Origin: Apostichopus japonicus
Lineage: Eukaryota > Echinodermata > Holothuroidea > Aspidochirotida > Stichopodidae
Assembly: GCF_037975245.1 (NCBI RefSeq)
Contig: NC_092577.1
Location: 18,846,898-18,910,897 of the forward strand
DNA: 64,000 bases
Direction of reading: 5' to 3'
Shown here: positions 1-64,000 of the stretch, one piece after another
Layout: each line of letters opens with the position of its first letter
Position numbering within the stretch: position 1 is the first letter of the stretch
The notes under the pieces: generated by a model
Seen by the model: only the letters and a program-made list of their open reading frames with translations
Databases searched by the model: none
Told to the model about the DNA's origin: nothing
Program-made: the position numbers and the translations under genes

Positions 1-59
1 CCCGGCTATGAATAGCGCTTAATCGAACTTCTCCCGTTGTAGTTGTGGTGAATCAAAAG

Positions 60-205
60 CGCGTAAAAATACAATCCTTGATGTGGAACTTAATAATCGG
101 TTCCAAATAATCGGTAGCGCAATGGTTTTTGCCGATGCCGGTTACCGATTGTCTGATAATCGGCCCGATGCCGATTATCTAACCTATTATCGGTCGAACA
201 CTCTT
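60..205. repeat. Degenerate inverted repeat rich in ATAATCGG
   Basis: Several alternating copies of ATAATCGG and its complement CCGATTAT lie within about 150 bp. The stretch can fold on itself and looks like the remnant of a miniature inverted-repeat element. No ends or target duplication can be defined because the window begins close by. Confidence 0.4.
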
Positions 206-3200
206 CTTGATCAGAAAATGCTGTCAATGTTTAATTAGCAAAAGTTGGTCAGATTCCATCGGAGTAGCTATTTTGATAAGTACGGTGCTTTCCTTTTCGT
301 CTTTTACGAAGTTCTAGTCATAGCAGTCTGTTTGTAGTGTTCATGGCACACTTCTACCTCTCTTATCTGTGTAGCTTTAACCTCAAACATAGCTTGCTCA
401 GATTTTTCCACCGAGGAAAACCTAATTAGCTTGGTCTTCTACAAAGCCAGTATACTTCAGGCATACTGTGGTCACCACATGACATTAAATTAGGGTACGA
501 GTTGCATTATACTGAGAGGCATTCTTTTGTTGGTGGGGGGGGGTGGGGGTGTGGGCGGCTGTACTTATGGGTGTGAAGGTTTTTTTGCCACGGATTTTAT
601 TCAGTAAACTCTTGGCTCTATTGTTGAACCACTAGCGTGCATAGGGAGTAAAATGTTGGGGTTGTGTGAGTGGGGGCAGACTTGTGACTATCTTGACGGA
701 TATGGCTTTAATCCATTTGGCTAGATGGAAGATCCATGTCTAGCATATTCAATGACATTGGTCAGCAATTCATCAATCATACATCCTTTCCCTCCCCCAT
801 CACAGCCTATGTTCCCTAAGCATTTTTCAATGTTACCAGAAACACAATACATATGATCACAGTACTTCACAATCCAAGCCAGAAAGCATAAATACTAAGA
901 AAGGAAACATTCAAGCACAAAGATATTTTTAATTTAATTTTAATAAAAACCTTATGGCACGAGAACAACAAAAATAAATGAAAATCAGCAGCTTTGAAAT
1001 TAATGTACCCTGTAGATTACAACTGATCATTGGGTGCAGAGTATACTATGCAATTGACACTATCTCCATAGTATGAACCATTCAAAAGGTCATCAATTAC
1101 TCATACACACTCTTGAAAATACAAGTAAAATGCACATTTTGTGTTGTTTACAGGAGTACACTATACTAGTCAACTTGTGAACATTTGGAATGAGAACATA
1201 ATACAAAAGTACACCACAAGAGAAGTGTGGATCCCTTTCTGTTAACATTGCTGGTTATTAAATGGAGGAAACATAAGGCCTTGAAATCTTGAATAAAACA
1301 TACATAGTAAACTAGATTTTAGCAGTAGTGTTGACAAGAGTCATAGTATAGCAAAGTATTCATATCTTATGTGAATTCTTTGTGAGTGCTCCGTGAGAAG
1401 TTTCAATGACCAATAAACTTACATAGTATTTATGAAAACAAAACACAATACAATTAGCTTGAAAATCTGCTGAATCGGAAAAAAAAGTTTCTGTGATTAC
1501 GTAATCGATTGTCAATTGTGGTATAATTCTTGAGTTACTTGCTGGAACTACACCTGCTTGCTTGCATCTTGTTGAGAGCTTTGTGTACAGGTTCTCACAA
1601 GCAATGTATCCTTGTGTGCATGTGTGTTGGTTTATACCAATGATTGACTTTAAGCAGATCAGTGAGTGATCTTTAGTAAGTATTAGCATGCTTTATCAGG
1701 ATGAGATAAAAAAAAAGAATAGAATAGACAGGTGACCAGAAATGCTTTTAATATACAGCAAAAGAAAAGTACAACTACCTCAACATCTCTCAAATATTTT
1801 AAACAGTGAACTAACATTTAATAATCACATGAACAGATCTATAGAAGGAAAACTTGACCTATCTTGAAGAAAAAAAGGAAAATTAGCCATGTCATAAACA
1901 TGAGGCAACAGATACTGGGCTGTCAATACTGATTAAGCTGCAGTGAAAATGCACCATTACATACAGCTTTTAAACATGTTGACCTCTGCATTCACTTCTA
2001 AGAGGTTCCCTTTGCGAAACAAGGTACTGTTTATTTACATTTTCCCTGTATGCAAACTAGCCATTTATGCATCAAACTATTTGAGCAAAGATGTACATTC
2101 GCATAAAAAATAGTAATGAAAATGTAATTGGTGTTCAACCTAGTATTTTAAGTTTGTCTATGTTATCAAACATACAGCCAACCATAACCTCCTTCTCATA
2201 ACTTGGCTGTCAACTGAGAACCCTTTTTAAACAGGCAAATATTGTTTTTAGTATTAACTTCTATCATTGCGCATTCAAAGTGCTCATTTAGGCAGAAAAC
2301 ACCAAACAATGCTAATTTGGCAAATCACTGTCACAGGTGTTGCTATAACTTGTTCTCTTCCCGCTAATGCAGGTAAAGATTGTTGCAAATTGAAACACAT
2401 GAGTTCATGATATTAAGTATCAGCAACACATTGGTAATGCTCACTGTACATAACTCTGAGAGTTTATCAAGTGATGTAACCTCTTGTGCATTACTTTAAT
2501 TTAAAATGGCACACATAAGATGTTTAACCACTCATTTAAAAACATATGTATTCAGTTACAAAAACATTGAATCCTTTGTTTTCATTTTGAAACCTCTGCT
2601 TGAAGTTTGTTGTCTACCGTGTGTCCTTATGTACTACACAGGTAAACAGAAAGAAAACACAATTCTAAACAAGATTTGGTAAACATAAAACTGGAACAAA
2701 CTCTTAATTTGCAGCCTCTTCTCACTTCTGTCTTTGTTTTAACACACTTGAACAGCTGAACATTGACACCACTCAATATAAAGTTGAACAGGTTAATATT
2801 CATATCACTCATAAAAAGTTAAAAACATACATGTAGAGGTATGCTTGATCTCTACGGAAAGTGCCTTACCATCAAAGAATATTCCTTCAATGGATCAGAT
2901 TACCTTTATTATGCTATATAACAATCAATAATCTTATATAGTACATGATTTGACTTCAAAAAAAACAAATAATCAAGGACTTTATCCCTTTAATCTTTAA
3001 AGCTCCTTCAGTTTGTTATTCTTGTTTACAACTTTCTAAGTATCTTTTCTTTTACCATTACGTTGTGTTTCAATAATGCAAATAACATACCCATCAATTG
3101 TAAACACTTAAAGTTTAAATTAGAACACTTTCAGTAGCCTAGCTACCCAAGTTATGAGAAAATACAGAAAATGAGATCAAGTTGGAACACAGAAGCTCTT

Positions 3201-3280
3201 CATTAGCAGGTTTCTCTTCCTTCTCTCTACTTTTTTATAACACTAGAACAGCTAAACATATGTGCCCACACTGCAGTGGC
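206..3280. other. No gene recognised
   Basis: AT-rich sequence with short G and C runs (about 533-552) and no open frame that resembles a known protein. A 109-codon minus-strand open frame at 1360-1689 has no recognisable motif. Downstream exons or the 3' UTR of the minus-strand gene that begins at 11659 could lie here, but I could not identify them. Confidence 0.5.
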
Positions 3281-3282
3281 AG

Positions 3283-3625
3283 GGACCTTGCTAGAGAGGG
3301 GGTGTGGGAGTGTCTCAACCCCCCCCCCCCAATCTTGGTAAAACTGACATTGGAAAATTTGAGTGTGACAATCAGAATTTCTGACTGTCGCACTCCAATT
3401 TACCTAGGCCTATTCATATATTCTTGTGATTGTGAATGACCTAAATATTTCGGTTAAAATTGACCTTTAATCAGTCATATTTACCACATTTTCCTTGCCA
3501 CTTTGAGAAATTGTATCTCGCGATCCTTATACTCCACCGTACAAAACTTTGTATGATTCTGAATGCTCTAAATACAAATGCCTAATAGAACAACTGTACA
3601 AGGTTCGCCAGCTTCAATTCGGTTT
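3283..3625 (+). repeat. Dispersed repeat, copy 1 (inverted relative to 35040-35345)
   Basis: About 340 bp is the approximate reverse complement of 35040-35345. Shared blocks include the word for 'gatccttatactcta', the 'tcagtcatatt' block and the 'ggcctattcatatat' block. One end reads CAGGGACCTTGCTAGAGAGG, followed by a run of 12 C about 20 bp further on. Such an end plus homopolymer is typical of the hAT-like non-autonomous elements elsewhere in the window. A second possible end (AGCTACGTCCCT) occurs at about 4172-4184. Confidence 0.6.
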
Positions 3626-3834
3626 ATATATGTACTAATTTTGCTATTGGGTGGGTTGACCCTTCAAGTAAGTTCAGGATATATAGTCTCTATGGAATAC
3701 AATAAAACACTCAAATGATAATCTACAGAAGCTTAAAAGTGCCATCAACATAAGAAAACCTTTGCCCCATAAGTTGGCATTTTTAGTAAACTGTTTAGAT
3801 AACAAGATAAAATCTTATCAAAAATCAGGAAAAT

Positions 3835-4145
3835 GTTGGATTGCTCAGTTGCTTTAACTGAGCAATTGAAAAATTTTCTTATCATATCTCGTCAATTGGA
3901 CATTTTTCTGCAAATTGTTTCATTGACAACTTATCGTATCTTGTCAATTGGACATTTGCTGCAAAATGTTCAATTGCTCACTTCATTCCATCAGAGCAAT
4001 TGAAAAATGTTCTGCAAAATGTTTAATTGACAACTTATTGTATCTGGTCAACTCAACATCTTTCTGCAAAATGTTTAATTGTTCACTTCATTCCAAATAC
4101 TCAGTTGGAATAAAGTGAACAATTGAAAAATTGTTCATGTGAGTA
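3835..4145. repeat. Imperfect ~60-bp tandem repeat with internal palindromes
   Basis: Four or so diverged units each carry a 'tctgcaaaatgtt(c/t)aattg' block and an 'actgagcaattgaaaaat' block. Within units, 'tgctcagttg' and 'aactgagca' form small hairpins. It probably belongs to the same element as the repeat just upstream. Confidence 0.6.
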
Positions 4146-4189
4146 GCCCCCCCCCCTAATCATCAGGCCTTAGCTACGTCCCTTGTCAG

Positions 4190-4894
4190 TGTTTATTATA
4201 TCCATTACAGTCAACACAGTAAAATTAGAACACACTTAATCTATAACATCTTCATCTCTACTGATCTCGCCCTTTCCCTAAACCTATGTTTATCGGCTCG
4301 TTGATAATTGCTGTTCTGACGGTCTACCAATCAAACATATGGTCTATTGCTCCTTCCTCCAGAAAATCTTCAATCTCATTGCGACCTAGTTGGGAAAAAA
4401 AAAATAACTCTACGAAATAGAAATGATTTTTTTTGCTCATAAAATTTTATGAGGGTCAGGATCATGAAAGGTAACTCCAGTGGTACTTTTTGATAGGAAC
4501 ACAACCAGAATGAAAACACAGTTCCTTGCTGATGTTCACTGATTAGTTTCATAGGGATTTTTTCAAAAAGCTCTATGGAAACAAGAGCAAAATTTGTGTT
4601 TGCAAATAATGCTAAGACTTGTCCCTCATGCTTTGATATCAGTTGTACAGCACATATCAGCAGGTTTCCAAATATCTGCCAATGTCAACATAACAAAGTT
4701 TGAAGAACCTCCAACATTTGGTAGCTGTACTTTTGCAATTGGAATATGTTTGAAGAAATTACACCTTACAGTTGCCTGATTTCCCAATTTAAAGATATTA
4801 ACATTAAGTGTTTTGATCTCATTAATATTCATGAGATAAAGCAAACATGTATTATATAATTTAATCAGGCCTTAACTTAGGCATGCATACTTAC
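4190..4894. other. No gene recognised
   Basis: A minus-strand frame from about 4395 to 4190 is open apart from one stop and is rich in acidic residues, but it matches no family I know. The rest is intron-like or intergenic. Confidence 0.4.
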
Positions 4895-4990
4895 TTGGGA
4901 GCTTCTTTTCTGCAAGTCCTTTGGTGTAACATTCAAAATTTTCCACCACACACTTTGAAGCACTTTCACTCCATTTAATGTATTTCCTAC
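4895..4990 (-). CDS. Gene A, exon 5
   Basis: 96 nt between a TTTCAG acceptor and a GTAAGT donor. It begins with two bases completing a Cys codon from the 6523-6443 exon and ends one base into a codon. It encodes a segment with one Trp and two Cys and an AEKKLPS-like end. Confidence 0.6.
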
Positions 4991-7900
4991 CTGAAACAAA
5001 TGAGGAAAATAAAAAGTGAAATCCATGTTAATTGAGCTTGAACATGACTTCAAAAATTAGAAAGAACTATATATGAAATCATGTTTGATGATACAGTTGT
5101 ACACCATGGAAGGTACCTGACGCCTGACAAACAACACTAGGTAAAGCAACCAGAGGAAGTGTTGTCTTGCGAATGCTCATTAATATTCAGCAGATTTGAA
5201 ACTATTGCAGTCATAATGTCTGAATATATGTGTACAATAAACATCTAATACCCAATTTGTCTGGTGTTGGAAATGATTGCTGCAGCAGCTAGCTGTAGAG
5301 GCAATTGGGAAACTTGGGAATCCTCCACATGTACCTTATTCTGGTCAGGGTATGTGAAGTTGTATAACTTGTTAATAGGATTAAACCTTTTCTTCATTAT
5401 ATAAAGGTGCACCAGTAATAACAACCTTCCTTTCATCACATACGAATTGCTAAAAACAAGGTACTGGAAGAGTGTCTCCAGTCCTTAAATAAAACTTTAC
5501 TCTGTCATTTCAAATCCAGAAAAAGGAGCCAACTAAATTTAGTCTGCTTTCTTACTAAGGTGCATCATGATGCTCAAGTAATATTTATACAAGCAAGGCC
5601 TAAAGTCTGTGTAGACAAAGCATAAAAACATCTTCTTTATTATGGGAGCACTTCTGCAAACATTTCCTTGGTTGAGTTGATTCCCACAAAGAATTGTACA
5701 CTTTTCTTGATTTTACTTTTTTTTCTTCAAATAAACTCCAGCTGTTTGCATGCCAAAGGAGCTCATCTAATGGTTTTTCTTTCAAAATAGCTGTCCTTCC
5801 TTGCTTTGACTCATTTGCCAGATTTCCACATGATTTGATTATTGCATTTACCCAAAATAAAAACTAAAGCATAAACAATATTGTTTTAAACAGATTTCCA
5901 TAGCACAATAAGAGCAATTGCCACCTTTAACTGCAACTGATTAATTCTTGCCCAAAAGTAAATTAATGGAGCATATATAACCAAGTGTGTTCTGTCTACT
6001 GAAATCAGTTTACCCTAGCTGCTTCCTGCCGATCCTTGTGAGTATGCAAGGAGGATCTGATCCCACGCACAAGGGCGATCAAGTTGTATTGTGAAGAGAG
6101 TAAATATTAACTCTTATTTGATCAGCATTTTTTCACCATTCCAATACTGCAGTGATTGGTATATTCCTTTTGCCTGAATGCAGGCCAAATTGACATGCTC
6201 AGTGAAGAATACGACATAACAGCCGATGAAAAAACTTGAATCAAATTTGATAGTTACAAGGCAATCATGTTAACATGATGCAAACAAAAACCTCTCCCTA
6301 GTGAAAGTGTGACAAACTGAGCCTCCCATTATCCTAGTCCCTTTATTTTCATAAACTTGTTACTCTTAAAGATTTTGTAACATTTTGTAAACACACTTTT
6401 TGACATTCCGTCATAAAGATCTTCGCACACTGTCATACTTACATACAGGTGACTTGTTGGTCATGGATCGGGATTCTCCTCTTGCTCTCTTTCTTCTCTG
6501 TTGTAAATCAGCCCTCCGCACTGCTGGACACAGCAAGAAATTAAATGAAGACCGTTAAAACAATTGAGTTTGATGAGGATACACAAATCAATACAAATAA
6601 GATAATGACAGCATGTTGTTAGTTTAAGGGTGTCAAGACTCGCTCAAAAAGAAAGTCTAATGCCGGTAATGTGACCTAGTTTCGAATGAGGTGTAACAGA
6701 AGTGTTAGACATCACCATCGATCCCCGAAAATACACACACACAGCTTGCTACCATCGGTATTTAGACACTAGTGTACAGTCAGTTCATGCTGCGGTCAAT
6801 ACCCACAGCACAGTGTAAAAACCAATACAGCGATGGACATCTCAGGTCCAGCTAAAGATAACAAGGGATAGCATTTCATTACTGTACTGTCTGCATTTTG
6901 TAGTCACACGAACAATAGGTCACTTACAAGCAACAGAAAGTTAAGTTCAAGCGAGTGTTCAATGCCTTTAAAATTTATATGCTTCAAGACTAATTGATAA
7001 TTCCAGTAGCTGCATAGTCATCTTGAAGCAAATGTCACAGATTTTTCACCTCTCCTAAAACATGCAACTACTTTATCATATTCAACCAAATGATAACAGA
7101 CACCAGGAAATAACTAGAACTGATGGCACCAAATTATATCCATCCCTTGACTCAACTAGCAATTACATGTAAAATTACAGTACCTTACTGTAGCTTATTA
7201 AATTTAGTTGCCCAATTGCTCTCATAATGATAATTCATATCAATTGAATGATCCATCCAACCAAATTTACAAAACACAAGCATTATGGGGTCACAAAGTC
7301 TGCAGGGTTATCTTCCTTCTGTTACTGTGTAAAGGTTGTAAACCATTGCATGTGTCAGGGAGATTAAGACTGCCAGTATAATTCATTTGGAATGCAATTA
7401 CATTTGCCTGAGAAGAAAAGGAACTGGAATTAGGGAAAACATAGTTCTGACTTGTATGCCACATGCATATGAGAGTCCTTCTGTACAAGAAATAAATATT
7501 TGGGGTATATTTATTAGTTATTAAGTTACACTCTATATTCTTCAATTTGATTGCTGATTTATAGTTTTGTTAAGACTGCATGACAAAAGTCAAACAGCCA
7601 GTTGTTACTGTTAACTAATACCTCTTTTGATATCGAGTAGGTCAATGATGTAGCATAGGTATTTTATTATAGGGTCTGGTAAGTTTACTACAGTTCTGTA
7701 GTTCTTTGTTTCGAGGTAGGAAATGTATTTCATAAAGGATATAATGCAGATGTTTGAGTCTTGAGAGTAATGAACAGCTAAAGCAGATACAAAATACAAA
7801 CGTTTTAATACAATGTCAAGCTGATAACTGTTTCTCACATGGAACATTACTTATGTAGCGTTCAAAATCTACAGCATAGCTAGAGGAATACAAGCCTTAC

Positions 7901-10900
7901 CAGTTATTACATTAATACATCTAGTTCTACCATGTTCTACTTCAGTATATTATAGGTCAGTGCAGGTAATTGTCTCAGTTAAGATTAGTAACTTTTTTCT
8001 CTGTCCCTCTAATATCTATTTTTTTCCGACAAAATCAGTTATGTTATGTTTAAACTGACTTGATAACAAACTTCAATAACATCACTTTATTTATTAGGCA
8101 ATGATCTAGTCTGCAAAATGTAAAGGAGCTGATTGACTTCCCTCATTTAAGTCTCACTTTATTCTCAATTTGCTGAAGATTAATCCAATAACATTTTATA
8201 TTTTTCGACATCATTCTTGCCATTTATCCCTTATCCCATAATTCTTGGTGCCCCTACATATCCAGTATAATAAACTGTCATACTTACATACAGGTGACTT
8301 GTTGGTCATGGATGGGGATTCTCCTCTTGCTCTTTTTTTTCTCTGTTGAACATCAGCCTCCTGTTCTGCTGGACACAGCAAGAAATTAACTAAAAGCATT
8401 AATACATGAGTCACCATATAGTACTGACTGGCTGGGTGAAACTTCTATGAAATTTGTAGTATACAAAGAAACTAAGGCTTAGATAGGATATTCGAACCAT
8501 CACCCCTCACCCAGGACTACCAGTCCCATTGACCACCATAAACACTTATAATATTTTAGGTGGTTACAACTTGGCTGGGGTTGTTTTCCATGAGGAATAC
8601 GTTTCAGTGAAGGTTGTCTACCATTGCATGCATGTGCCCAGAGGAAAACATGGAGGAATAATCGCAAAATCCACATGAAAAGTTGTGTGATTGCACATTC
8701 CTTACATACCTAGCTATTAAGGACACCAAATAGTATATCCACAAAACAAACACTTACGGCTGAGCCTCTAAAATTTCTTACATCAAGTTTTTCAATTGCG
8801 CCATTACTGGGTCCTTTTGTTTCCATCATTCAATTGACAAAGCTTTTATCCAAAACACAATGAAATGGTTTCCTTTCTCTTACAAGTATAATTTTGGATC
8901 TTACCCATTGCCTCTTCTCGGTCTTCATTCGCAACCTGCCCTGTAAAATTTTAGAAAGAAGTATGTTCCATGATCTGTTTAATAAAGTTATCACCACCTT
9001 AATACCAAACTCTCACAAGGAGCTAAAATATTTGTCACTTTTTGTGTTGTAACTTTATTATCTCATCCTTGTATACATTTAGAGACAGGGAGATGTTTGA
9101 TTCCATTGGGTCACCTGTTTATGAACAAACCAATGGTCTGTAAACAGACAAGTAGCCTAATTTCCATCCCTTGTGGTATAGAACTGTAAGCTGGTGGGCT
9201 AGTGCGCACTTAATGGGATACCTTATGATAACCTTATGCCATTGGCTAGCAAGTACCAACTGGGGTGGGGGAATAAAAAAATGTTTAATGTCTGTGTATG
9301 TGTGGGGGTCAATTTTGACTTCACAATATAGCATATATGTGAAGTAGCCTACATAAGACAGAAAACTGTTATGTTGTCATAAGTTAGCTAAAGGGTCAAA
9401 GGTCAGGAGGCCACAGGTCAAATAAGCAAAATGTTGCTGAAAATTGCACCACAAACACCTCATCAGTGAAACAGCTCTGACTCCTAATTTTTGGTCAACC
9501 GTCCCCCTCCCGCATGTTAATAAGCACTTGTGTCCTAACTATCCTTGGTTTATAGTAACAGGCTTAGGCCCATCATTGACTTGGAACCTTGATTGAGGTG
9601 CCTCCATATTTATCAGAGTACCACCCCAGGAACAGTAGGCCAGCTTAGCTAACCCTGTTAAAGAAAGCAGAAATATGTACTCCTTAACCTTGAACCTTTA
9701 CAGGTACATACCATTAAAAAGAATTTGTTTGATTTACAATGAAAGATGAATAAGCCTTGACTGTTTGTATAATCTATTAAAAGAAAAAAATGCAATTTAA
9801 AACTGGACAAACTGATGCCAAATTTGTCAATCATGAATATCTGTATAGGCCTAGCACATGGGCAATTTTGTGATGGAAAAGAGACATCGTGAGGTCAAAG
9901 TTCTCCCAATTCTACACATTATGTATGCAGTGAACAATATATTTGGATGAAATACTATTTGGTCTGACATGAAAAATGCTTGCAGATGGTTGTTGTGGAT
10001 TATCTTTCATTAGGATCATTGATCTAATCCTTAAAACCCTCAATAACAAGCCCACTATGCTACTGGATTATTCTACTAATGTGCCCCTCCTAACTTTGTG
10101 CGTACATTTGCCCACCTCTACGTGCACAGCATGGAAGTGAAATGTCAAGGCCAGGGTCGGAAATAAGCAGGGTGAAGGGCGATTCGCCCTTATGAAAATC
10201 GCCCTCGTTATATCAGGTGTCTGTGTAAAATTAATTGTGACATGCTTTTGTTTTAGCTAGGCATTGCAGTAGCATCGCGAATCGCGCAAACAGTTCTCAC
10301 AATCCCGCATAAAATTTGAAGCAGTGCCGGAGGGTCACGCACAATCTCCGCATAGTTACTGCGGTTACGGCCTCCACTAAGCAATTTCAGTGCCAATAAC
10401 CTAAAATCCCCACAAATCTCAGACCACGTGGTAGCCTAACTTCACAGGTGAAGTAGGTCAACATGGTAATCTTACCTATCTATCTGTTTACTCGCTCAAG
10501 TTGTGTTGAAAATAAAAATAAAAAATATCCATTAAAACTTGCAATCTTTAACCAAATATTAGCCTAACAACCACACTAAGTCAATGGGAAATGTAGCCTA
10601 ACCATCAGTTTGCAAAAACAAAACAAAAACTGCATAGCTTTGTTTACAACTTTAAATTTGCTGGAAATTGGCAGTTGTTTGGAAGGTATGTGATTTTATC
10701 CACACACAAAAACATACATGCCTTAGGAAAAGTCACCAGCGGAAGTAAACCTGTGTTTTCTATTTCAGTTGATGGGATATTGGTTTTCGTCATATATTCG
10801 GTGGATTGACATTATTTGCTAAATGCTCGCAAATTTTTGCTATCAAACTTTTAATGAACTTGCTATACAGTAAATTGCAACACTAGTAATAGGGCAATTG

Positions 10901-11659
10901 TGCTGACTTTATCCTGTTGAATGCTTACAACCATTTCCGTAAACAGCATATATTGAACTTTGGAAAAGAGCCCCCCCTAAACCTTAAAAAAAAACCTCCT
11001 AAATACATTAAGGGGGCGTTTCAACTTTTCTATATCCAAACTAGTCCCCCAAAGCCAAATATTAATTCCTACCCTGGTTAAGGCTAGCTGTTATAAATTA
11101 AATTTTTGGGCAGAATTGAAAATTGGCTTTGTATTTTAAGTTAATTGTGGGCAAAAAAATCACAATAGCTCTAGACAATAAGGCATTTTACTAATGTAGG
11201 CTAAGCATTGTCCAGCCTTGCCTGTCTTCAGCAATAGGCTACTGTTGGCTAAGGCTTAACTTAGGCCTAGGGTATATTTACTGTATCATTTGTATCAAAA
11301 AACGGTGCTATGTAAGCATCATTCATCACTATTTATGTTTTTGTAGAGTTTTGGGACAAAGGTCATGTAATTAAAATGAAGTTTAGCCTATCTAGGGCAA
11401 AACTAACATTCCTGTAACTTAGGCTATATCTTGTTAATGTTAGGCTTACACTGAGTGAGACAAGTGGGAGCTGAGCTATAATTTGCACAAATTGTGATTG
11501 GTAATCAGCCAGCTGCACAGGGAACTGAGGCCTACTTTATACTATTACTAATCCTAGGCTAGTCAATAGAGCATTTGGTAAAGGAATTAATATCTACCAA
11601 TTGCAAGAAAGTATTACGGTATTACCTAGGCTTCCAAAGTCCATCTCGACGGCTCTCAT
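4895..11659 (-). CDS. Spliced gene A, partial; unrecognised probable nuclear protein
   Basis: Five minus-strand exons join in phase: 11659-11626 (ATG, MRAVEMDFGSL), 8940-8905, 8368-8288, 6523-6443 and 4990-4895. Each is bounded by AG and GT (the donors are GTAAT, GTAAG, GTAAGT, GTAAGT and GTAAGT), and each phase fits the next exon. The N-terminal part is short and acidic. It is followed by a basic, Arg/Lys/Gln-rich stretch (QQRKKRARGESPSMTNKSP) that could be a nuclear localisation signal. The last exon has a Trp/Cys-containing segment (YIKWSESASKCVVENFECY, ending AEKKLP). This somewhat resembles C-terminal 'W-x-x-E...F...LP' segments of uncharacterised invertebrate DNA-binding-like proteins, but I do not recognise a named domain. 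Downstream exons were not found, so the gene is incomplete. Function unknown. The exon structure is far better supported than any role. Confidence 0.55.
5600..5863 (-). CDS. Possible coding or alternative terminal exon
   Basis: A minus-strand frame of 88 codons runs from a TTTAG acceptor to a TAG stop and lies inside an intron of gene A. Its composition looks protein-like (…ESKQGRTAILKEKPLDELLW…). The phase from this acceptor does not fit the preceding gene A exon, so it is either not part of that transcript or uses another acceptor. No family recognised. Confidence 0.25.
   Translation of the reverse strand, partial: FLFWVNAIIKSCGNLANESKQGRTAILKEKPLDELLWHANSWSLFEEKKVKSRKVYNSLWESTQPRKCLQKCSHNKEDVFMLCLHRL
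6443..6523 (-). CDS. Gene A, exon 4 (duplicate of exon 3)
   Basis: 81 nt (27 codons, phase 1 at both ends) encoding VRRADLQQRRKRARGESRSM… The exon, its donor and the intron bases just outside it are nearly identical to 8288-8368. Because it is symmetric in phase, it can be included or skipped without a frameshift. Confidence 0.6.
8288..8368 (-). CDS. Gene A, exon 3
   Basis: 81 nt, same length and phase as exon 4, encoding EQEADVQQRKKRARGESPSM… It joins the 8940-8905 exon upstream and either exon 4 or exon 5 downstream in frame. Confidence 0.6.
8905..8940 (-). CDS. Gene A, exon 2 (36-nt microexon)
   Basis: 36 nt between TTTTACAG and GTAAGAT, encoding QVANEDREEAM. It fits phase 1 on both sides. 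Confidence 0.5.
8980..10150. other. Intron-like sequence of gene A, no other gene seen
   Basis: AT-rich with no homology-bearing frame. Short open frames here have no motifs. Confidence 0.4.
10152..10580 (-). mobile_element. Dispersed repeat R1, intact copy (inverted relative to 15655-16427)
   Basis: The end reads CAGGGTCGGAAATAAGCAGG, followed by a self-complementary block GGGCGATTCGCCC, as in hAT-like non-autonomous elements. The sequence is the reverse complement of 15655-16427 with that copy's 290-bp insertion removed. Shared blocks include the 'gatgcgggattgtgagaac' stretch, the 'cacagacacctgatat' stretch and the 'caacttgagcga' stretch. This copy preserves the uninterrupted version of the insertion site. 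The far end is not defined. Confidence 0.7.
10581..11625. other. Intron 1 of gene A, no other gene seen
   Basis: AT-rich with many TAGGCCTA-like words and no recognisable coding or structured element. Confidence 0.4.
11626..11659 (-). CDS. Gene A, exon 1 coding part (start)
   Basis: The ATG at 11659 begins MRAVEMDFGSL and ends at a CTAG|GTAAT donor one base into a codon. The next exon completes Gly. A second in-frame ATG five codons later is an alternative start. Just upstream (about 11690-11870) the sequence is relatively CpG-rich, which fits a 5' UTR or promoter. Confidence 0.45.
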
Positions 11660-12332
11660 TGTGATAGTGCAACATGGATACCGCGCCGATTCGCGAACAT
11701 AAGTAAGGTTAACCGTTCTTGCTTGCATACAGCAGAGAGTAGCAGCTCCCTGCATACAGTGTGAACACTTGCGGCCATACGGACAACACGTTTACCACAC
11801 TGTACATACGTCCATATGAGCTCTACATTACACTTAGCGACATTGCGCGGTGATGACGTGACAAGGTGTGTATACCAAATGAAAATGCGTCAATATGAAC
11901 ATGGATATCAGTATATGTATCACCGAAAGGGATAGGGATCGAAATTGTGACTTTGAAGGTCACAGTTCCATTGGTCAGTTTTACCCGCATTAAAAGAGCA
12001 TCGATAGTAAAACATATACCGATAGGACGATAAAATAAACGAGATATATCTTGATGGGTCCCTAATAGCTAAATTTTGCACAGGTCACATATACTACTAC
12101 AAAAATTGCCAAGCTATAAATATCCATTCAGATGTATAATCGTCCAATCAAAATAAAGGGGTGTAGAGGGCAGCATCCACGATCAATGGGTACTAATAAC
12201 CTGTACACCGAAGCCCTCATAACAGAATGAACATACCCTTAAACATTAGGGGAACACGAATATGTTCCCCTAACGTTACTGTCCCTCTATGGTAGCATTT
12301 TTTAATATGCAATGGGCACCTAATGTGCACTT

Positions 12333-12333
<1 letters not shown>

Positions 12334-12379
<46 letters not shown>
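12334..12379. repeat. (TA)n microsatellite
   Basis: About 46 bp of nearly pure TA dinucleotide. Confidence 0.95.
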
Positions 12380-12381
<2 letters not shown>

Positions 12382-12451
12382 GCTTCTTTTGTAGTGTCAG
12401 GTACAGTAGACTGACCTGTGTTAATCATGCCATAGTGTAATTGTACATCTA

Positions 12452-12918
12452 TGGCAAGCCATGTGGGACAAACACTGCATAATATATCCGCGTATTAATT
12501 CGAATATATACGCGTATTAATTCGAATATACATGTGTTGTAGCCTACATGTGAAAAGTTTCGCTTTTTGAAGGGATCTCCCGAGCCCGCCAAAACATTTA
12601 TCGTTGGTATATGTACACAGCAAGAGCGGAATTTTCTTTTCGTGTATATTCTAATTAATCCGTGCATATATTGGATGTAATCCCCATATGTATTATATTT
12701 AATACGTGTATATATTCGATTTAAAATGTGTATATATTCGAATTAATACGTGTATATATTCGAATTAATACGCGGATATATTTCAGCCATATGATTGGCT
12801 AATAATATATACGCGTATATATTCCAATTAATACGCGTATAAATTACAATTAATATGCGTATAAATTACAATTAATACGCGGATATATTATGCAGTGTTT
12901 GTCCCACATGGCTTGCCA
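12452..12918. mobile_element. 467-bp miniature inverted-repeat element with TA target duplication
   Basis: The left end TGGCAAGCCATGTGGGACAA… is matched exactly by its reverse complement at the right end for about 48 bp, and the flanking TA is present on both sides. The interior is a set of ~22-bp units (ATTCGAATTAATACG(C/T)GTATAT), partly inverted, so the whole element can fold into a long hairpin. TA duplication and long inverted ends fit a Tc1/mariner-type non-autonomous element. No transposase is present. Confidence 0.85.
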
Positions 12919-13499
12919 TATTTTTTATTGAACTATTTGTTTATCTGTTCATTCATTTATATCTATACAGTTAATTCATTTATATCTATACATTTCACTA
13001 ATAAAACGCAATGACACAGGGTGGATAGTAGCAGACTATTTATTAATTTCAAAAGTTCCTTTCGGTTATATTTTATAGGTAATGGAATGCTTTAAGAACA
13101 AAGGGTGTAAATTACATTTCACCGAATAGAAATTAAACTTGAACAGTAGAGAAGCAAAAGACTGAAGATAATAGTACTTGTGTACTCTGAAGTGCTAGGT
13201 AGTGAACTGAACTCTCAGCTCCCAGTAAAAACTCTACAAACTAACAACATTAGAAAGAAAATACTTAAAAGATGACCACTCCATGGGAGGTAACCCTAAC
13301 TAAAGCCAGAGATGAGGCAAGCCTGGTACAGCAAGGCCAGGGGTAATAAACATGGCTAGGTGTGAGCATATATATAGATGTGTTTGTGACATACATCCTT
13401 GGTCAGTTAAATTATGAGTAACACATGCTAACTAGGACAAGCATGATCAGGGGCGGCGATTTGTTTGAAATATTGGGGGGGGGGGATATTTGCATGTGT

Positions 13500-13860
13500 G
13501 CGGGCGCGAATTAATATCAAAGTGGTGCGCCACCATTGGTTGGCGCGCAGCGTACAAGAAAATTTCTGGTTTTGATAGCCCCCCAGATCAGCGGAAATGG
13601 CACTTCTCGGGCTTGAAAATGACCAACCCGATGTACACTTGGCTGAGAACCAAGTTTTTCCCAATAGTTTTTGTTTGTTATCCATAACCGTTTCAAGATT
13701 GTCACCAGTCACACATCATGTTCGACCTCATCGCATCTCCTGTGGATCATTGCTTTTGTAGTAATTCTACGTAACGCCCCACAATACCCGTCAGCCCCAC
13801 TTTTGAAGGTTTTAAGCCCATTATTTGTTCAGAATTTGAATAATAAATTCACTTCAAAAC
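13500..13860 (+). repeat. Dispersed repeat R2, copy 1 (inverted relative to 36595-36920)
   Basis: The approximate reverse complement of 36595-36920. It contains the GCGCCACCATTGGTTGGCGCG inverted pair, a 'cagatc(a/g)gcggaaatggcac' block, and a 'tccataaccgtttcaagattgtcacc' block shared by both copies. The first part is related to the 14.1, 14.9 and 16.0 kb hAT-like elements. Confidence 0.7.
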
Positions 13861-14142
13861 ATACCCATAATGTTGCACAAAATTTCACCTATGGACAATC
13901 AATATAGAAAAAACCCTTCAACCCCAAACAGAACGGTCAAAATTGCACGAGTAGAGGGAAGTATGATGAAGAATGTTGGTCAGAAATTTTCGAAAATTCA
14001 GACACAGTTAATTTATTGGTGCATGTACAAATAATAAAACCTCTTATAACGGCTATTATAAAACTTGGTTGAAGGAATTGAAAAAATAGCAGATATTTCT
14101 GAAAACCGAACACTACACACATAGGCGAAGGAGGTGCGGCGG

Positions 14143-14512
14143 CAGTGGCGGAGCTAGGGCTATTGGTCAGGAGGGGCGAGAATGGTCTGTAGGGGCGCTT
14201 TCGACACTATCTAAGCGGAGCGCCACCACTGGTTGGCGCGTAGCGTACAGAAATTTTTTGAGTAAAGATACTCCCTAGATCGCCGGAAATGACCCTTTCC
14301 GGGCCTGCAGATAAACGAAGAATAAGGTGTCATCGCCAAATTACACCAACAAAATGTGACAAATGTCAATAAGTAGATGAGAGCGCAATAAAAAAGTCAA
14401 TAATCTAGAATAAGTAAAAAGTGGTAAAGAGCTGAAAAAGGCGCCAGCAGTCCATTTGAGTCCGTCAGGGGGGGGGGATCCGCCCCCTGACCGTATGGAC
14501 GCTCCGCCACTG
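14143..14512. mobile_element. 370-bp hAT-like non-autonomous element
   Basis: The ends are CAGTGGCGGAGC and GCTCCGCCACTG, a perfect 12-bp inverted repeat starting with the CAGTGGCG word common in hAT elements. The flanking octamers are TGCGGCGG and CGCGGTGG (6 of 8 match), compatible with an aged 8-bp target duplication. The interior has the GCGCCACCA…TTGGCGCG motif shared with the other copies in the window. Confidence 0.75.
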
Positions 14513-14634
14513 CGCGGTGGGGGTGCAGCCCCTAATTCGCCATTACTAATGTAAAAGAGAGTTTTGACATAATTGGACCTCCATGTTTTTTATACATCTA
14601 CATGAGACATGTCGTTGTTTACATTAGCATCCCG

Positions 14635-14740
14635 CGGTATACTGCGCAATTTTAACGGACCGTACGGTACATGATGGCATGCGATGTAATAACCGATGCT
14701 TGCTTATATGATATCGACATTAACACGTTGAACGCGTGCG
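14635..14740 (+). repeat. Short dispersed repeat, copy 1 (also at 34905-34990)
   Basis: About 100 bp, including 'ggcatgcgatgtaataaccg', recurs in the same orientation at 34905-34990, with a shared 'cacattaaca…gttgaacgcg' block. Confidence 0.65.
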
Positions 14741-14867
14741 AAGAGCGCGAAAATTTTTGGTTATTTTTTCAGGCAGGTCGGACAGTTTTGAGGCTTTTCA
14801 TCCTGGAACGCCATTTTCATGCTCACTGATATGTGATATCTGCTGTTTGCGTTACAAATTCGAACAC

Positions 14868-15190
14868 GCGCGTAGCGAGGAATTTGCCAAGGGAGGGGTG
14901 AAGCCTGTAGGCAAATTATCTAAGCGTAGCGCCACCATATGTTGGCGCGAAGCGTACAAGAAAATTTTGGCCGAAAATGCCTCCCAGATCGCTGGAAATG
15001 GCACTACCCAGGACCATTTGTTAGCGCGAAGCGTACAAGCAAATTTTGGCCGAAAATGCCTCCCAGATCGCTGGAAATGACACTTCCCAGGCCTTGTAAG
15101 TTGCATCTAAGCACTTTCTATTTTGAAATTACTTAGCGATATCATTTAAAAAAATGCTGAATGGGGGGGGGGGGCGGGCGGTCGCCCCCA
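14868..15190 (+). repeat. hAT-like element fragment with an internal ~78-bp tandem duplication
   Basis: Related to the complete element at 15964-16253: same 'ggaatttgccaagggagggg' and 'ctatctaagcgtagcgccacc' blocks. The 'gcgaagcgtacaag…ggcact(a/t)cccagg' block is duplicated in tandem, starting near 14942 and 15020. It ends in a long G run at about 15164. A possible 3' end, TACGCACCTG, is at 15645-15654. Confidence 0.65.
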
Positions 15191-15424
15191 TCCCAAAATG
15201 CGTCATGTTACCCGACGACACGGTCGAGTTCGAGACCAGCCACAGTTGGTTTCATAGCACAATTCTACACACGCGTTATGATAGACCATATATAGTATAT
15301 ATATATAGATCATTAGTGAGAGAGGAAAATGGAAACGTCCAAAAATGGAGTTGTCGGTGTAAGGGGTAGGGTGAGTCACACTTTTACGAAATCATTGATC
15401 CGTCACTGGCTACCCTTCAGCTCT

Positions 15425-15610
15425 GTAATGATGTCACTGTTTCTCTTTCTCTTCCCGGTGTCTTCGCATTTTTCTTTTACTCCCTCCTTTTCTCCTTTTT
15501 CTCTCTTTCTTCTTTTTCCTTTCCCTTCCTTCCTCTCCTCCTCCTCTTTTTTCCCCTCTTTTTTTCCTTTTTTCTTGTCTTTTTTTTTTTTCTCTCCTGT
15601 TTTTCTTACC
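15425..15610. repeat. Polypyrimidine low-complexity tract
   Basis: About 180 bp of C/T-rich sequence on the plus strand. It creates spurious Ser/Phe-rich and Lys/Glu-rich open frames on the two strands. Confidence 0.85.
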
Positions 15611-15654
15611 CGGGGGGCGCGCGCCCCCAACGCCCCCCCTGGATACGCACCTGG

Positions 15655-16427
15655 GCTAACATGTTGTCAAAGATTGCAGTTTTTCTTGGATATTTTTATT
15701 TTTTATTTGCGACACAACTTGAGCGAATAAACAGATGGCTAGGTTAGAGTTCCATGTTGACTTAGTTTGAAGTTAGGCTACCATGTGGTCTGAGATTTTT
15801 GGGGATTTGAGGTAATTGTCGCTGGTACTGAAATTGCTTAGCCAGTGACTGCGCGGGAAGTTCCCGGTGATTGTGCGCGACCCTCCCGCACTGCTTCAAA
15901 TTATATCAAATGTGATGCGGGATTGTGAGAACTCTTTGTGCGATTCGCGCTGCTACTGCAAACCAGGCGCGTATTTGGAATTTGCCAAGGGAGGGGCGAA
16001 ACTGTAGATTCGGCATTGCAAACTATCTAAGCGTAGCGCCACCATGATTGGCGCGAAGCGTACAAGAAAATTTTGCCCGAAAGTGCCTCCCAGATCGCAG
16101 GAAATGGCACTTCCCAGGCCTTGTAAGTTGCATCTTAGCATTTTCTTTTGAAAATACTAGTGATATCATAAAAACCGTTAACAAATTTTGGAAAAAATTG
16201 GCTCAAGGGGGGGGCGGCCGCCCCCTTCGCCCCCCCCCTTGGTTACGCGCCTGCTGCAAACCCTAGCTAAAGCAAAAAGCATGTCACAATTAAATTTACA
16301 CAGACACCTGATATTACGAGGGCGATTTTCTTATATTTTTTTTCGCCCTCGCAATTGTGCTTTCGGAGGGCTTTTTTTAGAACTTGCTAGGGCGAATCGC
16401 CCGTCGCCCCGCTTTTTTCTGACCCTG
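15655..16427 (+). mobile_element. Dispersed repeat R1, copy interrupted by a hAT insertion
   Basis: This is the homologue of 10152-10580 in opposite orientation, split at 15963/16254 by the 290-bp element described next. The right end is GACCCTG, matching the CAGGGTC end of the other copy. Confidence 0.7.
15964..16253 (+). mobile_element. 290-bp hAT-like element with perfect 8-bp target duplication
   Basis: It begins CAGGCGCGTA and ends TTACGCGCCTG, so it has terminal inverted repeats of the hAT type. The octamer CTGCAAAC lies immediately on both sides (15956-15963 and 16254-16261). The paralogous uninterrupted sequence at about 10270 confirms the insertion. The interior shows GTAGCGCCACCATGATTGGC and a GC-rich GGGGCGGCCGCCCC palindrome near the 3' end. 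It encodes no protein. Confidence 0.9.
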
Positions 16428-17106
16428 TTGCAATGTAATGTAAGGTAGGCTACACTGGTATTGCGAACCATCGTAGTGTATGCAATGCATCGGTGCGTTA
16501 CGTTATATGATTTAGTTTTACAGCAATCGAGCTTAATCTACGTGAATGTATAGAAAAACATAGCTACGGTAAAGTTAACGATCGCTAAGTTAACATTTCC
16601 TAAATTGAAAACAATTTACAGTAATAAATTCTTCACTTCAAGCTGAAGTTCTGAACACCATGCCTTTTGAAACGATTTTTTTTTCTATTCACACTGTATA
16701 AAATTCATGAGAAAATTAAACCCTCTTTTTTTTCTCTCTCTCTCTGAACGCCAGTGCGTCAAATCGGCAAGCCATTGCGTCAAAAACGCGTCATAGCGGC
16801 TTAGCGGAAACACTGATGTATAGAATGAACCCTTGTGAGTTGTGATAATAACACAACTGTCGCAAATCTCCCGCCTTGCTTTTTTTTCAATACCAAATTC
16901 AACAAAACACACAAGTGTAGCTAACATAGTGTTTGATTCGAAAATGATGTTTCTATTTATGGCACTTTTTGACAAATTCCTTGATACTGAATCTCTAGCA
17001 TAGTTCGTTCATATCAATAAATGTTTATTTGTTAATTGTCCTATAGTATCGGTACTGTAGTAGATAATAAAAAATGAATTATAACTTGTTCTATTTTCTG
17101 TTCCAG

Positions 17107-17406
17107 ATGAAGGTACCATCTATTTTTACTCAGAGAACACTCACCGAGTGTGGTTTGGGGGAGAAGAAGGTCCTCATTCCTTCGGATTCGCTTCCTTCGG
17201 AAGTAATGGACGTTATTACTCGCTACTACCCGAAACTGAGAGAGGCGGGTGGTTTCGAATACATGAAAGCCGATGGGCCGTCAAAACGCCTTCATTTGAT
17301 CCCCATACCAGAAGGAGGATTTACTGCTGCAAATTTCAAAAATGTGGCAAAACAAGCAAAAATATATCTTCGACCTATCCAGTGCGATCTGGAATTGACT
17401 ACCACT
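17107..17406 (+). CDS. HECT gene, exon 1 (first coding exon)
   Basis: 100 codons from ATG to an ACT|GTGAGT donor, phase 0. It encodes the N-terminal module with 'ITRYYPKLREAGGFEYMKA' and 'IYLRP' segments that recur in G2E3-like proteins. It is preceded by a strong acceptor (tgttccag). Confidence 0.8.
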
Positions 17407-18288
17407 GTGAGTAACATTTAAAATTGCTCGTATAAACAAATGACTTACCAATATTCGGTATTATGCTTAAACCAGTTCAAGGTATTTTCATTTCCACATG
17501 GCCATTTCTGGTAAACTGGGGTGTTATTGATTTGAAACTTGGTCCTGTGGTTTTCTTGCATATATAGAATAATTGAATGAGGTTTCAACATCTCTTTTCG
17601 GTTAAATGTATTTAATTCCCTCTTTAACAAATGACATCTCCACTTTAAGACATATGCTCATCCAGCTTAGGTAAAAGTAACACTATTCGTGTCCAAAAAA
17701 AAATAAATAGAAATGAGTTGTGCCTCTGTTTCACTGAAAGCCTATGTATGAAACACGTGAATATGTATTGGTAGGACTCCTCAATAGTTACTTTATATTC
17801 ATAACATTCTATTTTCACAATTCAAACATTTTAATTGTCCACACTTCATTGACTTTTCTAGCCTAATCTGATGTGGGCTATGTTTCTTTGTTGTAAATAA
17901 ATTGCTGTACTCATAAATTATTCTGTCATGATGAACAATGGCATAATGATTTCAATTTAGTGTGGTAACCTTTAGTCATTGATTCAGTCGAAATAAAACA
18001 GAAATGATCCTGTATCTTTTAATGAATGAGAGGTAATATATATTTCCCCAAACCGGAGAGTAACTTATTTTGGGTAACTTGACCTTGTTATCGTGTCGCC
18101 TTCGAATATCCGCATTTGATTGCACCACTGAGGGTACATTGACATGTGGTGGTTGCGACACGGAATATTCCCGAGTCAGGGGATACTTGCAACTGCAACA
18201 TACTTGCAACATTAATTAGATGGAAAAAATTAGCTTGGATTAACTATCCAGGGAGTTGTACAATTTCTTTAATATATTCATTTATTCA

Positions 18289-18337
<49 letters not shown>

Positions 18338-21300
18338 AAGCGACAACATTTTCCATGTTATAATTAAACAGGGTAGATAAATGTCTGATTTCCTAATATA
18401 TACGGAATAACAGGTCAGAAATGGTGATTAATGAAAACTCATCATGTTTTTTCGTTTATGGAGTGTTACTATGCCCTATGATACTGTTTAGTGCGTTTAT
18501 AGTGCTACTGTGACATGATAATGTCTAGCTAGTGCATTTATAGTGTTACTGTGCACTATGATAATGTTAGTAGTGCGTTTGTGGAGTGTTACTGTGCCCT
18601 GATTATGTTTACTTCATTTATAGTGTTACTGTGCCCTGAATGTGTTTAGTGCAGTTATGGTGCTAGTGTGCCCTGATAATGTTCAGTGCATTTAGACTGT
18701 GTGTTACTATATATCCCCTATGATAATGTTTAGTGCGTCTATAAAGTACATGTTACTGTACAATATGGTAATGTTTAGGCGATTAAAGTTTTTGGTTTAT
18801 TCATGCGCAGCACAACGTCTACTAAAATTGAAGCAGGAAAATATTTTCAAAAACAGTCCAGTTTATCACATATTTTCTCGAAACATAAAACTTCAGTAGG
18901 TAAATTTTTTGCACTTATCTGAATTATTTGTCTTACTTATTCTTATAACTTGATTTTTCTTCTCGTGTTAGCGTACATATTTATACTGTGTTGCAAATAT
19001 GATATCATTGTTTATAGAAGCCGAACAACTCGTAAATAGCGTATTTTCCGGTGCTTCATGATGCAGTATGCATGCCAAAGACATATCACCCAAGCCAATA
19101 TGTAGTGATAATCGTTAATGCTTCAATCCTGGTGCCGTGCATGCAAGATATGTTTCTGTTCATTTGAACGAAACGAGTCCCCAAACCATGTACCTACCAG
19201 ATGATCAAAATAATATTACGATTGAGAATGAAAATGAAAACAACAGTTCTCCAATCAAATTTTGGTAATGATTGTTGTGATGTAGCTTTATTAAATTAAT
19301 CTATCATCATCTATTAATTACTTTTTTCCTACCGTTATGTAGACAACAACCAATACAGATGAAAATGAAGTAAAGATTAAGTGCAACAACTGTAATGCAA
19401 TGATACCCCAGACGAAGCTGAGAAGTCACGTGAGATCTTGCCGGCTGCCAGGACAAGACGCAAGGTCAGTGCATGAACATGCAACCCACAGAGTTGTAAA
19501 TCGTAAATCTTTAATGTTTAACGTTTTTCATACCTTCCATTATTATTATATTTAACCATACACGGAGGCGCTCGACGATATGTCAAAGTGTGAAACACCC
19601 AAGGGGTCGGCGATACACCCCCAATTCCCAGATATACTGCTATCTCTTGTACACGCAGATATGGCTATAGGTGCGGTTATATGTACTTTGTAAAAACAAA
19701 CGCGTGCACACTTATCAATTTCCACTGAATCATCCCCTCATTTTATACCCGGATTTTCTCCGCTGCCAAGGCCATCTAAAACGTTTCAACGATTTCCAAA
19801 ATTCAGATTGCAAAGCACAGTGAACATTCTTGTCCAAAACTTCAGACATGTTCAATGGTAATTCCCAAGCAACATACAGCAACAGACAATTTCCTAGTGC
19901 TAATACCTCTCTAAACTGTACCCCAATATCATGCTTCAAAGCACTGGTATTAACAGTACAAACAATTCCTAACCTTGATCTGATAGAAACATGATATTCA
20001 TACTGCTCGTACTGACAATACGAGTGCTCTCAAGCCGGACATGACACTACAGTGTTCCATAGTTATAGGTTTTGATAGAAATAAATTTAATATCCTGTCC
20101 GAAAGTCTGCAGGAGGTTGATTTCACAAGGACGCGCACTTGGTCAGTTTTACCAGTGTAGTTTAATATGAATGTGTTTACGGAACGTACGCGCACGTTTG
20201 TTTGCGCATTTCTTACATACTATGTTGTACACAAGAATTCTGCTTGTGTACAACATGCTATAGAAAATCTGACGGGGACCAGCAGTTAATTGCTAATTGT
20301 GTACAGTGTAATTTGCCAATTACCGTTCCAGTACTGTTATGTTTTGTATATAAAAGTGAATCTTTTATTCAAGACCTTCACTTTTACTTTTATGCACATT
20401 TACATTGTTTTGATGTTTGCTACAATACGCTTTTTTTTAAGGTTTGCCCACTGGACGTTTTATTTTGGTTATTGGTGAACCAAAAAGATTTTTATATTTT
20501 GTTTTACACAAATGATATTGTATGAATGAACGGTCTTGCGTGCGTTATTTACAGGATAATATACTTCCGGGGGTTGACATTGCTAGATGCACTCCGACTG
20601 AGCCCTCGTGTATCGCATGCAACACTCTCAGAGTCACGTCGCGTGTGAATGAGTGATGGTGCGAAGCGCACTCCTTGTCTTATCTTATGGAAAAAGCGCA
20701 TAGTTCATTTGAAGCAATTTTAAGTTTAGCACAACCAGCTCATACCACAATTTCAACTTCTATTGTGGTATCCATTGGCAATAATATTGGTTACTTGAAA
20801 ATTTAGTAATAATTAGGTTATAAGTTTGACAAGTCAAATGTCATATGGGCACTTACGCCGAAATTGTTTTGTACTCGGTGAACTTCACTACAAGTAGCTG
20901 CCCAAATGCCCTGAAATGACAGATGTATATATAACAAATGTGTTTGTTTTATATATGATATGTTTTGTTTTATTTTTCCCATTTACCGTTTTACATCCAT
21001 GAACATTAAAATGACTTGATAATTTAATATAATACCATGACCACACCAAAAACTATACAATTGATTGCATCCGTGTAATATTTAACATTTATATGACATA
21101 TTCAGTGACAGCGATCATAGAACGGACGAAGATCTCGAAGTTGACCCTTTCCAAGAGTCCGAAAGCGTTCTCACTGACACCGTCGAAACACCCCAACCAC
21201 GGCCGCAGTCAGGCACTTCAGTAGGTCAATCTTCAGTGACAACACTTCAAAGATGTCGAAATACTAACAGCTCGGCATCCACAAGTACCTGTGATAGGTA

Positions 21301-24300
21301 GGCAATTCTTATCACAAGGATACTTTGTTTCAACAGTTACCCAAATGTGGAAAAAACAATATAAGGACAAAAATGGAATTGATTGTTAACTTTGTATTTC
21401 TGGTCTTCATTTGGACGATTGCTTTTATGTTTACATTTTATGTTCTGTTCTGTTTATAACTTCGTAGTCACAAACGTCTAATTTATATTTCACGCTTGTA
21501 TTATCTGTAGACACATTTGTGACTACATTAACATTGTAGATCCGGATGATGGCAGGGAGGAAAACGATGAAGTGCTGAATGCTGTGATTGAAGAAAGCTT
21601 GTTGGAAGTACAAGATACGAGGTGAGATGATAAACAACTGCAGCATATTATGCAGACCCTATTACAATGTAATGTGTTAGTCGATTGTATGCATTCCTCT
21701 TTCTATAGAAACACTCGCAGCTGGCTCACATTTAATCCCCGTTGAACTGACATACCCTGGATATATCATAGTGAAGCCTTCGGTTTCGGCATAAAAAGAT
21801 ATATTATATTTAACCAAGGCGTTCGTAACTTACTATATGAATATTCATTACTTATCACCTATCTTTACCAACAAAATGAAAATCATACTACTTGATGTTG
21901 GTCAAAGAATATGCAGCTATGTTCAGTTTGGTGAAGAACCGAAACAATATGTATGCAGTGAAAGATGGTACTGGTTCTATAGCTCCACTGAGTTAAACAT
22001 TGCTTGACCTCTGACCGTGTTATGTATATAATGGTTATTTTGAAAGGGACCGCGGAAAGGTGGAACGGTGGGGGGGGGGGGGCTGGGGAATGATGGCTGT
22101 AGCGTCCCCCACATGTCCATTCGGACGTCTTTTCACCAATACTTTGGTGGTCATATTTTCCCCCTCAAAATCACACACACTTCAAAATCTTAAGAAGTAA
22201 CCAATGCTAAGGGAAAAGAACAACGCTATTTTCAATGACCGTGTAAAGACCGCGGTCGGAGGAAGAATAACAAAATGTACTTCAGAATTACATAAGTGCT
22301 GAGCTTACTTCTTTAATCATTGCATTTATTTATTTCATTAAATAGCGACCAACCTTCCCTCGATGCGCGCCTTCAAGAATCACTTGAAAATTTTCAGAAG
22401 GCAAAGATGTTGGAGGCACCTATGATTGTTGTGGTGCGAAGAAGGAAAGTTTTGAGGTTGTGTTTTCAGGAGAAGAAGCGGACGACTTGGGTGGTCCAAA
22501 GAGGGAGTTTTTCAGGTAGTTACAACAACAACAACAATTTGTGTTGATCTTAACAATTTCAGTAACTTTGAGTGACTTAATATCAATCGTATCTCTCGCT
22601 TGGAATGTTTTATAATGTAAAGTGATCCGTTTTGCAAACACATATATAAGGGCTACAAACGACTTGCATTTGGTTTTTGGATTCACTTCGTGCTGGACAT
22701 TTCCAGCATTTTAAATTTCCAGTTGACACTTCATTCAGTTTAGATCAGAACATGAATGTGGAATATACTTCTTAGAGGGCTGAGATGAATTGAAAGTACA
22801 CTATACCATGACAACTCGTACTCTTAAAGGAAGATAGGGTACTTATAATAGAAACGATTAACAATAAAACTGCCTCAGTGGACGTCCCCAGTCTTATGAA
22901 AAAAAGCAAATAAAAACGACTATTTTGTAACGAAATTTACTGGTGGAAGTTGGTATTGCTGAGGCAGTTTTGATTGAAATCCTTGCAGGATGCAAATTTA
23001 TAGCAGATTTGCTGGGACACCGTACAAGAAGTTAAGCAAAATATACCCCTCAACTACCTATCCTCCTTTAAATGATATTCGTTCAAATTTTTATCACTAT
23101 TTTGAAGACGTGTTACATAAACTGTGAATAGATTTTGCCGCCTTTTTTATATTGATACAGTCTACTCATGCAACATGTACCTGACATGGGCATCTTCGAG
23201 GGGACGTCTCCACAATTATACCTAACCCACTCGATTAATCATCTGAATAGGGGATTATATCGAGTGGCTGGGCAATTTATCGCGTGGAGTTTGTTGCACG
23301 GAGGACCAGGCTGTCCAGTATTCCATCCTGTTGTTTACAACATGATGTGTGACGCACAAGGAACATCAGAGGAAAAACTGAAAATCCGTGATGTCACAGA
23401 TGAAGAAGTTGTACAAAACCTGCAAATGGTTAGTCAAAACACAATACAAAGATACAGGATCAGGTGTGATTATGACCTGGGCTCTCAGCAGTCGGCAAGT
23501 CAAATTGTATTGGATGGTGTTCAACCAATTTGAATTTGTGATTACGTACCCGCATAACGTGTATTGCTAACCAAAGCAGACCGTACATTAAAGGTTGAAT
23601 ATATATTTGTTCTGATCGTTGAATATGTAACGTTAACAGTGTGATCACTGTGTTGCTATGTAACTTGTCGTCTCTGCAAGTACTAATAACTGATGATTTT
23701 TTTTTTCGTTATGAAATGGATGTGTCACAACACCATGAACAACAAAGAAATGTAAGAATGTACGAGATTGTAAGAATTGTTTTTATTCAACGCCCATCCG
23801 CCATAGTGCTAACGACCTACATTATACGATATACAAAACTACATGAAGCCTTTATTCTACGTATCCATGTTGTTATGATGACAAAAAGTTTTCCAAATTG
23901 TGTATGTTAGCATTTTTGGAGTTGGCAGCCAATTTAAAACTAAAAACGTAAAAAGCAAGATATCACAATCTGTTCAGATAAAAATATAAGTAAAGAGAAA
24001 AATTAGAATTTGTTTTATGTATTGTTGCGTAGTTTTTTTTTGTGAGGTGGCTGCCAGTGGGCAACCCGACGAATGTTGTTAATCTGTAGTTTAACTTTTT
24101 TTTTGTATATTATAGATTAGTGACAGCACCACCCAGGAAGACATGGACCGCGTTGTGGAAAACGTTGGCCAATGGGCAGCGGGCCGAGGATGCCTGGAAA
24201 TTTTCGGTGCAAAAGTGGCCGACAAAGACAACATTATTCAGCGCCTCTTGCAGCAGCACGTGTTTTATGGGTATGTGTGATATTGTTGGTAAATATGAAT

Positions 24301-26048
24301 AATGTAATGTTTTATTGCGTAATGAAGTATGCCCTCACGACCCACATGTACCCTACGTAACAACCTTTGCTATTATATTCCAGTGCATTGTGCGAGGCTG
24401 CATTTCGGTAGATCGTCGGTGCATCAGGGTTTTGAGTCTTAGTTTTGACTTCATTCTCTCTAGGGCGAGGTAGGGAGTAGGGGGGGTGGTCTCGGTGAAG
24501 ATATTCTGATTCCGAACTCATATTATTCTGACTATACCTGCGTGTCAAATGGCGTAACATATATACCGCCACCCCTGCCCCATATGCGAGACATGCCCAT
24601 TTAAATAATGATGATATCAGAACCAGGAAATCGCGCTACATGATTATCATTATTTCTTTTATATTTTATTTAGATGTAAGGCTGCAATAGACCAGCTGCA
24701 GGAAGGCTTGGGCAGCGTGGGAGGACTTTGGGACCTATGCAAAGCCCAAAGCAGGCCTTACAAGAAACTTTTTGTGGCGGGAATATCAAGTCCCTTGACG
24801 TATATGGGGATGAAAAAACTATTCACAATTAACTGGGTAGATGATGTCGACCGCCGTGTGGAAAAGGAGGAGGAAGAAGACACGGTGTACTGTTGGGAAC
24901 AGTTTCTACGACAGAGTGAAAGTAAGTAAAACAGTTTTCATAACCGTAAAGGACCATATCTAAATTCCCGAAATATCTGATTATAGGACGAAATTACGAT
25001 GGTTTCCATGGGGGAAAGTTGTATGGGAAGGGAGGCTTTTCTTTTTCCTTAAGGGAGCTCAGATGTGAAATTGCGCTACATTTTGCAAAGTTTTTAACTA
25101 ATTAGATGTTGAAGACTTCGATAGTTTGACTGTTCTTCATTTCCACAATTGGCTATAACAATTAGTGATCAATGCCTTGCAGCAAGGTAAACTTTCATAT
25201 AGCAATTCGATCCAACTGATTCCGTTTATGCGTGTTTGCTTAGTTTTAAGTATGCAGGTGTGTTGTCCGAAGTTATCTTCGTTAAAATGGCGGAGGGGAT
25301 GGCTGCGGGAGGGGGGGGGGCAGGGTGACTTTCGCTAGGAACTCCAAACTGAATATCGAACCTATTTGTATTAAACAATGGTATTGATGGGGGTGTGGTG
25401 CAAATGTGAATGTACTGTGGAACAATTAACTTTACTAAGACCCTAGTTGAGCTTAAAAATGCACCCTTTGCTCACGAAGTGTCTGAACATAACTTTCCTA
25501 ATTGACATTGAAAAGGTTTACAATAATATAAACAATTTTAAGTCTTCTCATCACGTCTAACATGTCTCTATTTCTATCACCACGTGACTTACTGCAATAT
25601 GCGGAATTGCCAACACGGTGCCGTGAGATAATTGTATAAATCAAAATTCTAGTAGCACGTCCAGCCTGATCGAAGCTCCTACTTAGTTTAAGAGAGATTC
25701 CGTTACGTAGAAAAGCAAAGATGAAAAGTAATCAGATATTTGTTTTAATTTTCAACAGGGGGTGAATGTTCTATGGTAATCGGCGAGGACGGAGCAGCTG
25801 CCACCTCCGTCATTGGGCTGAACCACGTATTGAGGTTTGTGTCAGGAGCCGGTGTGGTGCCACCGACTGGATTCCACAAACAGTTGGAAATAAGCTTTTT
25901 TACACCGGTTCAAGGAAGGAGGAATTTCCCTACATCATCAACTTGTGGACTGGAACTCCATTTACCCAGAGGAATTTCCGACCTTGAGATTTTCAAGAGG
26001 GACATGATGGAGGCAATTTTAGGTTCCCCTGGATTCGGGAAAATTTGA
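17107..26048 (+). CDS. HECT-type E3 ubiquitin ligase, G2E3-like, nine exons
   Basis: Likely role: transfers ubiquitin from an E2 through a Cys thioester to substrates, which are unknown. Exons: 17107-17406, 19343-19464, 21106-21297, 21511-21621, 22346-22515, 23161-23428, 24116-24270, 24674-24921 and 25759-26048, giving about 618 residues. Domains in order: a conserved N-terminal module (residues 1-100) typical of invertebrate and fish G2E3-like proteins; a UBZ4 zinc finger, CNNCNAMIPQTKLRSHVRSC (C-x2-C-x11-H-x3-C, residues 114-133, spaced as in Rad18); an acidic Ser-rich linker; a UIM around residues 222-238 (DEVLNAVIEESLLE) and a weaker second one at about 247-256; then the HECT domain, ending with the catalytic Cys in STCGLELHLPRG (TGT at 25944-25946). 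All splice sites are GT/AG. Exon 5 has a frame break (see findings), so this copy is either a pseudogene, polymorphic or misassembled. The ATG directly follows a TTCCAG acceptor, so a 5' UTR or coding exon probably lies upstream. Confidence 0.85.
18292..18337. repeat. (TA)n microsatellite
   Basis: About 46 bp of TA dinucleotide within intron 1 of the HECT gene. Confidence 0.95.
18440..18785 (+). repeat. Degenerate ~40-bp minisatellite
   Basis: About eight diverged units of the form 'agtgc(g/a)tttatagtgttactgtgccctgataatgttt'. Unit length varies from about 35 to 50 bp. Intronic. Confidence 0.8.
19343..19464 (+). CDS. HECT gene, exon 2: UBZ4 zinc finger
   Basis: 122 nt encoding a Rad18-type ubiquitin-binding zinc finger (two Cys, His, Cys). 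Donor CAAG|GTCAGT, leaving phase 2. Confidence 0.75.
19465..21105 (+). other. Intron 2 of the HECT gene
   Basis: No recognisable gene or element. Short open frames at 19730-20525 lack motifs. Confidence 0.5.
21106..21297 (+). CDS. HECT gene, exon 3: acidic Ser/Thr-rich linker
   Basis: 192 nt, phases 2/2, encoding an acidic then Ser/Thr/Gln-rich segment likely to be disordered. Acceptor TATTCAG, donor GATAG|GTAGGC. Confidence 0.7.
21511..21621 (+). CDS. HECT gene, exon 4: ubiquitin-interacting motif
   Basis: 111 nt. EENDEVLNAVIEESLLE fits the UIM pattern (acidic run, then L-x2-A-I-x2-S-L with V/I substitutions). Acceptor CTGTAG, donor ACGAG|GTGAGA. Confidence 0.7.
21622..22345 (+). other. 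Intron 4 of the HECT gene
   Basis: Includes a run of 12 G at 22071-22082 and a pair of inverted GACCGCGG words at about 22049 and 22251, which could mark a small degraded element. Confidence 0.4.
22346..22515 (+). CDS. HECT gene, exon 5, with reading-frame break
   Basis: 170 nt, whereas the flanking phases require a multiple of three. The first part reads in frame from exon 4 (LQESLENFQKAK … VVVRRRKVL). The second part continues into exon 6 only in another frame (SFEVVFSGEEADDLGG, PKREFF), which is the start of the HECT domain. The break lies at about 22441-22460, around GGAAAGTTTT. Confidence 0.7.
23161..23428 (+). CDS. HECT gene, exon 6: HECT N-lobe
   Basis: 268 nt encoding LLMQHVPDMGIFEG … YRVAGQFIAWSLLHGGPG …, the HECT N-lobe segment. 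The donor is taken at ATG|GTTAGT because it joins exon 7 in phase. A donor at 23463 (CAG|GTGTGA) is an alternative that does not fit the exon 7 phase. Confidence 0.75.
24116..24270 (+). CDS. HECT gene, exon 7
   Basis: 155 nt encoding ISDSTTQEDMDRVVENVGQW … Acceptor ATTATAG, donor TATGG|GTATGT. Confidence 0.75.
24674..24921 (+). CDS. HECT gene, exon 8
   Basis: 248 nt encoding the middle of the HECT domain (LGSVGGLWDL … FTINWVDD … EEEEDTVYCWEQFL). Acceptor TTTAG, donor GAAA|GTAAGT. Confidence 0.8.
25759..26048 (+). CDS. HECT gene, exon 9: C-lobe and catalytic Cys
   Basis: The terminal exon ends at TGA 26046-26048. It encodes NHVLRFVSGAGVVPPTGFH … TSSTCGLELHLPRG, the HECT C-lobe. The active-site Cys codon is at 25944-25946. 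Confidence 0.85.
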
Positions 26049-26054
26049 GTATGT

Positions 26055-26140
26055 ATATAAATATATATAGGCCTATATCTATATATATCTATATATATAT
26101 ATATATTATATATATATATATATTTATATATGTATCTATA
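26055..26140. repeat. (TA)n-rich microsatellite
   Basis: Interrupted TATA dinucleotide repeat just past the HECT stop codon, so probably within its 3' UTR. Confidence 0.9.
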
Positions 26141-26229
26141 TGTTTATTATGTAGGAGTAGAGTTACCTCTACCATATCACTAGTGTAGTTTAGTGTTGCT
26201 GCTTGTATCGTTCTAATTTCAGAGCGAAA

Positions 26230-26420
26230 GTTCTATAAGTTCTCTCCACCAACCTCCACCTCTCTCCCCACCTCTCGCCCTCTCTCTCCACCTAGCGCGA
26301 TGGTCCTTTTGGTGTTTTTTCGCCATAGAGAGCATCTAATACGCTTGTAACTTTTTGGTCCTTTTGATGCTTTCGCACATAATGGTTTGGTCGTTGCCAA
26401 TGCACATTCAAAATGCATGT
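26230..26420. repeat. CT-rich tract with GGTCC(G/T)TTTGATG-type motifs
   Basis: A 'ctccacctctctccc' tract followed by two 'tggtccttttg(g/a)tg' motifs about 55 bp apart. The same combination is seen near 48.8-49.0 kb, and the motif alone at 32.9-34.0 kb. Confidence 0.5.
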
Positions 26421-28060
26421 ATTTTCGACTTCGTTTGTACTTCTTTCACGCATATTCGGCAAAAGTTATCGTTTCCAACAATTCCGCTTAACAATCAAAG
26501 GAAAACATCGTCCGTTTTTTTCATCCAACTGTTTTAAAAACAAAAACTTTACGTATATTTCTCTATACGTAAATTTCATATTTTACACAGTTTTAACAGT
26601 TTCCCTATTTTATAACCCTTCGTATCTGTTTATTATTTAGTTCCTTTGACATCTTTCATAACGTACTACATTATTTCGTAAAATATGTCCCTTTTCTCAA
26701 CAAAACTTTCACAACGAGGTAAGCCTTTCCGGCTGACACTAAATGTATTTTTAGTTCTTATGTGCACCCACAGCAATAGAACTTACGATAAGAAATAACA
26801 ACAACAATAACAAACATCAGCTGGTGTGCATTCAACATCACGTTTCTTACCGTCGATCTCGTACTGTAACCGTCTCAAGATCATAAAATTATAGCCAAAA
26901 CAAGTGATCAGTGACAATTGAATTGGGTGAAATTGTACATAAAACATATGTCTAAGTTGCGTAGACCTAGCTGTGTGTACAAGAAGTCCCAAACTGCAAC
27001 TAACGTGTAGGCCTAGCCTAACTAACTTACAAGTTACGGTGGTTACAAAACTTACGGTAGCTTAGGCCTATAATAACTAGGCTGTATAACCCTTAAATAC
27101 TTATACTATTAGTGAAGGTAAAGAGTAAATGACTAAAACATTCTGTAGTTAGCCGTGACTTTGTTTACATTACAAGAGAAGGTTGTTAGTGTGACACCCC
27201 TTCTCAAATTTATGATGCAACACTACAGTGTACTAGTACTAGAAGGATGGTCATAGTGAACTAAAATCAACAATTAGAATTGTGGTTGCTAGGAATTTCA
27301 TATGTTTTTTTCATGTTTAATATAATATTTAATCTTTACAGAAGGGCTGAAGTAAGCAATACATACAAAAGATGATTGGTATGTTCACTGCCATGATAAG
27401 TGTAGCAATAATTGGTACTGAGAAAAATTTCGTAGGAACATCAAATCAGGCAATACCATTCCTGCATTTTCTATCTGCTTTTGTTTCTCCTTTCATATAT
27501 ATGTTTCATCATAAAGGAAGCATGATAATGGCAAAATGATTCAACCAGCAGTCTGCACAATGCCCACTGTGTTGTTAACTTAAGATACTATTGAATCAAA
27601 CAGTCAAGAACTCAATGATGTTTTCCACTTTGGCTAAAAGATACAAAATTGTGGAGTGACTAATTGGCTGCGGTTTCTCTACATGTGTGTTTTATACCTC
27701 AACTGCTGGCTCTACCCTCTGTAACAAATTTCAAACAGTTACTGTATAGTTTACTTGCCGCAAGTGATATACACATCACTGTGTAAAATATGTGGAAAGC
27801 TTGCCACCTATCGTATAACCAGCATTGTTCTGCATCATTCAAAATAGTCATATATAGATTTATTCATATATATGTTATATTTTACAAGCAGTGTCAGCAA
27901 AGTGTTTTAAACCAGTTGCAGGATGCAGTAATAGATGGTCTTGCTTTGTTTATCCAGTAAATCCGGTGAGAAAGGGCAGATAGCCTGGTGGCCCGCTTGA
28001 AGCAAAACCATTTAAAAAAAACTATCAAATGTTTACTCGTTTAAAACAAACGAGCAGTTT
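26421..28060. other. No gene recognised
   Basis: AT-rich, non-repetitive to the eye, with no convincing exon. Confidence 0.5.
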
Positions 28061-28062
28061 CA

Positions 28063-29940
28063 CAGGGATGTAGCCAGGGAGCAGGTGGGTGGGGGAGCAA
28101 TCTCTCCACTCCCCTGTGAGTACCCCTAAAAGTAAATTTCAACTAAAAGCAGGGGAAATCATTAAAGCTCCTTTTCACGTTGGATGATACTAAGTGACCC
28201 TTCTCACTCTTCCCCCTGAAAATTTGTCTGCTACTGTACGTAATACAAAACTCTTATAATAGTCTTTTTTTCTCGCCATGTGGGAGACATTTTGGGCAAA
28301 CATTTTTTTGTACATCATGGAGCTCCGATAAGCGTTATAATGCTCCCTTTGTGATAAATGCCCTTTTAGAATTCTGTTCCTCTCCCACCACATTTCCATT
28401 TCTGGCTAAGTCCCTGTTCACAGCTAATATTCTAGACCCATTTGTTCTGCCATTTTTGGTTAGGATGTTTTGGTCCCAAATCCTTTCGAGCCAACTTTTT
28501 TTCTGGACTCAACTTTGGATAGTTCCATTTCTGTTGTGTTAGCATTTACTTGATCATTGGAGTTACTCATATGTAACATATATAAGGCATATTTAAAAGA
28601 GTTGATACGAAGTTGGTATGATGATAACATTGGGTGATGACATATGCAACACACTTATTTTACTTAAAACAAGGAACTATAGTGCCCATTGAAATGCATG
28701 AGACATATGGTTGCCGGACAACTACCCCCCGTACATATACCACCCATACTCATACCCCCAGGACAAGTACCCCCCTGACAATCAGCCCCAGACAAAACCT
28801 CCGAAAAGGAATACCTCTGGGAACAACTACCCCTGGACATACACCCCAAGGACAAAAACCCTTAGGATAAGTACCCCCAGACAATTTCCCCGGACAAGTA
28901 CCCCCATGACAATTACCGCTGAGGACAATAACCCCACCCTCCGGCAATTACCTCCGGGAAAACTCCATCCACATGAATACACCGGCACAGATGCCACACC
29001 CATGTTGCTACCCGAACTAAACCAGAATACGCCCCAGTGCCCCCCCCCCTCTCCCCGTGAACCAAGCAGACCTTTAGCTGGTGAACCCCGTAGTATGAAA
29101 GCCCATTAGGGCCATGAAAGATAATTTTCTTAATCTGACATATCTAATTATTATTCTGATATATCAGATTTTTATTCTTTTTCTTTCATAGCCCTAATAG
29201 CCATGACTCACCCCCTCCCCCTCCTGCGTCTAAAGGGCCAGTGCACCCAACGACCCTAGGGGGTATTCGTCCGAGGAGGTAGTTGTCCGGGTGGGTAGTT
29301 GTCCAGGGTTTTGTTTTCCTCAGGGGTAATTGTCCGGGTGGGAGTTTTCCTGTGGGTTATTGGCTTGGGTGGGGGGGGGGGTAATCGTCCGGGGGTATTT
29401 GTCTGAGGGTTATTTTTTCCGGTCACGAGATATAGGGCTTTGTGTTCCCTTCATATTGGGTATCTGACTAACTTCTCACACCTCGTCTGCACATTTTGTG
29501 ATTGGTATGGGGGAGGGGTCTAAGGGGAGGGAGTCTCGATTGCTAGCTTAGCTTCATAACATGCTGTTCGTTCAACAACTTATGACGAATCATAGAAAGG
29601 ATGAGAAGGCACATCGTCGTTGTACATACGGATCGTGACACTCATTCGAGTGCGGTCAGGTAGGCTATACGTATTTTATTACGCAGTGGCACACTGTAGG
29701 CTTGTAATAGGCTATAGGCTAAATTTAGCTAATTGCATTTGCCAAACTAAAGTAAATAGCTGAATCGGTAGGCCAGAATGTTAGTACGATAGTAATCGAG
29801 TGAACGAGCTGACGAGTTTTCAAGATAAAAAAGCACTGACAAAATACCATGACAAAAAAAAACCGTCTTAAAATATTTTTTGGACTCTGAAAGAGGGGGG
29901 GGGTGCAGTTTCTCCCACTACTCCCCTGGCTACGTCCCTG
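28063..29940. mobile_element. Possible hAT-like element end pair enclosing a fold-back element
   Basis: CAGGGATGTAGCCAGGGAGC at 28063 and CTACTCCCCTGGCTACGTCC…CTG ending at 29940 are inverted and similar over about 18-20 bp, followed on the inner side by G/C-rich runs. The flanking octamers do not match, so the two ends may belong to separate copies. Fold-back element 1 lies between them. Confidence 0.4.
28714..29422. mobile_element. Fold-back element 1 with 15-bp arm repeats (TU-like)
   Basis: The left arm (28714-28975) is a run of degenerate ~15-bp units, consensus GACAANTACCCCCNG. The right arm (29255-29422) is the same repeat in reverse complement (GGGGGTANTTGTCCNG). Both arms end in CCGG. 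The arms enclose a ~280-bp core containing 'tttagctggtgaaccccgtagta', 'gaaagcccattagggcca' and a palindromic AT-rich section. Long inverted repeats made of 15-bp tandem units are the hallmark of sea-urchin TU elements. I infer membership of a similar group. No protein is encoded; open frames here are by-products of the repeat. Confidence 0.75.
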
Positions 29941-30285
29941 AAAACAACACAGTACACAAAGTTAAGGGATACGCGACGTTACCTTACAACCGTATGTCAA
30001 ACTCCTTCCCATATCAGTGGTATAACCCCCCCCCCCCCAACCAAATAAAACAAGAGCCCAAGGGCACTGTGGTTCCTTGCTTGGGGTATATGACAATACA
30101 CATAATATTATCAAGCAAGATTAGGCTCAAATAGTCCTAGTAATTGTGGTCCTACATGTTCCCATAAAGTAACCAACACTATAGCCAACACTTTTGTGAT
30201 CACAATATGTGATTGGATTTTTGATCAAAAGGCACTTTTGAGATCTAAATATGGCATCGAAAATGTAAGAAATATAAGAGACCTA
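29941..30285. other. No gene recognised
   Basis: Contains a C run at about 30028 and the word 'ggttccttgcttgggg' at about 30070, which resembles the 'ggttccttgctttgca' end of the array downstream and may mark its left boundary. Confidence 0.4.
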
Positions 30286-30289
30286 CAAG

Positions 30290-32545
30290 CATGTCAACAG
30301 ATATGATAACATTGGTGACCTCAGATGACATGACCTTTAAGTTTCAAAATGTTCCACCACTCCGTTCACAACTTGTCCCAAAATATCAACCATGTCACAC
30401 CTTGGCATTGAGATTTAATTGCATTAAATGTCTAAAAATTAACTTTGAACTTGTATACATAACTTCACACACAAAAGGTCACCCGGAGGTCAACCAATTG
30501 ACATTTTTGATCGGTGAGACCTAAATAGAGCATGACTGTAAAAATTCAAACATTTTTTCTTTGCCCATTTTCTCCCCCCAAAATACTACTTTTTTAACAT
30601 TGGCTGATCTTTGGTGACCTTGTATCACATGACCGTTAAGTTTGAAAATATTCCCCTATACCACTTGCAACTACTCCAAAAATATCAACCTTGTCACACC
30701 TTGGAACTGGGAGTTATTGCACTAAATGTGTGAAAATTAACTTTGACCTCATATAACTTCGCACATGAAGGTCACACAGGGGTCAACCCATTGACATTTA
30801 TGATCAGAAGGTACCTTTGACATCTGAAAATATCATCGAAACTGTAAAAATCCACAAAACACGAAAAGGTCACCAGAGGTCAAATTCAGGTCAAGTGTCA
30901 CCCAGATGCGGGTCGACAATTGGATTATATTGAAGCAACTCCCAACCCTAAAGGACAATTTGTTCTCAAGTTATCGCAAAAATAATAGTTTTTATCATTA
31001 ATTGACCTTTGGTGACCTTGTATCACATGACCGTTAAGTTTGAAAATATTCCCCTATACCATTTGCAACTACTCCAAAAATATCAACCTTGTCACACCTT
31101 GGAACTGGGAGTTATTGCATTAAATGTCTGAAAATTAACTTTGACCTCATATAACTTCGCACACGAAGGTCACACGGGGGTCAACCCATTGACATTTATG
31201 ATCAGAAGGTACCTTTAACATCTGAAAATAGCATCGAAACTGTAAAAATCCCCAAAACACGAAAAGGTCACCAGAGGTCAAATTGAGGTCAAGGGTCACC
31301 CAGATGCGGGTCGATAATTGGATTACATTGAAGCAACTCCCAACCCTAAAGGACAATTTGTTCTCAAGTTATCGCAAAAATACTAGTTTTTTATCATTAA
31401 TTGACCTTTGGTGACCTCGGATCACATGACCGTTATGTTTGAAAATATTCCCCTATACCATTTGCAACTTGTCTCAAAATATCAACTGTGTATCACCTTG
31501 GCACTGGGAGTTATTACACTAAATGTCTGAAAATGAACTTTGACCTCATATAACTTAACATACAAAGGTCACCTTGGGTCAACATATTGACATTATTGAT
31601 TGATGAGACCTAAATAGAGCATCAAACTATACAAATTCAAACTTTTTTTTCTTTGCCCATTTTCTACCCCCAAAATACTAGTTTTTTAACATTAATTGAC
31701 CTTTGGTGACCTCGGATCACATGACCGTTAAGTTTGAAAATATTCCCCTATACCATTTGCAACTTGTCCAAAAATATCAACCGTGTCACACCTTGGAACT
31801 GGGAGTTGTTGCGATAAATGTCTGAAAATTTACTTTGACCTCATATAACTTCGCACACGAAGGTCACACGAGTGTCAACCAATTGACATTTTTGATCGGA
31901 GGGTACCTTTGATATCCAAATCTAGCATCAAAACCAAACATTTTCTTTTTTGCTCGTTTCCTCCCAAAATAAGCACATTTTTTCTAATGTGACCTTTGAC
32001 CTTTTGACCTTGGTTTCAGATGTAGTTTAATCTCCTGATTCCAAAAAACAAAACGACAAGTCTGTACAACCATCCTAACTCCGACCGAAAAACTTTGACC
32101 CCATGTCACTTCGCACATAAAGGTCACACGGGGTCAACCTGATGACATTTATGATCAGAAGGTACCTTTGACATCTGAAAATAGCATCAAAACTGTAAAA
32201 ATCCCCAAAAACACGTAAAGGTCACCAGAGGTCAAATTGAGGTCAAGGGTCACCCAGATGCGGGTCGACAATTGGATAACATTGAAGCAACTCCCAACCC
32301 TAACGGACATTTCGTTCTCAAGTTATCGCAAAAATACTAGTTTTTTATCATTAATTGACCTTTGTTGACCTTCGATCACATTACCGTTATGTTTGGAAAC
32401 GATCCCTTACCCCATTCACAACTACTCCCAAAATATCAATCATGTCGGACCCTGTCAATGGGAGTTATTGCTGTTTTTAATATATTGGTTTTTGGCATCT
32501 AACTGACCTTTGGTGACCTTTGCGGGCACCGAAAACAATAGGGAT
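30290..32545 (+). repeat. Tandem array of ~300- and ~395-bp units
   Basis: The block 'ttgacctttggtgacct…atcacatgaccgttaagttt' starts near 30311, 30612, 31003, 31399, 31697 and 32356. Spacings are about 301, 391, 396, 298 and 659 bp. Longer units carry an extra 'gaaaaggtcaccagaggtca… agatgcgggtcga' segment. Shorter ones carry a 'tttctttgcccattttct' segment instead. The array is non-coding. Confidence 0.9.
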
Positions 32546-32637
32546 CTTCCTCTCACTATGGGCTATCCACCCAACAAGTTTGATCATGATACATCATTTC
32601 CTTATTGAGATATCGTGTACACAAGCCAAGCGTCACA

Positions 32638-32668
32638 TACACACACACACACACATACACACACACGC
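32638..32668 (+). repeat. (CA)n microsatellite
   Basis: About 30 bp of CA dinucleotide with one interruption. Confidence 0.9.
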
Positions 32669-32683
32669 CAAGTTGAACGCATA

Positions 32684-32713
32684 GGTTCCTTGCTTTGCAA
32701 AAAGCAAGGAACC
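32684..32713. repeat. 30-bp palindrome closing the array
   Basis: GGTTCCTTGCTTT-GCAA-AAAGCAAGGAACC forms a perfect hairpin at the right edge of the repeat region. It probably marks an end of the element that carries the array. Confidence 0.7.
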
Positions 32714-32759
32714 AAAAATCCTTACCCCCTATTTGCCCATCTTGCCAAGGCTGTTGTCA

Positions 32760-34475
32760 CTGCATATGTGAGGGGGGGGGGTATAATATGAAAAGTTAGG
32801 ATGATATAAATCCGCATCTCCGTTGAGGCATCAAATACATAATAAATCAGCTTTATCGTCAATTGGAAACGATAGTATACAGCATGACATCATGATTGCA
32901 CAAAGCATCAAAACGACCAGTGTCGTTGCGCAATAGAATGGTCCGTTTGATTCATGGCTTAATAAATCCGGATTTTCTCGTAAAAAATCGGCGATAGACT
33001 AAAAAGAGAATCTCATATGCCTATCTTTACTATTCGCTGAATTTATTCCTTCAAATTCCACTGTAAACCTCATAAAATGTGTGTCTGAAAGATCCTCCAA
33101 GGAACGTATAATGCAGGTGCGTCTTGGTCGGTAGCAAAGACTCAATTTTGATGCATGTAAGGGTGTTATCATATTTCATAAAACTTTTTATACCATTGTG
33201 TAATTGTCTTAAATTTGGTACTGTCAGAAAGACCATTTTGTAATTCACGATATTTCCAAATCTTATACATTTACAATGAAGTATGTGCTCGTGACGTCAA
33301 TTTTTGGAATGATAGTTTACTCAAATTTGGAAGTGTTCTGAGTGGTCCTTTTGATGCTTTTGTCAATTTAGCTCCATAAAAGCCCTTTTATTAATTTTAA
33401 ACGGAATAAAATGGTAAATGACAAACATATACAGTAACTGGGACGTTCTTCTACATCACTGACCAGATCCGATGTCAAAATTCGGTATTTCATGGTAAAT
33501 ATGGCACTAACCCTAACCCTAGGGTTAAACAAAAATGTGTCAGAAATTATGTACAAACTCTTAAATCGACGGGTTTTTTTTAGGGGCGGTTCCTTAATGA
33601 ACAGTTGATATTATCTGAACATTTGGTCCGCCAATTATCTAAATGAAGAAAATTATAAGGAATTTTGCTATTTTTTAGCGACAGAAGTAGCGCTATCGCG
33701 CAATGGTCAAAGTTACAACTTTAGAGGGCGTCCCTGATGGTCCGTTTGGTGATTTTTCCTAGAATTCTCGCTAGGCTCGTCCACGGTATAAAAGTAGACA
33801 ATTAAAGACATGATCCGAGTCATGAACAAGGCTTAACAGATAACCAAATCTAATTGGGGGCACTAAAAATGTTTCTTATTATTAATATGGACTTAACTAC
33901 GTATCGCTGGTTGTAAAAAATAAGGAAGGCCGAATTTGCGTAGTAATTATTTGAAATTAAATGCCCAGTCGCTTCATGCAAATTACTTGGTCCTTTAGGT
34001 GATGAGTATATCGTACGTTTTCGCTACACGCCGTAATTGGTCAATTTAAACTAACATGAAAACTTTTAAACAGATTGATACCATTCCGCTCGTATATAGG
34101 CACACAATGTAAAAAAACGTGAAGGTGTGTCTAGATTTGGATTATTGTTTACAGAGGGACTGGATTTTGCTCAGTTAAGATTATTTCTTGGACTCATCAA
34201 GCTACCAAAAAAATCTCATCAAAAACATTTCAAATGGGCAGAGTATCTAGCATGACCTCATTTTCATATCTGCATATGTAAAGTACTCAATTCAGTGGTG
34301 GAGCTATGGAAGGGGGTAATTAACTCTGCCCACCCTTTCCCCCACTCAAATCTGATACCCCAACAATATAAAGCTAGGCTAATCATTTGCATTAGAAAAA
34401 AAATCAACACAAATCATTTATATGAAAAGGCCTTTTGACAAGTAAAAACTCATCGAAGAGGAACAACAACCCCTC
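32760..34475. other. No gene recognised; recurrent GGTCCNTTTG motif
   Basis: Motifs of the form 'tggtcc(g/t)tttgatg' occur at about 32938, 33341, 33738 and 33994. Otherwise AT-rich with no coding sign. Confidence 0.4.
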
Positions 34476-34479
34476 CCCC

Positions 34480-35345
34480 AGGGACGTAGCCAAGGCATTT
34501 TGATTTGGGTGGGGGTGTAGTGGCTGAAAATCCAACTGGATGGGTTTTGAAGCCAGAAAATTCCGACTGCTGCCTTGTACCCCACCCCCCCCCCACCCCT
34601 CCGCGCTACTCGTCAACGATACGGTCAGTGTCAGTCAAACACCCCATCTTTCGCGACTGCACTTTGGTTCCGAACATTTTCGATATATATGTACCCACTG
34701 GCACTCATTTCACAAATTTATTAGCCCCCCCCCCCCACCCAAAAATTCGGGCAATATGCTGATAATTTTTCGGGCACCTACTGAAAGAAAAATCATTTGC
34801 AATGTATTTGCAATGGTTAAATTTATATTATTATTATAATTAATATTGTAACGACTTCCCCAATACTAACCAATATGCAACACGGAAAATCATTGTATGT
34901 TATTGGCATGCGATGTAATAACCGATGTATGCCTATATGATATGCACATTAACATATGTTGAACGCGCGCGAAAAATTTTTTTTATATTTATCGGACAAG
35001 TCGTTACAGCCCCCCCCCCCCCAAATCAAGTTGGGCTCCTACGCCTATGACGGTAGTTCTATTAGGCATTTTGCAGAGTATTAAAAATCATACGCAGTTT
35101 TGTATGGTAGAGTATAAGGATCGCGAGATACAATTTGTGGCAAGGAAAGCGTGGTTAATATGACTGATTAAAGGTCAATTTTGACCGAGATTTTTCAATT
35201 TTTAGGTCATTCACAATCACAGGAATATATGAAAAGGCCTAGATAAACCAAAGTGCGACAGTCGGAAATTCCGATTTTCCAACTATCATCAGTTTTACCA
35301 AGTTTTTTTTTTTGGGAGGGGGGTGAGACCCCCCTCTAGCGAAGT
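34480..35345. repeat. Cluster of hAT-like and dispersed repeat fragments
   Basis: CAGGGACGTAGCCAAGGC at about 34482 is an element end. The stretch 34905-34990 repeats 14635-14740. The stretch 35040-35345 is the inverted copy of 3283-3625 and ends with a G-rich run and CTCTAGCGAAGTCCATG. Runs of C at 34588, 34725 and 35011 accompany these ends. Confidence 0.6.
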
Positions 35346-35770
35346 CCATGCCTCCCCCATATCATAATTATATATTTGCCCTGAAAATATACCTTGCCGT
35401 AGTTGGGGCACCACCCCTATCTTGTTCTGGGTGAGAGTTAAGTGTTGCATATGTACCACAGTACATGTTGGTATTGATGCAAAGCATCTATTGGTGGGGT
35501 GTAATTTGATACACCAGGGGAGGATCCAGGGGGTGGGGGTTTAAACCTCCCTTGAGTTTTCTGAATTTAAAAAAACACCTTCATTTGTACGCAGTGCCCT
35601 CCTATTTCACAGGATCCACACAGAGCCCGTATAGATCTACTCAGGATCGAGTTGAAGATTGTAATTTGAGTGATTTTACCCAGGGACACACCCTCCACTT
35701 AGACCTTTCCCCTACCATTCCAGTCATTTCAATTTAGCTGAGAGTGTACATGAAAACTCCACTTAAAAGT
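35346..35770. other. No gene recognised
   Basis: Another G/C-rich element end is at about 35515-35545 (ggggaggatccagggggtggg). The bases immediately upstream of 35771 could be degraded retroposon coding sequence. Confidence 0.35.
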
Positions 35771-35998
35771 GTTTCAAGGAATCGGTGGGGCCAGAGATCC
35801 TTTTCCTGTGCAGCCTCAAAATTGTGGAATTACTTACCTCAATCAGTAAGACTTGTCAACAGCCTTGGAATCTTCAAGATATATCTAAAAACTTACCTGT
35901 TCCAAATTCCATATATGTAATCTTTTTTTCTGCAAAGCACCATGAGCTACTTCGGGCGGATACCGGCGCTATACAAAGTGTCCATTATTATCATTAAA
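35771..35998 (+). pseudogene. 3' end of a CR1/L2-like non-LTR retroposon
   Basis: A 49-codon frame reads RNRWGQRSFSCAASKLWNYLP…SVRLVNSLGIFK…LKTYLF and stops at 35918-35920. This is the characteristic C-terminus of the reverse transcriptase ORF in CR1/L2-type elements ('R..FS.AAP.LWN.LP…S+..FK..LKT.LF'). It is followed by a short 3' UTR with GCGCTATACAAAGTG and an ATTATTATCATT tail, as in L2-like elements. It is 5'-truncated, as expected for target-primed insertion. Confidence 0.8.
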
Positions 35999-36590
35999 TA
36001 TTTTAGGGTTCTGTTGCCCAGTGTCCTTGACTGTCAGGGTCTCTGCAGAGGCACTGATGCTCCCATTTTGGCTGCTATTGGGTTGCCATTTTGTAAAATT
36101 TCCTAGCGCTCCACGCCAACCAATGGTGGCGCTTCGCTTTATAGTTACTACTGTCATTTTAATTTTGCTGAGTGTACATGCACGGAAACCTGACTTATCT
36201 ACACGGCTAGGTGGTTTTATTTCTGCTGGTGTTATAAGCTGGCCTGCCTTTTTGCAAAATAGTTCCCGGCAACAAATGGTGGGGTCCTGCTTTGATGTGC
36301 AACTGTCTGCAACATCATAACCTATTGTTTTCTACTGCCCACTCCTGCACAGATGCTAGACATCGTTTAGCAAGTAACACCAGTTTTATTACCCCCCCCC
36401 CACAAAGTCGTGAATCCCTTTAGGGCCCACCCAGACACACCCACACTCAGTTGGAAAAAATCTATTCAGTTGGTAGTTTGGAGTTTCTTCACCCCTAATC
36501 ATCTGATCCTAGCTACATCCCTGATTGGTTGTCCACAGATGATTGTGCAATATTATGGGTAGGTTTTGAAGTAAATTTAACAAGAAATGT
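35999..36590. other. Repeat fragments, no gene
   Basis: Contains a 'gcgctccacgccaaccaatggtggcgctt' fragment (36107-36135) and a hAT-like end CTAGCTACATCCCTG (about 36508-36522). The latter's preceding 'cccctaatcatctgatc' also occurs at about 4153-4175. Confidence 0.5.
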
Positions 36591-36594
36591 GAAT

Positions 36595-36920
36595 TTTAAT
36601 ATTCTGAACATATAATGGGCTTAAAACCTTGAAAAGTGGAACTGATGGGTATTGTAGGCCGCGACGTAGAATAACCTACAAAAGCAATGATCCACGGGAG
36701 ATGAGATGACGTCAAACATGATGTGGGACGGGTGACAATCTTCAAAAGGTTATGGATGAAAACAAATATTGAGAAATACTTGGTTCTCAGGCCAAAGTGA
36801 ACATCTGGTTGGTCATTCTCATGCTCTGGAAGTGCCATTTCCGGTGATCTGGGGGGTATCAAAACCCAAAAATTTCTTGTACGCTCCGCACCCACCGAAG
36901 GTGGCGCTCCGCTTAGATAG
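36595..36920 (-). repeat. Dispersed repeat R2, copy 2
   Basis: Reverse complement of 13500-13860 with moderate divergence. It abuts fold-back element 2, which starts ten bases later. Confidence 0.7.
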
Positions 36921-36929
36921 TAATTTGTG

Positions 36930-38025
36930 CCGGGACAACTACCCCCGGATATACACCCCAAGGCCAAAAAAACCCTAGGATAAGTACCCGAGACAATAAC
37001 CACCCGGACAAGTACCCCCTTGAGAATTACCATCGAGGACTTTTACCCCCACCCCTCGGCAATAACCTCTGGGAAAACTCCACATGCGCAAATACACCGC
37101 CACAGATACCTCACCCAGGTTACTACCCCAACTATACCAGAATGCACCCAAGTACCCCCCCCCCCTCGAGCCTGTGAACAAAGCGCACCTTTAGCTGGTG
37201 AACCCCGTAGTACGAAAGCCCATTAGGGCCAGGAAAGCAAATTTTCTTAATCTGATATATAAGATTATTTTTCTGATGTAACCAAATTTCATAGTGCAAT
37301 ATAAGGCGCTATACAAAAACTTACATTACATATAACAAATCATCAAGTAAAATTACTCAGACGAAAACTTAAAAATGGTAAGTCGCAATAAGCCAGAATT
37401 GTTCGGAGATTAATTATACAGAATAGTGTCACTATAACTAATAGTAAATTAATAGTTACTACCATCAGTGACTAATGCCCGACCCCCCCCCCCCTCATAC
37501 TTCAACTGCCGTCCCAACCTATCTTGCCCTGGGCCTCGGTCCATTGACAAACACTATCGAGGAGTTTTGGGGGCTTATATATGAAAAGGTCGAATCTTTT
37601 TAAAAAGTCAGGAAGTTAAAAGTGCCAGGGAACACGACGACCCTATTGGTGCCTGTTTAACCGGCACCCTGACCCAATTGTAAATATCCTCTGGCAGTTG
37701 CCCGAGGGACCAGGGTATATCTTTAGGCCCCCGGGAAACTAAACTCGAAAAAATACCTGCGTATCTGTCGCTGCATCCGTCCCCTATAGTTAACGGCATG
37801 TGTCCAGAGGGATACTCGTCCGGCGGTATTTGGGGGTAATTGGGGGGTAATTGTCTAGGGGGTATTCGCCCGATGAGGTAGTTGTCCAGGTGTGTAGTTT
37901 TTCGGGGGGTTTTTGTCCTCGGGGGTAATTGTCTGGTGGGTATCTGTCGGGGTGGTAGTTATCCTGGGGGGATTCTCCGGGGGGTAAATGTCCGGTGGGT
38001 AATTGTCTAGGGGGTATTTGTCCGG
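36930..38025. mobile_element. Fold-back element 2 with 15-bp arm repeats (TU-like)
   Basis: Same design as fold-back element 1: left arm 36930-37150, right arm about 37800-38025, both ending in CCGG and built of degenerate 15-bp units, with the same inner 'cctttagctggtgaaccccgtagta' block. The core is longer (about 600 bp) and appears to contain a retroposon-like tail (GGCGCTATACAAAAAC at about 37301) and unrelated sequence. Confidence 0.75.
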
Positions 38026-39120
38026 TCATGCTGGAACCTAGTGAGGGTGCTACAATGAGAAGCATGGGAGCCCATATAGTTCCTCAAACTTACATTGGGC
38101 ATGCAAAATTTTGTCTCTGATGTGCATATGAAGCCAGTTTTTTTCTCTAAGTACTAAATTAATTAACATTTTATTTGACAAGCTAGAGATATGACCATTA
38201 CTTGATAACTACACATGGTAATCAATATCTGGCTTCATGCATTAATGGCAAATTTTTCAACAGAGGTTCTCTGAAAATTTGAACTGAATAGCTTGAACTG
38301 TTGCTCAGTTATGGAAATTCTGCTATAAATACAACAACATAGTTAAAGCTGAGAAAAACAAAGAAATACCGAAGCAGCACTGTGAAATTATGTGTGCAGA
38401 ACAAAATGACTCCAACATAAGACCTTATTTCTTTCTTCTTTTCTATTTATTTCAATAATTTACAATTCAAATTCATTAATCTGTACAAATTTAAATTCAT
38501 AAAAACTATTAGAATTAAATTAAATGCATCATTATTGAAATAATTAGTAAACAAAAAACAACACAGAACCCTGAGAACAGACACCCTGAGAAGTAAACAG
38601 AAATACACATTAAGTTCCACATACATAATAAAACAGACAATCATTGCTCTAAATCAAAGAACCCCCTTCCCCTACAATTGGCACATAACATAACAAAAAT
38701 TACCCCTAATTAAAAGGTTAATTATCCAATTAAAGACAAAAAAAACACAAATCTCTATGACTTGGAGTGTAATGTAGTTGGAAGTTTCTACCGCACATGA
38801 CAGTATGGATACAGCTTACATGCCTGTATGTATACTGTCATGTGCCGTTAAAGCAAATTAACAAGCAAAGAGGCAGTGAGGTAGCAGTAGGTTAATACAG
38901 CTCAACTCATTGACAAATTATTGACAAAGTTATGATGGCTGACAGTGGCTACACATCTCAGTAAAGTATATTCCCTTCCTGTCTTCTCTCGCTTTAATTT
39001 TGTCCTATGTGGGTTTAACTATTAATCAACTATTCAGTTAGAGGGTAGGTAAACCCACATATGACAAAGAGAGAGACGAGGAATACACACCACTGGGATC
39101 TGTAAATTAAGAAGAAAAAG
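38026..39120. other. No gene recognised
   Basis: AT-rich, with one strong hairpin listed separately. Confidence 0.45.
38793..38845 (+). other. 53-nt hairpin with ~22-bp stem
   Basis: GCACATGACAGTATGGATAC… pairs with …TATACTGTCATGTGC over about 22 bp with two mismatches and a ~10-nt loop. The shape is compatible with a microRNA precursor but equally with a small inverted duplication. There is no expression evidence. Confidence 0.35.
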
Positions 39121-39124
39121 GAAA

Positions 39125-39523
39125 AAGAAAGAAAAAAATCTAAACTACTGGTAGGGAGGTGATCTCCACGGCAACAAGATGGTGTATTTACAAGCCGTGT
39201 TAGTTCTAGCTTTGTACATGCAGGGGACAGGGGGAAGCTTTTGTATTTACAGCAAAGCAATGTAAAGAGAAAACAGTACAATGGAAGGTACAATGACAAG
39301 ACAAACACTTTAATTAAAAGAGAAAAAAGAAAGAAAGAAAAAATCTAAACTACTGGTAGGGAGGTGATCTCCACGGCAACAAGACGGTGTATTTACAAGC
39401 CGTGTTAGTTTTAGCTTTGTACATGCAGGGACAGGGGGAAGCTTTTGTATTTACAGCAAAGCAATGTAAAGAGAAAACAGTACAATGGAAGGTACAATGA
39501 CAAGACAAACACTTAAATTAAAA
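39125..39523 (+). repeat. ~200-bp tandem duplication
   Basis: Positions 39125-39316 and 39335-39523 are almost identical (both run from 'aaatctaaactactggtagg' to 'gacaagacaaacactt'), differing by a few substitutions and one G indel. Confidence 0.9.
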
Positions 39524-39584
39524 CAAAGAAGCTATTGTATTTACAGCTACAAGTCAAATGAGAAAAAAAAGGTGCAAGACCATG

Positions 39585-39990
39585 AGAAGACAAGGACTAG
39601 ACAATACCAGGACAAAGACTAGACAATACCAGGACAAAGACTAGACAATACCAGGACTAGGACTAGACAATACCAGGACAAGGACTAAACAATACCAGGA
39701 CAAAGACTAGACAATACCAGGACTAGGACTAGACAATATCAGGACAAGGACTAAACAATACCAGGACAAGGACTAGACAATACCAGGACAAAGACTAGAC
39801 AATACCAAGACAAGGGCTAGACAATACCAGGATTGAACGATAACAGGACGATACCAGTTTGCACAGACAATACCAGCAGACAAGACAAGACAAGCACTGG
39901 AAAATACCAGAACAAGACCTTTGTGTTGATATTGTCCAGTCCTTGTCTTGTCCTGGTATTATCTATGCAAACTGGTATTGTCTAGTCTGG
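39585..39990 (+). repeat. 22-bp minisatellite ending in an inverted segment
   Basis: About twelve units of ACTAGACAATACCAGGACAA(A/G)G run to about 39840. The segment 39930-39990 then carries the same words in reverse complement, so the right part (39850-39990) can fold into a hairpin. Confidence 0.9.
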
Positions 39991-41450
39991 ACAACAATAC
40001 AAACACATATATTGCACATTCTTTAGTACTGGCACAATAGACATCCTATTTGAAAGTAGCCATTGACATTTGAAAAACATTTTGAATAAAATTTTGTACA
40101 AACTGACAATTGTAATGTAAATGTAAAGCAAATAAATCACTTAACAATGCACCATAAGTCCAGTTTAAAAAAAAGAAGGTATCGTGAACAATAGCCCATG
40201 AAGATAAGTCAAGAGCTAATATAGGCTGTGCAGCACTATAAGAGAAATCAACATGGCCTAACAGTGGTTCACAGCAGCTTAGGAACTACTGACGAGTGGG
40301 AGGCCGCTGGCCCCCTCACACCAGAAACGCACATAAGCGGTGCGGTGGGAGGTGTGCACTATACATGACCTAAACTGAAAGCATCCAGAGATTCAGAACA
40401 GTTCGGGCATCCAGATGGCAGATGAACACCTCTCGGTCAAGGATTGGGTGATCAGTGCCTATAAAATACACCACCCACTCCCCATTAGTGACGGAGGCTA
40501 GACTAATAAGATATAAAAAGGACAGCTGATATATGTGACAGTAGTCACAATGGACATTAAAGTTTCTGGAACTGTACAAAAGATTTATAACAATGGCCCA
40601 ATGGGCACTATGGTCCATTGATGAAAGGACTCAAATGTGTTGTATATGTCATCACCCAATAGTATCATCATACCAACTTTAGTTGATACAATATGACACT
40701 GTCTCTACTGAATATTCATAGTATCACACATGGTCAGGTACCATTCAGTAATTCTTATACTAAAGTAAATGATAATACAAGAGCCCAATGGCATTATCAA
40801 AATTTGGTCCAGAAAACTGTTGGTTCACAAGATTTGGACCAAGAAAAAGTAAAAAAAGTCATAAAATCGTACAAAGTATTTTAATAAAATAACTTTTACA
40901 TAATAAAATAACTTGATCAAATTTAATCAAATAAGACTTTTCAGGTATGTGAGGATATTACGTCACAGCTAGTCTGATTTTAGCAGTTTCTACACAATCA
41001 GATATAACTTTAATCTACACAATCAGATAGAAACTCCTAAGCGGAAAATGAATTGGAATAATTTCTTCACTATTGGGTTATTTTATTGTCCTCTTTCATA
41101 TAAGATAAACATTGTGACACCTGAACTAATAATCCTATAAGTATAACTGACAGGAGTTCTGGGATTGCTTTGAATAGCTAACTCAAACCTTTGCATAAAT
41201 TCTACTCGAAGGGCCACTCATTGTAGATTGTTAAAACCAACAGCTACCAGTGTAGGTTGCATTTCGTTACTGTTACTCTATTGACAAATGACCTGTAATT
41301 GATCATGTTGGGTTATTTTTATACTCAAATATGATCTCAATGATATTGTCATATTTACTTTTTATATTTTATTGGTACAAAGTATCAATACCCTCAATAA
41401 AGACCAAAGGACGACTGGTACCTAAAAATGGACAACCGGGACCTGTGATC
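39991..41450. other. No gene recognised
   Basis: AT-rich, with no coding or repeat structure identified. Confidence 0.45.
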
Positions 41451-41454
41451 CCTA

Positions 41455-42880
41455 TTACCAACTTTTGCACTTATAAAGAACACATATTTCTATCAGGTCC
41501 TCTGGGACCAAGTATCTCCTGTACGGAAGCAGATATGGACCTGAGAGTTGAAGGTTTGGGATCCTGGGCATCGATATTCCCATGTGACGTCATTTTGACG
41601 AAATCCATTTTTTGGGCAATTTTGGCAAAAACTGCAAGGCCCCTTATGGTTTTTCGGGGTGAAAATAATTGTTGTCGCTAAGACGGGCAAGGTGTATCTT
41701 TTCTAGTTGTTCTTGACACGCTGATTACGAATCTGAAGTTTATTTTGGGATTGGGTGTTGTGTCGAGGGCGTAGGGGCCAAAAACCTAGGGAGGGGGGCA
41801 CAGGCCCAAGTGGGTGTCCCAAAAAACAAACAAGGTAAGGGGCTATGCAGAGAGGAGTTGCATATTAGGGTTAGGGGAAATCATGCCTACAGTTTCAAGA
41901 CATAGTTGACGCTTCACAAGCACCCTGCAAGAGCTAGGCCCCTTCATAGGGGACAAATCATGTGGACATGTGGTAAAAAGCTGACATTTAGGAGACAAGT
42001 AACCTCGGACTTGAAATTGGCAGTGCACCCACCTACGTGTGTCTACTACTCACCACTGATAACTTGGCCTGATTTAAGTTTGGGTAAAAAAACTAATCAA
42101 ATGTTGACGTAGGCATCCTTGTATAGGGTACAGTAGCTACTACCGGTGAAAAACGACTATTTTTGAGGGGGCCTCCAAAACATATAGACTATACCCCCTC
42201 CCAATAATTAATGCTACCGTATGAGTTGTCTACACATCCCTAGGACTCTCGTCTCCCACATAACAAAAAATTAGCCCCTTCACATACCCTCAGTGGAAAG
42301 GACGGGATACCAAAAAGAGGTACTTTTTAAAACTTTTCAAGACAAAAACACCTATTTTTGGCACAGATAGAAATCATATAGACAAAAGGCCTTTTCCGGT
42401 CAGATAATTACACGAAATTGGTGTATGACAATGACAAGGGTTTCTCCTACTCCACATCAAAATTTGATATCAATGGGTACTTCAGAGAGGACAGGAGGGG
42501 GGTTACAAGAGGGAGTTTTCCAACTTTTGCACGTATGAAGAGCACATATTTCTATCGGGTCCTCTGGGACCACGTATCACCTGAACGGAAGAAGATATGG
42601 ACCTCAGAGTTGCAGATTTGGGATCCTGGGCATGGATAACCTCATGTGACTTCATTTTGACGAAATCCATTTTGGAGGTAATTTTGGCAAAAACTGCAAG
42701 GGGTACCCCTTACGTTTTTTTTGGGTGAAAATATATTTTGTCGCAAAGACGGGCAATGTGTATCTTTTCTGGTAGTTCTCGACATGCTGATCACGAATCT
42801 GAAGTTTATTTTGGAATTGGGTGTTGTGTGTGTGGGCTTTAGGGGCAAAAACCACTGGGAGGGGGCGGGGACCTGAAATT
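41455..42880 (+). repeat. Direct repeats spaced by ~1.06 kb
   Basis: About 365 bp at 41455-41820 recurs at 42515-42880 at perhaps 80-85% identity by eye, with shared blocks 'caacttttgcac', 'catatttctatc(a/g)ggtcctctggga', 'gggatcctgggcat' and 'acgaatctgaagtttatttt'. Two units of a longer repeat or element are likely. Frames in both copies are broken, so no protein is proposed. Confidence 0.75.
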
Positions 42881-43420
42881 TGGTGTTTCCAGAATGAACG
42901 AATAACATATCATCTGGTGCTACTTGGGGCGCTGAATATGAATCTGAGATTATTGTGGCGGTTCAGAGGCATGGGGAGTGGTGGGGGCATTTAATGCCTT
43001 CATGGCGCATGCTACTGACACTCTGTGCTAGATGTTTGGCCTTTTTTATTCAAACTTACCCCCTTACCACTCGGAGAAGTGCCACACCTAGGAGTTTCAA
43101 TCTATTTTGGGAAGGGGACACCCTAGCGGTGGAACCCCGAAAAGATGGCCGTATTGGGACCACCCCAGTAACTATGGTAACGCTCCAAAGTAGAAAGGTT
43201 GGGATTTCCTAATACATAGTAACACTAATTATTATGACCTATTCGGAATTTTTTCAAAAAGACTAGTATTGTCATAGAAAGACTACACTAACCACTGCTG
43301 TTTTCCCACTAACTGCAATCGTTCTAACCTAAAGCCTTGGAGAAGGTCTCTGAAAGCTTTAAAATGTCTTAGATAACAAACGTTATCGTGTTTCAATAAA
43401 ACTCAACTAAGAGATGCATG
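42881..43420. other. No gene recognised
   Basis: Possibly the remainder of the second ~1-kb unit. Confidence 0.4.
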
Positions 43421-43425
43421 ATTTG

Positions 43426-43625
43426 TTAACTGAATAGAGATTTCAAACATAACAAAAACTCCAGGTTAGTAGCATGCATTGAACAACCATACCAAAGGAC
43501 TGGCCATCTCAGAATCATTCTAGTAGACCCTTCTAGTAGAGCACTAGTAATCAGGCTGTCTGCTGAGTTTTGTACGCGTTGGAAGCTATCAGTGAGCGAT
43601 GGTGGCACAGACTGCAGAAGAGAAT
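43426..43625 (-). pseudogene. Possible reverse transcriptase C-terminal remnant (CR1/L2-like)
   Basis: The minus-strand frame reads PPSLTDSFQRVQNSADSLIT and ends NLEFLLCLKSLFS. 'LP..L…LQ.VQN.AARLI' followed by '…FK.L…FKSL' is the usual pattern near the end of CR1/L2 ORF2. The middle part does not align, so it is strongly decayed. Confidence 0.4.
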
Positions 43626-43629
43626 TACA

Positions 43630-45065
43630 GTTATATATCTAATTTTGAGGTTACAATTGTCTGGACAAGCAATGCACATGTGTCTTCAGTAATGTTATGA
43701 TTTATGCGACCAATATTCCTAATGGAGAGATAACTGCCTCTGCAAATAGTATTTATATAGATAGTATTTATACTGATTTTGATGCAAGTTTGAAATACAC
43801 CTATTTTTCCTTTGGAGTAATTAAAGAGAGAAAGAAAGCAATTCTTCTTTTGCTTGATTCAATTAGACATGAACATCACTTATAGTAAATGTCCTGTTTA
43901 TGTACTAGCCAACCATAGTTTAAGACATTTATTCCAGCATATTTTACTGCCATTTACTAATACAAGTGGCAGTGACCCATACATGCTGTGTAGTGTCTGT
44001 GACCAACTGTTAGGACTCTCATCTTGAAGCCTACATTAATTGATTAATTATGCAGTGCACTCACAAACGCAACCACTGTCAGTGAGGAGAAGCATTCTGA
44101 TTAATGTTTTCAGTGTATGAGGTCCATTAAACCCAGGCTACTGTTGGACACACTTATTTAACAATTTTAGTAACTACTCCAAAAATCAATTACATGGGTG
44201 TGCACATACAAGACACATATTGCAGATTTCTTTACCTTTTCATGGAATCAAAAGTGCATTCCAAATATCCATGTAGCTCTACGCATACTCAATGGTCATC
44301 TCTATGTGAACTCTCTCTATCTTGGCCCATTTTCATGCTCTCTGTGTTATTGCCATTTGTGGCCTGCATCTGCAAACTTGGTAGGAGATGTGGAGAAAAG
44401 AGTGAGTGTAATGTATACAATTACAATTATATAATTATTGCTACACCTTTATGCTCAGGAGACACATATGCAAGTATGCAATGTATCGCTTTAAATATGC
44501 TCCAATAATAGCTGTTTCTACCGATTTCATTTTCTGATATCCTGTCACATCTACTGCCAGCATCGTCAACATAATTCAGATGAGCGAGCAAGACTTTCAA
44601 TTTTTCTTTAATAGTATAGATCGACTCTAAGTGCACTGCCACCTTGCACAATGTAAACTATTTAGTAGGGTCTTGTGAATTGCAAATAGTAGTCAAGACC
44701 AGCTCACTAAATACACAGCTTAACAAATTGACATAAGAACAACAGTTTGAATAACAATACTTTGCAAGAAAGTTACCAATTAATTAATGGCATTTAGTTG
44801 TGTCTATGACCACATGGTGTGCCATTTCAATAACTTCAACAGTGACGAAAGACTTCATAGACATTTGGATAAAAGAAACAGTTTTTTATTATGTTTGAAA
44901 GGTAATGTGTGAAAGAACATATATTGTGTGCAATGACACATAGAATGAAAAAAAAATTAACACTTTTAAGGAATTGACAGTATGGGGCCTAGGTTGGACA
45001 GATGTGGTTTCACCAAAACAAAGAAAAGGAAACTGTCTGCAAAGGTTCCTACAAATTAAGATATT
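43630..45065. other. No gene recognised
   Basis: AT-rich. Short open frames at 43697-44651 show no motifs. Confidence 0.45.
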
Positions 45066-45067
45066 AG

Positions 45068-47436
45068 ATTATTCTCAATTTCCTTCTTCTGGTCACACTT
45101 TAGAATTTTATTATGCAGACACATGCTTTAGTGTTTAGATACTGTACTTGTCTTGCTGCCAAAGAGTTGGCAAATAAACTATTTGGTTACCTTGTTCCTC
45201 TCTTCCCACGGCACTTGCTATAAAGTTATTTCGACTGTATGTACACTCACCATACAGATGTTCTGGTCAACTGTGTGTAGCATTTTGTACTATAGGAACA
45301 GTAGCTGGACACCACGATATCTGATCATCTGTGTGGATACCATTTTGTAGGACAGTACCTTGGGACTATAAATGCCATCATGATCAAGTTCAATCACCTG
45401 TTGCAAAAGATATTTAACACTGTTGAGAACTAAACAAATAAATATGATATGGAATTAGCAAACTGTATGAAAGGTACTGTACACACTGTATGATTTGCAG
45501 AAGCAACTTGTTTGGTTTGTTCTGAAAGAGTATTTCTCACTGTACTAAAAGCATACGAACAGTATATACTGGAAATCCTCTACGGAAGCAACCACACAGT
45601 GCTGTTTACATAAAGCCAAACATGACCTTCAAGTTGCTCTTCACGCTACTTAAAATTAAATCCTCACATTGACAAACTTTTGTATCATCTTATCTGTCAT
45701 TAAGTTATCCATATAACATAATATGCTAGGCCTACAATGACTGTACAACTTAACCTCCAGAATAAGGTCTAACCTAGGCCCCATGCAAGGTGCCAAATTT
45801 GAACTTAAGCCTAACATATAACGAAATTGAAAAAATATATTGCTATGGGATGAGCATCCAGATTTCTCAATTTCCTTCTTCTCGTCACACTTTAGAATTT
45901 TATTATGCAGATATATGCTTTAGTGTTTAGATACTGTACTTGTTTTGCTGCCAAAGAGTTGGCAAATAAACTATTTGGTTACCTTGTTCCTCTCTTCCCA
46001 CGGCACTTGCTATAAAGTTATTTCGACTGTATGTACACTCACCATACAGATGTTCTGGTCAACTGTGTGTAGCATTTTGTACTATAGGAACAGTAGCTGG
46101 ACACCACGATATCTGATCATCTGTGCGGATACCATTCTGTAGGACAGTACCTTGGGACTATAAATGCCATCATCATCAAGTTCAATCACCTGTTGCAAAA
46201 GATATTTAACACTGTTGAGAAATAAACAAATAAATATGATATGGAATTAGCAAACTGTATGAAAGGTACTGTACACACTGTATGATTTGCAGAAGCAACT
46301 TGTTTGGTTTGTTCTGAAAGAGTATTTTTCATTGTACTAAAAGCATACGAACAGTACATACTGGAAATCCTCTACGGAAGCAACCACACAGTGCTGTTTA
46401 CATAATGCCAAACATGACCTTCAAGTTGCTCTTCACGCTACTTAAAATTAAATCCTCACATTGACAAACTTTTGTATCATCTTATCTGTCATTAAGTTAT
46501 CCATATAACATAATATGCTAGGCCTACAATGACTGTACAACTTAACCTCCAGAATAAGGTCTAACCTAGGCCCCATGCAAGGTGCCAAATTTGAACTTAA
46601 GCCTAACATATAACGAAATTGAAAAAATATATTGCTACGGGATGAGCATCAAGATTTCTCAATTTCCTTCTTCTCGTCACACTTTAGAATTTTATTATGC
46701 AGATAGTGTTTAGATACTGTACTTGTTTTGCTGCCAAAGAGTTGGCAAATAAACTATTTGGTTACCTCGTTCCTCTCTTCCCACGGCACTTGCTATAAAG
46801 TTATTTAGACTGTATGTACACTCACCATACAGATGTTCTGGTCAACTGTGTGTAGCATTTTGTACTATAGGAACAGTAGCTGGACACCACTATATCTGAT
46901 CATCTGTGTGGATACCATTCTGTAGGACAGTACCTTGGGACTATAAATGCCATCATCATCAAGTTCAATCACCTGTTGCAAAAGATATTTAACACTGTTG
47001 AGAACTAAACAAATAAATATGATATGGAATTAGCAAACTGTATGAAAGGTACTGTACACACTGTATGATTTGCAGAAGCAACTTCTTTGGTTTGTTCTGA
47101 AAGAGTATTTTTCATTGAACTAAAAGCATACGAACAGTACATACTGGAAATCCTCTACGGAAGCAACCACACAGTGCTGTTGACATAATGCCAAACATGA
47201 CCTTCAAGTTGCTCTTCACGCTACTTAAAATTAAATCCTCACATTGACAAACTTTTGTATCGTCTTATCTGTCATTAAGTTATCCATATAACATAATATG
47301 CTAGGCCTACAATGACTGTACAACTTAACCTCCAGAATAAGGTCTAACCTAGGCCCCATGCAAGGTGCCAAATTTGAACTTAACCATAACATATAACGAA
47401 ATTGAAAAAATATATTGCTATGGGATGAGCATCAAG
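45068..47436 (+). repeat. Three tandem copies of a 792-bp unit
   Basis: Units start at about 45071, 45863 and 46655 ('tctcaatttccttcttct'), exactly 792 bp apart, and are nearly identical. Unit 3 has lost about 9 bp near 46705 and ends at about 47436. Identical 65-codon frames in units 1 and 2 are interrupted in unit 3, so they are probably non-coding. A recent local duplication or the edge of a satellite. Confidence 0.95.
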
Positions 47437-48785
47437 ATAATAGATTAAAAAAGTTAGTATGCATAACTGTAGTAGGCTTAGTAATGTTACTATAGGAGTC
47501 AATTAAAGGCTAAATTACATGTAGTAAACCCTGGTGTCATGAATGCAACAGGGGGCTTATTGTTCTCACTTCCCAGTTGGGGCAATTTTTTGTACCTGGT
47601 TTGATATTCAGTAGGCCTATTCTCAGTCAGTACACTTTGGTATACCGTAGCCTTCAGTAATTAGGCTGAGGCCTATGTAGATTCACACCTCTTGTAGTCT
47701 TGTGAGAGTAATTGTGGAAGTACAGTAATCTTGTGTTACGGTAACCGGTTTTGGAAGGTATTGTACAAATGTCACATTAGTGAGTGTGTTTTAAGTATTT
47801 CAATGTAACTTTTGTATTTGTTGCCATGGATAGCTATATCTTATGCATCTCTCTTTCCCAAAATTGGGTTGAATATATGGTGTCATTCTTGCCGGTAGAC
47901 CCCATTTTGTGTGCTTGTTTCAACCTAGGCCTAGATTGTGAATTTGTGTAAAACTAGACTCAGTAGTTGTTTTACAATAACCAGCATTGAACCACATAGA
48001 CCTGGAAACAATTTTATCCTGTCTAAAGTAAAGGCTTAGGCTACTGCCCCTGTTTGAAATATGTTTGACACATCGTCTTAATTTCCTTTACTCTTGAGGC
48101 TTAACACAATTGGAGGAGGGTTAGGCCTAAAGCTTGTATTAAAAAGACTGCTGCAGAGTATACACATAAAACTTCTAAAAGATTATACTTTCATATCTCG
48201 GGAAGATATCAGGTTTGCGTACATTTTGCTTTAACTAAACTAAAGACCAAAAGTTATACACCAAGCCCAAGTTAGGCTAGGCCTAGGCTATATATGAAAA
48301 GCGTATCCTATGCGAATCACTGTCTTGTCAGGCCATGGGAAAACGTTAGGCACCGCCTTTACAAAGGATTGATTAATGACTAATTTCTTGACATGATATC
48401 ATGATTTGGCCGAAGAAAATGTCTATTTTCTTTACTTAACTAAGAGACGAAAACACCGAACCTATGCGAAGTACCATGTAGGCCTACAGTACATACGGCT
48501 ATAGTAACGACAGTAACACGTAAGGCGTCCTATGCAACGGCATAGGTCTCACGCTAACTTGATATCAAATTCAACGTAACTTTGGTAAATAGAAAGAAAA
48601 TTTTACTTCTACTTGACCCACCAATAAAGAAGCCGCTTATCCACACATCATCCCTGAAAGAATCGATAATATCTTCGGTAAGTAGGAAATACGATGAAAT
48701 ATCTCGTTCAACAGCGTTGAGTTGAACTGGTCGCGCAACACGTTTTATTTAGTGTAATTTACGATTCATCATCGCGGACGAGCCT
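47437..48785. other. No gene recognised
   Basis: AT-rich, with many TAGGCCTA words and no exon found. Confidence 0.45.
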
Positions 48786-48852
48786 GTTTGTCTACAACGA
48801 TGAACCAAACGGACCACATCACCAAAGTAACCAATATCACCAAAAGGACCTA

Positions 48853-48920
48853 TTACGCAAATGCAAAGCATCAAACGGACCAGTCAACTGGTCCGTTTGA
48901 TGCCCGTCTGCGCATTTGCT
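48853..48920. repeat. Palindrome built on the ATCAAACGGACC motif
   Basis: GCATCAAACGGACCAGT (48868-48884), then CA, then its exact reverse complement (48887-48903). Further inverted GCAAATG words lie outside it. The motif recurs singly at about 48818 and 48922. Confidence 0.85.
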
Positions 48921-48959
48921 GGATCAAACGGACCAAAAACGCAGGCATACAGCTGGCTC

Positions 48960-49075
48960 CACCTCTCTCCACCTCTCTCTCTCTCTCTCTCGCTCTCTCT
49001 CTCTATATATATATATATATTCAAATATATATATTCAAATATATATATATATATGTATATGTATATGTATATAGT
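48960..49075. repeat. (CT)n and (TA)n microsatellites
   Basis: A CTCTCTC tract followed by interrupted TA repeats, with the 'ctccacctctct' lead-in also seen at 26.25 kb. Confidence 0.9.
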
Positions 49076-49289
49076 GAAGTGTAATTTTTCTGGGGTTTTT
49101 TTGTTCTCTATTTATTGACTATAAATAAATGTGTCATTCTACTCGCTACACATTCATTTCTGTATACCAAAATGACTTCTAGTTTGGTTTGAATCATGTT
49201 TGATGGTCAGGCAAATATGTCAATAAAAGCACAACTAGTATTGTTTGTTTATTCTCTGTTCTATTTTTTACATTTTCCCAACTCATTAC

Positions 49290-49425
49290 GTTTATATATA
49301 TATATATATATTCATTCACAATATTCATTCACAATATATATATTCATTCACAATATTACACAATAAGACTGCTCAACGAAACAGCAATTTGTGTCATATA
49401 TATATATATATATTTATATATATAC
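49290..49425. repeat. (TA)n tracts with ATTCATTCACAATAT repeats
   Basis: Two TA microsatellite tracts flank three copies of 'attcattcacaatat'. Confidence 0.85.
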
Positions 49426-49431
49426 TGAGGA

Positions 49432-50020
49432 GACATTTCTGACATCATTCATGACAGCACAATCACATCTGCTGATATTGTACTTTTCACTGAATGCCAT
49501 ATATCAGAAGCAGTAACAAATGAGGAGCTGTACATTGAAGGATTTACACTATTCAAAAACATATCATCTCATGCTCCTCTCTCAAATTCCCCATATGGCA
49601 CTGTAATCTACACTTAGAACAATATCACAACACTGACTGAACATACCTGACTGACAACCAAAGACACGTGCTGGACCTATTCAAATTGCACTAATTTACA
49701 GGTCTATAAAGGTTCCTATGCAACAATTCCATGATGCTTTGAGTAACTTTCTAAGTCACATAGATCATTCACAACCAACAAATTCATGTACTACAAAACA
49801 CACCAGACCAAAGAAGCCTTATTTCTTTATTCACAAGCACATTCAAATACAAACAAATCATTCTTACTCCTACAACAGACTATAACTCATGCTTAGATCA
49901 CATCTACACAAACATTCCTACAAGTAAAACAATTGGTAGTGGAGTCCTTCAGAGTATTACAGTGATCACAAAGCAAGTTGGATATTTTTCGCACAACCTC
50001 CATGAAAACACAACAAATGA
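49432..50020 (+). pseudogene. Non-LTR retroposon APE-type endonuclease fragment
   Basis: The frame from 49432 reads DISDIIHDSTITSADIVLFT followed by ECHISEA…, matching the 'DI+.LTE.H+S' region of apurinic-like endonucleases of non-LTR elements. After a TAG at 49615-49617 and frame changes, 'DYNSCLDHIYTNIPTSK' near 49885-49930 matches the 'LDHIYTN' region that precedes the YSDH catalytic motif. Multiple lesions make it non-functional. The reverse transcriptase part is absent. Confidence 0.7.
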
Positions 50021-50276
50021 CAACAAAAATCTTTACTAACACCTCCGAAATCTGTAGTATTTCGTGTAATCAATAGGGCAACACTTTATGTGAACTACAG
50101 CTCTTCATCTGTTACAGCTGTTATTGTACTGTGCTGTGCTATACTTCCCGCCAGGCGGGTGTGATAGCTTGTGTTCGTGTGTTTTCCTCAGTTCGTATAT
50201 CGTTTGTTGTTTGACTATCCTGTCTTTAGTTGTTTGTTTTTTGTTACTTCCCTGTGGCCTAGCCACCTTCGGTATC

Positions 50277-50470
50277 ATGGCATCGCGCGGTGATTCTCGG
50301 ATTGTTAAGTTGTCCTTCACCGGTGCAAGTTTTTAGTATTTTGAAGAGCAAGGGTGTTGTTGTGCCTGTAATACGTACGATTTACGTTTTACCAGTGACG
50401 TGGCCCGTCAGAAGGGTGTCACGTTGCTGAGTAACGTCGAGGGGATGACAGTTACTCCGTATGGGTAACT
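50277..50470 (+). pseudogene. Truncated ORF1/zinc-knuckle-type sequence, copy 1
   Basis: It starts MASRGDSRIVKLSFTGA, hits a stop, then in another frame reads LRFTSDVARQKGVTLLSNVE followed by GMTVTPYG. The same three blocks, in the same order, begin the 58846-60132 gene (MAARRDSKIVLLSFSGE; VRFTSEAARVRGVHVLEGVE; GLKVTPYD). The upstream bases are also alike (…tagccacc…tatcATGGC). The copy ends at about 50470, where the GC-rich island begins. Confidence 0.7.
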
Positions 50471-50479
50471 ATCATCCAC

Positions 50480-50710
50480 GTAGGACTACCCAGCAAGCAA
50501 GCCGAAGTCGGCCCGACGGCGGCCCGGCTTCGGCACCGAAGTCGGCCCGACGGCGGCTGCCGCCGGCGGGCCGCCGTAGATTTGGCACACGGCAAGTCGG
50601 CGGACCGCGGGCGGAAACGCCGCCGGGCCACCGGCGGCTCAAAGCAGGCCCGCCGGCGGCAGGCCGACGGCGGGCAGACGGCGGGCCGTCGGCAAATCAG
50701 CGCCGATGTC
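50480..50710. repeat. Very GC-rich island of CGGCGG/GGCCC words
   Basis: About 230 bp, roughly three-quarters or more G+C, in AT-rich surroundings, with alternating CCGACGGCGGGC and its complement. It includes a direct repeat of 'gaagtcggcccgacggcgg' (50503 and 50539). It can form many hairpins. Coding is not supported. Confidence 0.85.
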
Positions 50711-50769
50711 TTTCAATTATTATTTTTTTTTCATTTATACTTTCATTTTCTACTGGGACCCAGCTGTAA

Positions 50770-52016
50770 TAGTCAAATAGATTATTTTAAAAATTGTGAC
50801 AGTTCATGAAATATGTTGATGAAATATTTCCAGCTGGAAACTAGTCACTGCATGTGTGTAGATTTAAGTGGGTCATTTTCGAAAAGTTTTATTAATTGAA
50901 TATCCAGAAAGACTGTGGGGACCGCAAAACTTTTAGAAGTGTGTATTCCAGATATAACGACAGTAAAGTGAAACCAAAATTTTAATAAAAACATAAGACA
51001 AGGAGCATTGACATAACATTGTCATAATTTATTAATTTAATGCATTTTCCTTTAATTACCAGATGTTTTAGCCATTTATGAACAATTCACTTAAATTATT
51101 TGATAAAGCCACAGAATGGAGGAAAAGAGTGAAGCAGATTTATGAAAACACTTGCCATCATAATATCAAATGAAGACGCCCACCGTGCGCCGAAATAGAA
51201 ACAGTGTAGAAAGGAACAATACGTTCGGCGTTCTCTCCATTTTTGCTTATAATTATACTGTGGACCATCACAAAGCTGTTTCAACAAGAATAAAGCAAAA
51301 CCAGTACTTTATATGTGGACTTTGCAACCGGATTGGAAGAAACGCTGTTCAGTCTGGACAGATGATATGAGAAAACATGTTTTTACAAACGGAACGTACC
51401 GTTACTCTCCCTCCCCCCCCCCCCCCGCCACCACTTATTTGGTAATACAGGGACACCAACTTGTTATTTTTCATACCAGGTCGTTAATATCAGGGACTTT
51501 GGAAAACTTGAATCCTTTGCTCGGAATTTCATGATCATTCCGTACCTCGTATTGTTGGCCTTTACATCTCATTATGAGTTAGAGTTTCGTTAAATACACT
51601 GAGTGGAATGTGTTTCCCTCTCACTAAAGAGTATTTCTCGTGAGGAAAAACTCAGTATAACAACCATACATTCTTACAAAAAGTATCATAGGGGAGAGGT
51701 ACAGTATATGCAATAATTGGACGTGCTGGTGATAAATCTTGACTGGTGGTTAAATATGTAAAATACTACCAAAAGGATGAGCCAAAATATATGACCATAT
51801 TTGTAAGCATGCATTTGCATATCTTAAAAATTAAACTGCACTAATTGAGATTTCAATTGCATGAAATGAATTCATGGCTGTAACTGACGTGAGGAACATA
51901 GTAGATTCTGCAATACAAGAAAATTATGAAGAGTGTAACAATGTAAGTGTAACAGCTTAATATATCTGCAGAATTAAAAGCCATGTACTGCCGAAGGATA
52001 GAGCTATAACGAAAGG
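50770..52016. other. No gene recognised
   Basis: Includes a run of C at about 51412-51427. No exon found. Probably the 3' flank of the DUF4806 gene that ends at 52017. Confidence 0.45.
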
Positions 52017-52177
52017 TTATTCCTCCTGTTCGTTACCAAACTGAACGTCGAAGTGGCGTTGCTGCCTTGCCTTCCGACCCCCTTCTCTATCAGAGGCTCC
52101 TTTAAAAAATTTAACGACCTCCCTTTGAATGTCCACTGCCGTGGAGTTGGAAGTTTGTTGGTTTTTCCTAATTGCTT
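52017..52177 (-). CDS. DUF4806 gene, last exon
   Basis: 161 nt after a CTGTAG acceptor, ending at the TAA stop at 52017-52019. It encodes the charged tail with KGASDREGGRKAR, commonly found after DUF4806. Confidence 0.7.
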
Positions 52178-55100
52178 CTACAGTTGAAAAAAGAAGAAAG
52201 TCAAAAAGAAAAACTTTTAGTTCCTTACATTGAGAGAATATGCATGTAAGTTCTTCATAATAATACATCGTTTGTGTATATTTTAGAGGAAAGGGAACTT
52301 CGTCCTTTTAATATGAACTCCAACCACATAAACCAGCAAATTCCAGGTAGTTTTCCTGAGTGTGTGAGCCACTAGTTTCGCTCCCCATGTTGCAGCAGGG
52401 AGTTGTTATGGAAACTCCCTGCTCCCACGTACCGGAGCACGTTCGTCAGTTCATTTGCGGGCTTTGGGGTATTCTGTATTGGCCCCAAATTATAGCATGC
52501 TATAATCTTAGTATTGAAGGTGAAGCACATATGAATTAAGTCTCTGCCGAAGATATCTTTGTATACAATTATCAACTAATAGCCTTATCTAATATGCATA
52601 TCATAATAAGCCTAAGTGCTTGTCTACTGAATTTTTCTTGGCCGTGGATCTGTCCGTTATCAATCGAAAGCGATGCCGGGGACGTTCTCGTTACAATAAA
52701 GCAAATAGATACGGGAAAATAGCTTTGCAAAAAGTAAGGCGTACATAATGTAAAGAAGCAAATATTCAATAAATTGTACGAACTTTCGAGAACTTTTCGA
52801 AGGAACAGGTCCTTAAAGACCAACTTCTCCCCTTGTCCTGTCCAGTTGATGCATATGGCTACACTATTCAGGATCAATTCCTGCAGCATCCTCCTAACTG
52901 CAACAGACAAGATCTGCCCACCTACTGACGACAGTGTCAAAATCTGGAAGAAAACAGTTGTGAATCTTTGAGTCTTCATGGAAGCCAGAATTTTCTGAGG
53001 ACTGCGTTATGCTCCAACTAGCTTCAACTTGACGTTTTTTCCAGCATGCTTATTTTACACCAGAAACGTGCACGAGACAGTGAGTGATACAATCTACCAC
53101 AAATCAATAGCTTATTCCACATCCTGTATTCGTCTAAAGTAATATTGCTCCAAATATCGTGAACTGCCCAACTTTGAATACCTGTTGTAAAAAAATAATG
53201 TCTATACGTACAACGACAACAACTACTTCTATGACTTCGCAAAAACAATACAAGAAGCCATGCCGTTACTATCGAGTAACGATTACTCTACTGTGCAGGC
53301 ACAACAATTTTCAAGGTTCTACCATTGATAAGGTATGTATTACTGTAGTATAGGTTTTTCAATAGTATAGTTGAAGGTTCGGTAAATGACTAGGCTAATG
53401 TAAAGTAGCTCAATTGACAAGGTTTACTAAATCAGACCTGTCAACCTGTTTGACCCCAAAATAGGGAGAATAACATTTTTCATGGCCAAAAAATAGGGAG
53501 CACAAGGGGAAATCGGGAGGTTGGTCATTTTCAACTGAAATGATATAAATACTCCTAAATAAGTATAGGCTAGTCTACTTATGCAGTACAGTGAGAGAGT
53601 CTTCCAATCAGTGTTTCTTGTTGTAGTTTACAGCAGCTGACTTCGCTTTCTACAGGGTTTCTTTAGTAGGCTTCCATTTGAAACATGGAACAGTGGACTC
53701 TGGGTACTGTAACTTCATGGCTAGTATGCTAGATAGAGTCCCATCAAGCTTGAGACTTAACCGACTGTCTGTCTTGTTCTTGCGAACTACACTCAATAGC
53801 CTTTCCTGTTGAGCGTTACAGTGGGAATTACTAAGCATGGGACTAATTGTTGGTTATTTTCAGAAATGTCGCAAGTGATGAAACATTAAAAAACCGGGAG
53901 AATAGAATATGAAACCAGGAGATGCGGGTAGAAACCGGGAGTCTCCCGGTACAACCGGGAGAGTTGACGAGTCTGCTAAATACTTCATAATTGACGCACC
54001 CTCGTTATTTGGTAAGCTATTTTAGTAAGTGGTGAGTTCTTGTTTCATACAGTACAAGTTATTTATCTATATATAGTGTATGTATTTTTTCTTCTTACAT
54101 AGGACAAAGTATGGGCAATTACCCAAACGTTTCTGTCAGAAGTGGAACAGATGAAAGGGGCAAGTTTACATCATCTGGCAGTTCCTCCAAATCCAAATGG
54201 GAGGCCTTAAGGGATTGAATTAAATGGGAATTTGCAACTGTTTGGCGCTTCAGGTTCCTTACTTCAGCTTTTATTTCTGCCAAAATCATAAGGATCTTCT
54301 TCTGAGTTGCTGTTAAGAGACAAAATCAGAGAAAGTTTTGTAAAAACAACATCACATGTTAAAAGTAGTCACTTTGAAGTGGAAGTGCAATGTGAGAATA
54401 GCAGACTGGTACTGTATATACATTGCATTCCCTGGCACAGAAGCACAGTAATTAAGAAAAAGAGAGAAATATTTATCCTTAGTAAACAAGTAACTGGAGT
54501 AATAGTTTGCACGGTTGCCACATTACCAGTCACCAGTGCTTGGTCAGCAGGTCAAAGAAATGTGCATTCTAGCAGTACTTGAACCTTTACAAAATGCAGA
54601 TCATGTACTATGCTTTATGTTTAAATTTACGGTACTACACACCATTAACAATGAAATCTGGGGTTGACATGGAAGATATGTTCCAACTGGACCCTGCTAG
54701 TGACTGGGTAGACCCGGTAGAGTGCCTTGCACTTATTGGTGATACAACAGGATCAGGAGGATTTATATTGGAGGTCAATGGCGTTGTAAGGGGAACCAAT
54801 GGCTGAATCGGTGGAGGAAGGGTGAATCTGCTCTCAGCTTCTTCTTCTGTGTCGTCAGAGGAAGACACATACCGGCGATTTTGCCTATGAGTATGAAATG
54901 GAAATAGACATTGAGTAAGTACATCACAGAAATTGCCTTTACCATAACATTCTTGTTGAGAGTATTGTGTCTGATTTGAACATACAGGATTTTTATGTCC
55001 GATATCATTTAAGCTGATGATAGGTCAATTTAAATATGGAGCTAGAGTTCATAAAATGTTACTGAACTTTCTGAGTTTCATACTTGTTAAGTCAGTAAGG

Positions 55101-55960
55101 ATGACACTTTTGGTTGAAGTTGTTTGAGTGAGACTGTACTGTATGTTCACTGTCAGCATCTCTATGACAAAGATCAATGATGGTAATTTTGGAATGTATA
55201 ACCTGCATCTATTTTTGTAGCAGTTTTGCTTGGTATATTTAAATCCAACATTAGCATATTTATATATTGGACACTTACAACTTCCTGCGCTTTGATGGCC
55301 TCTCATCTTCATTTTCAGTAGCTAAGTCTGAAGTCTCCTCAGCCCTTGTCAATAAGATCATTGCCCGTGCATAGGAACCTGAAGAAATGAAACAATTGAA
55401 AAAAATCTTGATAGTGGGCATTTGTGATGAACTAGTAAATTATTGTACACTATACAGTCAGTGGTATGGTCCTATCTGTAAATGAAAGGTTTTAATCTCG
55501 TACAGAACACACATGTACAGAAAGATACACTTTTCTCAGTTTCAACATTTACGTCGTGGAGATGTACAACACTATACAGGGAGATACTGTGGTCTTTGTA
55601 GCACCTTGATCCATCAAAGTAACCACAAAGCATAATGTTAATGAAAGAAACATTGTTATTGCAAATCATTTTACACTTTCATTTGAATTAATTGTGTTTA
55701 CAATACCTGTTGTTGACAGAACCCGAATGGTATGTCTCGTCCAAGATGCTTGCGGGGCTTCCACTGACTTGACTGCCTTCTCAAACCTTGTGGAAGATTT
55801 ATATGGTGGCCAGAAGCATTCTCTTTCGCCAGTTCTCCATTGCGATGGAATGGCACTACCACAAAGCTTTTCTTCCGAGGAATAAGGACATATTTTTCCA
55901 GGATACTTGAGATTGGAGCATACTCTAGTTTCCCACTGAGTAATTTGATCTTGAATATGC
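52017..55960 (-). CDS. DUF4806-domain protein gene (seven exons)
   Basis: Minus-strand exons: about 55960-55707 (exact start uncertain), 55378-55279, 54884-54643, 54309-54123, 53181-53121 (tentative), 52943-52784 and 52177-52017. Phases chain correctly throughout. Segments in order: an N-terminal PSQWRTGERECFWPPY block, as at the start of DUF4806 proteins ('VVPS.W…C.WPPY'); SYARAMILLTRAEETSDLAT with a PSKRRK basic run; a low-complexity Pro/Ser region; KKILMILAEIKAEV coiled-coil-like helix with DVNLPL; and the DUF4806 core ILTLSSVGGQILSVAVRRML…NWTGQGEKLVFKDL. The tail (AIRKNQQTSNSTAVDI…GASDREGGRKAR) ends at TAA. The function of DUF4806 proteins is unknown; nuclear location is plausible. A transposase-like frame lies immediately upstream and overlaps the first exon in another frame. 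Confidence 0.75.
52784..52943 (-). CDS. DUF4806 gene, core-domain exon
   Basis: 160 nt between TTCTTCCAG and GAAA|GTTCGT. It encodes SSVGGQILSVAVRRMLQELI and ICINWTGQGEKLVFKDL, the diagnostic GG…V+R+L…NW.G…K.F..L pattern. Confidence 0.8.
53121..53181 (-). CDS. DUF4806 gene, tentative short exon
   Basis: 61 nt after a strong TTTTTTTACAACAG acceptor, encoding YSKLGSSRYLEQYYFRRIQD. It is the only piece found that links the preceding (phase 2) and following (phase 0) exons in frame, but its donor (GAT|GTGGAA) is weak. Confidence 0.35.
53433..53975. mobile_element. 543-bp hAT-like element in an intron of the DUF4806 gene
   Basis: The ends CAGACCTGTCAACCT and (reverse complement) CAGACTCGTCAACTC match at 12 of 15 bases. 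The direct repeat CTAAAT lies immediately outside both ends (53427-53432 and 53976-53981). It encloses a decayed transposase C-terminal fragment on the minus strand. Confidence 0.75.
53592..53855 (-). pseudogene. hAT-type transposase C-terminal remnant
   Basis: The minus-strand frame reads SNSHCNAQQERLLSVVRKNK and TDSRLSLKLDGTLSSILAMK…CFKWKP. This matches the C-terminal dimerisation region of hAT-related transposases ('SNADCER.FS.V.KNKT..R…L…L.SLL..K'). A stop follows KPTKETL, after which the frame continues KAKSAAVNYNK, so the stop is a lesion. Confidence 0.65.
54123..54309 (-). CDS. DUF4806 gene, helix exon
   Basis: 187 nt between TTAACAG and TTTGG|GTAATT. It encodes a Lys/Ile/Leu-rich helix (KKILMILAEIKAEVRNLKRQ) and the DVNLPLSSVPLL linker into DUF4806. 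Confidence 0.7.
54643..54884 (-). CDS. DUF4806 gene, low-complexity exon
   Basis: 242 nt with acceptor CTCATAG and donor AATG|GTGTGT. It encodes NRRYVSSSDDTEEEAES followed by a Pro/Ser/Thr-rich region, probably disordered. Confidence 0.65.
55279..55378 (-). CDS. DUF4806 gene, second exon
   Basis: 100 nt with acceptor CTTCAG and donor GTT|GTAAGT. It encodes SYARAMILLTRAEETSDLAT then PSKRRK. Confidence 0.75.
55707..55960 (-). CDS. DUF4806 gene, first recognisable exon
   Basis: Frame with PSQWRTGERECFWPPYKSST… VEAPQASWTRHTIRVLSTT, ending at ACAG|GTATTG. The true start is not resolved because the upstream bases also encode the tail of the transposase frame. Confidence 0.6.
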
Positions 55961-57820
55961 CAAGTTTGGTGGAATCCAGTGGATATGTGAAAAAATTTTC
56001 TTTGTGACAAAACTTTTCATATAAGATGAACTTGCTGCCATCGCTGACAAAGAAGTTTCTGGCAAGAACAATTTCTTCACCAATTTTAACACAGTTGTCC
56101 CCCATAGATATTTTGATAGTGCAATCTTGAAGGTTGAGTACTTTGTATTGTGAGGAAGTTACCATGGTCTCAGGAATCTGTCCACCATTGTGGGGCTGCT
56201 CAAAAAGTTCTTTGTTTTTAGTAGGAAATGCTACATGGTTTTCAGAAAGACGTCGAATAACTTGTTGTAAGGGGTAATTTGCATTCCTAACCATTCTTTT
56301 TATCTGTCCCAAATAACTTTCGAAAGGGAAACAGGATACATTGTCCAATGCACCATATTGTTGTACATCCTCTTTCAAATGCACAAGTCCATGTACATTG
56401 TATGTAATCATGTCATTGCCATAGAGAGTTGCATAGTGCTTGATGAAAGTAACAATTAACTGGTGACCAAGCTGTAACTGCTACAGTTGATTGGACTCAA
56501 ATATATAAACATAGCAACAGATAAAAGCATGAAATTTTCATAAAATGGCTTTGGAATGATTCTGTAAAGAACAACTGGACCGGTGTACAAAAGAAATTGC
56601 CGAAGCTCTGTGGCTTTCCACCGTTCAAACTTATTCAGAGATCGAGGTTGGCGAGCAAATTCACGTGGTAGAGCACCATTCAACGATTGCAATTTTGCAG
56701 AAATTTCTCTGATAAGTTGAGGGCTCTGTCTTGTCTTTAGTGGACCTTTCAACCAAAGCTTTACCAGTCTGCGTGTCACTCCCAAACATACTAGGTGCAT
56801 GTAGTCTAGAGGGAAGTTAGATACCATACCCAATGAAAGTTGGGATAGTGGAGTTTCCCCTAGATGATTTTCATGTAGCATATTTCTAAATGAATGGTCA
56901 GTGCGATGATCTGCTTCTGTTTCTGGGAAAGTTACTTTGTTGATGTACACGCCTCTTTCAACACATCTTTCACAGCCGGAGTAGCCACTATGACCCTTGA
57001 TGTTTTTGACCATGGCTCTTGCAGGGGCATCACATATGATTGCTGTCATAACCACTGTAAGCTTTTCTCCCTGAACTTGAATTCCATTTTGCTCAACATT
57101 TTGGTAGTCTGCTACAAATTCATTCAAAAATTCCAAATCAGTTGGCTTCCTTTTCCCATACTACAAGCCAATCACAAAAGGACATTTTCTCTCACATGCA
57201 GTGATCATACCCAATATGGGCCAAAACTGCGAGTTTGAGCTTTTGAATAGAGGTAAACCATCAATGTTTACATGCAACGTTATTGTTTTGTATTTACTAC
57301 TTAGGGACTTTTGTCTTGAGTTCAGAATAGAGGTAATTCCATTCTCAATCCCAACATGGTAATATTCACCTCCTGAGACAATTGTTGTGTCCACTTTGGT
57401 TTGCGTGCCTAGTAAAGTTCTAGGGTCTTTTGGAAGGTCAGGATGGTCATTTTGAAGAATGACAAGGAGCTCAGAGAGTGAAGCATGAGAAATATTATAC
57501 TTTGAGGCCCATTGCCCAAGCTCAATTTTCAGTGTGGAATTTATTTCATCCCTTCCATCAATTTCACCATCTGAGTCAGAGTATAGTTCATCAACATCTG
57601 AGTGAAAGGTCTGGAACAAATCACTGTCAACACCATCAGCAACATCATTTTCAGACAACTGTTCCAGTTGGTGCAACTTCTGCAGTTGGCTCCTTTTTTC
57701 TGTTGGTCCAGAGAAATTATTTTGCCAGCGAGATTCATCTGATATTGTTTGTATGTAGTTTAACACTTCATCATTGATTTTTCTTCTCTTGGTGCGATAT
57801 GATTGTGGACCATGATCCAT
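55850..57820 (-). pseudogene. CACTA/EnSpm-like transposase with one stop and one frameshift
   Basis: Reads from ATG at 57820 (MDHGPQSYRTKRRK). An acidic region is followed by NIDGLPLFKSSNSQFWPILG, then VMTAIICDAPARAMVKNIKG and a CERC pair, then FPLDYMHLVCLGVTRRL with KLWLKG, and ERWKATELRQFLLYTGPVVL. In another frame come YNVHGLVHLKED…FPFESYLGQIKRMVRNANYP and a C-terminal domain ending near KYVLIPRKKSFVVVP. These blocks recur in order in animal CACTA-type (CMC supergroup) transposase proteins. Asp residues in NIDG and ICDAPA are candidate catalytic positions, and the Cys pair and Met-His block fit CMC features. Lesions: TAG at 57161-57163 where the family has Tyr, and a one-base shift near 56470. 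No terminal inverted repeats were identified. Class assignment rests on recollection of the family. Confidence 0.7.
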
Positions 57821-58840
57821 GATGAGCTATCAGGGAGATAAACCAAGTTTGGAACAGTTACAGTAATGCATACAGTATAGATTAGGTGTTGAATGTTTAA
57901 TTTAGTTTTGTAGAAAAAAGGATCAGGAAGGACAATTAAGTCCCCATCAAAGACCCTATTGGAGAGAAGGAACCGAAGACACAAAAAGTGACACCTGATT
58001 ACAATGCTTAAAATGCTTGTGTGAAGTTGTTTCAAAAATTTGCCTTCTTTCTGTTTTACTTGTTGAAAACCAAATTCCAATTGCAAATTGTTCACCAGTA
58101 TCCTTCAGTCTATTAGAAAGTAATAAGTGTAATGCATCATATATGTATTTATACTAGGTCCATTTTAAATAAGCCTTTCTTCACTATTTTAGCTTCTTTA
58201 TCTTATGGTTTCGAATGTTTAAATGTATATTTTAGTAACAGAAATTCAGTTAGCATTTGTTGATTGCCAAATTATTCGTTAAATAAACGGGAGTTTTAAC
58301 TTTACAACCTTTGCAAGCAATATTGTTTCTATGAATGTTATTTTTCAAGGTGTGAGTGCAGGCGGGAACTTTTCACATTAAGGCAAGTCCCATTCCACAG
58401 TCAAGGGTGGCTGAAAGCGGCTACAAATTACAAACCTTAAACGGGAAAGTCCTACTTCTAGGAGGAAAAAAAGGTGCATGCCTTTTAGGCAATTTGTCCC
58501 AATTCTTTTTGAAAAAAATGAACTGTGCTCAGTTGGCTGCCTATATTTTTTCATATATATATCTGCATGTTTGGTGAAACACTTCAAGGTAGAACATTAC
58601 TACAGTTTTAGCATATTCACTTGTGTTGAACTGTTTACAGTTCAGTTCACTGAGTTCAGTTCAGTTCTCGTGGAGTGCGGACGTGTTTTCGGCTGCTCTC
58701 CACCTTTCGTTGACCACACCTTTATTGTGTTTTTACGTTGGCCCTTCATTAGTTTACAGTTTGTTTTAGTGTAGTTTGTGTGTTTTGGGTTTGTTTCGTT
58801 TTGGTGTGTGTATAGGTGCGTGGCTTTGCCACACCCCTAG
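57821..58840. other. No gene recognised
   Basis: AT-rich 5' flank of the transposase on one side. From about 58600, T/G-rich sequence leads into the zinc-knuckle ORF and may be its 5' UTR. Confidence 0.4.
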
Positions 58841-58845
58841 CTGTC

Positions 58846-60132
58846 ATGGCGGCTCGCCGTGACAGCAAAATCGTATTGTTGAGTTTTTCGGGGGAGGCTA
58901 AGGTCGTCCCCGTACAAGTTTTTTTCAGTTTTGCGTTCTGTTGGTTTAAAGGTCCCTGGAGAGGTTGACGCGCTTCAGCGTAAACCTCTCCGGGGTATGA
59001 ATTGTTTTGATGTACGGTTTACCTCGGAGGCTGCCCGCGTCCGAGGCGTCCATGTGTTGGAGGGAGTTGAGGGACTGAAGGTCACACCGTATGACAGTTC
59101 GGTGTGGGTGACAGTCCTCCATCTCCCTCTGGACATGTCTGAACAGGTTGTTGTGCGGACACTGGGGCGTTTCGGGAAAGTGACCGGCTACGAGGAGCCG
59201 GAATTCCTTGAATGTATGGGTGTCAAGACCGGGACTAGACGAGTTAGAGTTGAACTCAAGTCCGATATCCCCTCTACCTTGTGGGCTAATGGGCACAGGG
59301 CCCACGTTGCATACCCGGGCCAGCCTCGCACTTGTTGGAGGTGTGGGCTGGAAGGGCATGAGGCCAGGTTGTGCCCGAACAAGCGGTGTAGCCGCTGTTT
59401 ACAGGTTGGGCATACCCTGGCCGAGTGTAAAGGGGATATCGTTTGCAACTCGTGTGGGAAAACGGGCCATCTCGCCCGTTTATGCCCAGACCGCTCATAC
59501 GCCGCGAGAGTGGCTACGGGCGTGGTTGAAGCGGTCCCTGTCCCGGCCTCTGACACCGTACCACATGATGCTCCTGTCATCGCCCCAGTGTCCGACACTA
59601 GCGCCCCGATGGAGGCTTTGTTCCCCTTTCGTGTCCGACCTCTCCCCTGATCGAACTTGCCGAGACTGCCAGCCTGCCCACTGAGGCAAAGCAGGACAAA
59701 ACGGCGGAGATGGTACTAGCGGAGTGGCACGCGGCGCAGGATGCCGCTTGTACTGGTTCACCGGTAGCTACGCCCGCTATCGGTGATACTAGTCGGGCCC
59801 CGAGTCAACCGGCCCAAGAGACATTAAGTGGCCCAGATTCTGACTCGCCAATGGAGGACTGCACTACAGCCTTATTAGTTGTGGCTAAGGAGTCCTCCGA
59901 TTGGTTTGATGAGACAAAACAGGCCACTGATCTCATTGACTCGAGTGGCCCTTCCACCCTACCCGCAGCCGCTATACCGGACACGATGGTCGCTAGTGGA
60001 CCTCCTGTTCCTGACAGGGAGGTCCACTCGACCAAGGTTGACGAGGAGTTAAGAACTCTGCTCCCTCGTAAGAAAAGGGGGAATACTGTTAGGGGCTTGA
60101 AAAGACCCGTATTGGGAAAATTTCGCAGGTAA
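58846..60132 (+). CDS. Zinc-knuckle (3x CCHC) ORF1/Gag-like protein with two frame changes
   Basis: Starts ATG 58846 (MAARRDSKIVLLSFSGE) and changes frame at a run of seven T near 58918-58924. It continues to 59650 (an RRM-like stretch with VTVLHLPLD…GRFGKV), then three CX2CX4HX4C knuckles: CWRCGLEGHEARLC, CSRCLQVGHTLAEC and CNSCGKTGHLARLC (about 59333-59487). A second change before 59650 restores the original frame, which runs through an acidic, Ser/Pro-rich tail to a basic end (PRKKRGNTVRGLKR) at 60132. About 428 codons in all. This is the layout of nucleic-acid-binding ORF1 proteins of non-LTR retroposons and of ZCCHC3-like derived genes. No endonuclease or reverse transcriptase follows. 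It is more GC-rich than its surroundings. Either a decayed element or a derived gene with sequence errors. Confidence 0.65.
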
Positions 60133-61530
60133 TGCGCAAGCCTGTCGTCTGCTATCGGGACGGCGTACCCCGGATGAGTTTTGGAGTTAGTTAGTTGTTA
60201 TGTGTGGGGTGGGGGGTTTGTGTGGTCCTTACATAATATGGGTTGGGGGTTTTCTGTTTGTGGTTTGGTGTTGGCTTTTTGGGGCTGGTTTGTGGAGCTT
60301 TATTGTTTTGGTTCTGTTGGCCTTTGGGTCCGTGTCCTTTTCACGGTCACGTTAAACGCTATATTTTATACATTTGTGGGTTAGTGAGAGATTTCTGTTT
60401 GTGGGTTTTCAGTTGGGTTTTTGGTGGTTGTTAAACAGACGGATTGTTTTTGGTTTTGTTGACCTTTGGTCCGTGTCCAATAGTTCGTTTTACAGAAATG
60501 TAGCCGAAATATCGAAGCGTGCTCTGGTTAGTTTCATTTCTTTTCAAAGCAGATCGCATTTTCCACGTACCTTGCGTGCATCTCCCACATTGACGTATTT
60601 CAGTGTTGTGCTGGTACTGTGTTAGGCCAGTTTAAAGGTTATTTTTTACCGAGTACTGTAGTGAATTTTGCATAATCTGTGATAAATTCAAACATGCGAG
60701 TACGCATTTCGGTTTGACATAGATTAGGCGTACTGAAAGGATACAGTCTACATACGTTGTGTGTCGCATGTAGTAACTTTCCTGCTTAAATCAGCGAGTC
60801 AAGCTGAATTATTCTAGTTCACGTTGGGCCTCTAAAGTCTGGGTAGGCTTTCGTACGCGATCAGATTTATGTTTAGATTTATGTTACACAGTTAGTAGGC
60901 CTAACGTGTCTAAGCTAGAGACAAACACACGGTCAAATAAGCTCGTGAGTTTAGGCCTTATATCAATGGCTTATTAATAGGCCGTATTTTCAGTGGTATA
61001 CAGCTATTCACGACGAGTATGTACCATACCCTGTCGAGAACTTGGTAATTTGACATGAATTTTAGCCTAGGCTTTAGACTAGGTAAGGCACTTTTAATCG
61101 ATCCTGTGTAGGCTATTTAATAATAATATGTGGTAGGTCTAGCAGCAAGTACCGTAGGCCTAGTTGTTGTACTAGTCCTATTATTCTAGCCTTTGTAGTT
61201 CAAATGCTATAGAATAGAACTAGTAGTATTACCACTATAGTCCTATGTACAATACTTGCAAAAGTTGTATCATATTATTCAAAAGTTATATAAGGCTGGG
61301 GTGGAGAAACCCAACTCTAGTTTGAATGGCCTAGAGTTATTGTACAATGCGCTCGATTTGTTTATTAGTTAGTATAATGAGTGTATATTAATTGGTATTA
61401 CTGTACATGGAAAGAATGCTAGGAAGTAACAGCATGTCATTATCAATTATGTAGCCTGGGCAAAATATACAAAGTATTCTTATTGGAAGAAAAACATGAG
61501 CAAATAATGCTGCGTAGGCCTATAGTAATA
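60133..61530. other. No gene recognised
   Basis: The first ~500 bp are T/G-rich ('gtttttggttttgttgacc' style), possibly the 3' UTR of the zinc-knuckle ORF. The remainder is AT-rich with TAGGCCTA words. Confidence 0.4.
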
Positions 61531-61534
61531 CAAA

Positions 61535-61799
61535 GTGGCTATTCTTACGACTAGTTGTAAGAATAATTTATAAATACGCACGCGCAGTTGCTTTAACATG
61601 GCTATTTTTACAACTAGGAGTACTATTTTTACAACTAGGAGTAACAATAATTTCCAGTTAGGGTTAAGGTTAGTGTTTAGGGTTAGGGTTACCCCTACTT
61701 CATGTGCAGTTGCTTTATTTACTTTACTGTGCTTGAATTCGCCGATGTCGTAAGAATAGTTTATAAATAATTGTTACGACTAGTCGTAAGAATAGCCAC
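61535..61799. mobile_element. 265-bp miniature inverted-repeat element with telomere-like core
   Basis: GTGGCTATTCTTACGACTAG at the left is matched by its reverse complement at the right, and similarity extends inward for about 40 bp to TTTATAAAT. Each arm contains the palindrome TTACGACTAG(T)CGTAA. The interior carries TTAGGGTTA-type repeats (about 61655-61690). No clear target duplication. Confidence 0.75.
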
Positions 61800-62258
61800 G
61801 GCCATAGTAATATGTCATTGTTATTAGTATTAATGTTATGCAAGGCTGAAATTTGTTCAGATACCCAATCATGTCTATGCAGTAGGTAGGCAAGGCCTAG
61901 TAATAGGATGTTATATTCACCATGCTGCTTTTAGTCTGAACATCAAGTTTTTAAGAATTAATTTCTCAGGCTGAAACCTGTTTCCTTGCACATGTAAGTT
62001 GTAATGCTGACCTGTTACTAATAACTGGTCAAAATTAAAATGGGCCTTGTACCCCTTACTGGTAGCCCTGGTCCAGGTGTACTCTAGTATAATTATGCTG
62101 TCATTGATTAGATGGGGAAGATCTATTTCCATGGTATTCATGTAGCTATAGGCTATGCCCTAAATGACTAGGTCTGACCTAACCCGGGTTTGGCTAAGCA
62201 ATATATATAAAGTCCAAGTTATATGCATTATAAAGCAAAGGATATGCTAGTATATTAA

Positions 62259-62900
62259 AGAGGCCATGACACGAAAAATCCAACTCATCGAGAGTAACTT
62301 CCTCTGAATCTATGAGAAAATCTATGTTCAAAACTATCCTCAACACCTTGAAAACCTCAAGGACTAATTAGTAATTAACGTTTTAATATTCGCATCCGAA
62401 AATAGATACCTGAGAATGCGATTTCACAACAAGACAATGATGACGTCATGTTAGGAACACACGTGCAAAGCTCAGGCATGTATCGGATGCGCGACGATCA
62501 TACCGTTCCATATACAGTACACGCATATTTACACTGAGAGAACAACCACTGTATTACGCTATATCGTTAGAAATTTCAAGTTTGTTTTACAACTGTTGTA
62601 AACTATCCGAGAGAAATGCCGGTCCGTTGTGTTGTTGGGGCTGCATAAATATCATTACCCATGCAATTAGCCTTCATCCATGGCTGAAGGACGAAAAAAA
62701 ACACGGCGATTATGACCAAGTTAGTGCACAACACCAGCGCCGATTTCACTGGGCCTAGCCAGTATGCAGCTCCGAATGAAGCGAACACTTCACGGAAGCA
62801 TACTACGATCCCTCCTTTTTGTTATGAAATAAAACAAATGGACTTTAACGGTTCGACATAAAAGAGTCATTCTTCTGTCAAGTAATCCACAAAAAACTAC
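62259..62900 (+). pseudogene. 5' end of a Kolobok-like element with a broken THAP domain
   Basis: TTAA (62255-62258) is followed by AGAGGCCATGACACGAAAAA, the type of end carried by TTAA-targeting elements. From 62616 the sequence reads MPVRCVVGAA, the start of a THAP zinc finger, then a stop. Further on, in a different frame, SEHFTEAYYDPSFL matches the 'C.EHF….' end of the THAP domain. Kolobok-type transposons are known to use TTAA targets and encode THAP domains. No intact reading frame and no 3' end found. Confidence 0.5.
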
Positions 62901-64000
62901 TCTGAAGACCAGATCGGGGAACAGGAAACCTCCAATGGGGCAAGTGGCGATCCTTAGGAGGTAGCGCGCCGAGCACTAGTAGTACTATAGTATGGTTCCC
63001 CTATAGTATTAGCGTTACTACACTGAAGTCGCAATAGACGAAGAGATTTTACTGTATCATCTAAATTAACACCCCCTTCATTGCTCTATTGTATACTAAT
63101 AAGCTATGAGGTTAGCTTCAGAGGCGATGGGTTACATCTTCTTGTGAACAAATCTCAGTGCCCCAATTTATTTCTGGAATATGCTGGATCAGTTAATTAT
63201 AGCAATAATTTCTTATGCCTATTCCAGGAAAACCATTTATTATGTTGTGGAGGGAGTGGGGGTAATGGGGATGGGTCAAAATAGGTAGGTAAAAAGATTT
63301 TATTCCAAAGGTTGTTTAATTAAATCTCAAAGCGATTTATTTTAAAGTCACAGAGCCAAAAATTCACACAACATAGTTCAAGTGTTAAATCATTGAACAA
63401 AATTTATTCAATATCAGTTCTAGACAGTCATTCTGGACAATCTGAACTAACATTAACAACAATCATTGTATTATATGACATAAAAGTAAAACTGTACTTT
63501 CCATAAACATTATCATTCTTAAATTACACTAATGTAATTTGTGACATCAAAGGAGGTTAAAAGAAAACAACTTACATGATTTTTTTTGCTTTAAGCCTAC
63601 AAAGCAGTTGCATGTCCATCGCTATCAATCGTTGTTGTGACAAATTAATTAGAATAATCCAGAAGCAAATACAATACAGGGTTATTTAAACCAAGAAACA
63701 CTGCACGACGCAACTCACATGCAAAAATGTTACCCACGCACGACGACACGTACAACACTGATGGGCAATGTGAAACACAGCATCACACGCATTAAAACAA
63801 TCGAAGACCATTAACAGGGTGTACTGCTGAGTTTTTGAAGAAAGACTACAAAACAAACCAACTGCTGCTGAAGAAACAGTCTAAACATTCAAGAGTTCTG
63901 CTGCCTCCATTGGTCTTTAATATGACTTTTCTGTCAAATATCATTGGTGATATGGTTATTTTGGCTTCCAGATTAAAGGTACGAATCAAACGAGGTAAAT
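62901..64000. other. No gene recognised
   Basis: AT-rich. A 67-codon frame at 63081-63284 has no motif. The window ends without a defined feature. Confidence 0.45.

Follow-up and report, generated by a model that had tools for sequence, protein, structure and literature searches.

In the window, i.e., the 64-kb stretch of Apostichopus japonicus DNA analyzed here, the frame of a transposase runs directly into that of a DUF4806 gene, which raises the question of whether the two encode, or once encoded, a single fused protein or are linked in some other way. We searched the genome of A. japonicus, the one genome covered, for further copies; when the best 40 of 741 candidates were scored, at least 10 further loci were found, which are 86 to 98% identical to the window copy over the matches and are distinguished by letters below. 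Both the transposase and the DUF4806 part are present in 10 of the 11 loci listed, the window included. The exception, copy F (C17:17.02 Mb), has no transposase and retains the DUF4806 gene in its 3' part alone.

Origin of the apparent fusion

The two frames abut and overlap as the sequence-only reading described. On the minus strand, the transposase frame (...YVLIPRKKSFVVVP, to 55851) is still open down to 55701, and the frame of PSQWRTGERECFWPPY on the DUF4806 side is open from 56016 to 55669. The offset between them was attributed to a five-base TTCCA insertion; however, the TTCCA bases are present in all nine other junction-spanning copies, and these copies are longer than the window copy at this point, by 130 bp in seven of them, 111 bp in D, and 105 bp in K, the latter two having small deletions of their own. 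In each of the nine, the transposase ends in ...VVVPLLHF and a stop codon, and the DUF4806 gene opens with an ATG of its own after a short spacer and an acceptor. The distance from the stop codon to this ATG is 54 nt (35 nt in D), and the acceptor (CTTTCAG; percentile 0.964 to 0.982) is located one base before the ATG in all nine copies. The apparent fusion in the window is a 130-bp deletion private to this copy, the junction of which lies at 55847..55852 according to the HSP boundaries in the nine spanning copies and their alignment. The acceptor, the ATG, and approximately the first 20 codons of the DUF4806 gene are deleted, and exon 1 is left as a remnant (55707..55852, minus strand).

A fused transposase-DUF4806 protein that was broken in the window by an insertion has in its favor that dropping the five bases gives a continuous frame and that the exon-1 frame of the window copy contains no methionine. 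Many other single indels, however, link the two frames as well as the removal of TTCCA does, and the window copy cannot encode a continuous protein, because the transposase carries an in-frame TAG and deletions of 4 bp and 42 bp, and exon 4 lacks 37 bp net. With the longer arrangement of stop, spacer, acceptor, and ATG in every other spanning copy, we give this explanation practically no chance, and a former fusion is refuted for the family by the stop and the separate ATG. The fact that two frames are open means little because off-frame runs of comparable length (72, 51, and 77 codons) are open at other places in the window transposase; at random places in the window, a frame is open over 46 codons with a probability of 0.083 and over 56 codons with a probability of 0.049. 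Dual coding by the overlapping frames was considered and rejected in view of these similar runs, and codon usage at the junction does not favor the DUF4806 frame (0.015 versus 0.176 and 0.195). Homologues with the two parts apart had been named as evidence against a joint unit; the parts are indeed separate as reading frames but stay together in the element.

Two genes within one mobile element

Nine of the ten fetched copies and the window copy have a left end with the same CCC start after different flanks. Terminal inverted repeats (TIRs) beginning with CCCAGC were found at both ends in six of the ten (C, D, G, H, I, and J), whereas the right end was unfound in B, E, F, and K. The left and right 35-bp TIRs agree at 31 positions in C, G, H, I, and J and at 30 positions in D, and all six two-ended copies have identical 2-bp TSDs (TA in C, D, H, and J; AT in G; TT in I). 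Both genes lie between the TIRs in these six copies, which is the arrangement that the sequence-only reading had suggested looking for. The GC content of the outer 250 bp is 70 to 80%, versus 38 to 40% for the element, and all 59 GCCGNCGGC sites of the six full copies, each a palindrome, are within 400 bp of an end. The anatomy of the element, the common mobility of both genes, and their separate frames are thereby shown. Among the origins previously offered, an element that normally carries DUF4806 is the correct one, whereas capture of the transposase by a host gene is unsupported, since both genes move together as one unit.

The copy kept in the window (50489..62262, minus strand) lacks its right end, on the 5' side of the genes, beyond approximately 62262; copies G, J, I, H, C, and D are homologous to it up to 62260-62265, and all six run 3.0 to 3.5 kb further to the right terminus. 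The left TIR (CCCAGCAAGCAAGCCGAAGTCGG...; 50489..50523) is on the 3' side of both genes with the flanking dinucleotide TA, and the GC-rich subterminal repeat region (50489..50720) contains GCCGNCGGC-type motifs and 22-nt direct repeats at 50502-50685. The four GCCGNCGGC sites in the window are all located at 50559-50685. No TIR scan inside the window could succeed because the window copy has no right end; the best CACT-type pair from such a scan (51432/62726, with a 3-bp TSD) is a chance match. Judging from the sequence, the window probably contains a dead, end-truncated copy of a CACTA-related (TRC-like) animal transposon that measures approximately 13 to 15 kb and has two tandem protein genes; the apparent fusion is a deletion scar. 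An apparent fusion at a single locus should be viewed with caution, as it can be such a scar in a dead copy. Two repeats within the window copy are no part of the element. A separate 543-bp MITE-like insertion with the TSD CTAAAT lies in intron 4 of the DUF4806 gene (53433..53975), and 27 of the 56 match rows of the own-genome search cover only this repeat (approximately query 1406-1964). A nested repeat on the plus strand (58651..60475), which we read as LINE-like, has an open frame with CCHC zinc knuckles (zf-CCHC, E = 2e-7) and is unaligned at that place in the other copies.

Nine of the 11 loci listed share a single contig (C17:15.5-23.8 Mb), and similarity is seen within 24 pairs of 1-kb flank fragments, as might be expected if a host locus with a gene and an old transposase had spread by segmental duplication without transposition. 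However, in 18 of these 24 pairs the fragments are inverted or come from opposite sides, the six pairs that agree in side and strand are offset by approximately 50 to 670 bp, and the precise TIR ends with identical TSDs in six of six copies also argue against duplication, which we consider highly improbable.

The transposase had been described as CACTA-like, which the TIRs and the short TSD bear out; the type of end was corrected, since the CCC terminal core and the 2-bp TSD are the same as those of animal TRC elements, including SmTRC1 (PMC1636069). As described in that report, these elements likewise have a transposase ORF with spliced exons on its 3' side, two tandem ORFs, and alternative splicing, and relatives are reported from sea urchin, Ciona, zebrafish, and Aedes. 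The TIR is 35 bp here versus 54 bp in SmTRC1, 27 bp in Tribolium, and 10 bp in Aedes (PMC1636069). No relative was confirmed in viral_contigs, genome_contigs, plasmids, and phages, which cover viruses, bacteria, and archaea and are uninformative on animals. Rfam and NCBIfam gave no match, and solved structures gave no informative match, the TALE proteins listed being taken as chance.

The transposase and DUF4806 genes

The transposase gene (ORF1) consists of one exon of 677 aa, which is open along its full length in copies G and H. In the window, it is broken (55851..57820, minus strand) by an in-frame TAG at 57163-57161, the 4-bp deletion at 56474/56475, and the 42-bp deletion near 57696-57700, and its own stop is lost. 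In an intact copy, ORF1 matches PF13960 (DUF4218) with an E value of 0.0019 and 18.5 bits, below the cut-off of 27, and the intact 677-aa transposase gave no Pfam match to PF02992 (Transposase_21) at E values up to 1, a difference from animal TRCs; we therefore call the element TRC-like and do not file it as a formal member. In the ORF1 of plant CACTA elements, DUF4218 adjoins the transposase domain, as described in PMC8978399. The superfamily signature is given in PMC12730594 as the catalytic residues D, D, and E, the last two separated by a stretch containing C(2)C and H(3-4)H. The corresponding candidates in ORF1, picked by eye, are NIDGLP, ICDAPAR, GCERC, and KATELRQF, and the putative His pair is HRTDH in the window versus HRTDQ in copy G. 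The pN/pS of the transposase is 0.64 summed over pairs and approximately 0.10 for G and H alone, and the pair of B and the window shows no constraint (pN 0.0112, pS 0.0077); the high sum and this unconstrained pair are probably due to the inclusion of decayed copies.

The DUF4806 gene (ORF2) has six exons and encodes 369 aa; it is fully open in copies G and J, and one copy of 13,541 bp combines an open 677-aa transposase with this six-exon second protein. In the window, all exons are on the minus strand. Exon 2 (55279..55378) and exon 3 (54643..54884) were placed by splice-site scores and comparison of the copies. Exon 4 (54123..54309) is damaged, with 37 bp net missing near 54133 in the alignment with copy B. 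It is 187 nt long in the window, versus 224 nt in eight and 220 nt in one of the nine other pattern-matched copies, D being unmatched. Exon 5 (52784..52943; 160 nt; acceptor percentile 0.990) contains the SVGGQ...INWTGQGEK core; an exon model built from the window alone, misled by the damaged exon 4, had placed its start at 53001, and the copies corrected it to 52943. Exon 6, with the stop codon (52017..52177; acceptor percentile 0.997), is 161 nt long in B, G, J, and the window. The good splice sites claimed earlier are present at the acceptors of exons 2 to 6 (at least the 98.7th percentile among AG sites on the window's minus strand) and the donors of exons 1 to 4 (92nd to 99th percentile), but the exon 5 donor is weak (GTTCGT, score -2.2), a sequence that copies G, H, and C share.

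Regarding the assignment to DUF4806, the window pieces alone gave no Pfam match to PF16064, but ORF2 of the intact copy G matches it at residues 235-309 (exons 4-5) with an E value of 7.7e-5 and 23.4 bits, just under the cut-off of 25. A peptide that matches PF16064 (7.6e-15), written out when the window sequence was already known, is 32% identical to the window over 81 columns, with an alignment score of 107, whereas none of 5000 shuffles scored above 57. The AlphaFold model of the exon-5 piece (mean pLDDT 54.6) is too poor for use. In the codon-usage test, the exons have a mean of 0.176 versus -0.038 (sd 0.043) for non-coding sequence (0/5000), although two other exon frames are also above non-coding (0.054 and 0.145). 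The pN/pS of ORF2 is 0.20 (45 pairs, 10 copies), and G and H differ by 21 synonymous and 7 non-synonymous changes; ORF2 is under constraint between the copies.

Possible role of the DUF4806 protein

The sequences suggest that the transposon encodes the DUF4806 protein as its second product, which would provide a concrete setting for this domain of unknown function, in the second gene of a transposable element. In maize En/Spm (TnpD/TnpA) and other plant CACTA elements, a transposase and a second DNA-binding protein are encoded in one transcription unit (PMC1636069, PMC2613891, PMC4158355), and second proteins such as TnpA are reported to recognize subterminal repeats (PMC2613891). Our best reading is that the DUF4806 protein is the TnpA-like protein of this element; structure, linkage, and constraint are seen in the copies, and we infer the DNA binding and the splicing. 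The ORF1 protein would cut and join the element ends, whereas the ORF2 protein, as a TnpA-type partner, may bind the GC-rich subterminal repeats and assemble or regulate the ends. ORF2 would probably be expressed by splicing of an upstream 5' exon over ORF1 to the acceptor before its ATG, which is comparable to En/Spm and SmTRC1. The likeness to TnpA is one of gene arrangement, and the plant elements differ in having CACTA ends and a 3-bp TSD. In Jozin and other plant CACTAs, as presented in PMC8978399, ORF1 with DUF4218 is stable and ORF2 takes up varied domains, although those named are Peptidase_C48 and Transposase_24, not DUF4806.

Gene fragments are carried by a soybean CACTA element (PMC1947982), and ORF2 contains introns while ORF1 is a single open frame; both points would suit a captured host DUF4806 gene that is carried along as a passenger and plays no part in transposition. 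This is unlikely, given that both genes are kept at nearly all loci, that ORF2 is constrained, that its position, order, and acceptor fit a TnpA-type second gene, and that the repeat-rich ends suggest a binding partner. The transposase and DUF4806 genes could also both belong to the element with ORF2 expressed from a bicistronic mRNA or its own promoter and no splicing over ORF1, for which the short gap between stop and ATG and the tandem ORFs on one transcript in SmTRC1 clone B4 and Spm TnpD (PMC1636069) can be cited; the good acceptor in all nine spanning copies is best explained by splicing, and we rate the unspliced route as clearly less probable. Because both genes are still open in at least one copy, binding of the ORF2 protein to the GC-rich ends is amenable to a simple test. 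If the TnpA-like role is true, the element would contain a counterpart of maize TnpA in an animal, and one that has a named domain; in the account of SmTRC1 (PMC1636069), no conservation was detectable in the products other than the transposase, whereas the second product here is a DUF4806 protein.

A link between DUF4806 and transposons was not found in the open-access text covered, including that on the Hydra, zebrafish, and beetle genes cited below. DUF4806 is described at second hand as a BEN subtype (Pan et al. 2023, cited in PMC11075544). We tentatively suggest, at somewhat less than even confidence, that DUF4806 proteins as a family serve animal CACTA-related transposases as TnpA-type partners that bind the subterminal repeats and that the patchy expansions of the family in Hydra, zebrafish 4R, and beetles are copies of such transposons or genes domesticated from them, which offers a possible origin for unexplained lineage-specific numbers. 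Such numbers are reported for DUF4806 genes in Hydra, on zebrafish chromosome 4R, and in an ambrosia beetle; two Hydra species have 69 and 54 of them, compared with 0-6 in five other cnidarians (PMC7642931, PMC11075544, PMC13270666).

Copies of the element and the junction between its two genes

The region 52017-57820 was searched against the A. japonicus genome itself (671,581,487 bases, 35 contigs), and the best 40 of 741 first-look candidates were scored, giving 56 matching rows. Twenty-seven of these are confined to approximately query positions 1406-1964, which correspond to a MITE nested within intron 4 of the DUF4806 gene, and the other 29 represent at least eleven loci, the window among them: nine on contig C17 (15.5-23.8 Mb) and two on contig C16. 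Parts of both the DUF4806 gene (ORF2) and the transposase gene (ORF1) are present in 10 of the 11 loci listed, which favors the option, left open in the sequence-only reading, that the element carries DUF4806. Locus F (C17:17.02 Mb) keeps the 3' part of the DUF4806 gene alone. For comparison, 20 kb was taken around each of the ten non-window loci (copies B to K). The C17 loci among those listed crowd into approximately 8 Mb; local hopping and a heterochromatic refuge are possible reasons.

On the minus strand of the window, a transposase-like frame stays open from 56480 to 55701 and overlaps the frame of the DUF4806 block, which is open from 56016 to 55669. By itself, this overlap is weak evidence for anything, because other off-frame stretches of 51, 72, and 77 codons also remain open within this transposase. 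Methionine is absent from the open stretch of the exon-1 frame, so the start had to come from upstream. In all nine other copies that span the junction (B, C, D, E, G, H, I, J, and K), the transposase C-terminus ...KYVLIPRKKSFVVVPLLHF is followed by a stop and a spacer, after which ...CTTTCAG/C ATG TCT GAT... (slash, splice site) opens the DUF4806 protein MSDTQTFLVVAFAGEDGVGVIPSQWRTGERECFWPPYK. The stop and the ATG are 54 nt apart in eight copies and 35 nt apart in D, and the acceptor before the ATG ranks at percentiles 0.964 to 0.982 of AG sites. At this junction, the window copy is 130 bp shorter than the seven copies free of small deletions of their own, a loss that takes in the stop codon, spacer, acceptor, and ATG as well as approximately the first 20 codons. 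The two overlapping frames noted from the sequence are real, but they were brought together by this deletion, not by the five-base TTCCA insertion that had been supposed, and the suggested fusion of the two proteins is contradicted by the separate stop and ATG in the nine copies.

Coding state and constraint of the two genes

The transposase of the window copy is damaged on the minus strand by an in-frame TAG (57163-57161), a 4-bp loss (56474/56475), and a 42-bp loss (near 57696-57700), as determined with three copies aligned. Exon 4 of the DUF4806 gene has lost 37 bp net relative to the copies, and the right end of the element is missing beyond approximately 62262. All six exons of this gene can be drawn in the window; splice-site scoring bore out the good splice sites claimed for them at the acceptors, which are strong, but not at the weak exon-5 donor. 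Exon 1 is damaged elsewhere by a stop in B, a 2-bp insertion in C, a 25-bp deletion in K, and loss of the donor in E. The window pieces gave no Pfam match to DUF4806 or Transposase_21, and their only transposon-family match is to DUF4218 (PF13960), below the cut-off.

In copy G (C17:20746071-20759611), the transposase is open over 677 codons, and the six-exon DUF4806 gene encodes 369 amino acids with no internal stops. An open transposase is also found in H and a full open ORF2 in J; some exons of the other copies escaped the exon patterns, but this does not show them to be broken. Neither Pfam match of the intact proteins reaches its cut-off: ORF2 hits PF16064 with E = 7.7e-5 (23.4 bits; cut-off 25), and the transposase hits PF13960 with E = 0.0019 (18.5 bits; cut-off 27). 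PF02992 was not found by Pfam in the transposase.

Substitutions were counted over 45 non-independent pairs of ten copies, excluding F, on an alignment projected on G and with stops and gaps skipped; pN/pS is 0.20 in ORF2 and 0.64 in the transposase. G and H differ by 7 non-synonymous and 21 synonymous changes in ORF2 and by 3 and 8, respectively, in the transposase, with a pN/pS of approximately 0.10 for both genes. The transposases of B and the window (pN = 0.0112, pS = 0.0077) indicate no constraint. We take these values to mean that both genes were under selection in the lineages that led to intact copies and that the rest decayed. The synonymous divergence of ORF2 is approximately four times that of the transposase (0.073 versus 0.020 over all pairs; 0.081 versus 0.018 for G and H), as if the copies were mosaics of two subfamilies.

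Termini and relation to CACTA elements

Homology starts abruptly at CCCAGCAAGCAAGCC, after differing flanks, in the window and in all fetched copies except E (9 of 10). Both ends were found in C, D, G, H, I, and J. The distance between them in these six copies is 13,116 to 14,925 bp, and each copy is flanked by the same 2 bp on either side as a target-site duplication (TA in C, D, H, and J; AT in G; TT in I). The terminal inverted repeats enclosing both genes, for which a check had been proposed, are present in these six copies; of their 35 bp, 30 match between the two ends in D and 31 in each of the other five. For B, E, F, and K, the fetched stretch yielded no right end. GC content in the outer 250 bp of the six full copies is 70 to 80%, compared with 38 to 40% over the element as a whole, and their 59 GCCGNCGGC sites (9, 5, 13, 11, 11, and 10 per copy) all lie within 400 bp of an end, at both ends. 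The 64-kb window contains GCCGNCGGC four times, all at 50559-50685 by the left terminus and inside a repeat family at 50502-50685.

Fragments common to the flanks of different copies form 24 pairs, 18 of which are inverted or on opposite sides; the remaining 6 agree in side and strand and are offset by approximately 50 to 670 bp. Such a pattern fits insertion into common repeats; duplication of one locus would not be expected to produce it.

Animal CACTA-related (TRC) elements are described as having CCC ends and 2-bp duplications (PMC1636069), and the element here resembles them in both. In this one genome, with the best candidates scored, we call it TRC-like on the basis of its ends, duplications, gene order, and weak domain matches. 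Maize En/Spm is described as producing the TnpD transposase and the DNA-binding TnpA from one transcription unit by alternative splicing; both are required for transposition, and TnpA binds the subterminal repeats (PMC1636069, PMC2613891). Transcripts of SmTRC1 from Schistosoma are alternatively spliced, with exons located 3' of the transposase ORF and two ORFs in tandem (PMC1636069), and the second proteins of plant CACTA elements are dissimilar, with ORF2 open to new domains (PMC2613891, PMC8978399). The layout here is the same, with a predicted DUF4806 protein in the second place. DUF4806 has been described as a subtype of the BEN DNA-binding domains (PMC11075544, citing Pan et al. 2023). 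ORF2 would accordingly be a partner of the TnpA type, binding the GC-rich ends, and its message would probably arise when a 5' exon is spliced over the transposase onto the acceptor that lies one base ahead of the ATG.

No link between DUF4806 and transposons was found in the open literature searched; the element family may already be listed in Repbase, which was outside this scope. DUF4806 counts of 69 and 54 are given for two Hydra species versus 0 to 6 for five other cnidarians (PMC7642931), and four zebrafish-specific DUF4806 genes are placed in a heterochromatic block of chromosome 4 (PMC11075544). A mobile origin, if true, would account for such uneven numbers between lineages.

Nested and flanking repeats

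A repeat with CCHC zinc knuckles, which we take to be LINE-like, is nested in the element copy at 58651-60475, and one fragment of it is found again next to the right end of J. Another repeat piece (50121-50458), just beyond the left end in the window, reappears past the right end in both G and J; both recurrences may reflect insertion into common repeats. The MITE-like element in intron 4 (53433-53975, 543 bp, target-site duplication CTAAAT, ends CAGAC(C/T)(T/C)GTCAAC) is present on many contigs at 91-93% identity among the matches listed. An inverted repeat at 61535-61799, with 40-bp arms 93% complementary and 185 bp apart, is probably another small nested element, and similar sequence (82-83%) is located at a different place inside G and J. 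The window also contains tandem arrays of a 398-bp unit (30580-31594, 2.5 copies, 92% matches) and a 22-bp unit (39589-39832, 11.1 copies, 91% matches), and a plus-strand open frame (23156-23533) that weakly matches the HECT domain (PF00632, E = 4.8e-4, below the cut-off).
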